NCBI RefSeq assembly: GCF_009650215.1
Contig: NZ_CP045851.1
Location: 969,189-1,033,188, forward strand
From: Actinomarinicola tropica
GTDB taxonomy: Bacteria > Actinomycetota > Acidimicrobiia > Acidimicrobiales > SKKL01
Direction of reading: 5' to 3'
Length of the DNA: 64,000 bases
Shown: positions 1-64,000 of the stretch, in pieces
Layout: every line of letters starts with the position of its first letter
Numbering within the stretch: the stretch's first letter is position 1
The notes under the pieces: generated by a model
What the model was told of the DNA's origin: nothing
Databases searched by the model: none
The model's input: only the letters and a program-made list of their open reading frames with translations
Made by a program: the position numbers and the translations under genes

Positions 1-61
1 GACGTAGATTCCCCCTGCCCCGGTCCGGGGCGTTCGGCGTCGATCACACACGGAGCCCCGC

Positions 62-2413
62 ATGCTCGCCCGACTCGGTCGTCTGTGCTTCCGCCGGCGG
101 CGGCTCGTCGTCGTCGCCTGGCTGGCGCTGGTCCTCGGCGTGCACGCCGCGGGCCAGGTCACCGGCACCAGCTACGACGACGCGTTCAACATCCCGGCCT
201 CGGAGAGCCGCGACGGCTTCGACCTGATCGACGAGCACTTCGGCGACGTCGGCAACGGCTTCGGGGGCACGATCGTCTTCCGCAGCGAGCGGGGCGTCGA
301 CGACCCCGCGGTGCGCCGGGCGATGGAGGAGATGTTCGCTCGCGCCGCCGAGCTCGAGGGCGTCGTCGTGTCGAGCCCCTACGACGACCCGCTCGGGCTC
401 CACACCAGCCCCGACGGCACGGTCGCCTACGCCGAGGTCAACCTCGTCGGCGAGGTCGACCAGACCCGCGGCACCGAGATCGGCGACGACCTGCGCCGGC
501 TCGCGCCGGAGCTCGACGGGCTCACCGTCGAGATCGGCGGGGCGATCCTCGGTGAGTTCGAGCCCCCGAACGCCGAGCTGATCGGTCTGGCCTTCGCCAT
601 CGTCGTCCTCATCCTCTCGTTCGGCTCGGTCCTCGCGATGGGCCTGCCGATCGGCGTCGCCCTGTTCGGCGTCGCCACGGGCGCGGGGATCATCGCCCTG
701 GTGTCGAACCTCACATCCATCCCCGACCTCACCACGATGCTCGGGGCGATGATCGGGCTCGGCGTCGGCATCGACTACGCCCTCTTCATCGTCACCCGCT
801 ACCGCGAGGGCACCCACCACGGCCACGACCCCGAGGAGGCCACCCTCCTCGCCATCGACTCGGCCGGTCGGGCGGTGCTCTTCGCGGGCACGACGGTCGT
901 CATCTCGCTCCTCGGCATGCTCATCATCGGCCTGCCCTTCATCTCCGGCATGGCGATCGGCGCCTCGGCCACGGTGGCGATGACGATGGCCGCCTCGGTC
1001 ACGCTCCTGCCGGCGCTGCTCGGCTTCGCCCAGCACCGGGTCGAGGTCACCCGGTGGCGCGGTCTCATCGCCGCGGGGTTCGTCGCGCTCGCGCTGCTCG
1101 GGGCGGGCATCGGCGTGCAGCCCCTGCTCGTCGGCGCCCCGCTCGCCGTCGTGGTCCTGCTCGCCGGCGTCGCGGTGGCGCCGCTGCGGCGCGAGGTGCC
1201 GCGCCGGCCGCCGCGGCCGGTGCGCGAGACGCTGCCGCACCGGTGGAGCCGCCTCGTCCAGTCGCGGCCGTGGGTCGGGCTGCTCGCCGGCGCCGCCTTC
1301 CTCGTCGTGCTCGCGGTGCCGGTCCTCGACCTGCAGCTCGGGTTCTCCGACGAGGGCAACTTCCCGACCTCGACGACGACGCGACGGGCCTACGACCTGC
1401 TCGCCGAGGGGTTCGGGCCGGGCGTGAACGGGCCGCTCGTGGTCGTCGCCGAGGCCGATGGCGCCGGCGGCGCGGTCGGGGCCCAGCAGGTCGCCGACGC
1501 CGTCGCGGCGGCCGACGGCGTCGCCCAGGTGTTCCCGGTGTTCCCGAGCGACCTGGCCGCGCCCACCGACGCGCCGGCGTTCCTCGTCCAGGTCATCCCG
1601 TCGACCTCACCCCAGGACCCGGCGACCGCGGCGCTCGTCGAGCGGCTGCGTGACGACGTGATCCCGGCGGCGGCGGAGGGGACCGGCCTCGAGGTGCGCC
1701 TGACGGGCGCGGTGGCCGCCAACATCGACTTCACCGAGTACCTCGAGGGCCGCATGCCCTGGTTCTTCGGTGCCGTCCTCGCGCTGTCGTTCCTGCTCCT
1801 GATGGCCGTCTTCCGCTCGCTGCTCGTGCCGATCAAGGCCGTCGTCATGAACCTCCTGTCGATCGCCTCGGCGTACGGCGTCGTCGTCGCGGTGTTCCAG
1901 TGGGGCTGGTTCGGCGACCTGTTCGGGATCGCCGGCGCACCGATCGAGCCGTTCGTCCCGATGATGCTGTTCGCCATCGTCTTCGGCCTCTCGATGGACT
2001 ACGAGGTCTTCCTGCTCTCCCGGGTCAAGGAGGAGTTCGACCGCACCGGCGATCCGGTCGGCTCGGTGGCCGACGGCCTGGCGGCGACGGCTCGGGTGAT
2101 CACCGCTGCGGCGGCGATCATGGTCGTCGTCTTCGGCAGCTTCGTGTTCGAGGACGACCGGATCATCAAGCTCTTCGGGCTCGGCCTCGCCGCCGCGGTG
2201 CTGCTCGACGCCAGCGTCGTCCGCATGCTGCTCGTGCCCTCGACGATGGCCCTGCTCGGCCGCCGCAACTGGTGGCTGCCGGCGTGGCTCGACCGGCTCC
2301 TGCCCCGCATCGACGTGGAGGGCCCGGCGCACGAGCCGGACGACGACCTCACGCAGGGCGAGAGCCCCGCCGCGGAAGGTGAGCTGTCGGCCTCCGGGGC
2401 GGTCAGCCGCTGA
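62..2413 (+). CDS. MMPL/RND family transporter
   Basis: A 783-residue polytopic membrane protein of the MMPL branch of RND exporters, which use the proton gradient to export lipids or hydrophobic compounds. It shows one N-terminal membrane segment after an Arg-rich start, an external domain, a block of five or six membrane segments, then the same arrangement repeated. The motif GVGIDYALFIVTRYREG near residue 230 and its counterpart GLSMDYEVFLLSRVKEE near residue 645 are the paired MMPL signatures with the membrane Asp-Tyr residues. The start follows a weak CGGAG. No regulator is adjacent, so the substrate is unknown. Full length for the family. Confidence 0.93.
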   Translation: MLARLGRLCFRRRRLVVVAWLALVLGVHAAGQVTGTSYDDAFNIPASESRDGFDLIDEHFGDVGNGFGGTIVFRSERGVDDPAVRRAMEEMFARAAELEGVVVSSPYDDPLGLHTSPDGTVAYAEVNLVGEVDQTRGTEIGDDLRRLAPELDGLTVEIGGAILGEFEPPNAELIGLAFAIVVLILSFGSVLAMGLPIGVALFGVATGAGIIALVSNLTSIPDLTTMLGAMIGLGVGIDYALFIVTRYREGTHHGHDPEEATLLAIDSAGRAVLFAGTTVVISLLGMLIIGLPFISGMAIGASATVAMTMAASVTLLPALLGFAQHRVEVTRWRGLIAAGFVALALLGAGIGVQPLLVGAPLAVVVLLAGVAVAPLRREVPRRPPRPVRETLPHRWSRLVQSRPWVGLLAGAAFLVVLAVPVLDLQLGFSDEGNFPTSTTTRRAYDLLAEGFGPGVNGPLVVVAEADGAGGAVGAQQVADAVAAADGVAQVFPVFPSDLAAPTDAPAFLVQVIPSTSPQDPATAALVERLRDDVIPAAAEGTGLEVRLTGAVAANIDFTEYLEGRMPWFFGAVLALSFLLLMAVFRSLLVPIKAVVMNLLSIASAYGVVVAVFQWGWFGDLFGIAGAPIEPFVPMMLFAIVFGLSMDYEVFLLSRVKEEFDRTGDPVGSVADGLAATARVITAAAAIMVVVFGSFVFEDDRIIKLFGLGLAAAVLLDASVVRMLLVPSTMALLGRRNWWLPAWLDRLLPRIDVEGPAHEPDDDLTQGESPAAEGELSASGAVSR

Positions 2414-2426
2414 CGGTCGGGCCGCC

Positions 2427-2453
2427 ATGTCGTGTGCACGCTGCACATGACAT
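2427..2453. repeat. Near-perfect inverted repeat, possible operator or terminator
   Basis: Arms ATGTCGTGTGCA and TGCACATGACAT separated by CGC; eleven of twelve positions pair. It lies just after the MMPL stop codon, so it could be a terminator stem, but it lacks a T tract and is AT-richer than the usual terminators here, which fits a protein-binding site. Confidence 0.45.
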
Positions 2454-2511
2454 CGTGCCGTGGCGGGCAGGGGGCTGCGACCGCTCTCACCTGGGGCGAC
2501 GGGGTGTACGA

Positions 2512-2543
2512 CGTCATGTGACGAACATGACGATCATGTGACG
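2512..2543. promoter_or_regulatory. Repeated TCATGTGACG sites
   Basis: TCATGTGACG occurs at 2514-2523 and again at 2534-2543, exactly 20 bases (two helical turns) apart. Between them ACATGACG forms an 8-base inverted repeat with CGTCATGT. Same-face direct repeats upstream of an uptake operon suggest a cooperative regulator site; the regulator is unknown. Confidence 0.45.
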
Positions 2544-2713
2544 GTCGGGGTGCACCGGAAGGCGTGTGCTAGCCCTGAACTGCTGCCAGGGCAATCGCCG
2601 CGACGCGACCAACCTGCTGCGCACCACCCCTTCGGGGGAGGTGGGTCGATTGGTGACGGGGCGTCGTGGGGCAGGTTCCTGGCGCGACGTGTCCCCGACC
2701 AAAGGTCTCACCA

Positions 2714-3661
2714 ATGACCCCTTCACGACATCGACGACCCACGATCCTGTGGCGCGTCCTGGCGCTGCTCGCGGCGTTCACCCTGATCGCCGCGGCCTGC
2801 GGCGACGACGACGGCGATGACGGCGGCGACGACGGCGCCGCCTCGAACGGCGGGAGCGAGAGCTCCGGCGAGGGCGGCGACCTGCTGGCGGAGCTCCAGG
2901 AGAGCGGCTCGATCACCATCGGCGTCGCGAACGAGGTCCCCTTCGGCTTCGTCGGCGAGGACGGCGAGCCCACCGGCATCGCCCCCGACGTCGCCCGTGA
3001 GGTCCTCGCGGAGCTCGGCATCGAGGAGATCGAGGTCGACGTCGTCGAGTTCGGCAACCTCATCGGTGGTCTCCAGGCCGGCCAGTTCGACCTGATCGCC
3101 GCCGGCATGTACATCACGCCGGAGCGGGCCGAGCAGATCCTGTTCTCGGACCCGGACTACTGCGTGGCCGAGGGCCTCGCCGTGCCCGAGGGCAACCCCG
3201 AGGGCGTCGTCGACTACTCCTCGTTCGTCGACAACTCGGACCTGACCCTGGCCGTCGCCACCGGCACGGTGGAGGTCGGCTACGCCGAGGACGCCGGCAT
3301 CCCGGACGACCAGATCCAGGAGTTCGCCGACATCGACGGCATGTACTCCGCCCTCGAGGCCGGTGAGGTGGACGCCGTGTCCGGCACCGCCGCCACCGTG
3401 CAGCGCCAGGTCGCCGTCCGTTCGGGCATGGAGGCCGTCGAGCCCTTCTTCCCGGTCGACGAGAACGGCGAAGAGGTCCTGCCCTGCGGCGCCTACGGCT
3501 TCCGCAACGAGAACCAGGCGTTCCGCGACGCCTTCAACGACGTGCTGAACGAGATGCGCGAGAGCGGTCGCACCATCGAGATCATCACGGAGTACGAGGA
3601 CTTCTCCGAGGCGGACGTGGAGAAGGCCAACGAGCTCACCCTCGAGGACTTCCTCGACTGA
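2714..3661 (+). CDS. Amino-acid ABC transporter substrate-binding lipoprotein
   Basis: A 315-residue extracytoplasmic solute-binding protein of the family 3 (polar amino acid) type. The N-terminus has a basic and hydrophobic signal peptide ending in a lipobox around AAACGDD, so the mature protein should be lipid-anchored at Cys; an acidic Gly/Ser linker follows. The body contains typical SBP_bac_3 features such as ITIGVANEVPFGF and FDLIAAGMYITPERAEQI. I chose the ATG at 2714 rather than the in-frame ATG at 2666, because the upstream extension would precede the signal peptide. It is followed by two permeases and an ATPase. The substrate is probably a polar or charged amino acid; cystine or an osmolyte is not excluded. 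Confidence 0.93.
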   Translation: MTPSRHRRPTILWRVLALLAAFTLIAAACGDDDGDDGGDDGAASNGGSESSGEGGDLLAELQESGSITIGVANEVPFGFVGEDGEPTGIAPDVAREVLAELGIEEIEVDVVEFGNLIGGLQAGQFDLIAAGMYITPERAEQILFSDPDYCVAEGLAVPEGNPEGVVDYSSFVDNSDLTLAVATGTVEVGYAEDAGIPDDQIQEFADIDGMYSALEAGEVDAVSGTAATVQRQVAVRSGMEAVEPFFPVDENGEEVLPCGAYGFRNENQAFRDAFNDVLNEMRESGRTIEIITEYEDFSEADVEKANELTLEDFLD

Positions 3662-3691
3662 GAGCTGACCCGGTTCGCACGAGCCGCACGC

Positions 3692-3726
3692 GAGGTCCCC
3701 GGCGCCCCTGTGGTGCCGGGGACCTC
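3692..3726 (+). terminator. Hairpin between binding protein and permease genes
   Basis: GAGGTCCCCGGC pairs perfectly with GCCGGGGACCTC, and the stem can extend three more pairs with one G-T. It sits inside the ABC operon, 30 bases after the binding-protein stop and 30 before the first permease. By analogy with other ABC operons it probably acts as a partial terminator or RNA-stabilising stem that gives excess binding protein over membrane components. No T tract follows. Confidence 0.6.
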
Positions 3727-3755
3727 CCGTCAGCTCTCGGCACAAGTGAGGTGAG

Positions 3756-4496
3756 ATGGGTGATCTGATCCTGGAGGGCCGCCAGTACGAGTCCCTGATC
3801 GAGGGGGCGCAGCTGACGCTGCAGATCCTGGCCTACTCGTTCGTGCTGGGGGTGCTGCTCTCGCTGTTCGTGGGCATCGGTCGCCTCTCGCACCGCCGCT
3901 GGGTGCGGGGCGCCGCGCTCGTCTACGTCGAGCTGGCACGCGGCATCTCGTCGATCGTCCTGCTCTTCATCGTCGCCTACGCCCTGCCCATCCTCCTCGA
4001 CATCCCGCAGGCGTCCCTCGTGATGCTCGCGAGCCTGGCCCTCGGCGTGAACATGGGCGGGTACGGCGCGGAGCTCATCCGCGGCGCGATCCAGGCCATC
4101 CCCAAGGGCCAGACCGAGGCGACGATCGCGCTGAACCTCACCACCACGCAGCGCCTCCGCCACGTCATCCTCCCCCAGGCGATGCGCCTGATCCTCCCCC
4201 CGATGGGCAACCTCACCATCGAGATCCTGAAGGGGACGGCGCTCGTCAGCCTCGTCGGCGTCACCGACATCATGCAGACCGCCAGCAACCTCTGGCAGCA
4301 GCAGCTCTTCGCCGGTGAGGGCGCCTCCCGCCCGACCCTCTACTTCAACGCCCTCGTCTTCTACTTCGTCATCGCCCAGGTCATCAACGCCCTCTTCAAG
4401 CTGGCCGAGCGCCGGGTGGAGCGCCGCTTCGCCGGCGGGGAGGCCGAGGTCGTCGAGGACGAGGAGCTCGAGGAGATCCCGGGGGTCACCAAGTGA
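3756..4496 (+). CDS. Amino-acid ABC transporter permease (first)
   Basis: A 246-residue inner-membrane permease of the HisM/GlnP family with about five membrane segments. The EAA coupling loop is visible as GQTEATIALNLTTTQRLRHVILPQAMRLILPPMGN at roughly residues 110-145, the region that contacts the ATPase. SD-like GAGGTGAG precedes the ATG. The C-terminus is strongly acidic (EVVEDEELEE). Its TGA overlaps the GTG of the next permease in GTGA, so the two subunits are translationally coupled and probably form a heterodimer. Confidence 0.93.
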   Translation: MGDLILEGRQYESLIEGAQLTLQILAYSFVLGVLLSLFVGIGRLSHRRWVRGAALVYVELARGISSIVLLFIVAYALPILLDIPQASLVMLASLALGVNMGGYGAELIRGAIQAIPKGQTEATIALNLTTTQRLRHVILPQAMRLILPPMGNLTIEILKGTALVSLVGVTDIMQTASNLWQQQLFAGEGASRPTLYFNALVFYFVIAQVINALFKLAERRVERRFAGGEAEVVEDEELEEIPGVTK

Positions 4497-5320
4497 GCGC
4501 GCCCACCGAGCACATGCACTTCGAGCCGCACCGCGCCTGGTACCAGCGCACGGAGGTCGTGATCCCGCTGATCTTCGTGGCCGCCGGCTACGCCTTCTTG
4601 ATCTTCGGCGTCGAGGGCCAGACCCGCATCCGCACCCGGATGACCGCGGACGGCTCGACCGACTTCGACTGGACCTACTTCTGGCACCTGGTGCCGCTCA
4701 TGTGGAACGGGCTGATCGTCACCGTGCGTGCGACGGTCCTCGGGTTCACGGTGGCGGTGGGCCTCGGGCTCGTCCTCGCCCTGGGGCGGCGCTCGCCGGT
4801 CAAGGTGGTGAGCTGGCCCTTCGTCGCGGTCATCGAGTTCATCCGCTCGACCCCGCTGCTCGTGCAGCTCTTCTTCCTCCAGGCGTACGTCCGGACCTCG
4901 GACACGTTCAACTTCCAGCCGGCGACGATCCTCGCCATCGGCCTCGGCATCCACTACGCCACCTACTGCTCCGAGGCCTACCGGGCCGGCATCAACAGCG
5001 TGCCCCCCGGGCAGTGGGAGGCCTCGACGGCGCTGAACCTGTCGCCGGTCACCAAGTGGAGCCGGGTGGTCCTGCCGCAGGCGATCCCCAACGTGCTGCC
5101 GGCCCTCGGCAACTACCTCGTGGCCGCCTTCAAGGACGCTCCGCTCGGCTACATCCTCAACGTCCCCGTCATCCTCTTCTGGGCGGACTCGGTCAGGAAC
5201 ACCGACTTCCGTCCCGTCGAGCCCTACATCCTGGTCGGCATCGGGTTCCTCATGGCCAGCCTCCCCGCGGCCTGGGCCGTCCGCCGACTCGAGAGGAAGA
5301 TCGCATATGAGCGCACCTGA
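4493..5320 (+). CDS. Amino-acid ABC transporter permease (second)
   Basis: A 275-residue partner permease. It has an N-terminal cytoplasmic stretch, an early membrane segment near residues 22-40, an external loop, then the conserved HisM-type core with the EAA loop [36 protein letters not shown]. The start is GTG inside the GTGA overlap with the previous gene. Its 3' end overlaps the ATPase gene by 14 bases. The longer N-terminus than its partner is typical of one subunit in heterodimeric polar amino acid transporters. Confidence 0.93.
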
Positions 5321-6122
5321 GATCGACGCATCGATCACCACCTCCGACACGGGTGCCGCCGGCGTCCGGATGCGGGGCGTCACCAAGGCGTTCGGGTCGA
5401 ACGTCGTGCTCCGCGACCTCGACCTCGACGTGGCGCCGGGCGAGCGCGTGGTCATCATCGGCCCGTCGGGGTCGGGCAAGACCACGATCCTCCGGGTGAT
5501 CATGACGCTCGAGCGGCCGGACTCGGGCACCATCCAGGTGGGTGGCAAGCAGCTGTACCACGAGGAGGCCGGCGACGGGCTCAAGCCGGCGAGCGAGAAG
5601 CACATCCGCTCGGTGCGCTCCGACATCGGCATGGTGTTCCAGCACTTCAACCTGTTCCCGCACATGACGGCGCTCGAGAACATCATGCTGGCGCCGGTGA
5701 AGGTCCACGGCGTGAGCAAGGACGACGCCCGGACCCTGGGCATGGACCTGCTCGACAAGGTGGGCCTGGGCCACGCCGCCAACCAGACGCCGGGGCAGCT
5801 GTCCGGCGGGCAGAAGCAGCGCGTCGCCATCGCCCGCTCGCTCGCCACCAAGCCGGCGGTGATGCTCTTCGACGAGGTCACCTCGGCGCTCGACCCCGAG
5901 CTCGTCGGCGAGGTGCTCAACGTCCTGCGCGACATCGCCGAGGAGGGCCGCACGACGATGATGCTCGTCACCCACGAGATGCACTTCGCCCGCGAGGTCG
6001 CCGACCGCGTGGTGATGTTCGACCAGGGCCAGATCGTCGAGTCCGGACCTCCGTCGCAGATCCTCGACGAGCCCCGCGAGGAGCGCACGCAGTCGTTCCT
6101 CGGCGCGGTCGGGGAGCACTGA
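5307..6122 (+). CDS. Amino-acid ABC transporter ATP-binding protein
   Basis: A 271-residue nucleotide-binding subunit. Walker A is GPSGSGKT near residue 52, the Q-loop is in [12 protein letters not shown], the ABC signature is [16 protein letters not shown], Walker B is [14 protein letters not shown], and the switch His is in LVTHEMHFA. It ends the four-gene operon and overlaps the second permease. The [14 protein letters not shown] and [14 protein letters not shown] segments are typical of GlnQ/HisP-type amino-acid importers. An unusual 18-residue N-terminal extension precedes the fold. Confidence 0.95.
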
Positions 6123-6150
6123 CCCGAGCGGGTCGCGCGGGCGTCGACCG

Positions 6151-6162
6151 TAGGGTGGCGGC
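6151..6162 (+). promoter_or_regulatory. Leaderless promoter of the methyltransferase
   Basis: TAGGGT followed by GGCGGC and then the ATG. A -10 hexamer six bases before the start codon puts the transcription start at or next to the A of ATG, and there is no Shine-Dalgarno. The same layout recurs before many genes here. Confidence 0.6.
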
Positions 6163-6765
6163 ATGAGCGTGCCGCCACCCCGCTGGATCACCGACACGAA
6201 GGACGGCCACTCCGACTGGTACGTCGAGCGCTTCCGCACGATGGCCGCCGAGGGTGCCGACCTCGCGGGCGAGGCGCGCCTGGTCGACGCGATGGTGCCC
6301 CGGGGGGCGCGGCTCCTCGACGCCGGGTGCGGCCCGGGTCGGGTGGGTGGCGAGCTCCACCGACGCGGCCACACGGTCGTCGGCGTCGACGTCGACCCCG
6401 TGCTCATCGCCGCCGCCGAGGAGGACCACCCCGGCCCGACGTGGCTCGTCGGCGACCTCGCCGAGCTCGACCTCCCCGCACGGGGGATCGACGAGCCGTT
6501 CGACCTGGCGGTGATGGCCGGCAACGTCATGGTGTTCCTGGCGCCGGGCACGGAGGCGGAGGTCCTGCGGCGCGTGGGTCGACACGTCGGCCCCGACGGC
6601 GCCGTGGTCGTCGGGTTCCACGTCCACCGCGAGCTGCCGCTCGACGCGTTCGACCGCGCCGTCGGCGAGGCGGGGCTGCGGATCGAGCACCGGTTCGCCA
6701 CCTGGGACCTGCGTGCCTGGTCCGACGACGCGGACTTCGCGGTCACGGTGCTGCGCCACCCCTAG
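6163..6765 (+). CDS. Class I SAM-dependent methyltransferase
   Basis: A 200-residue methyltransferase fold protein. Motif I is LLDAGCGPGRVGGELHRRG near residues 47-65, the acidic residue ending strand 2 is in VVGVDVDPVLIAAA, and motif IV is FDLAVMAGNVMVFLAPG. The substrate cannot be told from the sequence; it resembles small-molecule methyltransferases of the Methyltransf_11/25 type. It is monocistronic, with its own leaderless promoter. Confidence 0.85.
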   Translation: MSVPPPRWITDTKDGHSDWYVERFRTMAAEGADLAGEARLVDAMVPRGARLLDAGCGPGRVGGELHRRGHTVVGVDVDPVLIAAAEEDHPGPTWLVGDLAELDLPARGIDEPFDLAVMAGNVMVFLAPGTEAEVLRRVGRHVGPDGAVVVGFHVHRELPLDAFDRAVGEAGLRIEHRFATWDLRAWSDDADFAVTVLRHP

Positions 6766-6771
6766 GCGCGC

Positions 6772-6789
6772 GGTATCTACTCGGATACC
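6772..6789. promoter_or_regulatory. Palindromic operator candidate before XRE gene
   Basis: GGTATC and GATACC form a perfect inverted repeat with a six-base TACTCG spacer, ending two bases before the GTG of the XRE gene. An 18-base dyad here is what an autoregulating HTH antitoxin dimer would bind. The AT-richer sequence could also overlap the promoter -10. Confidence 0.55.
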
Positions 6790-6791
6790 AT

Positions 6792-7121
6792 GTGGCGGTG
6801 GACGCCGCCACACTCATCCGCACCGCCCGCCGCCGCGCCGGTCTCTCCCAGAGGGACCTCGCCGCCCGCGCCGGCACCTCGCACCCCACGCTCTGCGCCT
6901 ACGAGGCGGGCCGCAAGGTGCCGCGCGCCGACACGTTGGCGCGCATCCTCCGCGCCGCCGGGTTCGCGGTCGACGTCGAGCTGCGCCCACGCGCCGACGC
7001 CTCCCTCGACGCCCGGCGGGCCAAGGGCGAGGAGCTCGTCGCCGTCCTCGAGCTGGCCGCCGCCTTCCCCGCCCGCCACGCGCCCGACATCACCTTCCCG
7101 CGGTTCGACCGCGCCGCCTGA
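6792..7121 (+). CDS. XRE-family HTH protein, probable antitoxin
   Basis: About 109 residues. Residues 8-62 form a Cro/CI-type helix-turn-helix: LIRTARRRAGLSQRDLAARA, the recognition-helix region GTSHPTLCAYEAGRK, then PRADTLARILRAAG. The C-terminal half is a predicted helix and tail (KGEELVAVLELAAAF) that may contact the partner. The start is GTG at 6792 or GTG at 6798, both directly after a palindrome; no Shine-Dalgarno is visible. Five bases separate it from a nucleotidyltransferase gene, the arrangement of AbiE-like type IV toxin-antitoxin pairs. The antitoxin role is inferred from context. Confidence 0.75.
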   Translation: MAVDAATLIRTARRRAGLSQRDLAARAGTSHPTLCAYEAGRKVPRADTLARILRAAGFAVDVELRPRADASLDARRAKGEELVAVLELAAAFPARHAPDITFPRFDRAA

Positions 7122-7126
7122 CCCAC

Positions 7127-7660
7127 GTGGGACTTCCCGACAAGATCGTCGAGCTCCACCGGGCGCTCGACGCCGCCGACGTCCCGCACGCGTTCGGCGG
7201 CGCGCTCGCCCTCGCGTGGTGCACCCAGCGCGCCCGCGGCACCATCGACCTCGACGTGAACCTCTTCGTCCCGCCCGCGCGCGCCGAGGAGGTCGTCGCC
7301 GCCCTGCCCGACGGTGTGGCGCACGACGACGCCGACCTCGCCCGCATCCGCACCGAGGGGCAGGTCCGGCTGTGGTGGGAGAGCACACCGGTCGACCTGT
7401 TCTTCAACACCACCGACTTCCACGAACGGGTCGCCGAGCGGATCCGCGACGAGCCCTTCCTCGGCGTCGACGTGCCGTTCCTCTCGTGTCGCGACCTCGC
7501 CGTGTTCAAGGCGTTCTTCGACCGGACGAAGGACTGGGCGGACCTCGAGGAGATGGCCGCCGCCCGGACCCTCGACGTCGAGGCGGTGCTCGGGGTCCTC
7601 GTCGCCCACCTCGGCGGTTCGGACCCTCGCGTCGAGCGACTGCGCGCCCTGCGGGGGTAG
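7127..7660 (+). CDS. Nucleotidyltransferase, AbiEii-like candidate toxin
   Basis: 177 residues from a GTG start. Near residues 22-45 it has a polymerase-beta-like nucleotidyltransferase signature: FGG, 15 residues, then DLDV, preceded by RGT. A third carboxylate is in TPVDLFF near residue 88. The C-terminal FKAFFDRTKDWADLEEM is characteristic of AbiEii/DUF1814-type and related nucleotidyltransferases. The XRE gene lies five bases upstream. Its stop codon TAG is part of the apparent -10 hexamer of the following glycosidase gene. Known relatives transfer nucleotides to tRNA or protein and can be toxic; activity here is inferred. A chromosomal defence or housekeeping role is equally open. Confidence 0.78.
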   Translation: MGLPDKIVELHRALDAADVPHAFGGALALAWCTQRARGTIDLDVNLFVPPARAEEVVAALPDGVAHDDADLARIRTEGQVRLWWESTPVDLFFNTTDFHERVAERIRDEPFLGVDVPFLSCRDLAVFKAFFDRTKDWADLEEMAAARTLDVEAVLGVLVAHLGGSDPRVERLRALRG

Positions 7661-7671
7661 CGTCCCGCCGC
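7658..7671 (+). promoter_or_regulatory. Leaderless promoter overlapping upstream stop codon
   Basis: TAGCGT at 7658-7663 followed by eight bases and ATG. The first three bases of the hexamer are the TAG stop of the nucleotidyltransferase gene. Confidence 0.5.
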
Positions 7672-8862
7672 ATGAGCGAGGGCGCTTTCCCCGAGGGCTT
7701 CGAGTGGTCGACCGCGACGGCGGCGCACCAGATCGAGGGCGGCAACTGGAACAGCGACTGGTGGCGGTGGGAGCACACCCCCGGCTCCGGCGTCGTCGAG
7801 CCGAGCGGGGACGCCTGCGACAGCTGGCACCGCTGGGAGGAGGACGCCGACCTCGTCGCGGAGATGGGCCTCGGCGCCTACCGCTTCTCGGTCGAGTGGG
7901 CGCGCATCGAGCCGGAGGACGGCGAGGTCTCCGTCGCCGCGCTCGACCACTACCGCCGGGTCTGCGAGGGGCTGCGCGACCGGGGCATCGCGCCGGTGGT
8001 CACCTTCCACCACTTCACCACGCCGCGCTGGCTGGCCGACCGTGGCGGGTGGGAGGACCCGTCCACCGTCGAGCGGTTCGCGACCTACGCCCACCACGTC
8101 GCCGAGCACCTCGCCGACGTCATGGGGCGGGCGTGCACGATCAACGAGCCGAACATCGTCGCGAGCATCGGGTGGGGCCACGGCGCCTTCCCGCCCGGCG
8201 TCCGGGACTGGGACCGGGCCCGCGCCGTGCAGGAGGTCTTCGTCGACGCCCACCGGGCTGCCGTCGAGTCGATCCGCGCCGCCGCACCCGGCGTCCCCGT
8301 CGGCCTCACCCTGTCGATGGCCGACTACCAGGCGGTCGACGGGGCCGAGGAGAAGATGGCGCGTCGCCGGCGCGCGATGGAGGACGTCTACCTCGAGGCC
8401 GTCGACGGCGACGACTTCGTCGGCGTGCAGGCCTACACCCGCGAGCGCATCGGGCCCGGCGGCCAGCTCGGACCGGAGGAGGGCGTCCCCGTGCTCCCCA
8501 TGGGCTACGAGTACTGGCCCCAGTGCCTCGAGGCCACCGTGCGCCGGGCCTGGGAGGTCACCGGGGGGCGGGTGCCCCTGCTCGTCACCGAGAACGGCAT
8601 CGGCACCGACGACGACGCCCAGCGCATCGAGTACCTGCACGCCGCGCTCACGGGCCTGCTTCGGACGATCGCCGACGGGATCGACGTGCGGGGCTACACC
8701 TGCTGGAGCCTCCTCGACAACTTCGAGTGGGCCTACGGCTACGGACCGCGCTTCGGGCTCGTCGAGGTCGATCGCCGCACCTTCGAGCGTCGCCCGAAGG
8801 CGTCGGCCCGCTGGTTCGGCAGCGTCGCCCGGAGCAACGCGCTGGCGCCCGTCCCCGGCTGA
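7672..8862 (+). CDS. Glycoside hydrolase family 1 beta-glycosidase
   Basis: A 396-residue GH1 enzyme that hydrolyses beta-glucosides or beta-galactosides by a retaining mechanism. The N-terminal signature FPEGFEWSTATAAHQIEGG is present; the acid/base Glu is E159 in TINEPN and the nucleophile is E307 in VTENG. C-terminal WSLLDNFEWAYGYGPRFGLVEVD is also diagnostic. It is shorter than the typical 440-480 residues of the family, mostly through shortened loops after the first third. No signal peptide, so cytoplasmic. No sugar transporter is adjacent, so the physiological substrate is unclear. Confidence 0.93.
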   Translation: MSEGAFPEGFEWSTATAAHQIEGGNWNSDWWRWEHTPGSGVVEPSGDACDSWHRWEEDADLVAEMGLGAYRFSVEWARIEPEDGEVSVAALDHYRRVCEGLRDRGIAPVVTFHHFTTPRWLADRGGWEDPSTVERFATYAHHVAEHLADVMGRACTINEPNIVASIGWGHGAFPPGVRDWDRARAVQEVFVDAHRAAVESIRAAAPGVPVGLTLSMADYQAVDGAEEKMARRRRAMEDVYLEAVDGDDFVGVQAYTRERIGPGGQLGPEEGVPVLPMGYEYWPQCLEATVRRAWEVTGGRVPLLVTENGIGTDDDAQRIEYLHAALTGLLRTIADGIDVRGYTCWSLLDNFEWAYGYGPRFGLVEVDRRTFERRPKASARWFGSVARSNALAPVPG

Positions 8863-8901
8863 CCGGTCGGGAACCGGTCGGCCGGGGTCGGGCCGCGCCG
8901 C

Positions 8902-11057
<2,156 letters not shown>

Positions 11058-11067
11058 GCGTGCGTCC

Positions 11068-11089
11068 CGTCGGCGGTGGTCAGCCGACG
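11068..11089. terminator. Shared hairpin between convergent genes
   Basis: CGTCGGC and GCCGACG with an eight-base loop between the VOC gene and the convergent esterase gene. It overlaps the esterase stop codon and could serve both directions. Confidence 0.4.
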
Positions 11090-11937
11090 TCCGGGGCGGC
11101 GTCGACGGCGGCGATCACCTCGGCGGCCGACTCGTCGTTGCCGGGCACGAGGTAGCGGTCGAGGAACAGCAGCATCTCCGCGGCGCACTGGCGTCCGAAC
11201 GCCGGCTGGGCGTCGAAGGCATGGGGCTGGTCGGCGTACATGTGCAGCTCGACGGGCACCTTGGCCTCGACGAGCGCCTCGTACATGCGGATGCTGGCCA
11301 GCGGCGGCACCGTCTCGTCGGCGGTCCCGTGGATCAGCATCGTGGGCGGGAAGTCGGCGGTGACGTGGCTCAGGGGCCCGGCGAGTCGGGCGACCTCGTC
11401 GTCGCCCTCCTCGGTGAGGGCGAGGAGGGGCACGGCGCCGCGCTCGCGCGGCCCGGCGGAGAAGAGGGTCGGCGGGTAGATGGCGAGGGCTGCCGCGACG
11501 TGCGTGCTCACACCCGGGTTGCCGCCCTCGCCCTCGAAGGCCGCGACGTCCTGGGTGCCCGCGGCGAGCAGCGCGAGGTGCGCGCCGGCCGAGTTCCCCT
11601 CGATGGCGATGCGCTCGGGATCGATCCCCAGGCGGTCGGCGTGGGCCCGGACCCACCGGATGGCCGCCTTCACGTCGTGGATCTGCGCCGGCCACGGTGC
11701 CTCGGGGGTGAGGCGGTACTCGGGTGCGATGCAGACGTAGCCCTCGCTCCCGAGGAGGATGCCGTAGCCCCGGAGCTGGGTGCGGTCGCCCTGCCGCCAC
11801 GCACCGCCGTGCACGAGGATCACCGCGGGCGCCCGCTCCGCCCCGCCCGGCGGCGTGTAGACGTCGCAGCGCAGGTCGCGCCCGCCGCCCACGCCGAACA
11901 CGACGTCGGTCTCGATCTGGACGCGGCCCTCGGTCAC
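11080..11937 (-). CDS. Alpha/beta hydrolase (hormone-sensitive-lipase-like esterase)
   Basis: 285 residues. The oxyanion-hole motif HGGAW, the nucleophile elbow GNSAGAH with the catalytic Ser, an Asp in HGTADETVP and a His in ADQPHAFD complete the esterase triad of the alpha/beta_hydrolase_3 / BD-FAE group. There is no signal peptide. The start is GTG behind a GGGGGAAG; no ATG lies nearby in frame. It probably cleaves short acyl esters. It converges with the VOC gene and is divergent from the GGDEF gene. Confidence 0.88.
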
Positions 11938-12069
11938 GTGGCTTCCCCCGGTCGGTGCGTGTCGGACACGTCGCGCAGTCTCCCACGAGGCGGTGTCGGA
12001 GGTCACAGGAGACCGTCGTCCGAGCCTCATGTACGGCGTCCGGTAGCCGATCGTGGAGGTGTGGCCACG

Positions 12070-14118
12070 ATGGAGGACGGCACGTCCGCGGCACGCCAGG
12101 GAGCTGCACCGCGCATCCGGGTCGCCGGGCGCCTCTTCCGTTGTGTCGTCGGGTACGTCCACGAGGCGATGGGGATCGACGCCGTCGACCGCCTCGAGGG
12201 CGAGACCGGGATCGGACGTGCCGCGCTCACGCCGGAGTTCGACCAGGAGTGGCGCGACGCGTCGGAGCTGGCCCAGGTGGCCGACGTCGCCGCCCGCCTG
12301 TGCGGCGACCCCGAGATCGGCCGCCGGGCGGGGGAGTACTCGTTCGGGATCCAGACGTCGATCCACCCGCACCTGCTCGCCGCGGGCAGCGTCGCCGGTG
12401 CGCTGCGCCAGGCGGTCAACCTCAGCGGCCGGACCCGCACCGACTCGGGCTTCAAGGTGGTCGAGGAGACCGACACGTCGATGACCGTGGTCGACACCGC
12501 CGCGAGCAACGCCACCCGGCTGGGCTGCGCGATGTCCTCGGGCTACTGGTCGCAGGTGCCCTCCCTCTTCGGTGCCCGCGGGGTCGCGGCCGAGCCGGAG
12601 TGCGTCACGCGCGGCGACAAGCGGTGCGTCCACCGGATCAGCTGGAGCGGCGAGGTGAAGGTCGGCGCCGAGGTCCTCGAGCGGTCGCGCAGCCGCGTCG
12701 AGTCGATGACGGCCCGCTTCGAGCAGATGCACGCGCTGGCCGCGGAGCTGGCGGCGCAGGAGTCCGTCGCCGACCTCCTGCAGCTCGTCGCCGAGCGCCT
12801 CGGCTCCTCGGTCACCGCCCCGTCGGCGGTCGTGATCGTCCGCATGGCCGACGCCGAGCCGCCGTCGCTCGGTTGGAGCGGCATGGACGAGTCCGATGCG
12901 CAGGAGCTGCTCCTCGCCCACGAGATGGGAGTGTTCGACGAGCAGGACGACGCCGTGATCTGCGTCGAGTTCCGCACGCCGCGCCGCCTCTACGGCCACG
13001 CCCTCGTCTTCAACCAGCCCGACACCGCGTTCGGGGCGGCCGACCGCCGGATGGTCCAGGCCTTCGCCGACTTCGCCACCGCGGCGATCGAGACCGCGGC
13101 CGCCCTGGAGTCGGCCCGGATCGAGCGCGACACCGCCTCGTCCCTGCTCGGCCTGGCCCGCACCCTCGCCGAGGTGGGCAGCACGGCCGAGATCGCCCAG
13201 CGGATCGCTGAGGCCGTGCCGACGGTCGTGCGGTGCGATTCGGCGTCGGTGCTGATGTGGGATTCGATCGACGGCACGATGACGATCACCGGCTCGTGGC
13301 CCGACCCGCCCGACGACGACCACCCGCCGGTCGTCGTCGCGGAGATGGCGCTGGCCTCGCGCCTCGTCGCCGAGCAGCAGCCGGTCGCGATGGCCACGTC
13401 GGACACCACCGGCGCGGAGCGGGCGTCGCTCGACCGCTACGGCGTGCGTCAGGTCGCCGCCGCTCCGATCCTCGTGCGCGGCGAGCTCCTCGGCATGGTC
13501 GCGGCCTTCTCCCGGGACGACGACGCCCGGCCGGCACTGATGCTCGAGCGCCTCGAGGGCCTGGCCGACCACGCCGCCACCGCGCTCGACAACAGCCGGC
13601 TCCTCGACGAGGTCCGCCACCGCGCCCTCCACGACGCCCTCACGGGGCTCCCGAACCGGCGCCTCGCCGAGGACCGCGTCCGCCACGCCCTCGAGCTGGC
13701 AGAGCGCTCGGACCGCTGGGTCACGCTGCTGTTCGTCGACCTCGACGAGTTCAAGGCCGTCAACGACGAGCTCGGCCACGCCGCCGGCGACGAGCTGCTG
13801 CGCGACGTCGCGCTCCGCCTGCGGTCGTGCATCCGCTCGAGCGACACGGTCGCGCGCCTCGGCGGCGACGAGTTCCTCGTCCTGCTCGAGAACACGAGCG
13901 GCGACGAGGACGGTTCCCGGGTGGCGGAGAAGATCCTGGCCGCCCTCGGCGAGCCCTTCGTGATCGGCGGCCGCATCGCACGGGTGTCCGCCAGCATCGG
14001 TCTCACCTCGGCCCCCGGTCGGGGCACGGGGTACGACGAGCTGCTCGGCCGAGCCGACCAGGCCATGTACGAGGTGAAGCGCCGCGGTCGCGACGGTTGG
14101 GCGGCGTTCGCGGGCTGA
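12070..14118 (+). CDS. Diguanylate cyclase with V4R-like and GAF sensory domains
   Basis: 682 residues. The first ~200 residues resemble the V4R/heme-NO-binding-associated sensory domains of actinobacterial cyclases, ending in [15 protein letters not shown] with two Cys that could bind a ligand. Two GAF-like regions follow (about 225-345 and 355-515), then a GGDEF domain with an intact GGDEF at residue 598 and the inhibitory RxxD site (R589-D592) five residues before it. It should make cyclic di-GMP with product inhibition. No EAL domain and no membrane segment. The ATG at 12070 has GGAGGT nine bases upstream. Confidence 0.9.
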
Positions 14119-14154
14119 GGCGACCCCCTCGTCTTGAGCCGGCGGCCGTGCGTG

Positions 14155-14170
14155 GTGGACACTTGTCCAC
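14155..14170. promoter_or_regulatory. Palindrome upstream of acyl-CoA dehydrogenase
   Basis: GTGGACA and TGTCCAC arms separated by CT, 53 bases before the start codon, with TACAGCTATTCG directly downstream as a possible -10 region. A compact dyad of this size is typical of TetR-family operators, which often control fatty-acid or sterol catabolism genes. No regulator is encoded next to it. Confidence 0.45.
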
Positions 14171-14223
14171 TACAGCTATTCGGACCCACGGACCACAGGT
14201 GCGTGGACCAGACGAGGGACGAC

Positions 14224-15549
14224 ATGACTGATCTTGCAGATCGCAGCCCGTCGACGGGGGACCCGGTCGACGAGGTGAACGCCTGGCTCGAGGAGAACTG
14301 GGACCCCGACCTCACCGTGGCGGAGTGGTGGGACCGCCTCGGCAACTCCGGCTGGGCCCACCCGAGCCTCCCCGAGAACGCCTACGGCAAGGGCCTGTCG
14401 CGTGGTGACGCCGTGCGCGTCCAGCAGGCCATCGCCGAGTTCGGTGCCCTGGGCGCCCCGGGCGGCCTCGGCCTCCTGCTCGCCGCCCCGACGATCACCA
14501 CCCACGGCACGCCCGAGCAGATCGAGCGCTACGTGAAGCCGATCGTCACCGGCCAGCAGGCCTGGTGCCAGCTCTTCTCCGAGCCCGGCGCCGGCTCCGA
14601 CCTCGCCGGCCTCAACGCCCGCGCCGTCCAGGACGGCGAGGAATGGATCGTCAACGGCCAGAAGGTGTGGACCTCCGGCGGCCAGATCGCCGACATGGGC
14701 ATGCTCATCGCCCGCACCAACCCCGAGGTGCCGAAGCACCAGGGCATCACCTACTTCGCCATCGACATGCACCAGCCGGGCATCGAGATCCGCCCGCTGC
14801 GCGAGCTCACCGGTCGGGCGATGTTCAACGAGGTCTTCATGACCGACGCCCGGGCCGAGGACGCCGCCGTCATCGGCGGGCTCCACAACGGATGGGCCGT
14901 CGCCAACACCACCCTCATGTTCGAGCGTGCCGGCCTCGGTGCCGGTGGCTCGGGCGGCGGTTCGATGGCGTCGCCGGGCACGGTCGCCGGTGACCTCGAC
15001 AAGCGGGCCGGCGACTTCGTCGGCAGCAACCGTCGCCGCTCCGCCGACCCCACCCCGGAGTCGTCGGGCTCGCGCCGTGGCAACCCCTACGTCGAGCTCG
15101 CCCGCTCCAAGGGCAAGGACACCGATCCGCTGGTCCGCCAGCAGCTCGCGAAGCTCCACACGCTGACCGAGATCGCCAAGTACCACAGCCTCCGCTCGAA
15201 GGCCGCCCGTGCCGCCGGCCAGCCGGACATCCCGGGCCTGCCGAACATCGCGAAGCTCTCGATGTCGGACATCCTGCGCCTCCAGCGGGACCTCGGCCTC
15301 GGGCTGCTCGGGCCCATGGGCACGCTGCACGCCTACACCGCCGAGCAGGGCAAGAAGCTCGCCGAGGCCACCGGCGACCCCTACACCGGCATCTTCACCG
15401 AGGGTGCGCTGTTCGCCCAGGGCCCGCCGATCTACGGCGGCACCGACCAGATCCAGCGCAACATCATCGGCGAGCGCGTCCTCGGCCTCCCGAAGGAGCC
15501 GAACCAGGACAAGGTGCTGCCGTTCAAGGACCTGCCGAAGAACGGCTGA
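14224..15549 (+). CDS. Acyl-CoA dehydrogenase
   Basis: 441 residues, FAD-dependent first step of fatty-acid or related acyl-CoA beta-oxidation. Flavin and substrate motifs include QLFSEPGAGSDLAGL and WIVNGQKVWTSGG, and the C-terminal GGTDQIQRNIIGERVLGLP is characteristic. The position that carries the catalytic Glu in medium-chain enzymes (YEGT) reads YGGT, so the base must come from another helix, as in several FadE-type enzymes. A Gly/Ser-rich insertion lies near residues 235-275. Start ATG with GAGGGA upstream. A palindrome precedes it. Confidence 0.92.
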   Translation: MTDLADRSPSTGDPVDEVNAWLEENWDPDLTVAEWWDRLGNSGWAHPSLPENAYGKGLSRGDAVRVQQAIAEFGALGAPGGLGLLLAAPTITTHGTPEQIERYVKPIVTGQQAWCQLFSEPGAGSDLAGLNARAVQDGEEWIVNGQKVWTSGGQIADMGMLIARTNPEVPKHQGITYFAIDMHQPGIEIRPLRELTGRAMFNEVFMTDARAEDAAVIGGLHNGWAVANTTLMFERAGLGAGGSGGGSMASPGTVAGDLDKRAGDFVGSNRRRSADPTPESSGSRRGNPYVELARSKGKDTDPLVRQQLAKLHTLTEIAKYHSLRSKAARAAGQPDIPGLPNIAKLSMSDILRLQRDLGLGLLGPMGTLHAYTAEQGKKLAEATGDPYTGIFTEGALFAQGPPIYGGTDQIQRNIIGERVLGLPKEPNQDKVLPFKDLPKNG

Positions 15550-15582
15550 TCCTCGGGCTCACGCCCACCAGCTGTCACGTGC

Positions 15583-15610
15583 GAGGGACCGGTCGAGAGG
15601 CCGGTCCCTC
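15583..15610. terminator. Terminator hairpin between convergent genes
   Basis: GAGGGACCGG and CCGGTCCCTC with an eight-base loop, 33 bases after the acyl-CoA dehydrogenase stop and 13 bases from the end of the convergent binding-protein gene. It is symmetrical enough to act both ways; no T tract. Confidence 0.65.
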
Positions 15611-15623
15611 GTCGCGTCCGTGC

Positions 15624-16739
15624 CTACTCGCCGGGCCAGACCAGCTCGGTGCCGTCGTGGACGGCCTCGATGAACGAGTTGTCGAACGCCGCGGCGACGT
15701 CGACCGAACCCGGCTCGATGACGCCCAGCCGCTCCAGGTTCTCGACCTCGGCCGACAGGCGCTCGAGGCTCATGTTGCCGATCGGCTCGTCCTCCGGGGT
15801 CGACGCCAGCACGAGGTCGCGCTCGGTCTCCCAGCGGAACAGCTCGCTCTCCTGCGAGAAGAACAGGTCGGGGTCGGAGCGCTCCAGCGAGGCGGCGACG
15901 GCGCCCTCGGGGTCGTCGATCCCGAACTGGAAGCCCCGCAGCGTGGCCCGGACGAAGTCCTCGACCGCGGTCGGGTGCTCCTCGGCGAAGCCGGTGTTGG
16001 CGGCGATCACGCCGAACGAACCGGCGACGTCGTAGTCGGACGGGTCGAACACCCGGTACTCGTAGCCCTGCTCGTCCAGCTGGCGGGGCTCGTTCGACTT
16101 GTAGACGGGGAGCGACTCGATCTCGGTCTCGAAGAGCAGCACGGGGTTGAAGTCGACGTCGATCTGGGTGATCTCGGACTCGTCGACGCCGGCGGCGGCG
16201 ATCATCGCCCGGATGGAGTAGGGGATCCCGCCCTTCACGCCCATCGGCGCGGAGGTGAGGTCGGCCAGCTCGGTGATGTCGGAGTCGGCCTCGACGATGA
16301 GCTGCTCGACCGGGGTCTTGCCGTACACGATGACCGTCGTGATCTCCGCACCCTCGGCCACGCCCTTGGCCGCCTCGCTGAACGAGCCGACGCCGGCGAG
16401 CTGCACCTGGCCGGCCGAGAGGCTGGCCAGGTTCTGGACCGAGAAGCCGGGCTGGAGCTCGACGTCGAGGCAGAGGTCGTCGTAGTAGCCCTCGGCCTCG
16501 GCGGCCACGACATCGAGGATCGACGCCGCGGCGCCGAAGTCGAAGCCGGTGGCGAAGGTGATCGTGCCCGCCGCCCGGTTGGCCTCGCAGCGGTCGGGAT
16601 CGACCCGCTCGAGGAGCGGGGCGGTCTCCTCGCCGGCGGTGGTGCCCGGCGACGCGTCGTCGCCGTCGTCGCCGCAGGCGGCGAGCAGGAGGAGCGGAGC
16701 GGCGAGGAGGGCAGCGGTGCGGCGCCAGGTGCGGATCAC
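15624..16739 (-). CDS. NMT1/SsuA-type ABC substrate-binding lipoprotein
   Basis: 371 residues. The signal peptide LLAAPLLLLAAC gives a lipobox Cys near residue 20. The body fits the NMT1/THI5, SsuA and TauA group of periplasmic binding proteins that bind nitrate, sulfonates, thiamine precursors or related compounds: TFATGFDFGAAASILDVV, then AAEAEGYYDDLCLDVEL and GIPYSIRAMIAAAGV. No permease or ATPase gene is adjacent on either strand, so it is an orphan here. The GTG start is seven bases from a TAGTGT -10, indicating a leaderless transcript. Confidence 0.85.
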   Translation of the reverse strand: MIRTWRRTAALLAAPLLLLAACGDDGDDASPGTTAGEETAPLLERVDPDRCEANRAAGTITFATGFDFGAAASILDVVAAEAEGYYDDLCLDVELQPGFSVQNLASLSAGQVQLAGVGSFSEAAKGVAEGAEITTVIVYGKTPVEQLIVEADSDITELADLTSAPMGVKGGIPYSIRAMIAAAGVDESEITQIDVDFNPVLLFETEIESLPVYKSNEPRQLDEQGYEYRVFDPSDYDVAGSFGVIAANTGFAEEHPTAVEDFVRATLRGFQFGIDDPEGAVAASLERSDPDLFFSQESELFRWETERDLVLASTPEDEPIGNMSLERLSAEVENLERLGVIEPGSVDVAAAFDNSFIEAVHDGTELVWPGE

Positions 16740-16752
16740 GGGCAGGACACTA
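16740..16752 (-). promoter_or_regulatory. Leaderless promoter of the orphan binding protein
   Basis: On the reverse strand TAGTGT (16752 to 16747), seven bases, then GTG. No Shine-Dalgarno between. Confidence 0.55.
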
Positions 16753-16805
16753 CCGATGCGCCCGCGACCGCCCCCAACCGTCGACCTCCGATCCTGGTCC
16801 CACGC

Positions 16806-16850
16806 GATCGCGCGGATCTGTGTCACCAGACGACACAGATCCGCGCGATC
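16806..16850. repeat. Perfect 19-base inverted repeat
   Basis: GATCGCGCGGATCTGTGTC and its exact reverse complement, separated by ACCAGAC. It lies 28 bases after the SDR stop and about 55 bases upstream of the -10 of the next reverse-strand gene. As RNA it would form one of the strongest stems in the window, so it may terminate the SDR transcript, but no T tract follows in either direction. The length and perfection would also suit a repeated intergenic element. Confidence 0.85.
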
Positions 16851-16878
16851 TACAGGAGCGCGACGCTCTCCGGCTGGG

Positions 16879-17673
16879 CTACTCGGGGAAGGCGATGCCG
16901 AGCTGCTCGAGGCAGGGCTTGGCGTAGGTGACCATGCCGGTGACCGTGGCCGGGTCGCCGGTGCACAGGGCGTGGGCGGCCTCGGCCATGTAGGAGACCG
17001 GCTCGTGGCGGTCCTCCGGGGTGCGCTCGTGGAGCTTGTGGTGGATGACACCCGGTGTGAGGACGAGGCCCGAGGGCGAGACGACGTTGACGGCGATGCC
17101 GTCGGCGTAGACCTCCGACGCGAGGCCGGTGGTGAACCGCTCGAGCGCCGCCTTGCACATGCCGTACACGGTGCCGCCGGTGCCCCCGGCGTAGGGCGGG
17201 CCCTGTGGGTGGCGCCCGGCGCCCGAGGAGATGTTGCAGATCCAGCCCGAGCGGCGCTCCCGCATGCCGGGCAGCACCATCTGGGCCAGCTCGAACGGCG
17301 CGCGGACCTGGACCTCGAACATCAGGCGCCAGTGCCCCTCGTCGAAGGTCTCGACCGGCTCGAAGTACGTGATCGCGGCGTTGTTGACCAGGATGTCGAT
17401 CGGGCCGAGCTGTCGCTCGGTCTCGGCCACCAGGCGCTCCCGGTCCTCCTGCTTGCCGAGGTCCGCGGCGACCGCGACCGCGGTGCCGCCGGAGCCGACG
17501 ATGTCGTTCACCGTGTGGGTGATGCTGCCCGGCAGCGGGTGATCGCCGTCCTCCACCGTGCGCGCCGACACCGCCACCGCCGCACCTTCGCGTGCGAACC
17601 GCTCGGCGATCGCCGCCCCGATCCCGCGGCTGGCGCCGGTCACGAGCGCGACCTTGCCGTCCATCGTCCCCAT
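16879..17673 (-). CDS. Short-chain dehydrogenase/reductase
   Basis: 264 residues of classical SDR type. The nucleotide-binding motif is TGASRGIGAAIAERF near residue 13, NNAA is in DILVNNAAITYFEP, the catalytic Ser is in NISSGAG, and the catalytic Tyr and Lys are in VYGMCKAALERF (YxxxK). NAD(P)-dependent oxidation or reduction of an alcohol/ketone; substrate unknown. The start is the first ATG with AGGGGGGAA upstream; a second ATG lies three codons in. It is divergent from a small membrane protein. Confidence 0.9.
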   Translation of the reverse strand: MGTMDGKVALVTGASRGIGAAIAERFAREGAAVAVSARTVEDGDHPLPGSITHTVNDIVGSGGTAVAVAADLGKQEDRERLVAETERQLGPIDILVNNAAITYFEPVETFDEGHWRLMFEVQVRAPFELAQMVLPGMRERRSGWICNISSGAGRHPQGPPYAGGTGGTVYGMCKAALERFTTGLASEVYADGIAVNVVSPSGLVLTPGVIHHKLHERTPEDRHEPVSYMAEAAHALCTGDPATVTGMVTYAKPCLEQLGIAFPE

Positions 17674-17786
17674 CTGCGTTCCCCCCTGTCGTGCGGCTGT
17701 GCCCGCCCGACGACCCTAACGGCCCCCGACGGGTGCCGTCCGGCTAACGTGCGCCCGTCCGGCGCGGCGAGAGAAGGGCGGCTCCC

Positions 17787-18167
17787 ATGTTCCGAGTGCT
17801 GTTCCCGAGCGTGGGGGCGATCGTGGTGTTCGCGATCTGGCTCTTCGCGGTGTTCGACGTGATCTCCACCGACGAGGTCCTCGTCCGCAACCTGCCGAAG
17901 GTCATGTGGCTCGTGTTCGTGATCTTCGTGCCGCTCGTCGGCTCGATCGCGTGGCTGATCCTCGGCCGCCCCCTCTATGCGGGGTGGCAGCCCGGCGGCC
18001 AGACCCAGGGCGCACCCCGCCCCCGGTACGTCGCCCCCGAGGACCGCCCCGACTTCGGGCGGTCGTCGCCGGGCCCCTCGGCCGAGGATCTGCGCCGGTG
18101 GGAGGACGACCTGGCCCGCCGGGAGCAGGAGCTGCGCCGTCGTGACGAGGACGAGCCGCCGGTCTGA
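17787..18167 (+). CDS. Small membrane protein with PLDc_N domain
   Basis: 126 residues. Two membrane segments occupy residues 5-25 and 35-60, ending VPLVGSIAWLILGRPLY, the hallmark of the phospholipase D N-terminal (PLDc_N) domain, here without any phospholipase domain. The C-terminal half is a charged, Arg- and Glu-rich cytoplasmic helix, possibly a coiled coil (SAEDLRRWEDDLARREQELRRRD). Such stand-alone proteins are common in actinobacteria; function is unknown. TAACGT 37 bases upstream is a plausible -10. Confidence 0.85.
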   Translation: MFRVLFPSVGAIVVFAIWLFAVFDVISTDEVLVRNLPKVMWLVFVIFVPLVGSIAWLILGRPLYAGWQPGGQTQGAPRPRYVAPEDRPDFGRSSPGPSAEDLRRWEDDLARREQELRRRDEDEPPV

Positions 18168-18170
18168 CGT

Positions 18171-18905
18171 TCAGCGATCGGCGCCGGTCCGCGCGCCGGC
18201 GGTGACGATCTCGATCATCGGCGTCCCCGTGCTCCGGGCGGCGAGGCAGCGCATCACCGCGTCGCCGTCCGCGGCGGCGACCTCGACGGTGACCCGGCTC
18301 CGCGGCGCCTCGTCGTCGGGGCGGTCCTCGGGCTCGTGCGTGAGGGTCGCGACCCATCCGCCGACGATCCGAGCCACCTCGTCGACCTCGGCGGTGGGGA
18401 TCGTGGCCCTCACCCGTGCCTGGGCGCCGCGGCCCCTCCGCAGGCGCGGCGTCCGTCGCGGCGCGCGGGGGAGGGTGCGGGGCCCGTCGGTGAGGTCGAC
18501 GACAGCGTCCACCGTCGGGTGTGCGCCGTCGCGTAGGTCGATCTCGGCCGGAACGGGTCGCTCGACGTCGCACCCGAGCTGGGCGGCGAGGTCGAGCGCG
18601 GCCCCCACCAGGTCGTCGACGTCGCGGCGCTGGCCGTCGTCGAGCGTGGCGGTGCCGGTCGCCGCGAACGGCCGGATCGTGTGGTTGGTGCCCCGGACGG
18701 GGTCGGGGGTCGCCCAGTCGATGGCGTCGCGCGGCGGGCTGGCGGGCACGGGGGCCCGCCAGCCGAGACCGGTCCACGCCGCGAAGAGGGCGGTCGGGGG
18801 CCGGCTGCCGTCGTAGTGCACGACGAGGCTCGTCGACGTGCTCGATGCCACCACCGCGACGACCGGCGGTGTCGCACCCGCGCCGCGAGCTTCCGTCTGG
18901 GTCAT
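18171..18905 (-). CDS. Hypothetical protein
   Basis: 244 residues that I do not recognise. No signal peptide or membrane segment is apparent. The N-terminal half looks globular (VVAVVASSTSTSLVVHYDGSR, then WTGLGWRAP and TIRPFAATGTATLDDGQRRDVDDLV); the middle contains a basic Arg-rich linker around residues 145-165; the C-terminal part resembles an alpha/beta unit ending TGTPMIEIVTAG. It converges with the small membrane protein gene, three bases apart. Codon use matches its neighbours, so it is probably a real gene. Confidence 0.6.
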   Translation of the reverse strand: MTQTEARGAGATPPVVAVVASSTSTSLVVHYDGSRPPTALFAAWTGLGWRAPVPASPPRDAIDWATPDPVRGTNHTIRPFAATGTATLDDGQRRDVDDLVGAALDLAAQLGCDVERPVPAEIDLRDGAHPTVDAVVDLTDGPRTLPRAPRRTPRLRRGRGAQARVRATIPTAEVDEVARIVGGWVATLTHEPEDRPDDEAPRSRVTVEVAAADGDAVMRCLAARSTGTPMIEIVTAGARTGADR

Positions 18906-18960
18906 CGATCCGTCCTCGTCGCCGTCGTCCCCGCTCCGCCGACGGGGATCGTACCGAGGC

Positions 18961-20652
18961 TCAGGCGCTCTCGCCGGCCATGGTGTCGCGCAGCTCGCGC
19001 TTCAGGATCTTCCCGGCGGCGTTGCGCGGCAGCGACTCGCTGTGGATCTCGATCCGCGACGGGACCTTGAACGACGCCAGTCGCTCGCCGACGAAGCGCT
19101 GCAGCTCCTCGACGTCGATCGTCATGCCCTCCTTGGGCAGGACGGCCGCCGCGACCTCCTCGCCGAGCCGCTCGTGCGGGATGCCGAACACCGCGGCCTC
19201 GTAGACGGCGGGGTGCTCGTAGATCGCCGCCTCGACCTCGGCGCAGTACACGTTCTCGCCGCCCCGCAGCACCATGTCCTTGGCCCGGTCGACGAGGTAC
19301 ACGAAGCCCTCGTCGTCGATGCGGCCGATGTCGCCGGTGCGCAGCCACCCGTCGACGATGGTCTCGGCCGTGGCCTCCGGGTTGTCCCAGTAGCCGCGGA
19401 TGAGGTGGGGCCCCTTGAACCAGATCTCGCCGACCTCGCCCTGGGGCAGCACGTTGCCGTCGGGGTCGGTGACCCGCATCTCGACGACGGGGACGACGCG
19501 GCCGGTGCTCGTCGGGTGCGACACGTAGTCGTCGCCCGAGTTGCCGGGGCCGTAGGCGTTCGTCTCGGTCATGCCGTAGCCGATGGTGGGACGGCCCTTC
19601 GAGAAGTTGCCGTCGATGCGCTTCACGAGCTCGGGCGGCGCGGGGGCGCCGCCGCCGCCGACGGCCTTGAGGCTCGAGGTGTCGAACCTCGCGAAGTCGG
19701 GGTGCTCGAGCATGTCCCACGACATCGTCGGGACGCCGACGAACTGCGTGACCCGCTCGCGCTCGATGAGCTCGAGGGCTCGGCCCGGATCCCACTTGTA
19801 CATGATCACGAGCTTCGAGCCGGAGAGCAGCGAGCCGATCATCACCGGCACGCACCCGGTGACGTGGAAGAGGGGCACGGTGAGGATCGAGCACGGCGGG
19901 TAGCTCGGCCCGTCGGCGTCCTCCTCCGGCTCGGCGCCGACGGCCCGGTTGATCGCGGCCCGGCAGGCGAACGCGAGGATCGCCGAGATGATCGCCCGGT
20001 GGGTCGACACCGCACCCTTCGGGTTGCCGGTGGTGCCCGACGTGTAGAGGATCGTGGCGTCGTCGTCGGTGTGGAGCTCGACCTCGGGGAGCGCCGCGCC
20101 CACCGGCAGGACGTCCTCGAACCGGTCGACGCCCTCGGGCAGGTCGCCCGGCGTGCGGACGGCGACGACCTTCAGGTCGGGGAGACCGCCGAGCAGCGGC
20201 GTGGCGCGCTCGACGCGCTCGCGGTCGGCGACGAGGACCGCCGCGCCCGAGTGCTCGAGGCCGTACTTCAGCTCGTCCTGGGTCCACCAGGCGTTGAGGA
20301 GCACCGCGATGCCGCCCACGGAGATGGTGGCGATGTAGGTGGAGATCCACTCGGGGTAGTTGCGCATCGCGATGGCGACGCGGTCGCCCTTCTGCACGCC
20401 GTAGCGCTCGACGAGCATGGCCCCGATGGCGTCGGCCTGGGCCATGACGTCGCCGAAGGTGTACTGCTCGTCCTCGTAGACGATGAAGTCCTGGTCGGCG
20501 CGCAGGCGGGCCAGGCCGAAGAGGTCCTTCATCGTGGCCGGCGCCGTCGAGAAGACCTTGGTCGGGACGCCGAGGACGTCCTCCTCGACCAGGGCGAAGG
20601 GGCCCTCCGGGCCGCAGATGGCTGCAGCTGCTTCGTCCCACGTCATCGACAT
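18961..20652 (-). CDS. AMP-dependent acyl-CoA synthetase/ligase
   Basis: 563 residues of the adenylate-forming superfamily, activating a carboxylic acid to acyl-AMP and then acyl-CoA. The P-loop-like motif is ILYTSGTTGNPKGAV, followed by the A5 region GYGMTETNAYGPG and the A8 hinge GWLRTGDIGRIDDEGFVYLVDRAKDMVLRGGENVY. The C-terminal catalytic Lys lies in LPRNAAGKILKREL. The fatty-acid or aromatic-acid substrate cannot be assigned. ATG at 20652 has GAGGGGG upstream; an alternative ATG lies two codons in. With the nearby acyl-CoA dehydrogenase and thioesterase it points to active acyl-CoA metabolism. Confidence 0.93.
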   Translation of the reverse strand: MSMTWDEAAAAICGPEGPFALVEEDVLGVPTKVFSTAPATMKDLFGLARLRADQDFIVYEDEQYTFGDVMAQADAIGAMLVERYGVQKGDRVAIAMRNYPEWISTYIATISVGGIAVLLNAWWTQDELKYGLEHSGAAVLVADRERVERATPLLGGLPDLKVVAVRTPGDLPEGVDRFEDVLPVGAALPEVELHTDDDATILYTSGTTGNPKGAVSTHRAIISAILAFACRAAINRAVGAEPEEDADGPSYPPCSILTVPLFHVTGCVPVMIGSLLSGSKLVIMYKWDPGRALELIERERVTQFVGVPTMSWDMLEHPDFARFDTSSLKAVGGGGAPAPPELVKRIDGNFSKGRPTIGYGMTETNAYGPGNSGDDYVSHPTSTGRVVPVVEMRVTDPDGNVLPQGEVGEIWFKGPHLIRGYWDNPEATAETIVDGWLRTGDIGRIDDEGFVYLVDRAKDMVLRGGENVYCAEVEAAIYEHPAVYEAAVFGIPHERLGEEVAAAVLPKEGMTIDVEELQRFVGERLASFKVPSRIEIHSESLPRNAAGKILKRELRDTMAGESA

Positions 20653-20738
20653 CTTGGTGGATCCCCCTCGGATCTCGTCGTTCGAACCCGTTGATCGTAC
20701 GGGGAGCGGGGCGCCCGGCCCCAAACGGGCCCGAGGGT

Positions 20739-21812
20739 TCAGGCGTCGACGGGGCGCCCGACCCGGACCCGGAAGAGGATCCACGCCACGAGACCGGCCG
20801 GGAGCGGCAGCCAGAACGAGGCCAGCCGGTAGGCGCCGGTGGCGAGGATGGCCTCCGGGGCGCCGATGCCGGCGAGCGACAGGGTGGCCGTCAGCCCGGC
20901 CTCGACGAAGCCGAGGCCGCCCGGGGTGATGGGGATCATGCCGAGGACGAGCGCGGTGACGAACGCCAGGAGCACGAGCGACGGGTTGGGGTTGGCGCCG
21001 ACCGCGGCGAGCGCAGCGAGCAGCGAGAGGTAGTCGAAGAGGGACCGGCCGATCGTGGCGAGGATGGCGTCGCGCTTGCGGGCACCGAGGGTGCGGCGGA
21101 CGATGTTGCGCTCCTCGACCAGGCGGTGGGGGAGGTCGGCGATCGGCTCTCGGCTCGTGAGGCGGTTGCGCGTCGCCTGGACGGCCCGGCCGACCGCCAG
21201 CAGCGGGGGATCGGACCGCATGAGCCAGGTGCCGACCACCGCCAGCAGGACGAACACGACGAAACCGAGCAGCACGGCGGTGAGCAGCGGGCCCCGCACC
21301 GGCGTGCCGGCGATCATCGCCGGCAGCGCGAGGACGGGGAGGGCGAACACGGTGCCGGTGGTGAGCAGCGACACCGCCGTCAGCGACGAGGCGGCGGTGG
21401 TGGTGTTCACGCCCGCCTTGGTGAGCATCCGCATCTGCAGCGCCACGCCGGCGGCGGCGCCGCCGGGCACGACCCGGCTGAAGGCGTTGCCGGCGAGCTG
21501 CGAGGTGATCACGGGGAACCAGCTGGTGGCGCGGAGGGCGATGTGCTGGAGCGTCCAGATCCCGGCGAACGACGCGACCTGGAAGCCGAAGATCGCGATG
21601 AGCCACCACGGCTGGAGGTGCACGAGCGTGTCCCACGAGGAGTAGACCTCGACGAGGCTCGGGGCGAAGACGTAGAGCGACAGGCCGGCCAGCGCGATGA
21701 GCACCGCCCGCCAGACCGTCGTCCGGAGCGCCGATGGGGACTCGAGCTCCTCCACCCGGGGGATGCCCGCGTCGACGTCGTCGCCGGGTGGGCGAGGCGT
21801 GGCGGGCTCCAT
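20739..21812 (-). CDS. Lysylphosphatidylglycerol synthase TM-like flippase family protein
   Basis: 357 residues with about eight membrane segments, matching the UPF0104/LPG_synthase_TM domain. Typical elements are SRVVPGGAAAGVALQMRML near residue 115 and MIPITPGGLGFVEAGLTATLSLAG near the C-terminus. The soluble aminoacyltransferase domain of MprF is absent, so this is probably a lipid flippase-like or regulatory membrane protein rather than an LPG synthase. TAGCGT eight bases before the ATG suggests a leaderless transcript. It is divergent from the CNNM pair. Confidence 0.85.
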   Translation of the reverse strand: MEPATPRPPGDDVDAGIPRVEELESPSALRTTVWRAVLIALAGLSLYVFAPSLVEVYSSWDTLVHLQPWWLIAIFGFQVASFAGIWTLQHIALRATSWFPVITSQLAGNAFSRVVPGGAAAGVALQMRMLTKAGVNTTTAASSLTAVSLLTTGTVFALPVLALPAMIAGTPVRGPLLTAVLLGFVVFVLLAVVGTWLMRSDPPLLAVGRAVQATRNRLTSREPIADLPHRLVEERNIVRRTLGARKRDAILATIGRSLFDYLSLLAALAAVGANPNPSLVLLAFVTALVLGMIPITPGGLGFVEAGLTATLSLAGIGAPEAILATGAYRLASFWLPLPAGLVAWILFRVRVGRPVDA

Positions 21813-21862
21813 GCGTGACGACGCTACCGGCCCCGCTCGGCAGTCCCCGGCTTCGCGGCGGC

Positions 21863-21874
21863 TACCGTGGCGGC
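21863..21874 (+). promoter_or_regulatory. Leaderless promoter upstream of the CNNM gene
   Basis: TACCGT, then GGCGGC, then GTG at 21875. The twelve bases are identical to those before cysS (33372-33383). The GTG it points to is not in the frame of the CNNM gene but opens a 17-codon frame. Confidence 0.5.
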
Positions 21875-21928
21875 GTGCGCCCCCGGCCACCCCGACCCCG
21901 TCCCCTGCCCCGGAGCTGTTGTTGCTGA
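21875..21928 (+). CDS. Candidate leaderless upstream ORF ending in three Cys
   Basis: A 17-codon frame starting at the GTG that sits six bases after TACCGT. The peptide would be MRPRPPRPRPLPRSCCC: alternating Arg and Pro, then Ser and three consecutive Cys before TGA. The stop overlaps candidate CTG/TTG starts of the CNNM gene, a geometry for termination-reinitiation. Leaderless short ORFs with Cys runs act as cysteine-responsive attenuators in mycobacteria. Here the evidence is only positional, and chance is not excluded in Arg/Pro-rich high-GC sequence. Confidence 0.3.
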   Translation: MRPRPPRPRPLPRSCCC

Positions 21929-23244
21929 CCGCTCTCGGTCTGCTCGCCGTCGTGGCGCTCATCGCTGGGAACGCCTGGTTCGTCGCCGCCGAGTTCGCGT
22001 ACGTCGCCGCCCGTCGCGGGCGACTGGTCGAGGCCGAGGAGTCCGGCGACCGTCGCGCCCCCAGGGCGCTACAGGTGCTCGGCCGGCTGTCGTTCATGCT
22101 CTCCGGCGCGCAGCTCGGGATCACGGTCACGTCGCTCGTCGTCGGGTTCATCGCCGAGCCGACGCTCGGTGCGGCGCTCGAGCCGGTGGTCGGGTGGCTC
22201 GGCGTGAGCGAGCGGGCCCGGCCGGGCATCGCGCTCACCGTCGGGTTCGTCGTCGCCACCGCGGCGCAGATGGTGTTCGGCGAGCTGGCGCCGAAGAACC
22301 TGGCCATCGCCCGCCCCGAGCCCGTCGCCCTCCGCCTGGCCCGGGGCCTCGTCGTCTTCCTCAAGCTGGCCCGACCGGTGATCCGCCTGTTCGACGGCGC
22401 CGCCAACCGGCTGCTGCGCGCCCTCGGCATCGAACCGGTCGAGGAGCTCCACGGCGGCGTGCACCCCGAGGAGCTGCCGCTCATCGTCGACGCGTCGTCG
22501 GCCGCCGGGTCGCTCACCGCGAGCCAGGCCGACCTGCTGCGTCGGGCGCTCGAGTTCCGCGACCTCGACGCGCGCGAGGTGATGGTGCCGTGGAACCGGG
22601 TCGTGACGATCGGGGCCGACGCCACCGGCGGCGACCTCCAGGACCTGCTCGACGCGTCCCGCCACATGCGCTTCCCGATCGTCAACGAGGTCGGCGAGGT
22701 GGTGGGCATGGTGCACGCGAAGGACCTGCTGGCCGTCCCCGTGGAGCGGCGGCACGAGGTGGCGCTCACCGACCTGTCCCGACCGGTGCTGGCCGTGCCC
22801 GAGAGCTCCGACCTCCACCGGGTCCTCGCCGAGCTGCGCGGGTCCGCCAGCCCGATGGCCATCGTCGTCGACGAGCACGGGGGCACGGCGGGCGTGCTCA
22901 CGATCGAGGACCTCGTCGAGGAGCTGGTCGGCGACATCGGCGACGAGTTCGACGAGGACGAGGGCCCGCGTCTCGAGGTGCTCGACGACAGCTCCTGGCG
23001 CCTCCCGGGGGACCTGCGGCTCCACGAGGTCGAGCGCGAGACCGGCGTCGAGATCCCGGAGGGCCCCTACGACACGGTGGCCGGGTTCGTGATGGACCAG
23101 CTCGGCCGGATCCCCGAGGTCGGCGACGAGGTCGACGCCGCCGGGCTGCGGGCGCGCGTGGTCGAGATGGACGACCGGCGGGTCCTCACGGTCGACCTCC
23201 GCATCGACGAGCCCGCCGACGCCGATGAGGGGACGGGACGTTGA
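21922..23244 (+). CDS. CNNM/hemolysin-C family protein with CBS pair (first)
   Basis: About 440 residues. The N-terminal DUF21/CNNM domain has four membrane segments (NAWFVAAEFAYVAARRGRL, SGAQLGITVTSLVVGFIAEPTLG, MVFGELAPKNLAIARPE). A pair of CBS domains follows near residues 215-335 with PIVNEVGEVVGMVHAKDLL and VVDEHGGTAGVLTIEDLVEELVGDI, then a CorC_HlyC domain to the end. The family is linked to magnesium or cobalt export and ion homeostasis. Start is uncertain: no ATG or GTG is in frame, and TTG at 21922, six bases after GGAG, is the best choice. Confidence 0.9.
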   Translation: MLTALGLLAVVALIAGNAWFVAAEFAYVAARRGRLVEAEESGDRRAPRALQVLGRLSFMLSGAQLGITVTSLVVGFIAEPTLGAALEPVVGWLGVSERARPGIALTVGFVVATAAQMVFGELAPKNLAIARPEPVALRLARGLVVFLKLARPVIRLFDGAANRLLRALGIEPVEELHGGVHPEELPLIVDASSAAGSLTASQADLLRRALEFRDLDAREVMVPWNRVVTIGADATGGDLQDLLDASRHMRFPIVNEVGEVVGMVHAKDLLAVPVERRHEVALTDLSRPVLAVPESSDLHRVLAELRGSASPMAIVVDEHGGTAGVLTIEDLVEELVGDIGDEFDEDEGPRLEVLDDSSWRLPGDLRLHEVERETGVEIPEGPYDTVAGFVMDQLGRIPEVGDEVDAAGLRARVVEMDDRRVLTVDLRIDEPADADEGTGR

Positions 23245-24566
23245 GCACCCCGATCGCCCTGCTCATCGCCGTCCTGCTGCTGGCGGCCAACGGGTTCTTC
23301 GTCGCCGCCGAGTTCGCTCTGCTCGCCGCCCGCCGGTCGCGGATCGAGCAGCTCGCGGCGGAGGGGGACCGCCGCGCCCAGCACGCCCTCGCCGGCCTCC
23401 GCGAGCTGTCGCTGATGCTCGCCGGCGCCCAGCTCGGCATCACGATGTGCTCCCTCGGCCTCGGCATCATCGCCGAGCCCGCCGTGGCCTCGGTGTTCGA
23501 GGACCTCCTCCACGACCTCGTCGACCTGCCGAGCGGTGTGAGCCACGCCATCGCCTTCGCCCTCGCCCTGTCGATCGTCGTGTTCCTGCACATGGTGGTG
23601 GGCGAGATGGCGCCCAAGTCGTGGGCCATCGCCCACCCGGAGCCGTCCGCGCTGCTCCTCGCTCGTCCCTTCCGCCTGTTCGCGGTGGTGTTCCGTCCGT
23701 TCATCCGGGCGCTCAACCTGGCCGCCAACGGCGTGGTGCGGTTGGCGGGCGTCGAGCCTCAGGACGAGCTGGCCATGGCCCACTCCTCGGCCGACCTGGT
23801 GCTCATGCTCGACGAGGCCGCGGAGGAGGGGTCGATCGAGGTCGACGAGCACGTGCTGCTGGCCCGGTCCCTCGAGCTGTCGGGGCTCGACGCCGCGGCG
23901 GCGATGACCCCGCGGCCCCGGGTCGTGAGCGTGGCCGAGACGGCCACCATCGACGAGATCGAGCAGATCGCCGTGGCCACCGGTCGGTCCCGCATCGTGG
24001 TCGTCGGCACCGACCTCGACCACCCGGTCGGGGTGGTCCACGTGCGCGACGTGCTGACCCACCGCGACGGGCGCGACGCCACCGCCGGCGACCTCGCCAC
24101 CCCGGTGCTCGTCGCACCCGACGGCCTGCCGCTCGAGCTGCTGTTCCTCCGGATGCGGGAGGAGCGCCGCCACCTGGCCCTCGTGGTCGACGAGCACGGG
24201 ATCGTCCTCGGGCTCGTCACCATGGAGGACGTGCTCGAGGAGCTCATCGGCGAGTTCGAGGACGAGACCGACCGGCGTGCGCGCCGCGTCCGCCGCCAGG
24301 GCGACGGGTCCTACCTCGCGGCGGGGTCCCTTCGGATCGACGAGGTGGCGTCGCGGATCGACGTGTCGATCCCCGAGGGCGACTGGGACACGCTCGCCGG
24401 GTTCCTCATCAACCAGCTCGGTCGGGTGCCGACCGAGGGTGACGCCGTCGACACCGCCACGGCGTCGTTCGAGGTCGTGGCGATGGACGGCGTCGCGGTG
24501 CGCGAGGTGCGGATCCGGCGCCGCGCCCGCAGGGGCACGACGCCGGACCCCTCAACGCCGGAGTGA
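23241..24566 (+). CDS. CNNM/hemolysin-C family protein with CBS pair (second)
   Basis: A 441-residue paralogue of the preceding gene with the same layout: CNNM domain (NGFFVAAEFALLAARRSRIEQL, AGAQLGITMCSLGLGIIAEPAV, VVGEMAPKSWAIAHPE), two CBS domains including LVVDEHGIVLGLVTMEDVLEELIGEF, and a CorC_HlyC C-terminus. TTG start overlapping the previous stop in TTGA, so the two are co-translated and may form a heteromer. Tandem CNNM pairs are usual in actinobacteria. Its last 15 bases overlap the 3' end of the convergent encapsulin gene. Confidence 0.92.
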   Translation: MSTPIALLIAVLLLAANGFFVAAEFALLAARRSRIEQLAAEGDRRAQHALAGLRELSLMLAGAQLGITMCSLGLGIIAEPAVASVFEDLLHDLVDLPSGVSHAIAFALALSIVVFLHMVVGEMAPKSWAIAHPEPSALLLARPFRLFAVVFRPFIRALNLAANGVVRLAGVEPQDELAMAHSSADLVLMLDEAAEEGSIEVDEHVLLARSLELSGLDAAAAMTPRPRVVSVAETATIDEIEQIAVATGRSRIVVVGTDLDHPVGVVHVRDVLTHRDGRDATAGDLATPVLVAPDGLPLELLFLRMREERRHLALVVDEHGIVLGLVTMEDVLEELIGEFEDETDRRARRVRRQGDGSYLAAGSLRIDEVASRIDVSIPEGDWDTLAGFLINQLGRVPTEGDAVDTATASFEVVAMDGVAVREVRIRRRARRGTTPDPSTPE

Positions 24567-25400
24567 CCCCCGGCGGCCCTTCGGCCGCTCGGTGTCGTCG
24601 TAGCGCAGCGCGATGCCGGCCTCGGGACCGATCGCCCGGAAGGTCATCGACTCCTCGAGGTAGAGGCGGACGGTGTCGTCGTCGTGGGACAGGTAGCCGA
24701 TCGAGACGTCCTGGCCGAGCGTGAGCTCGAAGTCGCCACCCCGCTGGCTGATGACGACGGCGCCGTTGACCGACGGGGCCCACACGATGGGGCCGTCGAG
24801 GATGTGGCGCACGTGCTCGAACACCGGGTAGCCGCCCCGCTGGGTGGTCTCGACCACGCCCTGGTAGCAGCGGGGTCCGAGCGCGATGGCGTAGGGGCCC
24901 TCGACCCCCTCGAACTTCAGCTTGGCGACGGCCTTCGCGACCGACGACGGGTAGTCCTCGTAGTCGTCGGTGATGCGGATCGGCTCGTGCGGCGACGCCG
25001 AGGCGATGCCGTCGATGCCCCCGGCGGCGTAGCCGTCGAACACCGCGGCGTCCTCGGCCAGGGCGACGCGCCGGGCGGCGTCGGCCACCGGCTCGAGGTC
25101 GGGGTCGTCGGCGCCGCGATCGACGGCTTCGAGCTCGCGTCGGGCCAGCTCGAAGCTGGCCCGCAGCTCGACGAGCGGCTGGACGCGCCGCACGCGCCCG
25201 GTCACGCCGTCGTGGGGCCCGGGCGCGAGCTCCTCGGTGCGGCCGGTGGGCACGGCGTCGTGCTCCCATCCCGCCGGGCCGTCGAGCTCGACGAGCTTGC
25301 GGGCGGCCATGAACTGGCGCAGGACGCTGCGGGCCTCGTCGCGGATCTCGGCCCACGCGCGGTCCGAGACCGGTGCGAGCTCGCGGTGCAGGTGGTTCAT
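24552..25400 (-). CDS. Family 1 encapsulin nanocompartment shell protein
   Basis: 282 residues with an HK97 phage capsid-like fold, of the linocin M18/encapsulin family. It starts [27 protein letters not shown], the N-terminal helix that docks cargo peptides inside the shell. Further landmarks are [23 protein letters not shown], the P-domain/E-loop region [23 protein letters not shown], and [28 protein letters not shown] near the end. The C-terminus carries an Arg-rich tail ([11 protein letters not shown]). It overlaps the upstream cargo gene in ATGA, so cargo and shell are co-translated. Expected to assemble a protein shell around the ferritin-like cargo for iron storage and oxidative protection. 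Confidence 0.93.
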
Positions 25401-25846
25401 CGGGCGACCTCCCGCAGGCTGCCGATGCCGAGCGAGCCGTCGTCGGCCGGGCCCTCGGTCGCGCCGCCGCCGACCGCCTCGTCCTCCACGGCGAGGATGT
25501 CGCCGTCGGTGAACAGGTAGGTGCGCAGCTCCTGGTCGAGACGGGGGTCCCGACGTCGGAGCCACTCGAGCATCATCGCCGCGTGCTCCTTCTCCTCGTC
25601 GCGGTTGTGGGCGAGCACCGCCGCGAGGTCGGGGTCGGAGGTGGCGTTGATCCGCTGGTCGTACCAGTCGACCGCCTCCAGCTCCTCCATCAGGGAGATG
25701 ATCGCCCGGTGGCGGTCCATCGTCTCGGGGTCGAGGAGCTCGGCTGGCTCGTGGTAGCCCTCGCTGGCCACGGGCACCTCCATGTCGTCGGGATCGTGTG
25801 GGTCGGGATCGTGGTCGGACGCGTCGTCCGGTCCTGCCCTCGCCAT
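25397..25846 (-). CDS. Encapsulated ferritin-like protein (encapsulin cargo)
   Basis: 149 residues. The core (about 30-115) matches encapsulated ferritin: [22 protein letters not shown] with the first iron-ligand Glu, [21 protein letters not shown] with the E-x-x-H ligands, and [11 protein letters not shown]. The C-terminus [13 protein letters not shown] is a classical encapsulin targeting peptide. An Asp/His/Pro-rich extension of about 28 residues precedes the core; if translation starts at the inner ATG (25783) most of it disappears. No Shine-Dalgarno is clear at either start. It is 18 bases downstream of the ArsR gene, so it probably belongs to that operon. Expected ferroxidase inside the shell. 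Confidence 0.92.
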
Positions 25847-25864
25847 GCTGGCACGAACCGCGGA

Positions 25865-26203
25865 TCAGGCTCCCGTCGCCGGGCCGTCGACACGACGCCG
25901 GGCGACCTCGGCCTCGATGCGGCGGAGGCGCCCCTCCCACTCCCTCGCACGGGCGTCGAGCCAGCCTGCGGCGTGGTCGAGGCGCTCGGGAACGACCGCG
26001 TGGCGGGCCTCGCGGCCCACCTTGTCGACCCGGGTCAACCCCGCGGAGCGCAGCTGGTCGAGGTGCTTGGCGACGGCCTGGCGCGTGATCGCCAGCTCGT
26101 CGGCCAGCCGGGTGGCGGTCGAGGGGCCGCCCTGGGTGAGCAGCGCGAGGATCCGGCGGCGGGTCGGGTCGCCGAGGGCGTCGAAGACGTCGTCGGACGC
26201 CAA
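25865..26203 (-). CDS. ArsR-family HTH regulator
   Basis: About 112 residues. Winged helix-turn-helix: [51 protein letters not shown], then the wing and [27 protein letters not shown]. There are no cysteines, so it is not a classical metal-thiolate sensor; it belongs to the group paired with SRPBCC/AHSA1 proteins. Start is uncertain: TTG five bases after the SRPBCC stop, or a CTG overlapping it. It probably represses its own operon through the paired CGCAACC-N4-GGTTGCG sites upstream, and by position would also control the encapsulin genes and clpP. Confidence 0.85.
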
Positions 26204-26208
26204 GGTGG

Positions 26209-26649
26209 TCAGGCGGTGCCGACGCACGCGAGGCGCGGCGCCAGGAGGGCCAGCTCGATGCCGGCGGCGCGCCACGCCCACGGCGCCCCCGCGATCGACG
26301 CCCGGGCGGAGAGCGGGGCCTCGGTGATCGTGAGGGTCGTCGTGCCGTCCCCACCGCCGTGGCCGGAGGGGGTCAGCACGACGTCGACGCGGTGCCCCGT
26401 GTCGGGGTCGTCGCCCTCGGGCCACCAGACGAAGGTGAGGCGGCGGCCGGGGTCGACCTGCTCGACCCGGCCCACCTTGCGGACGCCGGTCTCCACGTCG
26501 GCGACGTCGAGCGCGGCGCCCGACTCGGGGACGAGGTGGCTTCCCTCGCCCAGCCACGATGCCACGCCGTCGGGCGACGTGAGCGCCTCCCAGACGAGGT
26601 CGGGGTCGGCGTCGAGGTCGGTGGCGGTGCGGATGGCGTCGTCGCTCAT
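26209..26649 (-). CDS. SRPBCC (AHSA1-like) domain protein
   Basis: 146 residues of the START/Bet v1-like superfamily: [30 protein letters not shown] at the N-terminus, [30 protein letters not shown] in the middle, and a C-terminal helix [21 protein letters not shown]. These proteins bind hydrophobic ligands in a cavity; next to an ArsR gene they are thought to supply ligand sensing. The ATG is six bases after TACGAT, so the operon mRNA is probably leaderless, and the promoter abuts the first palindrome. Confidence 0.85.
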
Positions 26650-26661
26650 CGCCGCATCGTA
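26650..26661 (-). promoter_or_regulatory. Leaderless promoter of the SRPBCC-ArsR-encapsulin operon
   Basis: Reverse-strand TACGAT (26661 to 26656), then GCGGCG and ATG. The proximal palindrome begins two bases upstream of the -10, so a bound repressor would block RNA polymerase. Confidence 0.6.
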
Positions 26662-26663
26662 CC

Positions 26664-26681
26664 CGCAACCGGATGGTTGCG
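26664..26681. promoter_or_regulatory. Operator copy 1, CGCAACC-N4-GGTTGCG
   Basis: Perfect 7-base inverted repeat with a GGAT spacer, immediately upstream of the SRPBCC -10 element. Identical arms recur 44 bases away. Likely site of the ArsR protein of the same operon. Confidence 0.7.
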
Positions 26682-26707
26682 ACAGGGTCGAGACGGTGGC
26701 ACACTCG

Positions 26708-26725
26708 CGCAACCGTCCGGTTGCG
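26708..26725. promoter_or_regulatory. Operator copy 2, CGCAACC-N4-GGTTGCG
   Basis: Second perfect copy of the palindrome with GTCC as spacer, 44 bases from copy 1 (about four helical turns) and 36 bases before the clpP start. Two copies facing two divergent units suggest joint control of the encapsulin operon and clpP, possibly with looping. Confidence 0.7.
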
Positions 26726-26761
26726 GAATGCGGCCGGCGCCACGACAAGGAGATCCTCCCC

Positions 26762-27376
26762 ATGAGCGGCTACCTCGTGCCCACCGTCGTCGAGCGGACG
26801 AGCAACGGCGAGCGGGCCTTCGACGTCTACTCCCGCATGCTCGACCAGCGGGTCGTCTTCCTCGGCACCCAGATCGACGACGCCTCCGCCAACCTCGTCG
26901 TCGCCCAGCTGCTCCACCTCGAGGCCCAGGACCCCGACCGCGACATCCAGCTGTACATCAACAGCCCCGGGGGGTCGGTCACCGCCGGCTTCGGCATCTA
27001 CGACACCATGCAGTACATCGCTCCCGACGTGGCCACCACCTGCGTCGGCCAGGCCGCCTCGTGGGCCGCCGTCCTGCTCGCCGGGGGCGCGCCGGGCAAG
27101 CGCGCCGCGCTGCCCAACGCCCGGGTCCTCATCCACCAGCCCCACGGCGGCGCCGAGGGCCAGGCGAGCGACATGGCCATCCAGGTGCGCGAGATGCAGT
27201 TCGCCCGCGAGCGCGTGGAGGAGCTGCTCGCCGAGCACACCGGCCAGCCGCGGGAGCGGATCGCCGCCGACATCGAGCGCGACTACATCGTCCGGGGCGA
27301 GGACGCCGTGGCCTACGGGCTCGTCGACCACATCGTCGAGCGCCGCCGGCTCCAGCCCGTCTCCGCCGCCTGCTAG
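26762..27376 (+). CDS. clpP: ATP-dependent Clp protease proteolytic subunit
   Basis: 204 residues of the S14 peptidase family. Catalytic triad: S100 in [15 protein letters not shown]125 in VLIHQPHGG and D174 in IERDYIV. The residue after the Ser is Trp, where many ClpP have Met or Ala. Conserved [22 protein letters not shown] is present. AAGGAG lies nine bases upstream of the ATG. This copy is not next to clpX or a second clpP, unlike the housekeeping pair, and shares its upstream region with an ArsR operon, so it is probably a conditionally expressed paralogue. Confidence 0.93.
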
Positions 27377-27385
27377 ACGGGGGAG

Positions 27386-27835
27386 GTGCAGAGCCTCCTC
27401 CTCCTCGCCACCGACTCGCCGCTCGGCGACGGCGCCATCGACAACTACGTCATCGACTCGTCGGTCCACGTCACGACGGGCGTGCTCGTGCTCGTCGCCA
27501 TGGTCGCCACGACGATCCAGCTGTGGCGGTTGGCGCTGGCCGGGAAGGGCGTCGATCGGTTGGCGCGGGTGCTCCTCGCCGCGGCGCAGATCACGCTGGC
27601 CGTGCAGGCCCTGCTCGGCATCAAGCTGCTCGACCAGGGCCAGGGCGTGGTCCAGCTCTACATCCACTACCTCGGCGGGCTCGCCCCGCTCGGCCTGTTC
27701 ATCGCCGCCGGCTGGTTCGCGTGGCGTGACAGGGTCCGCCACACCCGCGTCCTCGCCGTGCTCGCCACCATCGGCCTGGTCTCGGCCGTCATGGCGTTCA
27801 CCATCGGCCAGGAGTACGCCAACCGGGGCGTCTGA
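27386..27835 (+). CDS. Small four-helix membrane protein
   Basis: 149 residues with four predicted membrane segments (about 30-50, 62-85, 92-110, 118-140). The segments VHVTTGVLVLVAMVATTIQLW and VQLYIHYLGGLAPLGLFIAAGWF contain membrane-embedded His residues, reminiscent of small heme-carrying or cytochrome b561-like helices, but no family can be named. GTG start nine bases after the clpP stop, with the purine-rich run directly abutting it, so spacing is poor and the start is uncertain. Probably co-transcribed with clpP. Confidence 0.6.
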   Translation: MQSLLLLATDSPLGDGAIDNYVIDSSVHVTTGVLVLVAMVATTIQLWRLALAGKGVDRLARVLLAAAQITLAVQALLGIKLLDQGQGVVQLYIHYLGGLAPLGLFIAAGWFAWRDRVRHTRVLAVLATIGLVSAVMAFTIGQEYANRGV

Positions 27836-27908
27836 GCGGCGGTCCCGTCGCGGTCGTTGGCAGGTCTGCCGCTGGCCGGGACCGGCCACGCCGCGCATGC
27901 TGGCCGCC

Positions 27909-28463
27909 ATGGAGCACACCGACGGCGGGCCGGCCCGCGACCCCGACATCACCCCCGACACCAAGGACTGGACCTGGGTCCTCACCGCGGTCTGTCCGGA
28001 GTGCGGCTTCGACGGGCGAGCCGTCGACCCCCGCCAGGCGCCAGGGGAGATCCGGCGCATGGCCGGCGCGCTGGCCGCCGTCCTCGACCGCAACGACGTC
28101 GCCGTCCGCCGTGCCCCCGACCGGTGGAGCGACCTCGAGTACGTCTGCCACGTCCGGGACGTGTGCCGTGTCTACGACCGTCGGCTCGAGCTGATGGTGA
28201 CCGAGGACGACCCGCTGTACCCCAACTGGGACCAGGACGCGACGGCGGTCGAGGACGCCTATGCCGCGCAGGACCCGGCGGTCGTCCGGACCGAGCTGCT
28301 CGACGCGGCCGACGACCTCGCCCGCCGCTACGAGGCGCTCGCCGACAGCGAGTGGGACCGGCCCGGACGTCGGGACGACGGGGCGAGCTTCACCGTCGAG
28401 TCGATGACCCGCTACCTGCTTCACGACCCCCACCACCACCTGGTCGACGTCGGCGTGTCGTGA
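27909..28463 (+). CDS. DinB/mycothiol-transferase-like protein
   Basis: 184 residues. An N-terminal Cys pair (VCPECGF) precedes a four-helix DinB-like fold: GEIRRMAGALAAVLDRNDV, RWSDLEYVCHVRDVCRVYDRRLELM, and ESMTRYLLHDPHHHLVDVGV. The spaced His residues (CHVRD and HDPHHH) are where DinB superfamily proteins bind a divalent metal. Relatives include mycothiol- and bacillithiol-dependent transferases, so thiol transfer is possible but unproven. Another ATG lies four codons upstream. Stand-alone gene. Confidence 0.75.
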   Translation: MEHTDGGPARDPDITPDTKDWTWVLTAVCPECGFDGRAVDPRQAPGEIRRMAGALAAVLDRNDVAVRRAPDRWSDLEYVCHVRDVCRVYDRRLELMVTEDDPLYPNWDQDATAVEDAYAAQDPAVVRTELLDAADDLARRYEALADSEWDRPGRRDDGASFTVESMTRYLLHDPHHHLVDVGVS

Positions 28464-28483
28464 GACGGGGCGCGCCCCGCCGT

Positions 28484-28496
28484 TAGCGTGGCCGTC
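28484..28496 (+). promoter_or_regulatory. Leaderless promoter of the MscS gene
   Basis: TAGCGT at 28484-28489, seven bases, then GTG at 28497. The in-frame GTG at 28488 overlaps this hexamer and is therefore an unlikely start. Confidence 0.5.
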
Positions 28497-29648
28497 GTGC
28501 TCATCGCCCAGGACCCCGACGCGATCCCACCCGAGGCCTTCGACGCGTGCGGCGAATCGCCCAGCTGGTGGTGTCGCCAGGTCCTCGACTGGACCGGCAA
28601 CGAGTCGCTCGCCACCGCAGCGGAGTGGCTGATGGCCCGACCGCTGAAGATCGCCCTCATCGCGGTCGTGGCCTGGATCCTGAACCGGCTCCTCCGGCGC
28701 GCCATCAACCGGTTCGTGCGCCGGATGGCCGATCCCCAGGTCCCCGGCATCGGGGAGACGTTCGGCCGCTTCACGCCGGGGGTGCTCGCGCCGACCTCCG
28801 AGGTCCGCATGCGCTCCGCCGCCCGGGCCGAGACGATCGGCTCGGTGCTGAAGAGCATCGGCACGTGGCTCATCTGGGGCCTGGCCATCCTGATGGCCCT
28901 CGGCGAGCTCGACATCAACCTCGGCCCGCTCATCGCCGGCGCCGGCGTCGCCGGCATCGCGCTCGGCTTCGGTGCCCAGAGCCTGGTCAAGGACTTCCTG
29001 TCGGGCATCTTCATGATCATCGAGGACCAGTACGGCGTGGGCGACGTCGTCGACGTCGGGGAGGCCATCGGCGAGGTCGAGGGCCTGACGCTCCGGACCA
29101 CCAGGCTGCGGGCCATCGACGGCGCGGTCTGGCACGTCCCCAACGGCGAGATCCGGCGGGTGGGCAACATGTCGCAGCAGTGGTCCCGGGCGCTCCTCGA
29201 CATCGAGGTCGCCTACGGGACCGACATCCCCCACGCCCGCACGGTCATCGAGCAGGTCGCCGACGAGGTGTTCCGGGATCCGGCGTGGACCCGGACCATC
29301 CTCGAGCCCCCGGAGATCTGGGGCGTGGAGCGGCTGGGGGCGGACGGCATCGCCATCCGCCTCGTCCTGAAGACCAAGCCGGGTCAGCAGTGGGGGCTGC
29401 AGCGGGAGCTCCGGGGCCGGCTGAAGGACGCGTTCGACGCCGCCGGCATCGAGATCCCCTTCCCCCAGCGCTCGGTCTGGGTGCGTGAGGGCTCGGCGTC
29501 GGCCCTCACCGGCTCGGGCGGCGCCGACGGCACCCCGCCGGCCGAGTCCTCGGCCACCTCTCCGCCGCGGGCCGCGACCGACGGCGGTGGCCGCGAGGCC
29601 GACATGCCGCCGGCCAAGGGGGACCCCGCCGAGCCGCCTCCCGGCTGA
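28497..29648 (+). CDS. Mechanosensitive ion channel, MscS family
   Basis: 383 residues. An N-terminal region with one membrane segment (LKIALIAVVAWILNRLL) is followed by the conserved pore: SIGTWLIWGLAILMALGELDINLGPLIAGAGVAGIALGFGAQSLVKDFLSGIFMIIEDQYGVGDVV, containing the Gly/Ala-rich pore helix and the start of the beta domain. The C-terminal cage domain is followed by a Ser/Pro-rich low-complexity tail of about 60 residues. Such channels release solutes on hypo-osmotic shock. It is tail-to-tail with valS with no base between the stop codons. Confidence 0.9.
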   Translation: MLIAQDPDAIPPEAFDACGESPSWWCRQVLDWTGNESLATAAEWLMARPLKIALIAVVAWILNRLLRRAINRFVRRMADPQVPGIGETFGRFTPGVLAPTSEVRMRSAARAETIGSVLKSIGTWLIWGLAILMALGELDINLGPLIAGAGVAGIALGFGAQSLVKDFLSGIFMIIEDQYGVGDVVDVGEAIGEVEGLTLRTTRLRAIDGAVWHVPNGEIRRVGNMSQQWSRALLDIEVAYGTDIPHARTVIEQVADEVFRDPAWTRTILEPPEIWGVERLGADGIAIRLVLKTKPGQQWGLQRELRGRLKDAFDAAGIEIPFPQRSVWVREGSASALTGSGGADGTPPAESSATSPPRAATDGGGREADMPPAKGDPAEPPPG

Positions 29649-32225
29649 TCAGGCGTCGGCGGGTTCGGGCACCAGCTCGACCTCGACCGTGACGCCCTCC
29701 GCGCCTTCGGCGACGGCCGTCTGGAGGTCCCGCAGGGCGCCGGCCTCCTTCACGTCCGCGGCCGCCCGCTCCAGCGCGGCGATCGCCTCGGGCCCGGCGG
29801 TGACGACGGCGCGAGCGACCTCGGTGCGCAGCGACCGCTTGGCCTCGGTCTTGGCCTTGCGGATCTCGGTGAGGGCCGCCGCGGCTGTCGACACGAGCAG
29901 CGGGTCGGCCTCGGCGGCACCCCCGAGCTCGTCGGTGGTGGGCCACGGTGCCCGGTGGACCGAGCCCTCCCGCCACCACGACCAGACCTCCTCGGTGGCG
30001 TAGGGGAGGAAGGGCGCGAACAGGCGGAGCAGCGTGGAGAGGGCCAGCTCCAGCGCGGTGGACGCCGAGCGAGCGGCCTCGGGGCCGGCGGCGCCGTAGG
30101 CCCGGCCCTTCACCAGCTCGAGGTGGTCGTCGCAGAAGCTCCAGAAGAACGCCTCGGTGCGCTCGAGCGCCCGGGCGTAGTCGAAGCCCTCGAAGGCCCG
30201 GGTGGCCTCCTCGACCAGCTGGGACAGCTGGGCGAGCATCGCCCGGTCGATGGGCTCGGTGACCGCTGCGGGGTCCATCGAGCCGTCCCCGCCGAGCCCG
30301 AGGGCGAACTTCGAGGCGTTGAGGACCTTGATGGCGAGCCGGCGCCCGACCTTCATCTGCCCCTCGTCGAGGGCGGTGTCGGTGCCCGGTCGGGCGCTCG
30401 CCGCCCAGTACCGCACGGCGTCGGAGCCGTGGCGGTCGAGCACCTCGTGGGGGGTGACGACGTTGCCCTTCGACTTCGACATCTTCTTGCGGTCGGGGTC
30501 GAGGATCCAGCCGTTGATCGTCGTGTCGGACCACGGGACGAGGCCGTGCTCGAAGTGGGCCCGGACGACGGTGGCGAAGAGCCAGGTCCGGATGATCTCG
30601 GGGCCCTGGGGGCGCAGGTCCATCGGGAAGGTCCGCGCGAACAGGTCCGGGTCGTCCTCCCAGCCGCAGGCGATCTGCGGGGTCAGCGACGAGGTCGCCC
30701 AGGTGTCCATGATGTCCAGCTCGCCGACGAAGCCGCCCGGGGCGCCGCGCTGGTCCTCGGTGAAGCCGGGCGGCACGTCGTCGGAGGGGTCGACCGGCAG
30801 CGTGGCTTCGTCGGGGACGAGCACCTGGTCGTAGAGCGGCTCGCCGTGGTCGTCGAGGCGGTACCAGACGGGGATGGGGACGCCGAAGAACCGCTGGCGG
30901 CTGATGAGCCAGTCGCCGTTGAGGCCGTTGACCCAGGCGTCGTAGCGGGCCTTCATGAACTCGGGGTGCCACCCGAGCTCCTCGCCGCGCCGCAGGAACG
31001 CGTCGCGCAGCTCGGCGTCGCGGCCGCCGTTGCGGATGTACCACTGGCGGGTGGTGATGATCTCGAGGGGCTTGTCGCCCTTCTCGTAGAACTTCACCGG
31101 GTGGGTGATCGGCGACGGCTCGGCGAGGAGCTCCCCTGAGGCCGTGAGCATCTCGACGACCTTCTTCTGGGCCGAGAACACGGTGAGGCCGACCAGCTCG
31201 GCGTAGCGGTCGGCGGCCTCGCCCTCGATGCCGTCCGGCGGCGTCGCGAGCACGCGCCCGTCGGGGCCGAGCACCGGGCGGACCGGCAGCTGGAGCTCCC
31301 GCCACCAGGTGACGTCGGTCGTGTCGCCGAAGGTGCAGATCATCGCGATGCCCGACCCCTTCTCGGGATCGGCCAGCTCGTGGGCCACGACGGGCACCTC
31401 GACGCCGAACAGCGGCGTGGTGACGGTGGTGCCGAAGAGCGGCTGGTAGCGCTCGTCGTCGGGGTGGGCGACGAGGGCGACGCACGCGGGGAGCAGCTCG
31501 GGCCGGGTCGTCTCGATCGCGACGTGCTCGCCGTCGGGGCGGTGGAAGGCCAGCCGGTGGTAGGCGCCGGGACGCTCGCGGTCCTCGAGCTCGGCCTGGG
31601 CCACCGCGGTGTGGAAGGTGACGTCCCACAGCGACGGGGCGAAGGACTGGTAGGCCTCGCCGCGTGCGAGGTTGCGCAGGAAGGCGCGCTGGGCGGCCCG
31701 CTGGGCCCGCTCGCCGATCGTGGCGTAGGTCAGCGTCCAGTCGACGCTGAGGCCGACCTTGCGCCACACGTCCTCGAAGACCTTCTCGTCCTCGTCGGTG
31801 AGCTGGAGGCACAGCTCGACGAAGTCCGGGCGCGAGATCGGCACCGCGCGATCGCCGGGCTCCGCCGGCGGCCGGAAGTCCGGGTCGTGGTGGAGCGACG
31901 GGTCGCAGCGCACGCCGAAGTGGTTCTGCACGCGCCGCTCCGTGGGCAGGCCGTTGTCGTCCCACCCCATCGGGTAGAAGACCTCGTCGCCCTTCATGCG
32001 GCGGTAGCGGGCGATGCTGTCGGTCTGCACGTAGCCGAAGACGGACCCCATGTGCAGAGAGCCGCTGACCGTCGGCGGCGGGGTGTCGATCGAGAAGACC
32101 TCGTCGCGCCCCTTCGAGCGGTCGAAGCGGTAGGTGCCCTGCTCCTCCCATACCGCGTCCCAGCGCTCCTCGAGGCCGTCGAGGGAGGGCTTCTGGGGCA
32201 CGTTGCGGGGGGCCGGGGCGTTCAC
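29649..32225 (-). CDS. valS: Valyl-tRNA synthetase
   Basis: 858 residues, class I aminoacyl-tRNA synthetase charging tRNA-Val. The HIGH-like motif is in TVSGSLHMGSVFGYVQTD near residue 55 (HMGS), the KMSKS motif is DRKKMSKSKGN, the large CP1 editing insertion occupies about 190-390, and an anticodon-binding domain ends the protein. The final ~60 residues are the coiled-coil-like tail. The GTG start sits seven bases after TAGCGT on the reverse strand, with no Shine-Dalgarno, so it is likely leaderless. Confidence 0.96.
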   Translation of the reverse strand: MNAPAPRNVPQKPSLDGLEERWDAVWEEQGTYRFDRSKGRDEVFSIDTPPPTVSGSLHMGSVFGYVQTDSIARYRRMKGDEVFYPMGWDDNGLPTERRVQNHFGVRCDPSLHHDPDFRPPAEPGDRAVPISRPDFVELCLQLTDEDEKVFEDVWRKVGLSVDWTLTYATIGERAQRAAQRAFLRNLARGEAYQSFAPSLWDVTFHTAVAQAELEDRERPGAYHRLAFHRPDGEHVAIETTRPELLPACVALVAHPDDERYQPLFGTTVTTPLFGVEVPVVAHELADPEKGSGIAMICTFGDTTDVTWWRELQLPVRPVLGPDGRVLATPPDGIEGEAADRYAELVGLTVFSAQKKVVEMLTASGELLAEPSPITHPVKFYEKGDKPLEIITTRQWYIRNGGRDAELRDAFLRRGEELGWHPEFMKARYDAWVNGLNGDWLISRQRFFGVPIPVWYRLDDHGEPLYDQVLVPDEATLPVDPSDDVPPGFTEDQRGAPGGFVGELDIMDTWATSSLTPQIACGWEDDPDLFARTFPMDLRPQGPEIIRTWLFATVVRAHFEHGLVPWSDTTINGWILDPDRKKMSKSKGNVVTPHEVLDRHGSDAVRYWAASARPGTDTALDEGQMKVGRRLAIKVLNASKFALGLGGDGSMDPAAVTEPIDRAMLAQLSQLVEEATRAFEGFDYARALERTEAFFWSFCDDHLELVKGRAYGAAGPEAARSASTALELALSTLLRLFAPFLPYATEEVWSWWREGSVHRAPWPTTDELGGAAEADPLLVSTAAAALTEIRKAKTEAKRSLRTEVARAVVTAGPEAIAALERAAADVKEAGALRDLQTAVAEGAEGVTVEVELVPEPADA

Positions 32226-32238
32226 CTCGCCAACGCTA
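32226..32238 (-). promoter_or_regulatory. Leaderless promoter of valS
   Basis: Reverse-strand TAGCGT (32238 to 32233), seven bases, then GTG. Supports GTG rather than a downstream start. Confidence 0.55.
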
Positions 32239-32282
32239 CAAGCCGTGTCGCGCCTGGTCAGATGCGCTGCGCGTCGCGTCGG

Positions 32283-33293
32283 TCACGTCCACGGCTCGCC
32301 CGGGAGGTGCGTCGTCTGCTCGCCGGCGACGACGACGCGGTTCCCGCCCGAGGCCTTCGCGAGGGCGACGGCGAGCTCCGCGGTCTCGACGATCGCCTCG
32401 ATCGAGTCGCCCTGGTCGGAGTCCGAGACCCCGCAGCTGACCGTGAACGGACCGAGGTCCCCGGTCGAGAGGTCGAGCACCAGCGCCTCGCGGACCCGCT
32501 CGAGCGCGTGGGCGGCGTCGATCGCCGACGTGCCCGGGAAGACGACCGTGAAGACGTCGCCCGCGGTGCGCCCGACGACGTCGCCGGGCCGGACGGTGCG
32601 GGTGAGGGCCTGGGCGTAGAGGCGCAGGGCCCGGTCGCCCACGTCGTGGCCGTGGACGGCGTCGTAGTCCGCGAAGCGGTCGAGGTCGCAGACGGCGAGG
32701 CTGAAGGGGACGAGGTCCCGGACCAGCCGGCGGATCGACTGCATCGTGCTGCGTCGGTTGAGGACGGACGTGAGGGGGTCGGTCCGTGCCGGCTCGTCGA
32801 GGCCCGGTTCGTGGCGCAGGGCGAGCTCGGCGCCGAGCAGGTGGGCCACGACCTCGAGGGCGCGGACGAGCGTCGCGTCGAGGGGATGGCCGACGGGCCC
32901 GGTCCAGTGCAGCGCGGCGAACACCTCGCGACCGTGGGCCACGGGGACGCAGACCGCGCTCACCGGGTCGTCGACGTCGCGGAGGTGCGTGCAGGCGTCG
33001 ACCTGCCGGCTGCTCGGAGTGACGACGGTGGCGGGGCCGCGGACGGCGAGGCACTCGGCCGGGGCGAGCGCCGCACCCAGCCGTGCCCGGAGATCCGGGT
33101 CGAGGGCCAGGTCGGGCCCGTGCTCGAAGGTCCGGACGGTGACGACGTCGGGGAGCGCGGCGTCGAGGGCGGCGGCCACGGCACGCACCGCCTCGTCGTC
33201 CGAGGCCGCGACGGCGAGGGCGCGCCGGGTCCGGTCGACGAGGTCGACCCTGGACCGCAGGTGGGCGAGCTGGTCGCGGTCGGCGCGGCGCAT
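32283..33293 (-). CDS. Degenerate GGDEF-domain protein with GAF-like region
   Basis: 336 residues. Residues 1-165 are a sensory GAF-like region (LDAALPDVVTVRTFEHG, DDPVSAVCVPVAHGREVFAALHWTG). Residues 175-330 follow the GGDEF fold: TDPLTSVLNRRSTMQSIRRL, SLAVCDLDRFADYDAVHGHDVGDRALRL. The signature GGDEF is replaced by AGDVF, losing the first Gly and the metal-binding Glu. It is therefore probably catalytically inactive and may bind GTP or cyclic di-GMP as a receptor or act as a scaffold. Stand-alone, divergent from cysS. Confidence 0.85.
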   Translation of the reverse strand: MRRADRDQLAHLRSRVDLVDRTRRALAVAASDDEAVRAVAAALDAALPDVVTVRTFEHGPDLALDPDLRARLGAALAPAECLAVRGPATVVTPSSRQVDACTHLRDVDDPVSAVCVPVAHGREVFAALHWTGPVGHPLDATLVRALEVVAHLLGAELALRHEPGLDEPARTDPLTSVLNRRSTMQSIRRLVRDLVPFSLAVCDLDRFADYDAVHGHDVGDRALRLYAQALTRTVRPGDVVGRTAGDVFTVVFPGTSAIDAAHALERVREALVLDLSTGDLGPFTVSCGVSDSDQGDSIEAIVETAELAVALAKASGGNRVVVAGEQTTHLPGEPWT

Positions 33294-33371
33294 CGTCCTC
33301 CTCGTCGGCAGGTGGGGCCCGCAGTGCAGGGTTGGGACCGATCCCGTTCGGGTCGGGCTGCGGGCGCTGAG

Positions 33372-33383
33372 TACCGTGGCGGC
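33372..33383 (+). promoter_or_regulatory. Leaderless promoter of cysS
   Basis: TACCGT, GGCGGC, then GTG at 33384. Identical over twelve bases to the element at 21863-21874. Confidence 0.55.
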
Positions 33384-34739
33384 GTGATCCGCCTGTTCGA
33401 CACCGCCAAGGGGGCCGTCGTCCCCCTCGAGACCCGTGAGCCCGGCAAGGTGTCGATGTACGTGTGCGGGCCCACGGTGTACGGCCCCCCGCACGTGGGC
33501 CACGGGCGCAGCATGCTCGTGTTCGACGTCCTGCGCCGCTACCTCGAGTGGTCGGGGCTCGAGGTCCGCCACGTCTCGAACATCACCGACATCGACGACC
33601 AGATCATCAACCGCGCCGAGCGTGAGGGCCGCACGCCCGAGGCCGTGGCCGAGGAGTGCGAGGCGCTGTGGTGGGAGGGTGCCGACTCGATCGGCGTCGC
33701 CCGGCCCCACGACGACCCGCACGCCACCGACTGGGTCGACCAGATGGTCGAGATGATCGGCACGCTCGTCGACCGCGGCCTGGCCTACGTGATCTCCGAC
33801 GGCGTCTACCTCGACACGTCGAAGGTCGAGGGCTACGGCCTGCTCGCCGGCCAGGACGTCGCCAGCCTCCAGGCCGGCGCCCGCATCGAGGCCAACGACG
33901 AGAAGCGCCACCCGATCGACTTCGTGCTCTGGAAGCTGGCGAAGCCGGGTGAGCCGACGTGGCCGTCCCCGTGGGGCGAGGGGCGCCCGGGCTGGCACAC
34001 CGAGTGCGTGGTGATGTCGCTCGGCCTGCTCGGCGACGGGTTCGACCTCCACGGCGGCGGCGCCGACCTGCGGTTCCCCCACCACGAGAACGAGCGCGCC
34101 CAGGCCGTCGCGCTCGGTCGCGACTTCGCGCACCACTGGATGCACCACGGCTTCGTCGAGATCGAGGGCGAGAAGATGTCGAAGTCCCTCGGCAACTTCA
34201 CCAACCTCATCGACCTGGTGCGCACCACCGACCCCCGCGCCTACCGGCTGCTCGTGCTCCAGTCGCACTACCGATCGCCGATGGAGGTCACGAGGGACAC
34301 CATCGCCCAGGCCCGTCAGGGCATCGCCCGCCTCGACGCCTTCGCCCGCAACATCGCGGGCCTGGCCGAGGGCGTCGAGCCCGACGCCGCGGTCCTCGAC
34401 CGCTTCCGTGCCCTGATGGACGACGACCTCAACACCGCCGGCGCGCTCTCGCTGCTCTTCCAGGCGGTGCGCAGCGTCAACCAGTCGCTCCAGATCGAGG
34501 ACGTGGCCGGCGCCGAGCCCCAGATCGCCGCGGTGCGCTCCATGTGCGTGGCGCTCGGCCTCGAGCTGTCCGAGGCCCCCGACGAGGTACCTGCCGAGAT
34601 CGTCGCCAAGGCCGAGGAGCGCGAAGCCGCCCGCGCCGCGCGCGACTTCGCCCGGGCCGACGCCCTGCGCGACGAGATCACCGCGGCGGGCTGGATCCTC
34701 GACGACTCCCCGCAGGGCACCACCATCCGTCGCGCCTGA
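33384..34739 (+). CDS. cysS: Cysteinyl-tRNA synthetase
   Basis: 451 residues, class I synthetase. It has VCGPTVYGPPHVGHGRSMLVFDVLRRYL with the zinc-ligand Cys and HIGH-like HVGH, SNITDIDDQIINRA, the second zinc ligands in WHTECVVMSLGLLG and GGADLRFPHHENE, and KMSKS in EGEKMSKSLGNF. No Shine-Dalgarno; GTG six bases after TACCGT. Because actinobacteria also encode the related MshC (mycothiol ligase), I checked the length and C-terminal DALR-like region, which are full and fit CysS. Confidence 0.94.
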   Translation: MIRLFDTAKGAVVPLETREPGKVSMYVCGPTVYGPPHVGHGRSMLVFDVLRRYLEWSGLEVRHVSNITDIDDQIINRAEREGRTPEAVAEECEALWWEGADSIGVARPHDDPHATDWVDQMVEMIGTLVDRGLAYVISDGVYLDTSKVEGYGLLAGQDVASLQAGARIEANDEKRHPIDFVLWKLAKPGEPTWPSPWGEGRPGWHTECVVMSLGLLGDGFDLHGGGADLRFPHHENERAQAVALGRDFAHHWMHHGFVEIEGEKMSKSLGNFTNLIDLVRTTDPRAYRLLVLQSHYRSPMEVTRDTIAQARQGIARLDAFARNIAGLAEGVEPDAAVLDRFRALMDDDLNTAGALSLLFQAVRSVNQSLQIEDVAGAEPQIAAVRSMCVALGLELSEAPDEVPAEIVAKAEEREAARAARDFARADALRDEITAAGWILDDSPQGTTIRRA

Positions 34740-34758
34740 CCCGCGCACGCGAGCGGGG

Positions 34759-35604
34759 TCAGCCGGAGGGGCGACGCCGGAGGCGGACGAGTCCCTCCTG
34801 GGCCACCGACGCGATGTGCGTGCCGTCGGAAGCGAAGAAGCTCCCTCGTCCCAGGCCGCGCGAGCTGCCGATGCCCGCGCCCTCGAGCACCTCGAGGTGC
34901 CACTCGTCGGCTCGGAACGGCCGGTGGAACCAGAGCGCGTGGTCGAGGCTGATCGAGCTGACGTGCTCGGTGTCCTCGGGACGGACGTCGCCGTCCTCGG
35001 TGTCCTCGGGTCGGGCGGTGCCGTCCTCGGTCCACGGCGTGTGCTGCGGGTGCAGCTCGCGGACGGGCTCGATCGGGATGTCGTCGGACGCGTACGCCAG
35101 CGCGCAGGCGTGCAGGACGGGGTCGTCGCCGAGGTCGGCGCCGACGCGGAGCCACGCGAGGGCCTGGCCGTCGGCGGGGCCGGGCACCGACCGCCGGTCG
35201 AAGAACGGGCTCCAGGTGTCGTCGTCGAGCTCGTCGGGCGCCGCCACCGTCGGCATGTCGACGGCCTGGACGTCGGGGGACTCCTCGGCGGTCTGGAACG
35301 ACGCGATCATCGTGAGGATGGCGCCGTTCGACTGGCGGGCCACCACCTGGCGGGTGACGAACGAGCGGCCGTTGCGCAGCCGGTCGACCTCGAAGCGGAT
35401 CGGCTCGGTGTGGTCGCCGGGCCGGATGAAGTAGGCGTGGAGCGAGTGGGGGAGGAAGCGATCCTCGACGGTGTGCCCGGCGGCGCGCAGGGCCTGGGCG
35501 ACGATCTGGCCGCCGTAGAGCCCGCCCCACGGGTACGCCGGGCCCGTGCCCACGTAGGTGTCGGTGCCGTGGGGTTCGAGCGCCATCATCTCGAGGAAGT
35601 CCAT
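34759..35604 (-). CDS. Acyl-CoA thioesterase II (TesB-like)
   Basis: 281 residues with a double hot-dog fold hydrolysing acyl-CoA. N-terminal repeat: RVYGGQ-like GGLYGGQIVAQALRAAG and HSLHAYFIRPGDHTEPIRFEVDRLRNGRSFVTRQV. C-terminal repeat: DDIPIEPVRELHPQH, then SLDHALWFHRPFRADEWHLEV and GIGSSRGLGRGSFFASDGTHIASVAQEGLVRLR. A surface loop between the repeats holds a 30-base tandem duplication encoding PEDTE twice, within residues about 210-230. That insertion is absent from ordinary TesB proteins. It converges with cysS. Confidence 0.9.
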   Translation of the reverse strand: MDFLEMMALEPHGTDTYVGTGPAYPWGGLYGGQIVAQALRAAGHTVEDRFLPHSLHAYFIRPGDHTEPIRFEVDRLRNGRSFVTRQVVARQSNGAILTMIASFQTAEESPDVQAVDMPTVAAPDELDDDTWSPFFDRRSVPGPADGQALAWLRVGADLGDDPVLHACALAYASDDIPIEPVRELHPQHTPWTEDGTARPEDTEDGDVRPEDTEHVSSISLDHALWFHRPFRADEWHLEVLEGAGIGSSRGLGRGSFFASDGTHIASVAQEGLVRLRRRPSG

Positions 35605-35748
35605 GGCCCGAGTCTGGTGCACGGCGGCGTCACGCTCCGACTCGATGACGAAGACATGTCGAAAGTCACATGCGCCGGTCGGATCGTCGCGGTACTGTAA
35701 CGACCTCGTAACAGTCAGATGGCCCCTGGGCGGGGAAGCGAGCACTCG

Positions 35749-35886
35749 ATGGTGTGGATGATGGTCCTGGTCGTCGCCGGCGGCACCGCGGCGCTGGTGG
35801 CGCTGATGCGGGGCGAGCGCGTGCGCATCCAGACGTCCGCGGGCGATCGCCCGGACGCCGTTTCGTCCTCGACGCCCCAGGGGTAG
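35749..35886 (+). CDS. Small single-pass membrane protein
   Basis: 45 residues: a membrane helix WMMVLVVAGGTAALVALM followed by a short polar tail. In-frame ATG at 35719 would add ten residues; no strong Shine-Dalgarno decides. GTAAC occurs twice upstream at about 35697-35712 and may be promoter sequence. It precedes csbD by 37 bases. No family assigned; the hydrophobic pattern and the fit between neighbours are the only support. Confidence 0.45.
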   Translation: MVWMMVLVVAGGTAALVALMRGERVRIQTSAGDRPDAVSSSTPQG

Positions 35887-35923
35887 TCGGCCCGGACCGA
35901 TCCCCCCACCGAGGAGACGTCCG

Positions 35924-36094
35924 ATGGGCAGCAACGCCGATGACATGAAGGGTCGGGCGAAGGAAGCCGCTGGCGACCTCACCGACGACGACGAGCTGAA
36001 GAACGAGGGCAAGCTCGATCGGGCCGGTGCCAAGGTCAAGGAGACGGCGAACGACGCCGTCGACAAGGTGAAGGACGTCCTCAACCGGGACTGA
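35924..36094 (+). CDS. CsbD family stress-response protein
   Basis: 56 residues, highly charged and helical: DDMKGRAKEAAGDLTDDDELKNEGKLDRAGAKVK, matching the CsbD (PF05532) pattern K-G-x-x-K-E-x-x-G-x-x-T-x-D-x-x-L-x-x-E-G-K-x-D. GAGGAG lies eight bases upstream of the ATG. Known members are induced by general stress sigma factors. Its stop codon is three bases from the end of the convergent pabB-like gene. Confidence 0.9.
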   Translation: MGSNADDMKGRAKEAAGDLTDDDELKNEGKLDRAGAKVKETANDAVDKVKDVLNRD

Positions 36095-36097
36095 CGT

Positions 36098-37444
36098 TCA
36101 CCGGTCCGGGCTGTCGGCGGACAGCTCGGCACCGATCGCCGCCAGCAGCGGCCGAGCCTTGGTCCGGCACTCCTCGAGCTCGGCATCGGGGTCCGAGTCG
36201 GCGACGATCCCGCCGCCGGCGCCCAGCCACACCGCGTCGCCGGCGGTCTCGAACGTGCGGATGGCGACGTTCCAGTCCGCACCGGCGAGCGGGCTCACGG
36301 CCCCCACCGCGCCGGTGTACACCTCCCGAGCCGTCGACTCGACCTCGGCGATGACCTCCATGGCGCGGATCTTCGGGGCGCCCGTGACCGAGCCCGGGGG
36401 GAAGCTGGCCCGCAGGAGCCCCCCGTCACCCACGTCGTCGCGCAGGTGGCCGACGACCTCGGACACGAGGTGCCACACCCCGGGATGGGGCTCGAGCTGC
36501 CACAGGCGTGGCACGGCGATCGAACCCGGGCGGCACACGCGCCCGAGGTCGTTGCGGACGAGGTCGACGATCATCACGTTCTCGGCCCGCTCCTTCGTGG
36601 AGCCCCTCAGCTCGGCGTGGGCCCGCGCGCTGCGGTCGGGGTCGGCGACGCGCGGACGGGTCCCCTTGATCGGGACCGAGGAGACGGACCGGCCCCGTCG
36701 GCGCAGGAACCGCTCGGGGGACAGGCTCGCCACCGCGCGCCCGTCGCCCACGTCGACGAACGCGGCGTGGGGAGGATCCAGGGCCTCGACGCCCCGTGCC
36801 CACAGATCGAGCGGGTCGCCGTCGAGTCGCGCCTCGAGCCGCAGGCACACGTTGGCCTGGTAGACGTCGCCGGCGCCGATGTGCTCGATGGTGCGCGCCA
36901 CCGCGTGCCGGTGCCCGGCGTCGTCTGGCGCCTGAGCGAACGGACCGGCCTGGACCGCGCACGCCGGGAGCGGTGGGCGCGACAGTCGCTCCACCAGCAC
37001 CTCCCTGCGCTCGGCGAGAGCCGCGGCGCGCTCCTCGGTCCACAGGGCCTCGAACCACCAACCCGACCGCGGGTCGTGGCGGAGGACGTGGTCGTACCAG
37101 CCGAGCCACCAGTCGGGGAGCGGGTGGGGGCGGTGCGGCCCGTCGGGCAGCCGCTCGACGAGCCGGCCCGCCCGGTAGCCCAGGTACCCGAACCACCCCC
37201 CGCCGATCGCTGCGCCCTGGTCGGGGGCGATGGCCGGTCCGGGGGCGTCGAGCGCGTCGAACGGGTCGGGGCCGCCGGGTCCCTCGGTCACCCGCACGGG
37301 CTCGGAGGCCAGGACCGCCACGCCGGGGGCGTCGAACCAGCGGCCGTGGAGCGCGACGGGGTGGCGGTCGGCGCGGAGGGTGCGCAGCGCCTCGACCGGT
37401 GAGAGCGTCGACGAGATGGGCGCGCGCACGACGGTCGAGGTCAT
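36098..37444 (-). CDS. pabB: Chorismate-binding enzyme, aminodeoxychorismate synthase component I-like
   Basis: 448 residues of the anthranilate/aminodeoxychorismate/isochorismate synthase family. Key motifs: IGAGDVYQANVCLRLEARL, the chorismate-binding VPIKGTRPR, ENVMIVDLVRNDLGRVCRPGSI, and FPPGSVTGAPKIRAMEVIAEVE with the PIKGT and GAPK signatures, ending VAIRTFE and GGGIVADSDPDAELEE. These are typical of PabB, which with a glutamine amidotransferase makes the p-aminobenzoate precursor for folate. No pabA or pabC is adjacent, so TrpE-like function cannot be wholly excluded. ATG nine bases after TAGGCT. Confidence 0.85.
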   Translation of the reverse strand: MTSTVVRAPISSTLSPVEALRTLRADRHPVALHGRWFDAPGVAVLASEPVRVTEGPGGPDPFDALDAPGPAIAPDQGAAIGGGWFGYLGYRAGRLVERLPDGPHRPHPLPDWWLGWYDHVLRHDPRSGWWFEALWTEERAAALAERREVLVERLSRPPLPACAVQAGPFAQAPDDAGHRHAVARTIEHIGAGDVYQANVCLRLEARLDGDPLDLWARGVEALDPPHAAFVDVGDGRAVASLSPERFLRRRGRSVSSVPIKGTRPRVADPDRSARAHAELRGSTKERAENVMIVDLVRNDLGRVCRPGSIAVPRLWQLEPHPGVWHLVSEVVGHLRDDVGDGGLLRASFPPGSVTGAPKIRAMEVIAEVESTAREVYTGAVGAVSPLAGADWNVAIRTFETAGDAVWLGAGGGIVADSDPDAELEECRTKARPLLAAIGAELSADSPDR

Positions 37445-37542
37445 CGGAGCGAGAGCCTACGGTCGGGGAACCAGATCGGTGACCGGAGCGTCGTATCCGC
37501 GAGCCCGCGCCGAGCGGGAACCTCCCCGACCCAGGAGACACC

Positions 37543-38475
37543 ATGGTCCGTCGAGTCACGATCGCCCTCCTCGCCCTCGTCGCGCTCGTCGCCGCGTCGT
37601 GCGGGGACGACCCCGCCGACGAGAGCGGCGTCGGCACGGGAGCCGGCTCCGAGGACACCGCCGACCCCGCCGACGACGGCGACGGGTCGACCGACGGGCC
37701 GGGCGAACCGGTCCTCCTCGTCGACCTCGTCGGCGCCTTCACGACGGTGGAGACCAGCTTCCAGGGCGTGCCGATGATCGCCGTCTACGAGGACGGCACG
37801 GTCATCCAGCCCGGTGCCCAGATCCTCATCTACCCCGGGCCCGCCCTGCCCGCCGTGATGCGCTCGCAGGTCGACGCGGCCACCGTCGACGCCATCGTCG
37901 AGGCCGCCCGCGCCGCCGGTCTCGACCAGCCGGACCTCGACTACGGGCAGCCGCCGATCGCCGACGCCGGCGACACCGTCGTCACCGTCACCATCGACGG
38001 CGAGACCTACGAGCACCGCGCCACCGCGCTCGGCGTCGACGCGCTGCCCGAGCCGGGCCTCGAGGGCGACGCCGTCGATCCGCCGCTCGACGCCGCCGGG
38101 GACCTGACGCCCGAGCAGCAGGAGAACCGGGCGGCCCTGCGAGATCTCATCAGCGAGGTCAACGGGCTCGTCGGGGAGGGCACGGTCGAGGAGGCCGAGC
38201 CCTTCGACGCCGATCGCTACCGCCTGCTCGTCCGTCCCGCGTCGGAGATGGGCGTCGAGCCGGACATGGACCCCGCGCCGCCGGTCGAGTGGACCGTCGA
38301 GGGTGTCGAGCTCAGCCGCGCCGACTGCCTGCCCGTCGAGGGCGACGCCGTCCAGGACCTCGTGGCGCTCCTGACCGACGCCGATGCGCTCACCCGCTTC
38401 ACCTCGGGTGGGGAGGAGTGGGCCGTCGTCGCCCGACCGGTCCTGCCCCACGAGGCGACCTGTCCCGACGCCTGA
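37543..38475 (+). CDS. Hypothetical lipoprotein
   Basis: 310 residues. Signal peptide TIALLALVALVAASC with a lipobox Cys at about residue 20, then an Asp/Gly/Ser-rich linker to residue 55. The exported domain contains VYEDGTVIQPG, YPGPALPAVMRSQVDAATVDAIVEAARAAGL and GDTVVTVTIDGETYEH, and later VEWTVEGVELSRADCL. I do not recognise the domain. SD-like AGGAGA precedes the ATG. A strong hairpin terminates the gene. Confidence 0.8.
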   Translation: MVRRVTIALLALVALVAASCGDDPADESGVGTGAGSEDTADPADDGDGSTDGPGEPVLLVDLVGAFTTVETSFQGVPMIAVYEDGTVIQPGAQILIYPGPALPAVMRSQVDAATVDAIVEAARAAGLDQPDLDYGQPPIADAGDTVVTVTIDGETYEHRATALGVDALPEPGLEGDAVDPPLDAAGDLTPEQQENRAALRDLISEVNGLVGEGTVEEAEPFDADRYRLLVRPASEMGVEPDMDPAPPVEWTVEGVELSRADCLPVEGDAVQDLVALLTDADALTRFTSGGEEWAVVARPVLPHEATCPDA

Positions 38476-38507
38476 GCGTCCCGGCGCGCCGCCGTCCCGG
38501 CGCGACA

Positions 38508-38533
38508 GAGGCCGGCCCCGCGGGGCCGGCCTC
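38508..38533. terminator. Perfect 26-base palindromic terminator
   Basis: GAGGCCGGCCCC pairs with GGGGCCGGCCTC around a GC centre, between the convergent lipoprotein and alcohol dehydrogenase genes (32 and 23 bases from their stops). The palindrome is symmetrical, so it probably terminates both; no T tract, as is usual for actinobacteria. Confidence 0.75.
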
Positions 38534-38556
38534 GTCGCGTGCGTATGCGGATCGGG

Positions 38557-39690
38557 TCAGTCGTGGACGATGACCGAGCGGGCGACCTCGCCGCTCGCCA
38601 TGGCCTCGAACGCCTCGTTCACGTCGGCGACGTCGATCTCGCGGGAGATGAGCTCGTCGAGCTTCAGCTCGCCCTTCTGGTAGAGCTCGATCAGCTTCGG
38701 CACGTCGCGGTCGACGTTGGCCGAGCCGTACCAGCAGCCCTTCACCGTCTTCGCGGTGTAGAGGAACGTGAAGGCGGCGTTGAGGTTGAGCATGACCTCG
38801 AGGCGGGGCACGCCGACGAGGACGACCTCGCCGCCGCTGCGGGCCATGTTGATCGCCTGCTCGATCGTCGGGCCGAGGCCGATCACCTCGAACGAGACGT
38901 CGGCGCCACGTCCGCCGGTGAGCTCCATCACCTTGGCGACGGGATCGCCGTCGCCGGCGTTGACGACCTCGGTGGCCCCGAACTCCTTCGCCATCTCGAG
39001 CTTCGAGTCGAACATGTCGATCGCGATGATCGTCGTGGCGCCGGCGATGCGGGCGCCCTGGATCACGTTGAGCCCCACGCCGCCGCAGCCGATGACGGCG
39101 ACGGCGTCGCCCTGGCGGATGTTCGCCGTGTTCATGGCGGCGCCGACACCGGTGAGGACACCGCAGCCGATGAGCGCGGCGACCTTGAGGGGCACGTCGT
39201 CGGGGATCTTGACGGTGCTGATCGCCGGCACGATCGACTCGTTGGAGAACGTGCCGCAGTAGGCCATCTGGCCGAGCTCGCCGTCGGGGGTGGAGAAGCG
39301 CTTGGTGCCGTCGATGAGCCCGCCGAGGGAGACCGCACCGCCCTTCTCGCAGAGGTAGCCCTGGTCGCGGGTGCAGAAGTAGCACTCGCCGCACTGGGGC
39401 ACGAAGGACAGGACGACGTGGTCGCCGACGGCGCGGTCGGTGACGCCGGGGCCGACCTCGGTGATGACGCCGGCGCCCTCGTGGCCGAGGACGAGCGGGG
39501 TGGCGAGCGGGATCGTCCCGTTCTGGACGGAGAGGTCGGAGTGGCACACGCCCGACGCCGCCATCTTCACCCGGACCTCCCCCTCCTTGGGGGCGGCGAC
39601 GGAGATGTCGTCACGGATCTGCAGCGGCGTGTCGACGGCGTTCAGCACCGCGGCCCTGGCGGTCCCGGTGGTGTGGGTGGTGTCGGTCAT
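38557..39690 (-). CDS. Zinc-dependent alcohol dehydrogenase
   Basis: 377 residues of the medium-chain dehydrogenase family. Catalytic zinc ligands are in SGVCHSD and GHEGAG, structural zinc Cys residues in CGECYFCTRDQGYLCEKG, and the NAD-binding motif is VIGCGGVGLNVIQGARIAGA followed by an Asp-ending strand (IAIDMF), indicating NAD preference. The spacing of the Cys cluster resembles class III/mycofactocin-associated enzymes. Substrate unknown. The start ATG follows AGGGGGACC; an upstream in-frame ATG would add 16 unlikely residues. Confidence 0.92.
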   Translation of the reverse strand: MTDTTHTTGTARAAVLNAVDTPLQIRDDISVAAPKEGEVRVKMAASGVCHSDLSVQNGTIPLATPLVLGHEGAGVITEVGPGVTDRAVGDHVVLSFVPQCGECYFCTRDQGYLCEKGGAVSLGGLIDGTKRFSTPDGELGQMAYCGTFSNESIVPAISTVKIPDDVPLKVAALIGCGVLTGVGAAMNTANIRQGDAVAVIGCGGVGLNVIQGARIAGATTIIAIDMFDSKLEMAKEFGATEVVNAGDGDPVAKVMELTGGRGADVSFEVIGLGPTIEQAINMARSGGEVVLVGVPRLEVMLNLNAAFTFLYTAKTVKGCWYGSANVDRDVPKLIELYQKGELKLDELISREIDVADVNEAFEAMASGEVARSVIVHD

Positions 39691-39753
39691 CGCGTCGTGG
39701 TCCCCCTGGGATGTCGGTGAGTGGGCCAGACCGTACACCGTACGGACCGGCGG

Positions 39754-40035
39754 TCAGTGGGTGTGGTGGCCGCCTTCGCGGTCCTCGCGCTCGGCGGCCT
39801 TCACCGCGTAGCCGAAGATGATCGCGGGGGCGAGGATGACCGAGCCGACGAGGAGCGAGCCGATCACGACGACGGTGAACGTGTCGTTCCAGCCGGTGGC
39901 CAAGCCGATGGCGAACCCCACGATGGCGACCGCGAACAGGCCGTAGCCCACGCGCTGGCCGATCTCGACCAGACGGGCGATCTGCTGCCGCTTCGCGAGG
40001 ATGGGGTCGAGCGGGTGCTCCCGGTCGGGGCTCAC
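39754..40035 (-). CDS. Small two-helix membrane protein
   Basis: 93 residues. A basic N-terminus (DPILAKRQQIARLVEIGQRVGYG), two membrane segments (LFAVAIVGFAIGLATGW and FTVVVIGSLLVGSVILAPAIIFGYAV), and a charged tail ending in a His-rich EGGHHTH that might bind metal. The GTG start lies in a GTGA overlap with the upstream glycosyltransferase gene, so the two are translationally coupled. No known family. Confidence 0.75.
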   Translation of the reverse strand: MSPDREHPLDPILAKRQQIARLVEIGQRVGYGLFAVAIVGFAIGLATGWNDTFTVVVIGSLLVGSVILAPAIIFGYAVKAAEREDREGGHHTH

Positions 40036-41060
40036 GGCGCCCACCCGGCGTCGGCGAGGAGCGACCCGAGCCGCTCGGTCATCACGTCGGTCGACAGCTG
40101 GGTCCTCACCACCTCGAGATTCTGGTCGAGGATCGCCGGGTCGGGCGACCGGAGGTACCGGGCGACGGGCTCGGGGTCGTCGGCGGGGAACCACCGGAAC
40201 CCGAGGGCGCGCAGCTCGGCGGCGACCGGGTAGTCGCCGACGATCGCCGGTCGGCGGTGCGTGGCCGCCTCGACCGGCGGGTTGCCGAACCCCTCCCAGC
40301 TCGACGGGAACACGACGGCGTCGCACGCGGCGTAGAGGTGCTCCACCGCCAGCCCCTCCTCGCGGAGGACCCGGCACCGGGCGCCCGACAGCAGGCGCTC
40401 CAGCTCCGGCGCGTAGCCCTCCTCGGCCGGGCCGGGCAGCCAGTAGGTGGCGTCGAGCTGCTCTGCGATGCGGAGCGCCACGTCGACCCGCTTGCGGGCG
40501 ATGGCCCGCACGGGGTGGGCGAGGAGGACCTCGTCGGGGGCGACGCCGAGGCGGCGCCGCGTGCCGTCGCGGTCACCGTGGGGCGGGTCGGGATCGAACC
40601 CGTTGTAGATGCACCGCGCCGCGATGCCCCGCGCCGCCATCTCGACCCTGGTCAGCTCGTTGATGGTGACGTGCTGCCAGGCCGGGTCGCTCGGCGGGAG
40701 GGCGGTGATGTGCGCGTAGCGCTCGCGCTGCCACGGCGGGTCGTGGTGGTGGAGGAGGGCAGGACGACCGCGCAGTACGTCGGCGACCACGAGCGACGCC
40801 GGGAGGTTCATCGGGATGGTCAGCAGGTTCTCGACGACCACGAGGTCGACGTCGGCCAGGGCGTCCTCGACCTCTCCCGTCGAGGGCGGCTCGGGCGCGT
40901 CGATCGCCAGGCCCGCCACCGTGCGGTCGACCGGCCCCTCCCCGGCGACCGTGACGACGTCGTAGCCGAGCTCGCCGAGGGCGCGCCGCCAGGTGGCGGC
41001 GACGATCGAGACGCCGTCGGTGAGCCCGAGGCGGAACGAGACGATGGCGCAGCGCGACAC
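40032..41060 (-). CDS. Glycosyltransferase family 4-like protein
   Basis: 342 residues with the GT-B fold. N-terminal donor-free domain: VSFRLGLTDGVSIVAATWRRALGELGYDVVTV. C-terminal donor domain: VLLAHPVRAIARKRVDVALRIAEQL, then YAACDAVVFPSSWEGFGNPPVEAATHRRPAIVGDYPVAAEL, the E-x7-E motif region of retaining GT4 enzymes. It probably transfers a sugar from a nucleotide donor to a glycolipid or protein. GTG start, one base after the stop of the DUF5317 gene; downstream coupling to a small membrane protein. Confidence 0.87.
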   Translation of the reverse strand: MSRCAIVSFRLGLTDGVSIVAATWRRALGELGYDVVTVAGEGPVDRTVAGLAIDAPEPPSTGEVEDALADVDLVVVENLLTIPMNLPASLVVADVLRGRPALLHHHDPPWQRERYAHITALPPSDPAWQHVTINELTRVEMAARGIAARCIYNGFDPDPPHGDRDGTRRRLGVAPDEVLLAHPVRAIARKRVDVALRIAEQLDATYWLPGPAEEGYAPELERLLSGARCRVLREEGLAVEHLYAACDAVVFPSSWEGFGNPPVEAATHRRPAIVGDYPVAAELRALGFRWFPADDPEPVARYLRSPDPAILDQNLEVVRTQLSTDVMTERLGSLLADAGWAP

Positions 41061-41061
41061 G

Positions 41062-41883
41062 TCAGGTGCCGTCGCGCCCGACCCGCATCGTCGGGTGGTG
41101 CGGCCGGGGCGGCGGGGTGCGGCGCCAGGGCCACGGCACGTGGGTGCTGCTCGTGCGGTGCGCGGCGGCGCGCTCCGACCGGGCGCGGGGCTCCCGTCCG
41201 GGTCGGGCCGCCACCAGGTCCGCGCCCTCGTCGTCGGGGCGGCCCCACCCCATGGGGATGGGCACCGGCCGACCGGGGCGCACCTCGACCGGCCGCTCGC
41301 GCCGAACCGCCGGGCTCGACCCCGCGGCGTCGGCGGCGAAGATCTCGGCCACGGGGACCCCGCCGGGTCGGCGTCGGCGCATCGAGACCTGCACGGCGTC
41401 GGCCACCCCGACCGCGGCGATCAGGTCGCCGAAGGACAGGACCAGCCCGAGCTCGGGCACCGGGATCGTGGCACCGAGCGGGGCGAGGAGCGTCGTGTCG
41501 TCCGCGAGTCGCCGCCCACCCGGGAGCTCGTCGCCGGGCGCGGCCGGGAGCGCCTGGCCGGCGTGGACGAGGGCGTCGCGGTCGACGGGGACGGCACCGT
41601 TGGCCAGGAGCGGCGCGGCGACGAGGAGGAGGCCCACGCCGGCCACGCCCAACCCGACGATCCGGGCGTTGCGGAGGGCGGCGGCCCCGGTGGCGACGAG
41701 ACCGGTGGCGAGCAGCAGCTCGGGCGCCCGGGAGGCGCCGACGCTCGCCCAGGTGGTGGCGGCGACGCCGAAGGCGCCGAGCGGCACCCACCGAAGATCG
41801 ACCCGGGTCAGGTGCCGGATGCGCCCGCCGCGGCAGAGACCGATCGCGCAGCCGATCACGAGGGCGCCGACGATGACGGTCAT
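41062..41883 (-). CDS. DUF5317-like membrane protein
   Basis: 273 residues. Five membrane segments in the first 180 residues, including VIVGALVIGCAIGLCRGGRIRHL and the late LGLVLSFGDLIAAVGVADAVQVSMRRRR, which matches the SFGD signature of DUF5317 proteins found in Acidimicrobiia and relatives. The C-terminal 90 residues are a basic Pro/Arg-rich cytoplasmic tail. Function is unknown. ATG nine bases after TAGCGT on the reverse strand; first gene of a likely operon with the glycosyltransferase and small membrane protein. Confidence 0.7.
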   Translation of the reverse strand: MTVIVGALVIGCAIGLCRGGRIRHLTRVDLRWVPLGAFGVAATTWASVGASRAPELLLATGLVATGAAALRNARIVGLGVAGVGLLLVAAPLLANGAVPVDRDALVHAGQALPAAPGDELPGGRRLADDTTLLAPLGATIPVPELGLVLSFGDLIAAVGVADAVQVSMRRRRPGGVPVAEIFAADAAGSSPAVRRERPVEVRPGRPVPIPMGWGRPDDEGADLVAARPGREPRARSERAAAHRTSSTHVPWPWRRTPPPRPHHPTMRVGRDGT

Positions 41884-41937
41884 CGGACCCCGACGCTACC
41901 GGCGCACCCCCCTGCGCTCGGGGATGCCGGGTCGGCC

Positions 41938-41949
41938 TACGATCTCCCC
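41938..41949 (+). promoter_or_regulatory. Leaderless promoter of the biotin/lipoyl carrier gene
   Basis: TACGAT, CTCCCC, then GTG at 41950. It fixes the start of a very short gene that would otherwise be hard to place. Confidence 0.6.
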
Positions 41950-42168
41950 GTGGTCGAGGTGAGAGCGGAGCTGAGCGCCAACGTCTGGCAGGTGCGCGTC
42001 GAGGTCGGCCAGACGGTGGCCCTGGACGACGACGTCGTGGTCCTCGAGTCGATGAAGATGGAGATCCCGGTCGGGGCGCCGGTGGCGGGCACGGTGGCCG
42101 AGGTGCGCGTCGCGCCCGAGGACAAGGTCGTCGACGGCACCGTCCTCGCCGTGATCGACCCGACCTGA
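41950..42168 (+). CDS. Stand-alone biotin/lipoyl attachment domain protein
   Basis: 72 residues, a single biotinyl-lipoyl fold: ELSANVWQVRVEVGQTVALDDDVVVLESMKMEIPVGAPVAG and a closing EDKVVDGTVLAVID. The ESMKMEI motif carries the Lys that is biotinylated; MKM points to biotin rather than lipoate. Free-standing carriers of this kind serve acyl-CoA carboxylases, but no carboxylase subunit is adjacent. GTG six bases after TACGAT. It ends one base from the convergent septum-formation gene. Confidence 0.9.
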   Translation: MVEVRAELSANVWQVRVEVGQTVALDDDVVVLESMKMEIPVGAPVAGTVAEVRVAPEDKVVDGTVLAVIDPT

Positions 42169-42169
42169 G

Positions 42170-42745
42170 TCAGCGGCCGCTGCCCTGCATCGAACCCTCG
42201 AGGGGGACGAGGCCCAGGTCGAAGAGGACGCAGGAGCCGCTCCGCGCCCCGTCGATCCACGCCCCCTCGTCGGGGAGGAGGGCGACCTGGTCGAGCGTCG
42301 AGTCCTCCCACGCTCCGTTGACGAAGGCCTCGAACGCGTCGGTGCAGGCGCGGTCGGCCGTCTCCGCGACGGCGGGGGCGCCGGGCCAGGGTGCGTCCGG
42401 TGCGCCGAGGTCGATGCGGGCGTAGACCTCGTAGCGGTGCGGCTCGGCGCACGTCCGGGGCACGACCTGGGCACCGGACAGCAGCGCGTCCACGCCGGGT
42501 GGGGGGCGTCCCGCCTCGTCGTCCACGTCGTCCATGCACGCCCCGACCTCGAGCGTGCGGGGGTCGACCGGCGCCGGGGGGACCGTCGTCGTGGTCGTGC
42601 CCCCGGCGATGATCTCCTCCTCGATGGCGGGCGGGAGGCTGGCGGCGCCGCGACGGAGGTCGTCGCCGACGTGGTCGGCGCAGGCGGCGAGCGTCGAGGA
42701 CGCGAGGGTCGCCCACGCGAGGGCGGCGATCCCTCGTGGTCTCAC
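42170..42745 (-). CDS. Septum-formation domain lipoprotein (second copy)
   Basis: 191 residues. Signal peptide with lipobox near STLAACAD, a Thr/Pro linker, then a Septum_form-type (PF13845) domain with paired Cys: VGACMDDVDDE, VVPRTCAEPHRYEVYARIDLG, ADRACTDAFEAFV and SGSCVLFDLG. It is a paralogue of the next upstream gene; both end QGSGR. GTG start in a GTGA overlap. The family occurs in actinobacterial cell-envelope proteins; the name does not prove a role in division. Confidence 0.8.
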   Translation of the reverse strand: MRPRGIAALAWATLASSTLAACADHVGDDLRRGAASLPPAIEEEIIAGGTTTTTVPPAPVDPRTLEVGACMDDVDDEAGRPPPGVDALLSGAQVVPRTCAEPHRYEVYARIDLGAPDAPWPGAPAVAETADRACTDAFEAFVNGAWEDSTLDQVALLPDEGAWIDGARSGSCVLFDLGLVPLEGSMQGSGR

Positions 42746-43395
42746 CGACCCGACCCCTGCACGGTGCCCGTGAGCGGCTCGAGGTCGCGGTCGTGGACCC
42801 CGCAGTGCACCCGGCGGTCGCCGTCCTCCCAGATGCCGGCATCGGGGCGGATGTGGACGATCTCGAGCGACGAGTCGAGGTACGCCGCGCCGACGTAGGC
42901 CTCGAAGCCGTCGAGGCAGACCTGGTCGGCGGCGGCGATCACGGCGGTGTCGCCCGGGTACGACGCGGCCGGGTCGTCGTTCAACGAGGTGACGAGGTAG
43001 ATCTCGACGCCGTGCGGATCCTCGCACGGGAGGACCTCGGCGGTCGTCACCTCGACCGACTCGTCGAGCCCCAGCCCGGGGAGGTCGGCGCAGTCGCCGG
43101 CGGCGAGCTCGGACAGCGCGACCGTGCCCTCGTCGGGCACCGTCGTGGACGGGGCGACCAGGGGCGCGACCGTGGTGGCGGTGACGAAGGCCCGGCCCTC
43201 GCGCTCGGTCGTCGTCGTGGTGGGGGCCGTCGAGGTGGTGGTCGACACCGTGGTGGACGTCGTCGACGTGGCGGGAGCGGCCGATCCGTCGCCGTCGGCG
43301 TCGCTGCACGCGGCCAGGATCAGGCTGCACGCCAGCATCGCCACGGCGGTCCGCCCCGCGCCGCGGCGTCGGTGGAGGGGGGTGCGGGCAGACAT
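42742..43395 (-). CDS. Septum-formation domain lipoprotein (first copy)
   Basis: 217 residues. Signal peptide ending SLILAACSD with a lipobox, a long Thr/Ser linker (residues 40-90, likely wall-spanning or glycosylated), then the Cys-paired domain: LAAGDCADLPGLG, VLPCEDPHGVEIYLVTSL, ADQVCLDGFEAYVG and RRVHCGVHDRDLEPLTG. Overlaps the sortase gene upstream and its paralogue downstream, each by four bases, so the three are co-translated. Confidence 0.8.
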   Translation of the reverse strand: MSARTPLHRRRGAGRTAVAMLACSLILAACSDADGDGSAAPATSTTSTTVSTTTSTAPTTTTTEREGRAFVTATTVAPLVAPSTTVPDEGTVALSELAAGDCADLPGLGLDESVEVTTAEVLPCEDPHGVEIYLVTSLNDDPAASYPGDTAVIAAADQVCLDGFEAYVGAAYLDSSLEIVHIRPDAGIWEDGDRRVHCGVHDRDLEPLTGTVQGSGR

Positions 43396-44414
43396 CAGTA
43401 GGCGGGAAGGTAGCGGTCGATGTGGGCGAAGGCGACCACGAGGGGGACCGCCATCAGCGGGGCGCCGACGAGGTACGCGGGCCAGCGCCGCCAGCGGCGG
43501 CCGACGAGCGCGGTCGCGGCCAGTGCCACGAGGAACGCCGCCGACCAGGCGACGGCCGGCACCAGCGCGTCGGGGTCCCCGCCGAGGCCCTCGCCGAAGT
43601 CCTCGTCGGCCGCCGCCCCGTCGCCGGGAGCGGGGTCCGGCCCCGGGGCGTCGACCGATCCGGCGTCGTCGGTGCCCGGCCGCTCGGCGTCGGGGAGCGG
43701 CGCGGCCGGTTCGTCCACCAGCTCCGCGGTGACGATGATGCGTTGGCGGGACGAGAACTTCGGGTGGCACGCGGTGAGCGTGAGCCGGTCGTCGCCGGCG
43801 TCGTCGAGCACCTCGACGGCCGTCTCCGGGACGATGAAGTGGCCCCGCTCGTCGCCCTCGGGTCCCTCGTGCGGCATGACCCGGTAGGTGAACGACCCCT
43901 GGAGCGTGTCGACGTGGATCTCGTCGCCGGGGGCCAGGCGGTCGAGGTCGTGGAACGGCTGCCCGTAGGTGGTGCGGTGGCCGGCGATCGCCGCGTTGCC
44001 CGGCTGGCCGGGCATCGGGCTGTCGGGGAAGTGGCCCGGCCCCTTGCGCAGGTCGGCCACACCCACCCCGTGCACGACGATCTCGTCGACGCCGATCGTC
44101 GGCATCCGGAGCCGGGCGACGGGATCGCCGGGCGAGGGGTCGAGGGCGGCGACCAGCTCCGGCGGCAGCGTGGTGGTCGTCGACTCGTCCGGCGGCGGGT
44201 CCCCGGTCGACGCGTCGTCGTCGGGGAGCATCCGACCGACCTCGGCCAGCTGGGCGTCGAACCGGTCCTCGAGCCGCGCCTGCTCACGGGAGTGCGCGAC
44301 CCCCGTGCCCCACAGCTGGTAGGCGACGAAGAGCAGGAGCAGCGTGCCGGCGCCGATGAGCGTGCGACCGATGCCGCGCACGACCGTCGCGGTGCGGGGG
44401 GAGAGGGGGAGCAT
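43395..44414 (-). CDS. Class E sortase
   Basis: 339 residues. N-terminal membrane anchor (IGRTLIGAGTLLLLFVAYQLWG), a stalk, then the sortase barrel: IPTIGVDEIVV-like MPTIGVDEIVVHGV, GPGHFPDSPMPGQPGNAAIAGHRTTYG with the catalytic His, TLTACHPKF with the catalytic Cys, and SSRQRIIVTAEL with the Arg. Unusually, two further membrane segments follow near the C-terminus, giving both ends in the membrane. It anchors wall proteins by transpeptidation. It is followed by two exported lipoproteins without LPXTG motifs, so its substrates lie elsewhere. Confidence 0.9.
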   Translation of the reverse strand: MLPLSPRTATVVRGIGRTLIGAGTLLLLFVAYQLWGTGVAHSREQARLEDRFDAQLAEVGRMLPDDDASTGDPPPDESTTTTLPPELVAALDPSPGDPVARLRMPTIGVDEIVVHGVGVADLRKGPGHFPDSPMPGQPGNAAIAGHRTTYGQPFHDLDRLAPGDEIHVDTLQGSFTYRVMPHEGPEGDERGHFIVPETAVEVLDDAGDDRLTLTACHPKFSSRQRIIVTAELVDEPAAPLPDAERPGTDDAGSVDAPGPDPAPGDGAAADEDFGEGLGGDPDALVPAVAWSAAFLVALAATALVGRRWRRWPAYLVGAPLMAVPLVVAFAHIDRYLPAY

Positions 44415-44483
44415 CGGCACGGGCGCCGAGGCTAGAGGCGCTTGGCCGTGGCGCGGAGCGCGCCGGTAGCCTTCCACCGCCCC

Positions 44484-45164
44484 ATGGAACCCGTCATCCA
44501 CCTCCGCGGCGCGGTCTGCCTCCTCGGGCGCTTCCCGGCGCTGGCCGGCGTCGACCTCACGGTCGAACGGGGCGAGATCGTCATGCTCCAGGGGCCGAAC
44601 GGCGCGGGCAAGACGACGCTCCTACGGCTGTGCGCCGGGCTCCAGACGGTGGCGTCGGGCGAGGCGCGGGTGCTCGGCGTCGACCTCGCGGCCGACCCCA
44701 CGCCGGTGCGGGTGCGCGTCGGCCTGCTCGCGCACGCCACCTTCCTCTACGACGACCTCACCGTGACCGACAACGTCGAGTTCTGGACCGCCGCGGCTCG
44801 CGCCGACGTCGGCGACGCCCGCCGCGCCATGCAGCGGCTCGGTCTGGGCGGCCGACTCGCCGACGTGAAGGTGTCGCGGCTCTCGACGGGTCAGCGCCGC
44901 CGCGTCGCCCTCGCGGTCCTCGTCGCTCGCCGCCCCGAGCTGTGGCTGCTCGACGAGCCCCATGCCGGTCTCGACAGCGAGGGCCGCGACCTGATCGACG
45001 CGCTCGTCGTCGAGGCGGCCGATGCCGGTGCGACGGTGCTGCTCGCCTCCCACGAGCTCGACCGCGCCGTGCGCCTGGCCCCCCGGCACGTCACGATCAC
45101 CGGCGGCACGATCGCCGCCGACGACCGACCGGGGCTCACCGTGGAGGCCGACCGTGCTCCGTGA
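44484..45164 (+). CDS. ccmA: Heme exporter ATP-binding protein CcmA
   Basis: 226 residues. Walker A GPNGAGKTTLL near residue 38, signature LSTGQRRRVALAVL, Walker B LWLLDEPHAGLD and switch His in LASHELDRA. The LSTGQRRR signature in place of LSGGQ is typical of CcmA. It powers release of holo-CcmE from CcmC. First gene of the nine-gene System I operon; a TAGCCT eleven bases before the ATG gives a very short leader. It overlaps ccmB by 11 bases. Confidence 0.9.
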   Translation: MEPVIHLRGAVCLLGRFPALAGVDLTVERGEIVMLQGPNGAGKTTLLRLCAGLQTVASGEARVLGVDLAADPTPVRVRVGLLAHATFLYDDLTVTDNVEFWTAAARADVGDARRAMQRLGLGGRLADVKVSRLSTGQRRRVALAVLVARRPELWLLDEPHAGLDSEGRDLIDALVVEAADAGATVLLASHELDRAVRLAPRHVTITGGTIAADDRPGLTVEADRAP

Positions 45165-45822
45165 CGCGCTGCTCGTCGCCGGGAAGGACCTGCGGATCGA
45201 GCTGCGCTCGAAGGTCACCGCCGGGCAGATCCTCCCCTTCGCCCTGCTGGTGCTCGTCCTCTTCGCCTTCGCGCTCGACCCCGACGGGCCGGCCCTCGAG
45301 CGGGCGACGCCCGGCCTCTACTGGGTCGCGGTGCTCTTCGTCACCGTGCTCGCCGTGGAGCGGTCCTTCTCGCTCGAGTCGGGCGACGGGGTGCGCGACG
45401 CCCTCCGTCTGGCCGGCCTGGCGCCGGGCGGCGTGTTCCTCGGCAAGTTCGCCGCGCTCGCGGTCCAGCTCCTCGTCGTGCAGGCGGTCCTGATGGTCGG
45501 CGTCGTCGTGCTGTTCGGGCGCGACCTGTCCGCTCCGCTGCTCCTCCTCGGGACCTCGGTGGCCGCGACCGCCGGCATCGGTGCGGCCGGTACCCTCTAC
45601 GGCGTCCTCGCCGCCGGGTTGCGCGTCCGCGAGACCCTGCTCCCGTTCCTGCTCCTGCCGGTGCTGGCGCCGGTGCTCATCGGTGCGACCCGCGCGTTCG
45701 AGGCCGCCCTCGACGGGGTCCCGTCCGACGGATGGCCCTGGTTCAACTTGCTCGCTGTGTTCGCCCTCGTCTACACCGGCGTCGGGATCCTCACCTTCGG
45801 GTCCCTGCTGGAGGAATCGTGA
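45154..45822 (+). CDS. ccmB: Heme exporter membrane protein CcmB
   Basis: 222 residues with six membrane segments. It starts VLRDALLVAGKDLRIELRSK, the usual CcmB N-terminus, and contains LALERATPGLYW-like PALERATPGLYWVAVLF and VERSFSLESGDGVRDALRLAG. It pairs with CcmA in the ABC complex that frees heme-loaded CcmE. GTG start inside ccmA; its stop overlaps ccmC. Confidence 0.92.
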   Translation: MLRDALLVAGKDLRIELRSKVTAGQILPFALLVLVLFAFALDPDGPALERATPGLYWVAVLFVTVLAVERSFSLESGDGVRDALRLAGLAPGGVFLGKFAALAVQLLVVQAVLMVGVVVLFGRDLSAPLLLLGTSVAATAGIGAAGTLYGVLAAGLRVRETLLPFLLLPVLAPVLIGATRAFEAALDGVPSDGWPWFNLLAVFALVYTGVGILTFGSLLEES

Positions 45823-46613
45823 CCACCACCCAGGCGTCCGCCGCCGCCCAGCCCTCCACCGCTGCGGCGCCCCTCGGCACCGGCTCCCAGGCCAGCCGCG
45901 TCCTCGGCGTCGTCGTGCTCGTGGCCATGGCGGTGCTCCTGTGGCTCGCCTTCGTCGCCTCGCCGCGCGACGCCATCCAGGGCGACCTCGTCCGGCTCCT
46001 CTACCTGCACCCCGCCCTGGCGTGGACCGCCTACCTGGCGTGCTTCATCGCCACCGGCGCCAGCATCCAGCACCTGCGCAAGCGCACCGTCGGCTCCGAC
46101 CTGCTCGCCCACAGCGCGGTCGAGCTCGGCGCGGTGATGACGCTGCTCACCCTGGTCACCGGTGCCATCTGGGGTCGGCCGACCTGGGGCGTCTACTGGG
46201 TCTGGGACGCCCGCCTCACCTCGACCGCCATCCTCTTCCTGATGCTGCTCGGCTACCTGGCCCTGCACCGCATCGACGCCGCCCCCGAGGTCCGGTCCCG
46301 CCGGGCGGCGGTGCTCGGCGTGCTGCTCGTGCCGAACGTCATCCTCGTGCACCAGTCGGTCCAGTGGTGGCGCACGCTGCACCAGGACCCGACCCTGCTC
46401 GACCGCAACTTCGACTTCGGCACGAGCGACCTCCTGATGTTCACGATGGTCTTCGGCTTCGTCGCGATCAGCCTGCTCTTCGTGTGGCTGCTGCTGCACC
46501 GCTTCCGGGTGGCCTGGCTCGAGCACCAGGTGGAGTCGGCCTGGCTCGACGACGCCATCGAGGCCCGTCGGGCCGAGGCCCTCGCCGAGAGCCGGGAGGC
46601 CGGTGCCCGATGA
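45819..46613 (+). CDS. ccmC: Heme-handling protein CcmC
   Basis: 264 residues with six membrane segments. The tryptophan-rich WWD domain WGRPTWGVYWVWDARLTS near residue 120 binds heme, and flanking His residues lie in LHPALAW (first) and VLVHQSVQWW (second). CcmC loads heme onto the CcmE His. An N-terminal Ala/Ser-rich tail of about 25 residues is extra. GTG start in GTGA overlap with ccmB; stop overlaps ccmD. Confidence 0.95.
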   Translation: MTTTQASAAAQPSTAAAPLGTGSQASRVLGVVVLVAMAVLLWLAFVASPRDAIQGDLVRLLYLHPALAWTAYLACFIATGASIQHLRKRTVGSDLLAHSAVELGAVMTLLTLVTGAIWGRPTWGVYWVWDARLTSTAILFLMLLGYLALHRIDAAPEVRSRRAAVLGVLLVPNVILVHQSVQWWRTLHQDPTLLDRNFDFGTSDLLMFTMVFGFVAISLLFVWLLLHRFRVAWLEHQVESAWLDDAIEARRAEALAESREAGAR

Positions 46614-46747
46614 GCCAGATGTCGTACATCTACATGGGCTGGGGCGCGTCGCTCGTCGTGCTCGCCCTCTACACCGCCTCGGTCGTGGTGCGCGGCCGCC
46701 GGCTCAGCGCCAAGGTCCCGCCGGAGCGCCGTCGATGGACGAGCTGA
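46610..46747 (+). CDS. ccmD: Heme exporter protein CcmD
   Basis: 45 residues with one membrane helix: MSYIYMGWGASLVVLALYTASVVVRGR. Small, poorly conserved CcmD proteins connect CcmC with the CcmAB complex. Its length, topology and position between ccmC and ccmE identify it. ATGA overlap with ccmC, and its last 13 bases overlap ccmE. Confidence 0.88.
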   Translation: MSQMSYIYMGWGASLVVLALYTASVVVRGRRLSAKVPPERRRWTS

Positions 46748-47355
46748 CCCGCGACCCGGACCGCCACGACGAGGCAGGCTCGGGCGACGCCGACACCCTC
46801 ACCGACCTCACGCCCCGAGCGCCCCGGGACGCGGGTCGCCGCCGGCGCGCGCCGTGGGCCCTGCTCGCGCTCGCCGTCGTGGTCGTGGGGCTGGTGGTCG
46901 TCGTGGTCAACGGCCTCGGGGATGCCACGCTCTTCTTCCGCACCGCCGACGAGGCCGTCGCCCAGCGCGACTCGCTCGGCGATCGCCGCTTCCGCATCGA
47001 GGGCCGGGTGGTCACCGACTCGATCGTGCCCACCGCCACCGGTGTCGACTTCGTCATCTCGAACGGGGAGGTCGACGTCACGATCGCCCACCAGGGGGAC
47101 CCGCCCGACCTGTTCCAGGAGAACATCCCGGTCGTGCTCGAGGGCCACTGGGCGCGCGTGGGGGAGACCGACGCGCCCGGGCCGTCCGACGGGGTGCCCA
47201 CCGACGACGGCTGGTTCTTCGCGAGCGACACGTTCTTCGTGCGCCACGAGGAGCAGTACGTCGAGGAGAACCCGGACCGCACGCAGGACTACACCGAGAC
47301 CGGCGACGGAGCCGAGGGGGCCGAGGGGGAGACGGAGGAACCAGCCGCCCCATGA
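46735..47355 (+). CDS. ccmE: Heme chaperone CcmE
   Basis: 206 residues. A membrane anchor (PWALLALAVVVVGLVVVVV) is followed by the OB-fold: RRFRIEGRVVTDSIV, VDFVISNGEVDVTIAHQGDPPDLFQENIPVVLEGHW. The heme-attachment His is H171 in VRHEEQY, followed by the conserved Tyr at 175, so it is the His rather than the Cys type. An N-terminal cytoplasmic extension of about 38 residues and an acidic C-terminal tail of about 25 residues are extra. It carries heme covalently from CcmC to CcmF. Confidence 0.93.
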   Translation: MDELTRDPDRHDEAGSGDADTLTDLTPRAPRDAGRRRRAPWALLALAVVVVGLVVVVVNGLGDATLFFRTADEAVAQRDSLGDRRFRIEGRVVTDSIVPTATGVDFVISNGEVDVTIAHQGDPPDLFQENIPVVLEGHWARVGETDAPGPSDGVPTDDGWFFASDTFFVRHEEQYVEENPDRTQDYTETGDGAEGAEGETEEPAAP

Positions 47356-49301
47356 ACGCCGCCATCGGCTCGGCCGGGGTCGTCATCGGCCTCCTCGGCG
47401 CCATCTTCGGCATCGTCACGATCGCCGTCGGCCTCCACCGCGGCACGCCGCTGCTGCTGCGACGGGCGTCGTCCTACGCCTGGCTGGTCCTCGCCGGCGG
47501 GGTGATCGCCGCGGCGGCGATGGAGCGGGCCCTCATCACCCGGGACTTCTCGGTGCAGTTCGTCGCCGACAACGGGTCGTCGCTCACCCCGGCCCTCTAC
47601 AACGTCGCCACCCTGTGGGGAGCGCTCGAGGGGTCGATCATCCTGTGGTCGCTCATCCTCGGCGGCTACACGGTGCTCGTCGCCCGCAAGTTCCGCCACC
47701 GCCTGGAGGACCCCCTCGTCGCGTGGGCGATGCTGACGATGTTCGTCGTCGCCACCTTCTTCTTCGGCCTGATGATGGGACCGGCCGACCCGTTCGTCAG
47801 CGTCTCGGTGCCCGCCGGGTTCGACGGGCAGGGCCCCAACCCGCTGCTCCAGAACCACCCGCTGATGGCCTTCCACCCGCCGATGCTCTACCTGGGCTAC
47901 GTCGGGTTCACCGTGCCGTTCGCCTTCGCCATCGCCGCGCTGATCACCGGCCGGGTGGGCGAGGGCTGGCTGCTCGAGACCCGGCGCTGGACGCTCTTCG
48001 CCTGGGGGTTCCTCACCGTCGGCATCGCGCTCGGCTCGTGGTGGGCCTACGAGGTGCTCGGGTGGGGCGGCTACTGGGGGTGGGACCCGGTCGAGAACGC
48101 GTCGCTCCTCCCGTGGCTCACCGGCACCGCGTACATCCACTCGGTGATGGTGCAGGAGCGCCGCGGCATGCTCCGGGTCTGGAACCTGGCGCTCCTCTGC
48201 GCCACGTTCGCCCTCACGATCCTCGGCACCCTCATCACCCGCTCCGGCGTGCTCGTCTCGGTCCACGCGTTCAGCGACGGGACGATCGGTCCGATCCTGC
48301 TCGGGTTCTTCGCCCTCATCGTCCTGGTCTCGGTCGTGCTCATCGGGTGGCGGGGCGACCGGCTCCGCTCGCCGGGCTCCATCGACTCGCCGCTCTCGCG
48401 GGAGGGGGCCTTCCTCGCCAACAACGTCCTGTTCGGCGCCTTCGCGTTCGTCGTCCTGCTCGGCACGGTGTTCCCCCTCGTCGTCGAGGCGTGGAACGGC
48501 GAGACGATCCGGGTCGGCGAGCCGTACTTCGAGCGGATGAGCGTCCCGATCGGGCTGGCGCTCCTCACCCTGATGGCCATCGCCCCGGTGCTGCCGTGGC
48601 GGGCCACCAACGTCGAGACCCTGGCCCAGCGCCTGCAGTGGCCGGCCTGGCTCGGCGCCGGCGTCCTCGTGCTGGCCCTCGCCCTGGGCGAGCGGGGCCT
48701 CGGCACCCTCGCGGGTTACGGACTCGCCGGCTTCGCGGCCGGGTCCGCCCTCCGCCAGGTGGTCCTCGCCACCCGGCGCCAGGGGTGGCGGGGCCTGGTG
48801 GGCCGGGCGAACGGCGGGATGATCGTGCACCTCGGGGTCATCCTCGTCGCGGTCGGCATCATCGCCTCCAACGCCAACATCGTGAGCCGCGAGGCCCGGC
48901 TGGAGGAGGGGGAGTCGTTCACCGTCGCCGGCCACGAGCTCCAGCTGCTGTCGGTCCGCGAGGAGGAGCTGCCCCGCCTGTTCCTCACCACCGCCGAGGT
49001 GCGCGTCGACGGTGAGGTGCACGAACCGGCCGTCGAGGTCTACAAGGCCACCGGCCAGACCATCCCCACGCCGTCGGTCAAGACGAGCTGGGACCGCGAC
49101 GTCGCGGTCACGCTCTCGGTGGGCGACTGGCCCGACGGACCGGTCCAGATCCGTGCCGTCGTCCAGCCCCTGATCTCGTGGATGTGGACGGGCGCGGGCC
49201 TGATGGCCCTCGGCACCCTGCTCGCCGCCTTCCCCGGTCGCCGTCGCCGACCGACCGACCCCGTGTCCGCCCCGCTCGCCACGATCGGAGCCGCCCGATG
49301 A
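47352..49301 (+). CDS. ccmF: Cytochrome c heme lyase subunit CcmF
   Basis: 649 residues with about fifteen membrane segments. The WWD domain is WGGYWGWDPVENASLLPWL near residue 240, with conserved flanking His residues (LQNHPLMAFHPPMLYLG and YIHSVMVQER). A large external domain occupies the C-terminal part (residues about 525-610). CcmF joins heme from CcmE to apocytochrome c. ATGA overlap with ccmE and ccmG. Confidence 0.96.
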   Translation: MNAAIGSAGVVIGLLGAIFGIVTIAVGLHRGTPLLLRRASSYAWLVLAGGVIAAAAMERALITRDFSVQFVADNGSSLTPALYNVATLWGALEGSIILWSLILGGYTVLVARKFRHRLEDPLVAWAMLTMFVVATFFFGLMMGPADPFVSVSVPAGFDGQGPNPLLQNHPLMAFHPPMLYLGYVGFTVPFAFAIAALITGRVGEGWLLETRRWTLFAWGFLTVGIALGSWWAYEVLGWGGYWGWDPVENASLLPWLTGTAYIHSVMVQERRGMLRVWNLALLCATFALTILGTLITRSGVLVSVHAFSDGTIGPILLGFFALIVLVSVVLIGWRGDRLRSPGSIDSPLSREGAFLANNVLFGAFAFVVLLGTVFPLVVEAWNGETIRVGEPYFERMSVPIGLALLTLMAIAPVLPWRATNVETLAQRLQWPAWLGAGVLVLALALGERGLGTLAGYGLAGFAAGSALRQVVLATRRQGWRGLVGRANGGMIVHLGVILVAVGIIASNANIVSREARLEEGESFTVAGHELQLLSVREEELPRLFLTTAEVRVDGEVHEPAVEVYKATGQTIPTPSVKTSWDRDVAVTLSVGDWPDGPVQIRAVVQPLISWMWTGAGLMALGTLLAAFPGRRRRPTDPVSAPLATIGAAR

Positions 49302-49885
49302 CCGACACCGGACCCGACGCCGTCGCCGCGACTCGGCCCCGCGGCCGCACCGCGCTCGTCGCCTCGATCGTCGTCGGCATCGTGATGGTCGCCCTCGTCG
49401 CCGTGCTCGCGCTCGGCGATCCCGGCGGCGGCCGGGAGCCCGAGCGCAGTCCGCTGCTCGGCCGTGCGGCGCCCGCGATCACCGGCGAGACGCTCGACGA
49501 CTCGACCTTCGACATCGACGAGCACCGCGGTCGCTGGGTCCTCGTCAACTTCTTCGCCGAGTGGTGCGTGCCCTGCCAGGTCGAGCATCCCGACCTGGTG
49601 GCGTTCGACGAGTCGCACCGTGAGGTCGGCGACGTGCAGGTTGTGAGCGTCGCGTTCCAGAACTCCCGTGAGGACATCGCGGCCTTCTTCGCCGAGAACG
49701 GCGGGGAGTGGCCCGTCGTCGTGGGCGGCGACGTCGGCTCCATCGCCGTGTCCTGGGGCGTGACCGGCGTTCCGGAGTCGTTCCTCGTGTCGCCCCAGGG
49801 CGTGGTGGTGCACCACTTCCGCGGCGGCGTCACCCTCGACGACCTCGAGGGCACGCTGGCCGAGCTGCGAGGCTCCGGCACGTGA
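49298..49885 (+). CDS. ccmG: Thiol-disulfide reductase CcmG/TlpA-like
   Basis: 195 residues. One membrane segment (ALVASIVVGIVMVALVAVLAL) anchors a thioredoxin fold with the active site WCVPC (C90, C93) and the cis-Pro in VTGVPESFLVSPQG. The acidic and GVTGVPE features match CcmG/DsbE, which keep the apocytochrome CXXCH reduced. ATGA overlap with ccmF and GTGA overlap with ccmH. Confidence 0.93.
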   Translation: MTDTGPDAVAATRPRGRTALVASIVVGIVMVALVAVLALGDPGGGREPERSPLLGRAAPAITGETLDDSTFDIDEHRGRWVLVNFFAEWCVPCQVEHPDLVAFDESHREVGDVQVVSVAFQNSREDIAAFFAENGGEWPVVVGGDVGSIAVSWGVTGVPESFLVSPQGVVVHHFRGGVTLDDLEGTLAELRGSGT

Positions 49886-50358
49886 TCCGTCGTCGCCCGC
49901 TCCTGGCCGCCTCGTGGGCCGCGCTCGCCCTCGTGGTCGTCGTGGCCCTCGTCGTCGGCACGGTCGGCGGTGACGAGCCCACGGCTGCCGAGCGGGCCTT
50001 CGATCTGACCGGTCGGTTCGCCTGCCCGGTGTGCGACGGCCAGGCGGTGCGCGACAGCAACGCCGGGGCGGCGATAGAGATCCGCGCCGAGATCACCCGG
50101 CGCGTCCAGGCCGGCCAGAGCGACGACCAGGTGCTGCGCGCCCTGTCCGACAGCTACGGCTCGCAGTACGTGCTCACGCCAGCGGCATCGGGGGCGTCGA
50201 GCCTCGTGTGGGTGCTGCCGGTCGTCGTCGGGATCCTCGCCTTCGCCGGGCTCGCCTACGCCTTCGCCCGCTGGACGCCGCGTCCCGATGTCGAGGTCGA
50301 CGCGGCCGACCGCGCCCTCGTCGACCAGGCGCTGCGCGAGCGGCACGGCGAGCGATGA
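49882..50358 (+). CDS. ccmH: Cytochrome c maturation protein CcmH
   Basis: 158 residues: an N-terminal membrane anchor, the CcmH domain with FACPVCDGQAVRDSNAGAAIEIRAEI (C48 and C51 of the CPVC redox pair), SDSYGSQYVLTPAA, and a second membrane segment VLPVVVGILAFAGLAYAF. It works with CcmG on apocytochrome thiols and guides it to CcmF. Overlaps both neighbours by four bases. Confidence 0.93.
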   Translation: MIRRRPLLAASWAALALVVVVALVVGTVGGDEPTAAERAFDLTGRFACPVCDGQAVRDSNAGAAIEIRAEITRRVQAGQSDDQVLRALSDSYGSQYVLTPAASGASSLVWVLPVVVGILAFAGLAYAFARWTPRPDVEVDAADRALVDQALRERHGER

Positions 50359-51245
50359 GCCCGTCGGCCCGGCGCGACCTGCTCGACCCCGACGCGCTCG
50401 CGGCGCTCGAGGAGGAGCGGGACTTCCTGCTCCGCTCGATCGAGGACCTCGACCGCGAGCACGCCGTCGGGGACGTCACCGACGAGGACCACCGCACGCT
50501 GCGCGACGACTACACGGCCCGGGCCGCCGCGGTCATCCACGCCATCGAGGGTCGTCAGGCGGCGATCGCCGAGGCGCAGCGTCCTCGATCGCTCGCCCGG
50601 TTCGCAGCCATCAGCGCGGTGGTGCTCCTCGTCGCCGGGCTCGCGGGGTTCGCGGTCGCCCGCATGGCCGGTGACCGGTCCCAGGGCCAGCAGATCTCCG
50701 GCGGCGTCGTGCTCAGCGTCGGCCAGCAGCTGACCTCGTGCCTGCAGCTGAGCAACACCTCGGAGCGTCCGGTCGAGGTGCTCGAGTGCTACGACGGCAT
50801 CCTCGCCGACCACCCGGCGAACGTCGAGGCCCTGACCTACCGCGGGTGGTTCCTCCTGCGCTTGGACCTCCAGGGCATGACCTTCGTCGAGCAGGCGTGG
50901 CCGAACCTCGAGGACGCGGTCGCCATCGACCCCGCCTACCCCGACGCCCGTGTGTTCCGGGCGATCGCCCTCAACCGCCTCTGCCGTCCCGACGAGGCGT
51001 CGGCCGAGCTCGAGGCCTTCGACGACGCCCGCCCGCTCCAGGAGATGGTCGACCTCGTGGAGCAGCAGCAGCTCCGGGAGAGCATCGACCAGCTCACCGA
51101 GCTGCGCGACGCCGTGCCCGAGGTGGCCGGTCCGCCCGCCCCGCTCGACATCGAGGATCCGGCGTCGATCGACCAGTGCGCCGTCCTCTCGGAGGCTGGG
51201 GTGTTCGACGGGTTGGCCCCGGCCGACGAGGGCGGCTCCGAGTAG
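50355..51245 (+). CDS. ccmI: CcmI-like TPR protein
   Basis: 296 residues. N-terminal LAALEEERDFLLRSIEDLDREHAVGDVTDEDHRTLRDDY resembles the start of CcmI. One membrane segment follows (AAISAVVLLVAGLAGFAVARM), then a domain with TPR-like helices: VLECYDGILADHPANVEALTYRGWFLLRLD and AIDPAYPDARVFRAIALNRL. CcmI captures apocytochrome c. The domain has only two clear TPR units and is shorter than proteobacterial CcmI. Last gene of the operon. Confidence 0.82.
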   Translation: MSPSARRDLLDPDALAALEEERDFLLRSIEDLDREHAVGDVTDEDHRTLRDDYTARAAAVIHAIEGRQAAIAEAQRPRSLARFAAISAVVLLVAGLAGFAVARMAGDRSQGQQISGGVVLSVGQQLTSCLQLSNTSERPVEVLECYDGILADHPANVEALTYRGWFLLRLDLQGMTFVEQAWPNLEDAVAIDPAYPDARVFRAIALNRLCRPDEASAELEAFDDARPLQEMVDLVEQQQLRESIDQLTELRDAVPEVAGPPAPLDIEDPASIDQCAVLSEAGVFDGLAPADEGGSE

Positions 51246-51251
51246 CGACGG

Positions 51252-51731
51252 TCAGCCGCGGGGCAGGGGACCGAGCCCGGCGTAGTCCGCCTCGACCACC
51301 TCTCCGTCGCGCACGTGCAGCACCCACACCGACCCCTTGGGGCACGCGCCGTCGGGGTCGAGCCGTGCGCCGCGCCGAGCGAGTCCGGCCAGGAGCTCGG
51401 GGATGACGTCGCCGTGGGAGCAGAGCGCCGCGACCGTGCCCTCGCGGGCCAGGCCTTCCACGAGCGTGATGCCCGCCGCCAGCGCAGCGCCCTCCCGCAG
51501 AGCGTCGTCGTGCTCGACCGACAGCCCGAGCCGGGCCGCCAGCGGCTCCATCGTCTCGACGCAGCGGATGAGGGGGCTCGACAGGATGCGGGCGATGCCG
51601 AGATCGGCGAGCTCCTGCCCGAGCTCGTCGGCCCGACGCCGACCCTTGTCGCTGAGCGGGCGGTGGCCGTCGGGGCCGACCCACGCGTCGCGGCGACCGG
51701 CGTGCGCGTGGCGGACGAGGTAGAGGGGCAC
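51252..51731 (-). CDS. Histidine phosphatase superfamily protein (SixA-like)
   Basis: 159 residues. The phosphohistidine site is LVRHAHAG near residue 6; the second Arg is in ILSSPLIRCVETMEPLA, the conserved Glu in HDDALREGA and the second catalytic His in ALCSHGDVIPELLAG. The size and SHGDVIPEL motif are close to SixA and related small phosphatases acting on phosphohistidine or small phosphoesters. The GTG start is six bases after reverse-strand TAGCGT (51743 to 51738), hence leaderless. It converges with the ccm operon. Confidence 0.87.
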   Translation of the reverse strand: MPLYLVRHAHAGRRDAWVGPDGHRPLSDKGRRRADELGQELADLGIARILSSPLIRCVETMEPLAARLGLSVEHDDALREGAALAAGITLVEGLAREGTVAALCSHGDVIPELLAGLARRGARLDPDGACPKGSVWVLHVRDGEVVEADYAGLGPLPRG

Positions 51732-51859
51732 GCCTCGACGCTACGGGATGCGGCTCCGAGGAGGAATCTCGGACGGGGTGCATCCGCGTGGCATGCGTCA
51801 TGCGAAGGAGGGGCCAGCAACACCGTCCCTCCCACACCCCCACGACAGGAGCAACCACC

Positions 51860-52681
51860 GTGCGAAAGATCCTCCTCGGCGTGCTCAGCCTCCTCACGGT
51901 CGCTGCGTTCGCCGCTCCCGCCCAGGCACAGTCCGGTGCCACCGTGATGCTGCTCCACGGCATCCCCGACACCCCGGTCGACGTCTACGTCGACGGCGCC
52001 GAGGTCATCGGCGACTTCCAGCCCGCCGACATGCAGGACCTCTCGTCCTTCGCCGGCCAGACGCTCGCCAACATCCAAGTCGTGCCGGCCGGTGGTGACC
52101 CGGCGACCGACGCGGTCATCGAGGTCCCCTCCCTCGACGTGCCCGCCTCGGGCAACTGGACCGTCGTGGCCCACCTGGGCGCCGACGGGACCCCGACGAT
52201 CACCCCGTTCGAGAACGACACCTCGCAGATCGCCGCCGGCGAGGGCCGCATCACGGTCCGCCACACCGCCGCCGCCCCCGCGGTCGACATCGTGGTCGGC
52301 GACGCCCGCCCGTTCACCGACCTGAGCAACCCGAACTCGGTCTCGGCCGATCTCCCGGCCGGCCCGCTGCCCGCCTCGATCGCCGCCGCCGGTGGTGACG
52401 TCATCGCCTCCGTCGCCGACATCCTCGGCTCCGAGCCGGCCGTGACCGCCGGTGCCAACACCATCCTCTACGCCGTGGGCGACCTCGAGGCCGGCACGTT
52501 CGACCTCTACGTCCAGCAGATCACCGGCCTCGGCGCCGCTCCGACCGGCGTCCCGACCGGCGACACCCCGATCGAGTCCGGCACCCCGCTGCTGCTCGTC
52601 GGTGGCCTGGCCGCCCTGGCCATCGCCGCCACCGGTGGGCTCCTCGCCGCCCGGCCGGCCCTGGCCCGTCGTCGGGGCTGA
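51860..52681 (+). CDS. DUF4397 exported surface protein
   Basis: 273 residues. Signal peptide KILLGVLSLLTVAAFAAPAQA cleaved after about residue 24. Two DUF4397 units follow: VMLLHGIPDTPVDVYVDGAEV and ITVRHTAAAPAVDIVVGDA. The C-terminus has a Pro/Thr-rich stretch (GVPTGDTPIESG), a hydrophobic helix and a final ARRRG, the layout of a sortase sorting signal but without LPXTG. The GTG start has AGGAG eight bases upstream. A class F sortase gene begins 27 bases downstream, suggesting it is the substrate. Confidence 0.87.
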   Translation: MRKILLGVLSLLTVAAFAAPAQAQSGATVMLLHGIPDTPVDVYVDGAEVIGDFQPADMQDLSSFAGQTLANIQVVPAGGDPATDAVIEVPSLDVPASGNWTVVAHLGADGTPTITPFENDTSQIAAGEGRITVRHTAAAPAVDIVVGDARPFTDLSNPNSVSADLPAGPLPASIAAAGGDVIASVADILGSEPAVTAGANTILYAVGDLEAGTFDLYVQQITGLGAAPTGVPTGDTPIESGTPLLLVGGLAALAIAATGGLLAARPALARRRG

Positions 52682-52708
52682 GCCCTGAACCGGTTCCCCC
52701 CGAACACC

Positions 52709-53356
52709 GTGCGCCGCACCGCTCTCGCCGTCGTCGTCGCCGCCCTCCTCCTCGGGGCGTGCGGGGGCGGCGGCGAGAGCCGCGTCGCCCCCGCGGGCGA
52801 GGTGCCCACGGCCTCGACGACCACCACCTCGCCTCCGGCGACACCGCCCCCGACCTCGGAGCTCGCGGCGCTCGTCGAGCCCGCCGGCTCGACGGCCACG
52901 CTGCCGGAGGCCGCGATCGGTCCCGTCCCGGTGGGGCTCCGCTACGACGCCATCGGCGCCGACGCCCCGGTCCTGTCGGTGGGCGTCGCCACCAACGGCG
53001 ACATGGAGATCCCCGGAGCGCGGGAGGTGGGCTGGTACCGCTACGGCCCGACGCCCGGGGCGGAGGGGTCGTCGGTGCTCGCCGCCCACGTCGCCTACGC
53101 CGGGCAGGACGGCGTCTTCCGTCGGCTCACCGGGGCCACGCCCGGCGACCGCTTCGACGTCAGCTACGACGACGGCTCGGTGCGCACGTTCGAGGTCGTG
53201 GCGATCCGCCAGTACGACAAGGACGAGCTGCCCACCGCCGAGCTCTTCGCCGTGAGCGGCGAGCCGCAGGTGGTGCTGATCACCTGCGGCGGGGCGTTCA
53301 ACCGGGAGCTGCGCAGCTACGACGACAACATCGTCGCCTACGCCCTCCCGGTCTGA
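52709..53356 (+). CDS. Class F sortase
   Basis: 215 residues. Signal peptide with lipobox LLLGACGG, a Thr/Pro linker, then the compact sortase fold: IGADAPVLSVGVATNGDMEIP, SSVLAAHVAYAGQDGVF with the catalytic His, VVLITCGGAFN with the catalytic Cys and ELRSYDDNIVAYA with the Arg. Class F enzymes of actinobacteria recognise LPXTG-like motifs and usually have a single membrane anchor; here the anchor seems to be a lipidated Cys. Last 19 bases overlap the convergent gene. Confidence 0.88.
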   Translation: MRRTALAVVVAALLLGACGGGGESRVAPAGEVPTASTTTTSPPATPPPTSELAALVEPAGSTATLPEAAIGPVPVGLRYDAIGADAPVLSVGVATNGDMEIPGAREVGWYRYGPTPGAEGSSVLAAHVAYAGQDGVFRRLTGATPGDRFDVSYDDGSVRTFEVVAIRQYDKDELPTAELFAVSGEPQVVLITCGGAFNRELRSYDDNIVAYALPV

Positions 53357-53808
53357 GCCCGCCGTCCCGTCCGGGGGCGGGACCGGGCGCTCCACTCCGG
53401 AGGCGGCCAGTGGAGGACGAGCTCGTCGCCGGGCTGGAGGACGCGCCAGGCGTCGAGGGCGTCGTCGAGGGCGTCGCCGGCCTCGACGGTGTCGCCGCGA
53501 CGCCAGCCGAAGTGCTCGGCGTTGACCCGCTCCTCGGCGGCGTCGAGGTCGGCGAGGTGGGCGCGGATGACGCCCTTGCCCCGGTCGGTGCGGCGTCGGC
53601 TGATGCCCCGGAAGGTCGCCCCCTCGGCCAGGCAGCCCCAGAAGCCGTGCTCGATGTGCAGCGCCGCTTCGACGACGAGGGTCGCCAGGTCGTGGGGGAC
53701 GTCGCCGCCGGCCGCCATCGTCGGGCCCCGCAGGCGGGTGCCGGAGGATCGGACGGCCTCCCAGGTGCACGACCGTCGCTTGTCGTCGGTCCAGAACCGG
53801 ATCTCCAC
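53338..53808 (-). CDS. Hypothetical protein
   Basis: 156 residues, soluble, not recognised. It starts MEIRFWTDDKRRSCTWEAVRSSGTRL and contains VVEAALHIEHGFWGCLAEGATFRG and WRVLQPGDELVLHWPPP; the C-terminal 18 residues are basic. GTG start seven bases after TACCCT on the reverse strand (53821 to 53816), which supports a real leaderless gene. The pattern of a short beta opening, central helix and PGDELVLHW strand suggests a small alpha/beta fold. Confidence 0.65.
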   Translation of the reverse strand: MEIRFWTDDKRRSCTWEAVRSSGTRLRGPTMAAGGDVPHDLATLVVEAALHIEHGFWGCLAEGATFRGISRRRTDRGKGVIRAHLADLDAAEERVNAEHFGWRRGDTVEAGDALDDALDAWRVLQPGDELVLHWPPPEWSARSRPRTGRRAQTGRA

Positions 53809-53862
53809 CCGGTCGAGGGTAGGGACGGAGCCGGGCGGGGGTCAGGCGGTTTCGGCGGTGCC

Positions 53863-54993
53863 TCAGCCGCTGGCGAGGCGGCGCAGGTCGGCGACGACGC
53901 GGGGCAGGGCGTCGAGCAGCGCGTCGACGTCGTCGTCGGTGGTCGACCACCCGACCGAGACGCGCAGCGAGCGCTGGGCGTCGACGCCCATGGCCTCGAG
54001 GACGGGGGAGGGGAGCAGGTCCTCGGACGCGCACGAGCTGCCGGAGTGGACGGCGATGCCGGCCCGGTCGAGCCCGATGAGAACGGGCTGGGGCTCGACG
54101 CCGTGGACCCCGAGGCAGACGATGTGGGGCAGCCGGTCGACCGGGTCGCCGTAGACCTCGATGCCGTCCATCGCCTCCGCCGCGGCGACGATCGCGCCCA
54201 CTTGGCGTCGATTCGACGTCGATTCGACGCCGAGCAGGTCGTCGCGGAGCAGCGCCGATGCGGCGGCGCCGAACCCGACGACGGCCGCCGTGCTCTCGTG
54301 GCCGGCCCGGCGGGCCCGCTCCTGGTCGCCGCCGAGCAGCAGCGGATCGAGCCGCAGCCCGCGTCGCACGAGCAGGGCGCCGACGCCGGCGGGCCCGCCG
54401 AACTTGTGGGCCGACACCGACATGAGGTCGGCGCCGAGCTCGTCGAACGCCACAGGGTCGTGCCCGACGCCCTGCGCGGCGTCGACGTGCACCAGCACCC
54501 CCCGCTCGCGGCAGGCGGTGACCACCTCGGCGACGGGTTGGCGGGTGCCGACCTCGTGGTTACCCCACTGGACGTGCACGAGCGAGGTCTCACCCGGGCG
54601 GATGGCGGCGATCACCTCGTCGGGGTCGACGCGCCCGAGTCGGTCGACGCCCACGACGGTGACCTCGCCGGCCCGCGCCGCCTGCTCCCGCACCGCCGAG
54701 TGCTCGACCGCCGGCACCACCTGGTGGGAGCCGCCCTGCCGGGATGCGCCCCAGACGGCGGTAGCGATCGATTCGGTCGCGCCGCTGGTGAAGACCACTT
54801 CGCGGGAACGGGCGCCCACGAGCGCGGCGACCTGCTCCCGTGCCTCCTCGACCAGGACCCGTGCCGCCATGCCCTCCTCGTGGATCCGGGCGGGATCGCC
54901 CACGCCGGCGTCGAGGACGGCGACGACCGCATCGCGGGCCTCGGGACGCAGCGGCGACGTGGAGGCGTGGTCGAGGTAGTGGCGGCGGCTCAC
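53863..54993 (-). CDS. Cysteine desulfurase (NifS/IscS family)
   Basis: 376 residues, PLP-dependent class V aminotransferase fold removing sulfur from cysteine. Features: YLDHASTSPLRPEA, FTSGATESIATAVWG, VPAVEHSAVREQA, HVDAAQGVGHDPV, the PLP Lys in VSAHKFGGPAGVG and the catalytic Cys in VHSGSSCASEDLLPSP. The loop around the Cys resembles the IscS/NifS type. GTG start in a GTGA overlap with the upstream SufR-like regulator. No IscU/SufU or SufBCD genes are next to it, so it probably supplies sulfur for clusters or tRNA thiolation. Confidence 0.93.
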   Translation of the reverse strand: MSRRHYLDHASTSPLRPEARDAVVAVLDAGVGDPARIHEEGMAARVLVEEAREQVAALVGARSREVVFTSGATESIATAVWGASRQGGSHQVVPAVEHSAVREQAARAGEVTVVGVDRLGRVDPDEVIAAIRPGETSLVHVQWGNHEVGTRQPVAEVVTACRERGVLVHVDAAQGVGHDPVAFDELGADLMSVSAHKFGGPAGVGALLVRRGLRLDPLLLGGDQERARRAGHESTAAVVGFGAAASALLRDDLLGVESTSNRRQVGAIVAAAEAMDGIEVYGDPVDRLPHIVCLGVHGVEPQPVLIGLDRAGIAVHSGSSCASEDLLPSPVLEAMGVDAQRSLRVSVGWSTTDDDVDALLDALPRVVADLRRLASG

Positions 54994-55709
54994 GCCTCGA
55001 CGGCGGTGACGCACTGGTCGGCGCCGAGGGCCACCGAGGTCTCGATCTCGGGGTCGGTGCGCCCGTAGAGCGCCTCGAGCATCCCCTTGACCATGCCCCG
55101 GTCGACGGCGCAGATCACCGGGTGCTCGATGGCACTGTCGCCGAACGGGCAGTGCGCGGACACGATGCGCAGCTGGTCGCCGTCCTGCTCGGCGTGGGCG
55201 GCGAAGCCGTGCGCCGACAGGGCGTCGGCCACCGCGTGCAGCGCCGCGCGGAACGACCGCTGGCCCTCGCCGGTGTCGCCCATCGCCGCGGCCATGCGCC
55301 GCCCGTACTCGGTGCCGACCTCCTCGGCGAGCTCGGCGGCGTCGGCCGGGTCGAGGCGGGAGAGGGCCTTGCCGAGGAGCGACACGAGGATGTCGTCGTG
55401 GCGGACGGCGATGTCGAGGCTGATCGTCGGGGTGACCGCCCGGTAGTGCTTGGACGGGCGGCCGGCGCTGCGCCCCTCCGCCCGCACGACCTGGACCTCG
55501 AGGTACCCGCCCGCGGACAGCTTGTCGAGGTGGTGCCGGGCCACGTTGGGGTGGAGCTCGAACCGCTCGGCCACCGCCGAGGCGGTGACGCCTCCGTCGA
55601 CCTCGTGGGCGAACAGGTAGATGGCGCGCCGGGTGGGGTCGCCGAACGCCGAGGTGATGGCGGTGACGGCCGACGCGAAGTCGGTCGGGTTGAGAGGTTC
55701 CCCGGACAC
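54990..55709 (-). CDS. SufR-like HTH regulator with Cys cluster
   Basis: 239 residues. N-terminal winged helix: AFGDPTRRAIYLFAHEVDGGVTASAVAERFELHPNVARHHLDKLSAGGYL, with GRPSKHYRAV as the wing. The C-terminal half carries C187-X12-C200-X32-C233 (AHCPFG, HPVIC, DQC). The C-X12-C spacing is that of SufR-type Fe-S regulators, whose full set is C-X12-C-X13-C-X14-C. Probably senses an Fe-S cluster and controls the cysteine desulfurase co-translated with it. GTG six bases after TAGAAT, so leaderless, with a palindrome over the promoter. Confidence 0.85.
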   Translation of the reverse strand: MSGEPLNPTDFASAVTAITSAFGDPTRRAIYLFAHEVDGGVTASAVAERFELHPNVARHHLDKLSAGGYLEVQVVRAEGRSAGRPSKHYRAVTPTISLDIAVRHDDILVSLLGKALSRLDPADAAELAEEVGTEYGRRMAAAMGDTGEGQRSFRAALHAVADALSAHGFAAHAEQDGDQLRIVSAHCPFGDSAIEHPVICAVDRGMVKGMLEALYGRTDPEIETSVALGADQCVTAVEA

Positions 55710-55721
55710 GCCGGTATTCTA
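55710..55721 (-). promoter_or_regulatory. Leaderless promoter of the SufR-like gene
   Basis: Reverse-strand TAGAAT (55721 to 55716), ACCGGC, then GTG. The hexamer directly abuts the CCTAT-N4-ATAGG dyad. Confidence 0.6.
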
Positions 55722-55735
55722 CCTATCCGCATAGG
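55722..55735. promoter_or_regulatory. Operator candidate between SufR-like and mrp genes
   Basis: CCTAT-CCGC-ATAGG, a perfect five-base dyad that extends outward as TTCT and AGAA if one extra A is allowed in the left arm. It lies between divergent genes, next to the reverse -10 and 25 bases before the mrp start, a natural autoregulatory site for the adjacent HTH protein. Confidence 0.5.
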
Positions 55736-55759
55736 AGAAATCCGAGGAGCGCTTCCGGC

Positions 55760-56902
55760 ATGGCCGTCACCGAGACCCAGATCATCGAGGCCCTTCGCCC
55801 CGTCGAGGACCCCGAGCTCCGCCGCTCGGTCGTCGACCTCGACATGGTGCGATCGGTGGGCGTCGAGGGCTCCCGGGTCGTCGTCGAGATCGCCCTCACC
55901 ACCGAGCGCCACCCGCTGCGCCACGTGATCGACGAGCGCGTCACCGGCGCGCTCGAGGCGCTCGACGGCGTCGACCACGTCAGCATCGACTTCGCCGTCA
56001 TGTCCGACGAGGACCGGGCCCGCATCCGCCAGTCCCTCCACGGCAACCCCGCGGCGTCGGCCGGCTCCCAGCAGGGTCACGGCCACGCCGAGGGCCGCCG
56101 GGTCCCCTTCGCCGACGCCGGCTCACGCACCCGCGCCCTCATGATCGCGTCGGGCAAGGGCGGCGTCGGCAAGTCGTCGGTCACCGCCAACCTGTCGATC
56201 GCCCTCGCGAACCGGGGTCACAAGGTCGCCGTCGTCGACGCCGACGTGTGGGGCTTCTCGATCCCGCGGATGCTCGGCGTCGACCACCCGCCGACGGTCA
56301 TCGACTCGATGCTCGTCCCGCCGGAGGTGCACGGCGTGCGCTGCATCTCGATGGGCTTCTTCGCCGAGGAGGACCAGCCGGTCATCTGGCGGGGGCCGAT
56401 GCTCCACAAGGCGCTCGAGCAGTTCCTCACCGACGTCTTCTGGGACGAGCCCGACTTCCTCGTCGTCGACCTGCCGCCCGGCACCGGCGACATCTCCCTG
56501 TCGCTCGCCCAGTTCCTCCCTCGCGGCGAGGTCTACGTCGTCACCACGCCGCAGCCCGCGGCGCAGCGGGTCGCCCAGCGGGCGGCGTTCATGTCCCAGC
56601 GCGTGCAGCTCGACGTCAAGGGCGTCATCGAGAACATGTCGTGGTTCACCGGCGACGACGGCACCCGCTACGAGCTCTTCGGCGCCGGCGGCGGCGCCGA
56701 GCTCGCAACGCGCCTCGGCGTGCCGCTCATCGGCCAGGTGCCGCTGGTGCCCGAGCTGCGCGAGGGCTCCGACGCCGGCCGCCCCATCGTCGCCGTCGAC
56801 CCCGACAGCGAGGCGGCCCAGGTCTTCGCCGCCATGGCCGAGACGATCGACGTGTCGCTCGCCCCGACCCGCCGCCACCACCCCGAGCTGAAGATCATCT
56901 GA
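55760..56902 (+). CDS. mrp: Mrp/NBP35-family P-loop ATPase
   Basis: 380 residues. Residues 1-95 are a DUF59/MIP18-like domain (IIEALRPVEDPELRRSVVDLDMVR). The ATPase domain has the deviant Walker A ASGKGGVGKSS near residue 135, VVDADVWGFSIPRMLG, and DFLVVDLPPGTGDISLSLAQ. Mrp proteins carry Fe-S clusters to targets, usually with a CXXC after VIENMS; here that region reads VIENMSWFTGDDGTRYELFG and has no Cys. Divergent from a SufR-like regulator and cysteine desulfurase, which supports an Fe-S role all the same. Confidence 0.92.
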   Translation: MAVTETQIIEALRPVEDPELRRSVVDLDMVRSVGVEGSRVVVEIALTTERHPLRHVIDERVTGALEALDGVDHVSIDFAVMSDEDRARIRQSLHGNPAASAGSQQGHGHAEGRRVPFADAGSRTRALMIASGKGGVGKSSVTANLSIALANRGHKVAVVDADVWGFSIPRMLGVDHPPTVIDSMLVPPEVHGVRCISMGFFAEEDQPVIWRGPMLHKALEQFLTDVFWDEPDFLVVDLPPGTGDISLSLAQFLPRGEVYVVTTPQPAAQRVAQRAAFMSQRVQLDVKGVIENMSWFTGDDGTRYELFGAGGGAELATRLGVPLIGQVPLVPELREGSDAGRPIVAVDPDSEAAQVFAAMAETIDVSLAPTRRHHPELKII

Positions 56903-56993
56903 GGTCCCGGTCGTCCGGGCGCGATGAGTGCGCGCCCGGCGGCTCGTCTCCTCCTGCGCACACACCACACCGATCCCCGCAGGAGGAGATCCC

Positions 56994-57485
56994 ATGGCCG
57001 CGACCGACCTCAGCGCCCCCGAGACCACCTTCGTCGCCGAGCCCGGCAGCCACGCGGCCACGACGACGGCCGTGATCGCCGCCCCGATCGAGAACGTCTG
57101 GCGCGCCCACGTCGAGCCCGACCTCTTCGTGCAGTGGTGGGGTCCGGCCGAGCTGACGTCGCGGGTCGAGACCTGGGAGCCGACGAGCGGCGGCTCCTGG
57201 CGGGTCGTCCACATCGACCCCGAGGGCGGCGAGTACGGGTTCCGCGGCGTCTACCACGAGGTCGTGCCGCAGGAGCGCCTGATCTTCACCTTCGAGTTCG
57301 AGGGGATGCCGGGCCACGTCTGCCTCGAGACCCACACGTTCGAGGCCGTCGAGGGCGGCACCCGCGTGACCCAGCACGCGGTGTTCCAGAGCGTCGAGGA
57401 CCGCGACGGCATGGCCGAGTCGGGCATGGAGGCGCACGCACCCGTCGCCATGGCGCAGCTCCAGGCGGTCGCCTCATCGCTCTGA
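56994..57485 (+). CDS. SRPBCC domain protein (AHSA1 type)
   Basis: 163 residues: AVIAAPIENVWRAHVEPDLFVQWWGP, TSGGSWRVVHIDPEGGEYGFRGVYHEVVPQERLIFTFEF and the C-terminal helix SGMEAHAPVAMAQLQAVAS. This is the YndB/CalC-like branch of the START superfamily, which binds hydrophobic ligands. No ArsR gene is adjacent, unlike the other SRPBCC gene at 26.2 kb. A perfect AGGAGGAG lies six bases upstream of the ATG, so this gene is translated from a conventional leader. Confidence 0.88.
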   Translation: MAATDLSAPETTFVAEPGSHAATTTAVIAAPIENVWRAHVEPDLFVQWWGPAELTSRVETWEPTSGGSWRVVHIDPEGGEYGFRGVYHEVVPQERLIFTFEFEGMPGHVCLETHTFEAVEGGTRVTQHAVFQSVEDRDGMAESGMEAHAPVAMAQLQAVASSL

Positions 57486-57545
57486 CCGGACCGATCCTGG
57501 CCTGGGGCGCCCTACGATGACGGGGTTCCGTCGACAGGAGGAAGC

Positions 57546-57776
57546 GTGGACGTCCGCATCGGGGTCACCCAGGCCCGCGAAGTCGAAGTCGAACTGCCCG
57601 AGGACACCGATCCGGAGGCGCTGCAGAAGACCATCGACGAGGCGCTCTCCAGCGACGACCGCGTCCTCTGGCTGACCGACCGCCGTGGGCGGCGGGTCGC
57701 GGTGCCGTCGTCCAAGGTCGCCTACGTCGAGATCGGGAGCCCGTCGGACTCCCGCCGCATCGGCTTCGGCGCCTAG
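57546..57776 (+). CDS. DUF3107 family protein
   Basis: 76 residues matching the actinobacterial DUF3107 family: VRIGVTQAREVEVELPEDTDPEALQKTIDEAL, then LWLTDRRGRRVAVPSSKVAYVEIG. Function unknown; it is nearly universal in actinobacteria. GTG start with AGGAGG upstream and TACGAT at 57513-57518 as -10. It is followed by two ArsA-type ATPases and may be in their operon. Confidence 0.92.
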   Translation: MDVRIGVTQAREVEVELPEDTDPEALQKTIDEALSSDDRVLWLTDRRGRRVAVPSSKVAYVEIGSPSDSRRIGFGA

Positions 57777-57812
57777 CGACGGCCGCCCGGTCGAGGCCCC
57801 GGCGAGCGCACG

Positions 57813-58796
57813 ATGGCCCTCGACCTCCTCGACCGGCGCCTGCTCTTCGTCACCGGCAAGGGCGGCGTCGGCAAGACGGCGGTGAGCGCGGCTCTGGCCT
57901 CGCTCGCCGCCGAGCACGGCCGCCGCACGCTCGTGTGCGAGGTCGACGCCAAGGGCGACCTCGCCCGCTTCTTCGAGACCGCACCCACGGGGTTCGCGCC
58001 CCGGCGCGTCCAGCCGAACCTCGAGGTGATGACCCTCACCACCGAGGAGTCGCTGCGGGAGTACCTCAAGCTCCAGCTGCGCATCCCGCTGATCGCCAAG
58101 ATCGGTCCCCTGGCCCGCAGCTTCGACTTCGTCGCCAACGCCGCCCCGGGGGTCAGGGAGATCCTCACCGTCGGCAAGGTGGCCTACGAGGTCCGTGAGG
58201 ACCACTACGACCTGGTCGTCGTCGACGCCACGGCCAGCGGCCACGTCGTGGCCCAGCTCGGCGCGCCCGAGGCGATCAACGAGCTCGTCAAGGTCGGCCT
58301 CGTACGGGACCAGACCGGCTGGATGCAGGACATCCTCCACGACCCGGCGCGCACCGGCGTCGTGGTGGTGACCACGCCGGAGGAGATGCCGGTCGTCGAG
58401 ACGCTCGAGCTCGTCGAGCGCCTCGGCGCCGAGACGCAGGTCGCGCTGGCCGCGGTCGTCGCCAACCGGGTGCTCCCCGAGCTGTTCGGACGGCGCGAGG
58501 AGGAGCGGTTCGAGCAGCTCCGCACCGACGAGGGCATCGGCGCGCTCGTCGCCGCCGTGCGCGACGTCGACGGTCGCTCCGGTCACGTCGATGCGGCGGT
58601 GGCCACGGCGGCGCTCGACGCCGCCGAGCTCGCCGTCACGCTGCGCCGGGCCAAGGCCGACCACCTCACGACCCTGAGGGAGGGGCTCGACGCCGCGACG
58701 CCGCTGCTCTTCGTGCCCGAGCTGTTCGCTCGGGCCCACGGCGCCCGCGCCACCGCCCAGATCGCGTCCGCCCTCTCCGACGAGATCGGCTTCTGA
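57813..58796 (+). CDS. ArsA/Get3-family ATPase (first subunit)
   Basis: 327 residues. Deviant Walker A TGKGGVGKTA near residue 15, with the signature Lys that reaches across a dimer; CEVDAKGDLARFF, then DLVVVDATASGH as Walker B/switch II. Similar to mycobacterial Rv3679. No arsenite-binding Cys and no membrane-binding hydrophobic groove can be read with confidence. Its TGA shares a base with the ATG of the second ATPase, so the two probably form a heterodimer, as reported for the mycobacterial pair. Confidence 0.88.
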   Translation: MALDLLDRRLLFVTGKGGVGKTAVSAALASLAAEHGRRTLVCEVDAKGDLARFFETAPTGFAPRRVQPNLEVMTLTTEESLREYLKLQLRIPLIAKIGPLARSFDFVANAAPGVREILTVGKVAYEVREDHYDLVVVDATASGHVVAQLGAPEAINELVKVGLVRDQTGWMQDILHDPARTGVVVVTTPEEMPVVETLELVERLGAETQVALAAVVANRVLPELFGRREEERFEQLRTDEGIGALVAAVRDVDGRSGHVDAAVATAALDAAELAVTLRRAKADHLTTLREGLDAATPLLFVPELFARAHGARATAQIASALSDEIGF

Positions 58797-59962
58797 TGGC
58801 ATCGACCGACGCCGGCCTCGCCGGGGTGCTCGCGGCACGGGAGATCGTCATCACCTGCGGCTCGGGCGGCGTCGGCAAGACGACCACCGCCGGGGCGCTC
58901 GCAGCCATGGCCGCCGCCGAGCAGGGCGGCCGCGTGTTGGTGCTCACCATCGATCCCGCTCGCCGCCTCGCCACCGCCCTCGGCCTCGAGGCGTTCGGCA
59001 ACCAGGAGGTCCGCATCCCCGACGCGGCGTGGGCCGCGGCCGGGACCCGGCCTCGGGGCGAGCTGTGGGCGGCGATGCTCGACACCAAGGCGTCGTGGGA
59101 CGACCTCGTCCGCCTCCACGCACCCGACGACGCCACCCGCGACGCCATCCTCGACAACCCGCTCTACCGCAACATCACCGGCAAGTTCGTCCAGAGCCAC
59201 GACTACATCGCGATGGAGCGGCTCCACGAGATCCACTCGTCGGGCCGGTACGACCTCGTCGTGGTCGACACACCGCCGACCCGCAACGCCATCGACTTCC
59301 TCGAGGCCCCGGAGCGGATGGCGGACTTCTTCTCCAGCCGCCTCCTGCGGTGGCTGATCGCGCCCTCGCGCTCCCGGGTGGTCTCCGCGGCGTCGAAGCC
59401 GTTCTACACGGTGGCCGACCGGATCCTCGGCTCGCAGTTCCTCGAGGACATCGCCGAGTTCTTCATCCTCTTCCAGTCGATGTACGACGGGTTCGTCGCC
59501 CGGGCCGAGGCCGTCACCCGCCTCCTGCGGGACCCCCGCACGGCGTTCGTCGTGGTGAGCACCCTCGAGCCCGGCCCGTCGCGGGAGGCCTCCTTCTTCA
59601 TCGACGAGCTCGAGGCCAGGGACCTCCTCCTCGGCGCCGTCGTGCTCAACAAGGTGCTCCCGAACGCCCTCCTCGACCCGGCGGGCAGCGAGCTCGCCCG
59701 CGTCCTGTCCACCTCGTCGACCGACGTGGCCGAGCGCATCGCCGACGATCCCGACGACGCCCGCACCCTCGGGCGGGTCCTGCGAGAGGTCGGCGACTCC
59801 TTCGCCAACTTCGCGGTGGTCGCCCAGCGCGAGGCGGAGCAGCGGGGCGCGCTGGCGCGCCGCGCCGGCGTGGTCGGCGCCGTGCCCCACCTCGACGAGG
59901 ACGTCGCCGACCTCGGCGGGCTCCTGCGCGTCGGCCACGCCCTCTGGCCCGCCACCGGCTAG
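58796..59962 (+). CDS. ArsA/Get3-family ATPase (second subunit)
   Basis: 388 residues, Rv3680-like. The P-loop reads CGSGGVGKTTTAGAL near residue 19, so the signature Lys of the GKGG motif is replaced by Ser; ATP hydrolysis may rely on the partner's Lys. TIDPARRLATALGL and DLVVVDTPPTRNAIDFLE follow, then a long helical region FFSSRLLRWLIAPSRSRVVSAASKPFYTV that could bind hydrophobic clients. Terminates an operon with DUF3107 and the first ATPase. Confidence 0.88.
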   Translation: MASTDAGLAGVLAAREIVITCGSGGVGKTTTAGALAAMAAAEQGGRVLVLTIDPARRLATALGLEAFGNQEVRIPDAAWAAAGTRPRGELWAAMLDTKASWDDLVRLHAPDDATRDAILDNPLYRNITGKFVQSHDYIAMERLHEIHSSGRYDLVVVDTPPTRNAIDFLEAPERMADFFSSRLLRWLIAPSRSRVVSAASKPFYTVADRILGSQFLEDIAEFFILFQSMYDGFVARAEAVTRLLRDPRTAFVVVSTLEPGPSREASFFIDELEARDLLLGAVVLNKVLPNALLDPAGSELARVLSTSSTDVAERIADDPDDARTLGRVLREVGDSFANFAVVAQREAEQRGALARRAGVVGAVPHLDEDVADLGGLLRVGHALWPATG

Positions 59963-60029
59963 GACCTTCTGCTCTGTTCGCCACGCAGAGTGGCGATATG
60001 ATGCTCCCGTCACGACCCGGGAGGGGCAG

Positions 60030-60272
60030 ATGGGCATCTTCAACCGCAAGAAGAGGCGGGACACCACGCTCGACCTGCGCGACGAGCCGGTGATCGACCT
60101 CACCTCGTCACCGCCCGCGGCCGTCTGGGGCTTCCCCACCCGGTGCCCGGAGTGCGGCGACTACGGCTACCTCGACCGCATCGACGTCCGGCTCGAGGTC
60201 ATGTACCAGCACTGCCCGACGTGCTGGCACAAGTGGGAGACCCCGCGCTCGGCCACCGTCTCGGAGGCCTGA
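60030..60272 (+). CDS. Small zinc-ribbon protein
   Basis: 80 residues. A basic N-terminus (FNRKKRRDT), then RCPECGDYGYLDRIDVRLEVMYQHCPTCWHKWE, two CPxC knuckles 20 residues apart that should bind one zinc. GAGGGG precedes the ATG. No enzymatic domain; possibly a nucleic-acid or protein-binding adaptor. It lies directly before the PdtaS-like kinase, but that kinase has its own promoter. Confidence 0.85.
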   Translation: MGIFNRKKRRDTTLDLRDEPVIDLTSSPPAAVWGFPTRCPECGDYGYLDRIDVRLEVMYQHCPTCWHKWETPRSATVSEA

Positions 60273-60280
60273 TCCCCACG

Positions 60281-60292
60281 TAGCATCCGGCC
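60281..60292 (+). promoter_or_regulatory. Leaderless promoter of the sensor kinase
   Basis: TAGCAT, CCGGCC, then ATG at 60293. Typical of the leaderless starts in this window. Confidence 0.6.
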
Positions 60293-61906
60293 ATGGCCTC
60301 CATCGCCGAGATCAGTCGTGAGCGCACCGCCCTCCCGCAGGAAGCGATCGACCACCTGCAGCGGCTGGTGACGGCGTGGGGGCTGCTCGCCGACTTCTGC
60401 TTCGCCGACCTCCTCCTGTTCGCGGTCGCCGACCGCGTGCCCGGGAGCCCCTCCGACGGTGGCGACGGTGCGGACGGCGGCCCCGCGACGGACGCCGCGT
60501 CGCCCTTCGTCGTGCTCGGCCACATCCGGCCGACCACCAGCCAGACGCTGTACCGCGACGACCTGGTGGGCCAGATCATCCAGGCCGCCGAACGCCCGCT
60601 CGTCGCCCGCGCCTTCCAGCACGGCGAGATCATCGAGGGCGAGATCACGGTCGCCGCCATCCACGAGCGGGTGCGGGTGCAGTGCATCCCCGTGCGGTGC
60701 AACGGCGAGGTCGTCGGGATCATGACGCGCGAGTCGGCTCCGCTCGTCGGCCGCCAGCCCGGCGAGCTCGAGCGCACCTACGTCGAGATCTTCCACCGGC
60801 TGGCCCGGATGATCGCCCACGGCGACTACCCCTACGCAGGGGAGGACGCCGACGCAGAGGAGCCGCCCCGCGTCGGTGACGGCGTCATCCTCCTCGACCG
60901 CAGCGCCCGGGTGGTGTTCAGCTCGCCCAACGCCATCTCGGCCCTGCACCGGATCGGCATCCACGGCAACACCGAGGGCATGAAGCTCACCGACTACGGC
61001 TTCGACGACCGGATCATCAAGCCCGCCTACCAGTCCCGGGTGCCGGTCACCCGGGAGATCGAGCGGGGCATCGACACCACCGTCGTCTTCCGGTGCCTCC
61101 CGCTGCTCGACGCCACCGACGTGAGCGGCGCCGTGCTCATCTGCCGGGACATCTCCGACCTGCGCCGACGGGACCGGCTGCTGCTGTCCAAGGACGCCAC
61201 CATCCGCGAGATCCACCACCGGGTGAAGAACAACCTCCAGACGATCGGCTCGCTCCTGCGGCTCCAGGGCCGTCGCCTGGCGATCCCGGAAGCCCGCTCG
61301 GCGATCGAGGAGTCGGTCCGCCGCATCCGCTCGATCGCCATCGTCCACGAGTCGCTGTCCCGCAACGCCGAGGACGACGTGCCGTTCGGTGACATCCTGC
61401 GACCGATCGTCCGCATGGCCGAGGAGTCGATGGTGTCGCCGGAGTGCCCGGTCTACTTCCGGGTGGACGGCGAGGCCGGCCGGCTGCCGGCGACGGTCGC
61501 CACCCCGCTCGCGGTGGTCCTGAACGAGCTGCTCCAGAACGCCGTCGACCACGCCTACCCGGCCGAGTCGCAGCTGCCCGGCGGTCACGTGAAGATCGCC
61601 ATCTCCCGCGACGACCAGCGCCTGTGCGTGGAGGTGGCCGACGACGGGATCGGCATGCCCGACACCTTCGACCTCGGCGCCGAGTCCGGCCTCGGCCTCA
61701 CGATCGTCCGCACGCTCGTCGAGACCGAGCTGGGTGGCGCGATCGCCATGCGGGCGCACCGCCCGGGCACGGCGCGCCCCGGCACGGTCATCGAGCTCAC
61801 CGTGCAGCTCGACGCCCCGTGGCTCTCGGGCGACGACGAGACCGTGCGCCGACCGACCGGCCAGATGCCGGCGGTGCGCGTCGGCAGCCCGCCGCCCACG
61901 ACGTGA
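60293..61906 (+). CDS. pdtaS: PdtaS-like sensor histidine kinase
   Basis: 537 residues, cytoplasmic. GAF-like region at about 10-175, PAS-like region about 195-300 (GVILLDRSARVVFSSPNAISALHRIG), HisKA_2 dimerisation helix with the phospho-His H309 in REIHHRVKNNLQTIGSLLRLQ, and a HATPase domain with NELLQNAVDHAY, VADDGIGMP and GLGLTIVRTLV. Matches PdtaS (Rv3220c), which phosphorylates the antiterminator PdtaR. In mycobacteria pdtaS is next to whiB1, and here a whiB gene follows tail-to-tail, supporting orthology. PdtaR is not in the window. Confidence 0.92.
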   Translation: MASIAEISRERTALPQEAIDHLQRLVTAWGLLADFCFADLLLFAVADRVPGSPSDGGDGADGGPATDAASPFVVLGHIRPTTSQTLYRDDLVGQIIQAAERPLVARAFQHGEIIEGEITVAAIHERVRVQCIPVRCNGEVVGIMTRESAPLVGRQPGELERTYVEIFHRLARMIAHGDYPYAGEDADAEEPPRVGDGVILLDRSARVVFSSPNAISALHRIGIHGNTEGMKLTDYGFDDRIIKPAYQSRVPVTREIERGIDTTVVFRCLPLLDATDVSGAVLICRDISDLRRRDRLLLSKDATIREIHHRVKNNLQTIGSLLRLQGRRLAIPEARSAIEESVRRIRSIAIVHESLSRNAEDDVPFGDILRPIVRMAEESMVSPECPVYFRVDGEAGRLPATVATPLAVVLNELLQNAVDHAYPAESQLPGGHVKIAISRDDQRLCVEVADDGIGMPDTFDLGAESGLGLTIVRTLVETELGGAIAMRAHRPGTARPGTVIELTVQLDAPWLSGDDETVRRPTGQMPAVRVGSPPPTT

Positions 61907-61930
61907 GCCGCACCAGGGCCCGGACGCGGA

Positions 61931-61956
61931 CCGGCCCCCGCCGGAGCGGGGGCCGG
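61931..61956. terminator. Terminator hairpin between kinase and whiB
   Basis: CCGGCCCCCGC and GCGGGGGCCGG with a CGGA loop, 24 bases after the kinase stop and 69 before the end of the convergent whiB gene. Perfect 11-base stem, likely bidirectional. Confidence 0.7.
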
Positions 61957-62025
61957 GACGACGGCGGAGTGCGGGGGGAGCGCTCCGGTCCGTCGGTCGA
62001 TGGAGATGCTAGGCGCTGGCGCCGG

Positions 62026-62334
62026 TCAGGAGGCGGCTTGTGCCCGTCGGCGGGCCAGCCACTGGCGACGCAGCTTGCGGCGCTCCTCCTCGGAGGTGCC
62101 GCCCCAGATGCCCGAGTCCTGGTTGGTCGAGAGCGCGAACTCGAGGCACGGGACCTGCGCCTCGCAGGTGCGGCACACGGCCTTGGCGCTCTCGATCTGC
62201 TCGATCGCCGGTCCGGTGGTGCCGACCGGGAAGAACAGGTCAGGGTCGGTGTCGCGGCACGAGGCCACCCGACGCCAGTCGTCGTTCTGGACCGGTTCGG
62301 TGCTCACGTTGAGAACGAGCGAGCTGCTGGTCAT
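62026..62334 (-). CDS. WhiB-family Fe-S transcriptional regulator
   Basis: 102 residues. Four Cys that ligate a [4Fe-4S] cluster: one in VASCRDTDPDLFF, then AVCRTCEAQVPCLEFA (C-X2-C-X5-C). The turn GIWGGTSEEERRKLRRQWL and a basic C-terminus complete the family. Position beside pdtaS recalls WhiB1. Start uncertain: ATG at 62334 is 13 bases from GGAGG, while GTG at 62343 is only four bases from it. WhiB proteins bind the primary sigma factor and respond to oxygen or NO. Confidence 0.93.
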   Translation of the reverse strand: MTSSSLVLNVSTEPVQNDDWRRVASCRDTDPDLFFPVGTTGPAIEQIESAKAVCRTCEAQVPCLEFALSTNQDSGIWGGTSEEERRKLRRQWLARRRAQAAS

Positions 62335-62485
62335 GAGGGCCACGACACCTCCACGCGATCGTGACTTGGTTCACATGCGTGGACCGTTGGCGGGGTCGAC
62401 ACGCAGCAGGGACCCGGCAACCGTACCGGTCGGATCGTGGCCGAACAAGGGTCAGGGCGAGGAAATGTCCGAGAGAGGGGCAGAT

Positions 62486-63178
62486 GTGACGAAGGTCATC
62501 GCACACCGGGGGGCCTCGGTCGCCCACCCGGAGAACACGCTGGCGGCCTTCCGCGGCGCGGTGGAGATGGGCGCCGACGGCGTCGAGCTCGACGTCCGCC
62601 GGACCGCCGACGGCGGGGGAGCGGTGATCCACGACCCGCACCTGCCCGACGGCCGGCTCGTCGTCGAGCTCACCGCCGACGACCTGCCCGCCGAGGTCCC
62701 GCAGCTGGCGGCGGCGCTCGAGGCCTGCGGACCCCTCGAGGTGAACGTCGAGATCAAGAACTGGCGCACCGACCCCGACCACGACGAGAGCTGCGCGCTG
62801 GCGCCGCTCGTCGTCGACGCCATCCGGCTGGCCGGGGTGGTCGAGCGCACGATCGTCTCGTCGTTCGACCTCGCGACGATCGACCGGGTGCACGAGCTCG
62901 AACTGGCCGTGCGCACCGCCTGGCTCGTCGTCGACCACCCCGAGCCGGCCCGGCTCGTCGAGCGGGCCGCGTCCCGGGGCCACGCCGGGCTCCACCCCGT
63001 CGCCCGGATGGTGGATGCCGACCTCGTGGCCGCCGCGCACGCGCGGGGGATGTTCCTCAACGTGTGGACGGTCGACGACCCCGACGAGATCCGGCGGCTG
63101 GCCGACCTCGGCGTCGACGGCATCGTCACCAACGTCCCCGACCTGGCCCGCCGAGCTCTGGGAAGCTCGGCGACGTGA
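62486..63178 (+). CDS. Glycerophosphodiester phosphodiesterase
   Basis: 230 residues of the GDPD TIM-barrel family. The catalytic motif IAHRGASVAHPENTLAAF, the metal-binding ELDVRRTADGGGAVIHDPHL and the later NVEIKN, WTVDDPDEIRRLADLGVDGIVTNVPDL are all present. It hydrolyses glycerophosphodiesters to glycerol 3-phosphate and an alcohol. GTG at 62486 is preferred over ATG at 62465 because AGAGGGG lies five bases before it and the extra seven residues are not conserved-looking. GTGA overlap with the next gene. Confidence 0.92.
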   Translation: MTKVIAHRGASVAHPENTLAAFRGAVEMGADGVELDVRRTADGGGAVIHDPHLPDGRLVVELTADDLPAEVPQLAAALEACGPLEVNVEIKNWRTDPDHDESCALAPLVVDAIRLAGVVERTIVSSFDLATIDRVHELELAVRTAWLVVDHPEPARLVERAASRGHAGLHPVARMVDADLVAAAHARGMFLNVWTVDDPDEIRRLADLGVDGIVTNVPDLARRALGSSAT

Positions 63179-64000
63179 ACCTCCTCCAGCGGCTGCGCGA
63201 GCGCTTCTGGTTCGTCCCGGCCGTGCTGTGCCTGGTGTCGTTCCTCGTGGCCCAGCTCCTCGTCGAGGTCGAGGAGCGCGTCACGGTCGACGGCTTCCCC
63301 GGGTGGTTCGACACGGTGTTCCTGCGGGTGGGGGAGAGCGGCAGCCGCGACATCCTCGGCGCCATCGCCACGTCGAGCCTCGCCGTCGCCGGCACGACGT
63401 TCTCGATCACGATGGCCGTGCTGGCCCTCACCTCGTCCAGCTACGGGCCCCGCCTCGTCCGCAACTTCATGGCCGACCGGGGCAACCAGATCGTGCTCGG
63501 CGTCTACGTCGCCACCTTCCTCTACAGCCTGCTCGTGCTGCGGTCGGTGCGAGCGATCGGCGACCCGGGCGACCCCGAGGCCGAGGTGTTCGTGCCCCAC
63601 CTGGCGGTCAACCTCGCGGTCGTCCTCGCCGTGCTGAACGTCGCCGTCCTCATCTACTTCATCCACCACATCTCGAGCTCCATCCAGATCTCGAGCATCG
63701 CCGGACGGGTGCGGAGGGACCTCCACGACACGGTCGAGCGGCTCTACCCCGAGGAGCTCGGCCTCGGCCCCGACGACCTCGACGACGTCGAGGAGCCCGC
63801 CGACGCCGAGCTGCCCGACCGGCTCCCCGAACGCAGCCACCACGTCTGCGCGCGGGCCCCCGGCTACGTGCAGTACGTGCGGGTCGATGCCCTGTTCGAC
63901 GCGGCGCGGCGCCACGACGTCCTCGTCGCGCTGGCCGTTCGTCCCGGCGACTACGCCATCGCCGACCAGGTGCTCGCCTACGTGCACCCCGAGCCGGTCG
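63175..64000 (+). CDS. DUF2254 membrane protein (cut by window end)
   Basis: At least 275 codons remain open to the window end. The GTG start overlaps the GDPD stop in GTGA. The N-terminus reads LRERFWFVPAVLCLVSFLVAQ, followed by LGAIATSSLAVAGTTFSITMAVLALTSSSYGPRLVRNFMADRGNQIVLGVYVATFLYSLLVLRSVR and a fourth hydrophobic segment near residues 140-165. This matches DUF2254 predicted membrane proteins, of unknown function, which have four membrane segments and a soluble C-terminal domain. Co-translated with the phosphodiesterase. Confidence 0.85.
   Translation, partial: MNLLQRLRERFWFVPAVLCLVSFLVAQLLVEVEERVTVDGFPGWFDTVFLRVGESGSRDILGAIATSSLAVAGTTFSITMAVLALTSSSYGPRLVRNFMADRGNQIVLGVYVATFLYSLLVLRSVRAIGDPGDPEAEVFVPHLAVNLAVVLAVLNVAVLIYFIHHISSSIQISSIAGRVRRDLHDTVERLYPEELGLGPDDLDDVEEPADAELPDRLPERSHHVCARAPGYVQYVRVDALFDAARRHDVLVALAVRPGDYAIADQVLAYVHPEPV

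Follow-up and report, generated by a model that had tools for sequence, protein, structure and literature searches.

Genes at the locus

The window, i.e., the whole 64-kb stretch of DNA that was analysed, contains a gene for a SufR-like regulator which is followed by a cysteine desulfurase gene and faces away from mrp (Table 1). Both arrangements had been described in the initial annotation and are borne out by the coordinates, the stop codon of the regulator overlapping the GTG start of the desulfurase and mrp being divergent.

Table 1. Genes and predicted control elements around the regulator (positions in the window)
Feature	Position	Strand	Remarks
NifS/IscS-type cysteine desulfurase	53863..54993	-	GTGA overlap with regulator stop; PLP lysine in SAHK, catalytic Cys loop SGSSC
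SufR-like regulator	54990..55709	-	239 aa; GTG start; ArsR-type HTH and predicted C-terminal V4R/Bet3-like domain
Candidate -10 element of mrp, TATTCT	55715..55720	+	overlaps the regulator -10; predicted from sequence
-10 element of regulator promoter, TAGAAT	55716..55721	-	inside the operator; 6 nt from GTG
Predicted operator palindrome, ATTCTACCTAT-CCGC-ATAGGAGAAAT	55716..55741	.	block shared across related loci
Likely mrp ribosome-binding site, GAGGAG	55744..55749	+	by eye
mrp	55760..56902	+	divergent from regulator; FeS_assembly_P and NUBPL/ParA ATPase; no CxxC

The regulator matches the Pfam families PF12840 (HTH_20, an ArsR-type HTH; 39.7 bits, cut-off 27) and PF18546 (MetOD1; 31.5 bits, cut-off 23.8). 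In the predicted structure, a model of modest quality (mean pLDDT 71.9, pTM 0.51), the HTH lies at the N end and residues 103–239 would adopt a Bet3/V4R fold, with Z scores of up to 13.1 with a Bet3 protein and 12.6 with PoxR. The Pfam match and the model together indicate a protein that joins HTH_20 to a V4R-like C-terminal fold. No SufR-named entry is among the 50 fold matches listed for the model, an absence that proves nothing, and sequence searches of the PDB with the regulator returned no close relative. On the NCBI SufR model, TIGR02702, the regulator scores 24.4 bits and falls short of the cut-off of 178.8. This model tells little about proteins outside its own group, because a paralogue from the same genome (L050) reaches nearly the same score (21.5 bits) and the three homologues divergent from sufB in other bacteria that were scanned (L089, L093, L095) have no listed match at all.

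The desulfurase matches PF00266 (Aminotran_5; 228 bits) and has the PLP Lys and the catalytic Cys of NifS/IscS-type enzymes; it reaches the cut-off of none of the listed NCBIfam families. Since another IscS-type desulfurase is encoded in the same genome (L049:5897-7057), where it is followed by an mnmA-like gene (by eye) and probably serves tRNA thiolation, the desulfurase of the window appears to be an extra one. The mrp product matches PF10609 (284 bits). Its description in the initial annotation as a carrier ATPase holds for the NUBPL P-loop NTPase and fails for the CxxC of cluster carriers, in place of which the protein carries IENMSWFTGDDGTRYELFGAGGG. CxxC is also missing from the other 25 readable loci, i.e., from 26 of 30 with the window included, the remaining four being unreadable at that stretch. 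ApbC-type carriers use the CxxC, which is thought to bridge a cluster (PMC8593673, in excerpt). The sequence of Mrp, with no CxxC, thus suggests that its role here may differ from that of the classic carrier.

In the 30 best loci, mrp adjoins the regulator in 29 and a relative of the desulfurase in 26. A larger set comprised the best 80 of at least 562 relatives, with the labels Acidimicrobiia, Acidimicrobiales, Microthrixaceae, Ilumatobacteraceae, Aquihabitans, or only Actinomycetota; a few labels (Bifidobacterium breve, Thermoanaerobacterales, Acidobacteria) look mislabelled. Going by these labels, the order is probably the Acidimicrobiales. Among these 80, mrp is divergent in 72 of the 74 loci with room for it, whereas a desulfurase lies within 1.2 kb downstream in only 28 of 66. 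Mrp is therefore the constant partner of the regulator and the desulfurase an optional passenger.

Two other observations concern the window itself. A sortase gene lies near the locus at 52709–53356 (its score exceeds the cut-off of PF04203 and falls short of that of the class F model), and downstream of mrp, at 57813–59962, two neighbouring genes encode proteins with P-loop N-termini that resemble ArsA/GET3 ATPases (by eye).

The three cysteines

The regulator contains exactly three cysteines, spaced C187-X12-C200-X32-C233, so that the spacing given in the initial annotation, with the first SufR interval kept, is correct for the 239-residue protein. Alignment of orthologues shows all three to be invariant in the 30 best loci (30/30), and they are likewise kept in 80/80 of the larger set. 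The set had been called incomplete, and the usual four-Cys motif of SufR, C-X12-C-X13-C-X14-C (PMC8593673, in excerpt), is indeed not present. We reject the reading that function was lost with the fourth residue: three suffice in the SufR of M. tuberculosis, in which C203, C216 and C244 are each required in a replacement assay (PMC6034842, in excerpt), and all three are invariant here. Three ligands are also given for the Synechocystis SufR in a review (PMC13421787, in excerpt).

In eight of nine chosen actinomycete-type genomes, a regulator of the same family is encoded within 1.5 kb of the sufB core. In these eight proteins the spacing is C-X12-C-X27-C, and a further Cys precedes the first by four residues (spacing by eye); the regulator of the window and its orthologues agree with them in the first interval, whereas the second is longer (X32 in the regulator vs X27). 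Since the three-Cys motif also occurs in two paralogues in the same genome, among them the one that scores 21.5 bits on TIGR02702, whose neighbours in both cases (by eye) are not Fe-S assembly genes, the sequences mark the cysteines as a family trait and not as proof of a cluster. The three C-terminal cysteines would most likely hold a [4Fe-4S] cluster.

The predicted operator between mrp and the regulator

The CCTAT-N4-ATAGG dyad at 55722–55735 is the single exact copy in the genome. With one mismatch allowed it occurs at one further genomic place, and because the pattern read backwards then gives 5 matches per strand, the short dyad alone is weak evidence. It forms the centre of a palindrome of 26 bp, ATTNNNNCTAY-NNNN-RTAGNNNNAAT. 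In the regulator-mrp gaps of 30 loci, the block GGTATTCTACCTAY-NNNN-RTAGGRGAAATCC is common to about half. In the larger set of 80 relatives described above, 44 have the palindrome with zero or one mismatch within 200 bp upstream of the regulator and the remaining 36 have at least three mismatches, with none at two; the reversed control has at least three in 80/80. The longer palindrome is no chance pattern.

At 40 of the 44 loci with the operator, TAGAAT, TACAAT or TAGAGT stands at the operator edge and is followed after 6–7 nt by an in-frame start; the other four lack the -10 box. This spacing points to an mRNA of the regulator that probably has no leader, with the operator lying on the -10 element. 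The placement of the dyad against a leaderless promoter in the initial annotation agrees with the TAGAAT 6 nt from the GTG. A strict sigma-70 consensus scan of the regulator promoter region returned no promoter. The dyad had also been termed autoregulatory. It does lie on the regulator's own promoter, facing mrp; since the 36 relatives above have no site at the regulator itself, autoregulation is not universal. Three genomes (G005, G009, G012) have sites at suf and none at the regulator (up to one mismatch).

The known SufR operator, CAAC-N6-GTTG, was not found within 250 bp at mrp/regulator, sufB or sufC in this genome. It was rejected as the operator here, as a different palindrome occupies those places.

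The same palindrome at distant SUF operons

In the whole genome (3,715,454 bases), with up to two mismatches, the palindrome occurs at three places only: between mrp and the regulator, upstream of sufB-sufD-Rieske-sufC, and upstream of sufC-sufS-sufU. The reversed pattern has no match. Both SUF operons lie at 2.60–2.61 Mb, about 1.6 Mb from the regulator (1.02 Mb, in a window spanning 0.97–1.03 Mb), so the annotation was right that there is no sufBCD nearby. By eye, two sufC-like genes are present, one per SUF operon (L017:5685-6479 and L053:4159-4923), and the gene between sufD and sufC can be named a Rieske-type ferredoxin gene. The annotation had suggested a search for a separate suf operon with its own SufR; with two SUF operons found, profiles of both the regulator family and the actinomycete SufR type detected no ORF of either kind at these loci.

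A matrix built from 15 mrp/regulator sites only gave the site of the window 57.5 bits, the next best place elsewhere in the window having 1.8 bits. It gave the site upstream of sufB 26.3 bits, against a maximum of 4.8 among 122 control stretches, each 2 kb long, and the site upstream of sufC-sufS-sufU 14.7 and 14.5 bits on the two strands. Across 12 genomes, with at most one mismatch, 36 sites were detected, 33 of which are by position at mrp/regulator, sufB, sufD (in G009 and G055) or sufC-sufS-sufU; the reversed control gave none in 11 genomes and one per strand in G055. In G127, three of four sites lie within 7.4 kb on one contig and were not assigned to suf or mrp. The distance from site to start is 8–161 bp at sufB and 10–47 bp at sufC, and the left arm of the sufB site usually contains a -10-like TACTAT (most genomes read, by eye).

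The initial annotation had suggested that a sensor, a sulfur donor and a carrier ATPase could make up a minimal Fe-S homeostasis circuit. A regulator linked to Fe-S assembly remains from that proposal. The minimal local circuit as the whole story is rejected, given that both SUF operons bear the same operator and that the desulfurase is so often not adjacent. Because of these two distant sites, all of the SUF machinery probably belongs to the circuit.

Co-occurrence of regulator and sites

Among 148 genomes of the same order, this one included, 124 have a match to the regulator, 104 of them with an E value of 1e-30 or lower (counted by hand). Outside the order but in the same class, four of eight genomes have, among the matches listed, a homologue at 2.5e-44 or lower. 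Of 40 genomes with the regulator, 37 carry the palindrome, with two mismatches allowed, in the 250 bp before sufB; of the ten regulator-less genomes, each from a different family, two do so (Fisher p 1.2e-5, without correction for kinship). The reversed control upstream of sufB has at least four mismatches in 50/50. When the matrix is used instead (threshold 5), the counts are 34/40 and 2/10. At sufC, the site is found in 15/15 genomes with the regulator and 0/5 without at one mismatch, and in 15/15 and 1/5 at two.

The exceptions fall on both sides. A sufB site with no detected regulator occurs in G007 and G057, which are drafts (93% and 86% complete); the sufC site of G007 is changed and still symmetric. 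The sufB site is missing in G025, G045 and G047, which have the regulator. G022 also has the regulator, and the only sufB detected there is of another type and has no site; this genome was left out of the count, which with it would be 37/41. In the regulator-less G052 (L204), a different SufB is found, and the gene divergent from it scores 69.4 bits on the actinomycete SufR profile vs 50.3 on that of the regulator family. This gene is perhaps a replacement.

Homologues outside the class

The surroundings of 16 longer, hand-chosen homologues from outside the class (L086-L101) were compared. Nine of them (L088, L089, L091-L097), all of one family in another class of the phylum, are divergent from sufB (in L095 with a gap of 1.7 kb); as far as the sequence extends, sufD, sufS and sufU come after sufB. 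Two of another family precede iscS and a sufU/iscU-like gene, and no Fe-S gene of those searched for lies close to the remaining five (L086, L087, L090, L100, L101). Three of these five (L086, L087, L090; family f72) score as highly as the sufB-divergent homologues and have neither suf nor mrp near; the regulator family as a whole is therefore not tied to Fe-S assembly. In the regulator-sufB gaps of the sufB-divergent loci, no palindrome of the 26-bp type was seen by eye. Three class-level relatives (L103-L105) have, in place of the 26-bp palindrome, short ones of the ACTATAGT type ahead of the regulator (by eye).

In a quick tree of 104 rows, none of them a cyanobacterial SufR, the mrp-linked regulators can all be gathered on the same side of a single branch, with a support of 0. 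The sufB-divergent homologues form a group of their own (support 99), and the eight suf-linked actinomycete-type regulators stand apart (support 100).

Comparison with known Fe-S regulators

IscR and RisR, which are feedback regulators of Fe-S assembly, belong to the Rrf2 family and are unrelated to the regulator described here. The actinomycete SufR proteins (Rv1460 and those of S. avermitilis and C. glutamicum) are similar in having an HTH, a C-terminal Cys domain with C-X12-C and a distal third Cys. They control suf genes, and their operator overlaps their own -10, as at the regulator here (PMC11995493, in excerpt). In contrast, their gene sits in the suf operon, their operator is CAAC-N6-GTTG (PMC11995493, in excerpt) and not the one predicted here, and the eight compared differ in cysteine spacing and tree branch, as given above. 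The cyanobacterial SufR (sll0088) is an autorepressor and suf repressor (PMC13421787, in excerpt), to whose model, TIGR02702, the regulator is a weak match; it differs by its CAAC-N6-GTTG operator, a gene next to sufBCDS and the four-Cys motif (PMC8593673, in excerpt). The sufB-divergent homologues are of the same family with three Cys and, unlike the regulator of the window, are suf-linked. The V4R sensors PoxR, MopR and DmpR share the predicted C-terminal fold and respond to phenol-type signals with other DNA-binding parts. Since profile cut-off, suf location, operator and tree grouping all fail, we file the protein as a SufR-like Fe-S regulator and not as SufR proper.

Proposed regulation and alternative explanations

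Taken together, we consider it likely that the regulator is a trans-acting, SufR-like controller of the SUF system in the order, with an Fe-S-sensing repressor as its most likely form. A dimer would bind the 26-bp palindrome over the promoters of its own regulator-desulfurase operon and of the divergent mrp, blocking both directions from one site, and would also occupy the promoters of two unlinked operons, sufB-sufD-Rieske-sufC and sufC-sufS-sufU. If the regulator acts as SufR does, the protein with its cluster would repress all of these genes. Loss of the cluster, as under iron shortage or in the presence of oxidants or nitric oxide, would release the regulator, and SUF, Mrp and the extra desulfurase would be made. 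Such a loop would be closed, in that a shortage of clusters would raise the amounts of SUF, Mrp and desulfurase. The f72 loci and G022 slightly lower our confidence in a SufR-like way of working.

Alternatively, the same regulon could be governed by cysteines that bind Zn or form a thiol or persulfide switch, with no Fe-S cluster. The V4R fold binds structural Zn via cysteines in some relatives. The resemblance of the C-terminal domain to the V4R domains of PoxR, MopR and DmpR, the description of MetOD1 as a methanogen output domain, and a co-encoded desulfurase that could feed a persulfide signal would all suit this possibility. We hold it to be unlikely, because the predicted regulon is Fe-S assembly itself and because the SufR of M. 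tuberculosis, with C-X12-C and a distal Cys, binds an Fe-S cluster and needs three Cys (PMC6034842, in excerpt).

It is quite improbable that the regulator serves local genes only and that the suf sites belong to another regulator which also binds here. Absence of the regulator coincides with absence of the suf sites across different families, the profile search revealed no SufR-like ORF at the suf loci of this genome, and suf-linked homologues exist elsewhere in the phylum; in favour of it are the sufB sites kept by G007 and G057 and the 36 of 80 relatives with no site at the regulator. Some Fe-S regulators activate suf in their apo form, and an activator or dual regulator of that kind might be envisaged here from some genomes in which the sufC site precedes a -10-like box and does not cover it (by eye). 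The operator over the regulator -10 in 40 of 44 loci and the TACTAT inside the sufB site are in the position of a repressor, and we judge activation very improbable.

With an Fe-S-sensing repressor as the preferred reading, the regulator is, from sequence comparison, probably a main and hitherto undescribed control of Fe-S assembly; no earlier description was found among the matches listed in the open-licence PMC literature, as judged by titles and the beginnings of abstracts. We also lean towards a joint and somewhat bolder claim, namely that it represents a class distinct from SufR and IscR which, unlinked to suf, controls the Fe-S assembly of a whole order, probably the Acidimicrobiales, through its own operator and in a closed regulon that consists of suf, mrp and the additional desulfurase. 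As the predicted regulon is small, with three genomic sites, it is completely testable. For one large group this would, if true, settle the question of suf regulation in Gram-positive bacteria without SufR. It would also tie Mrp to suf control and provide a system for studying how feedback regulators of Fe-S assembly shift from one gene to another and how their operators change.
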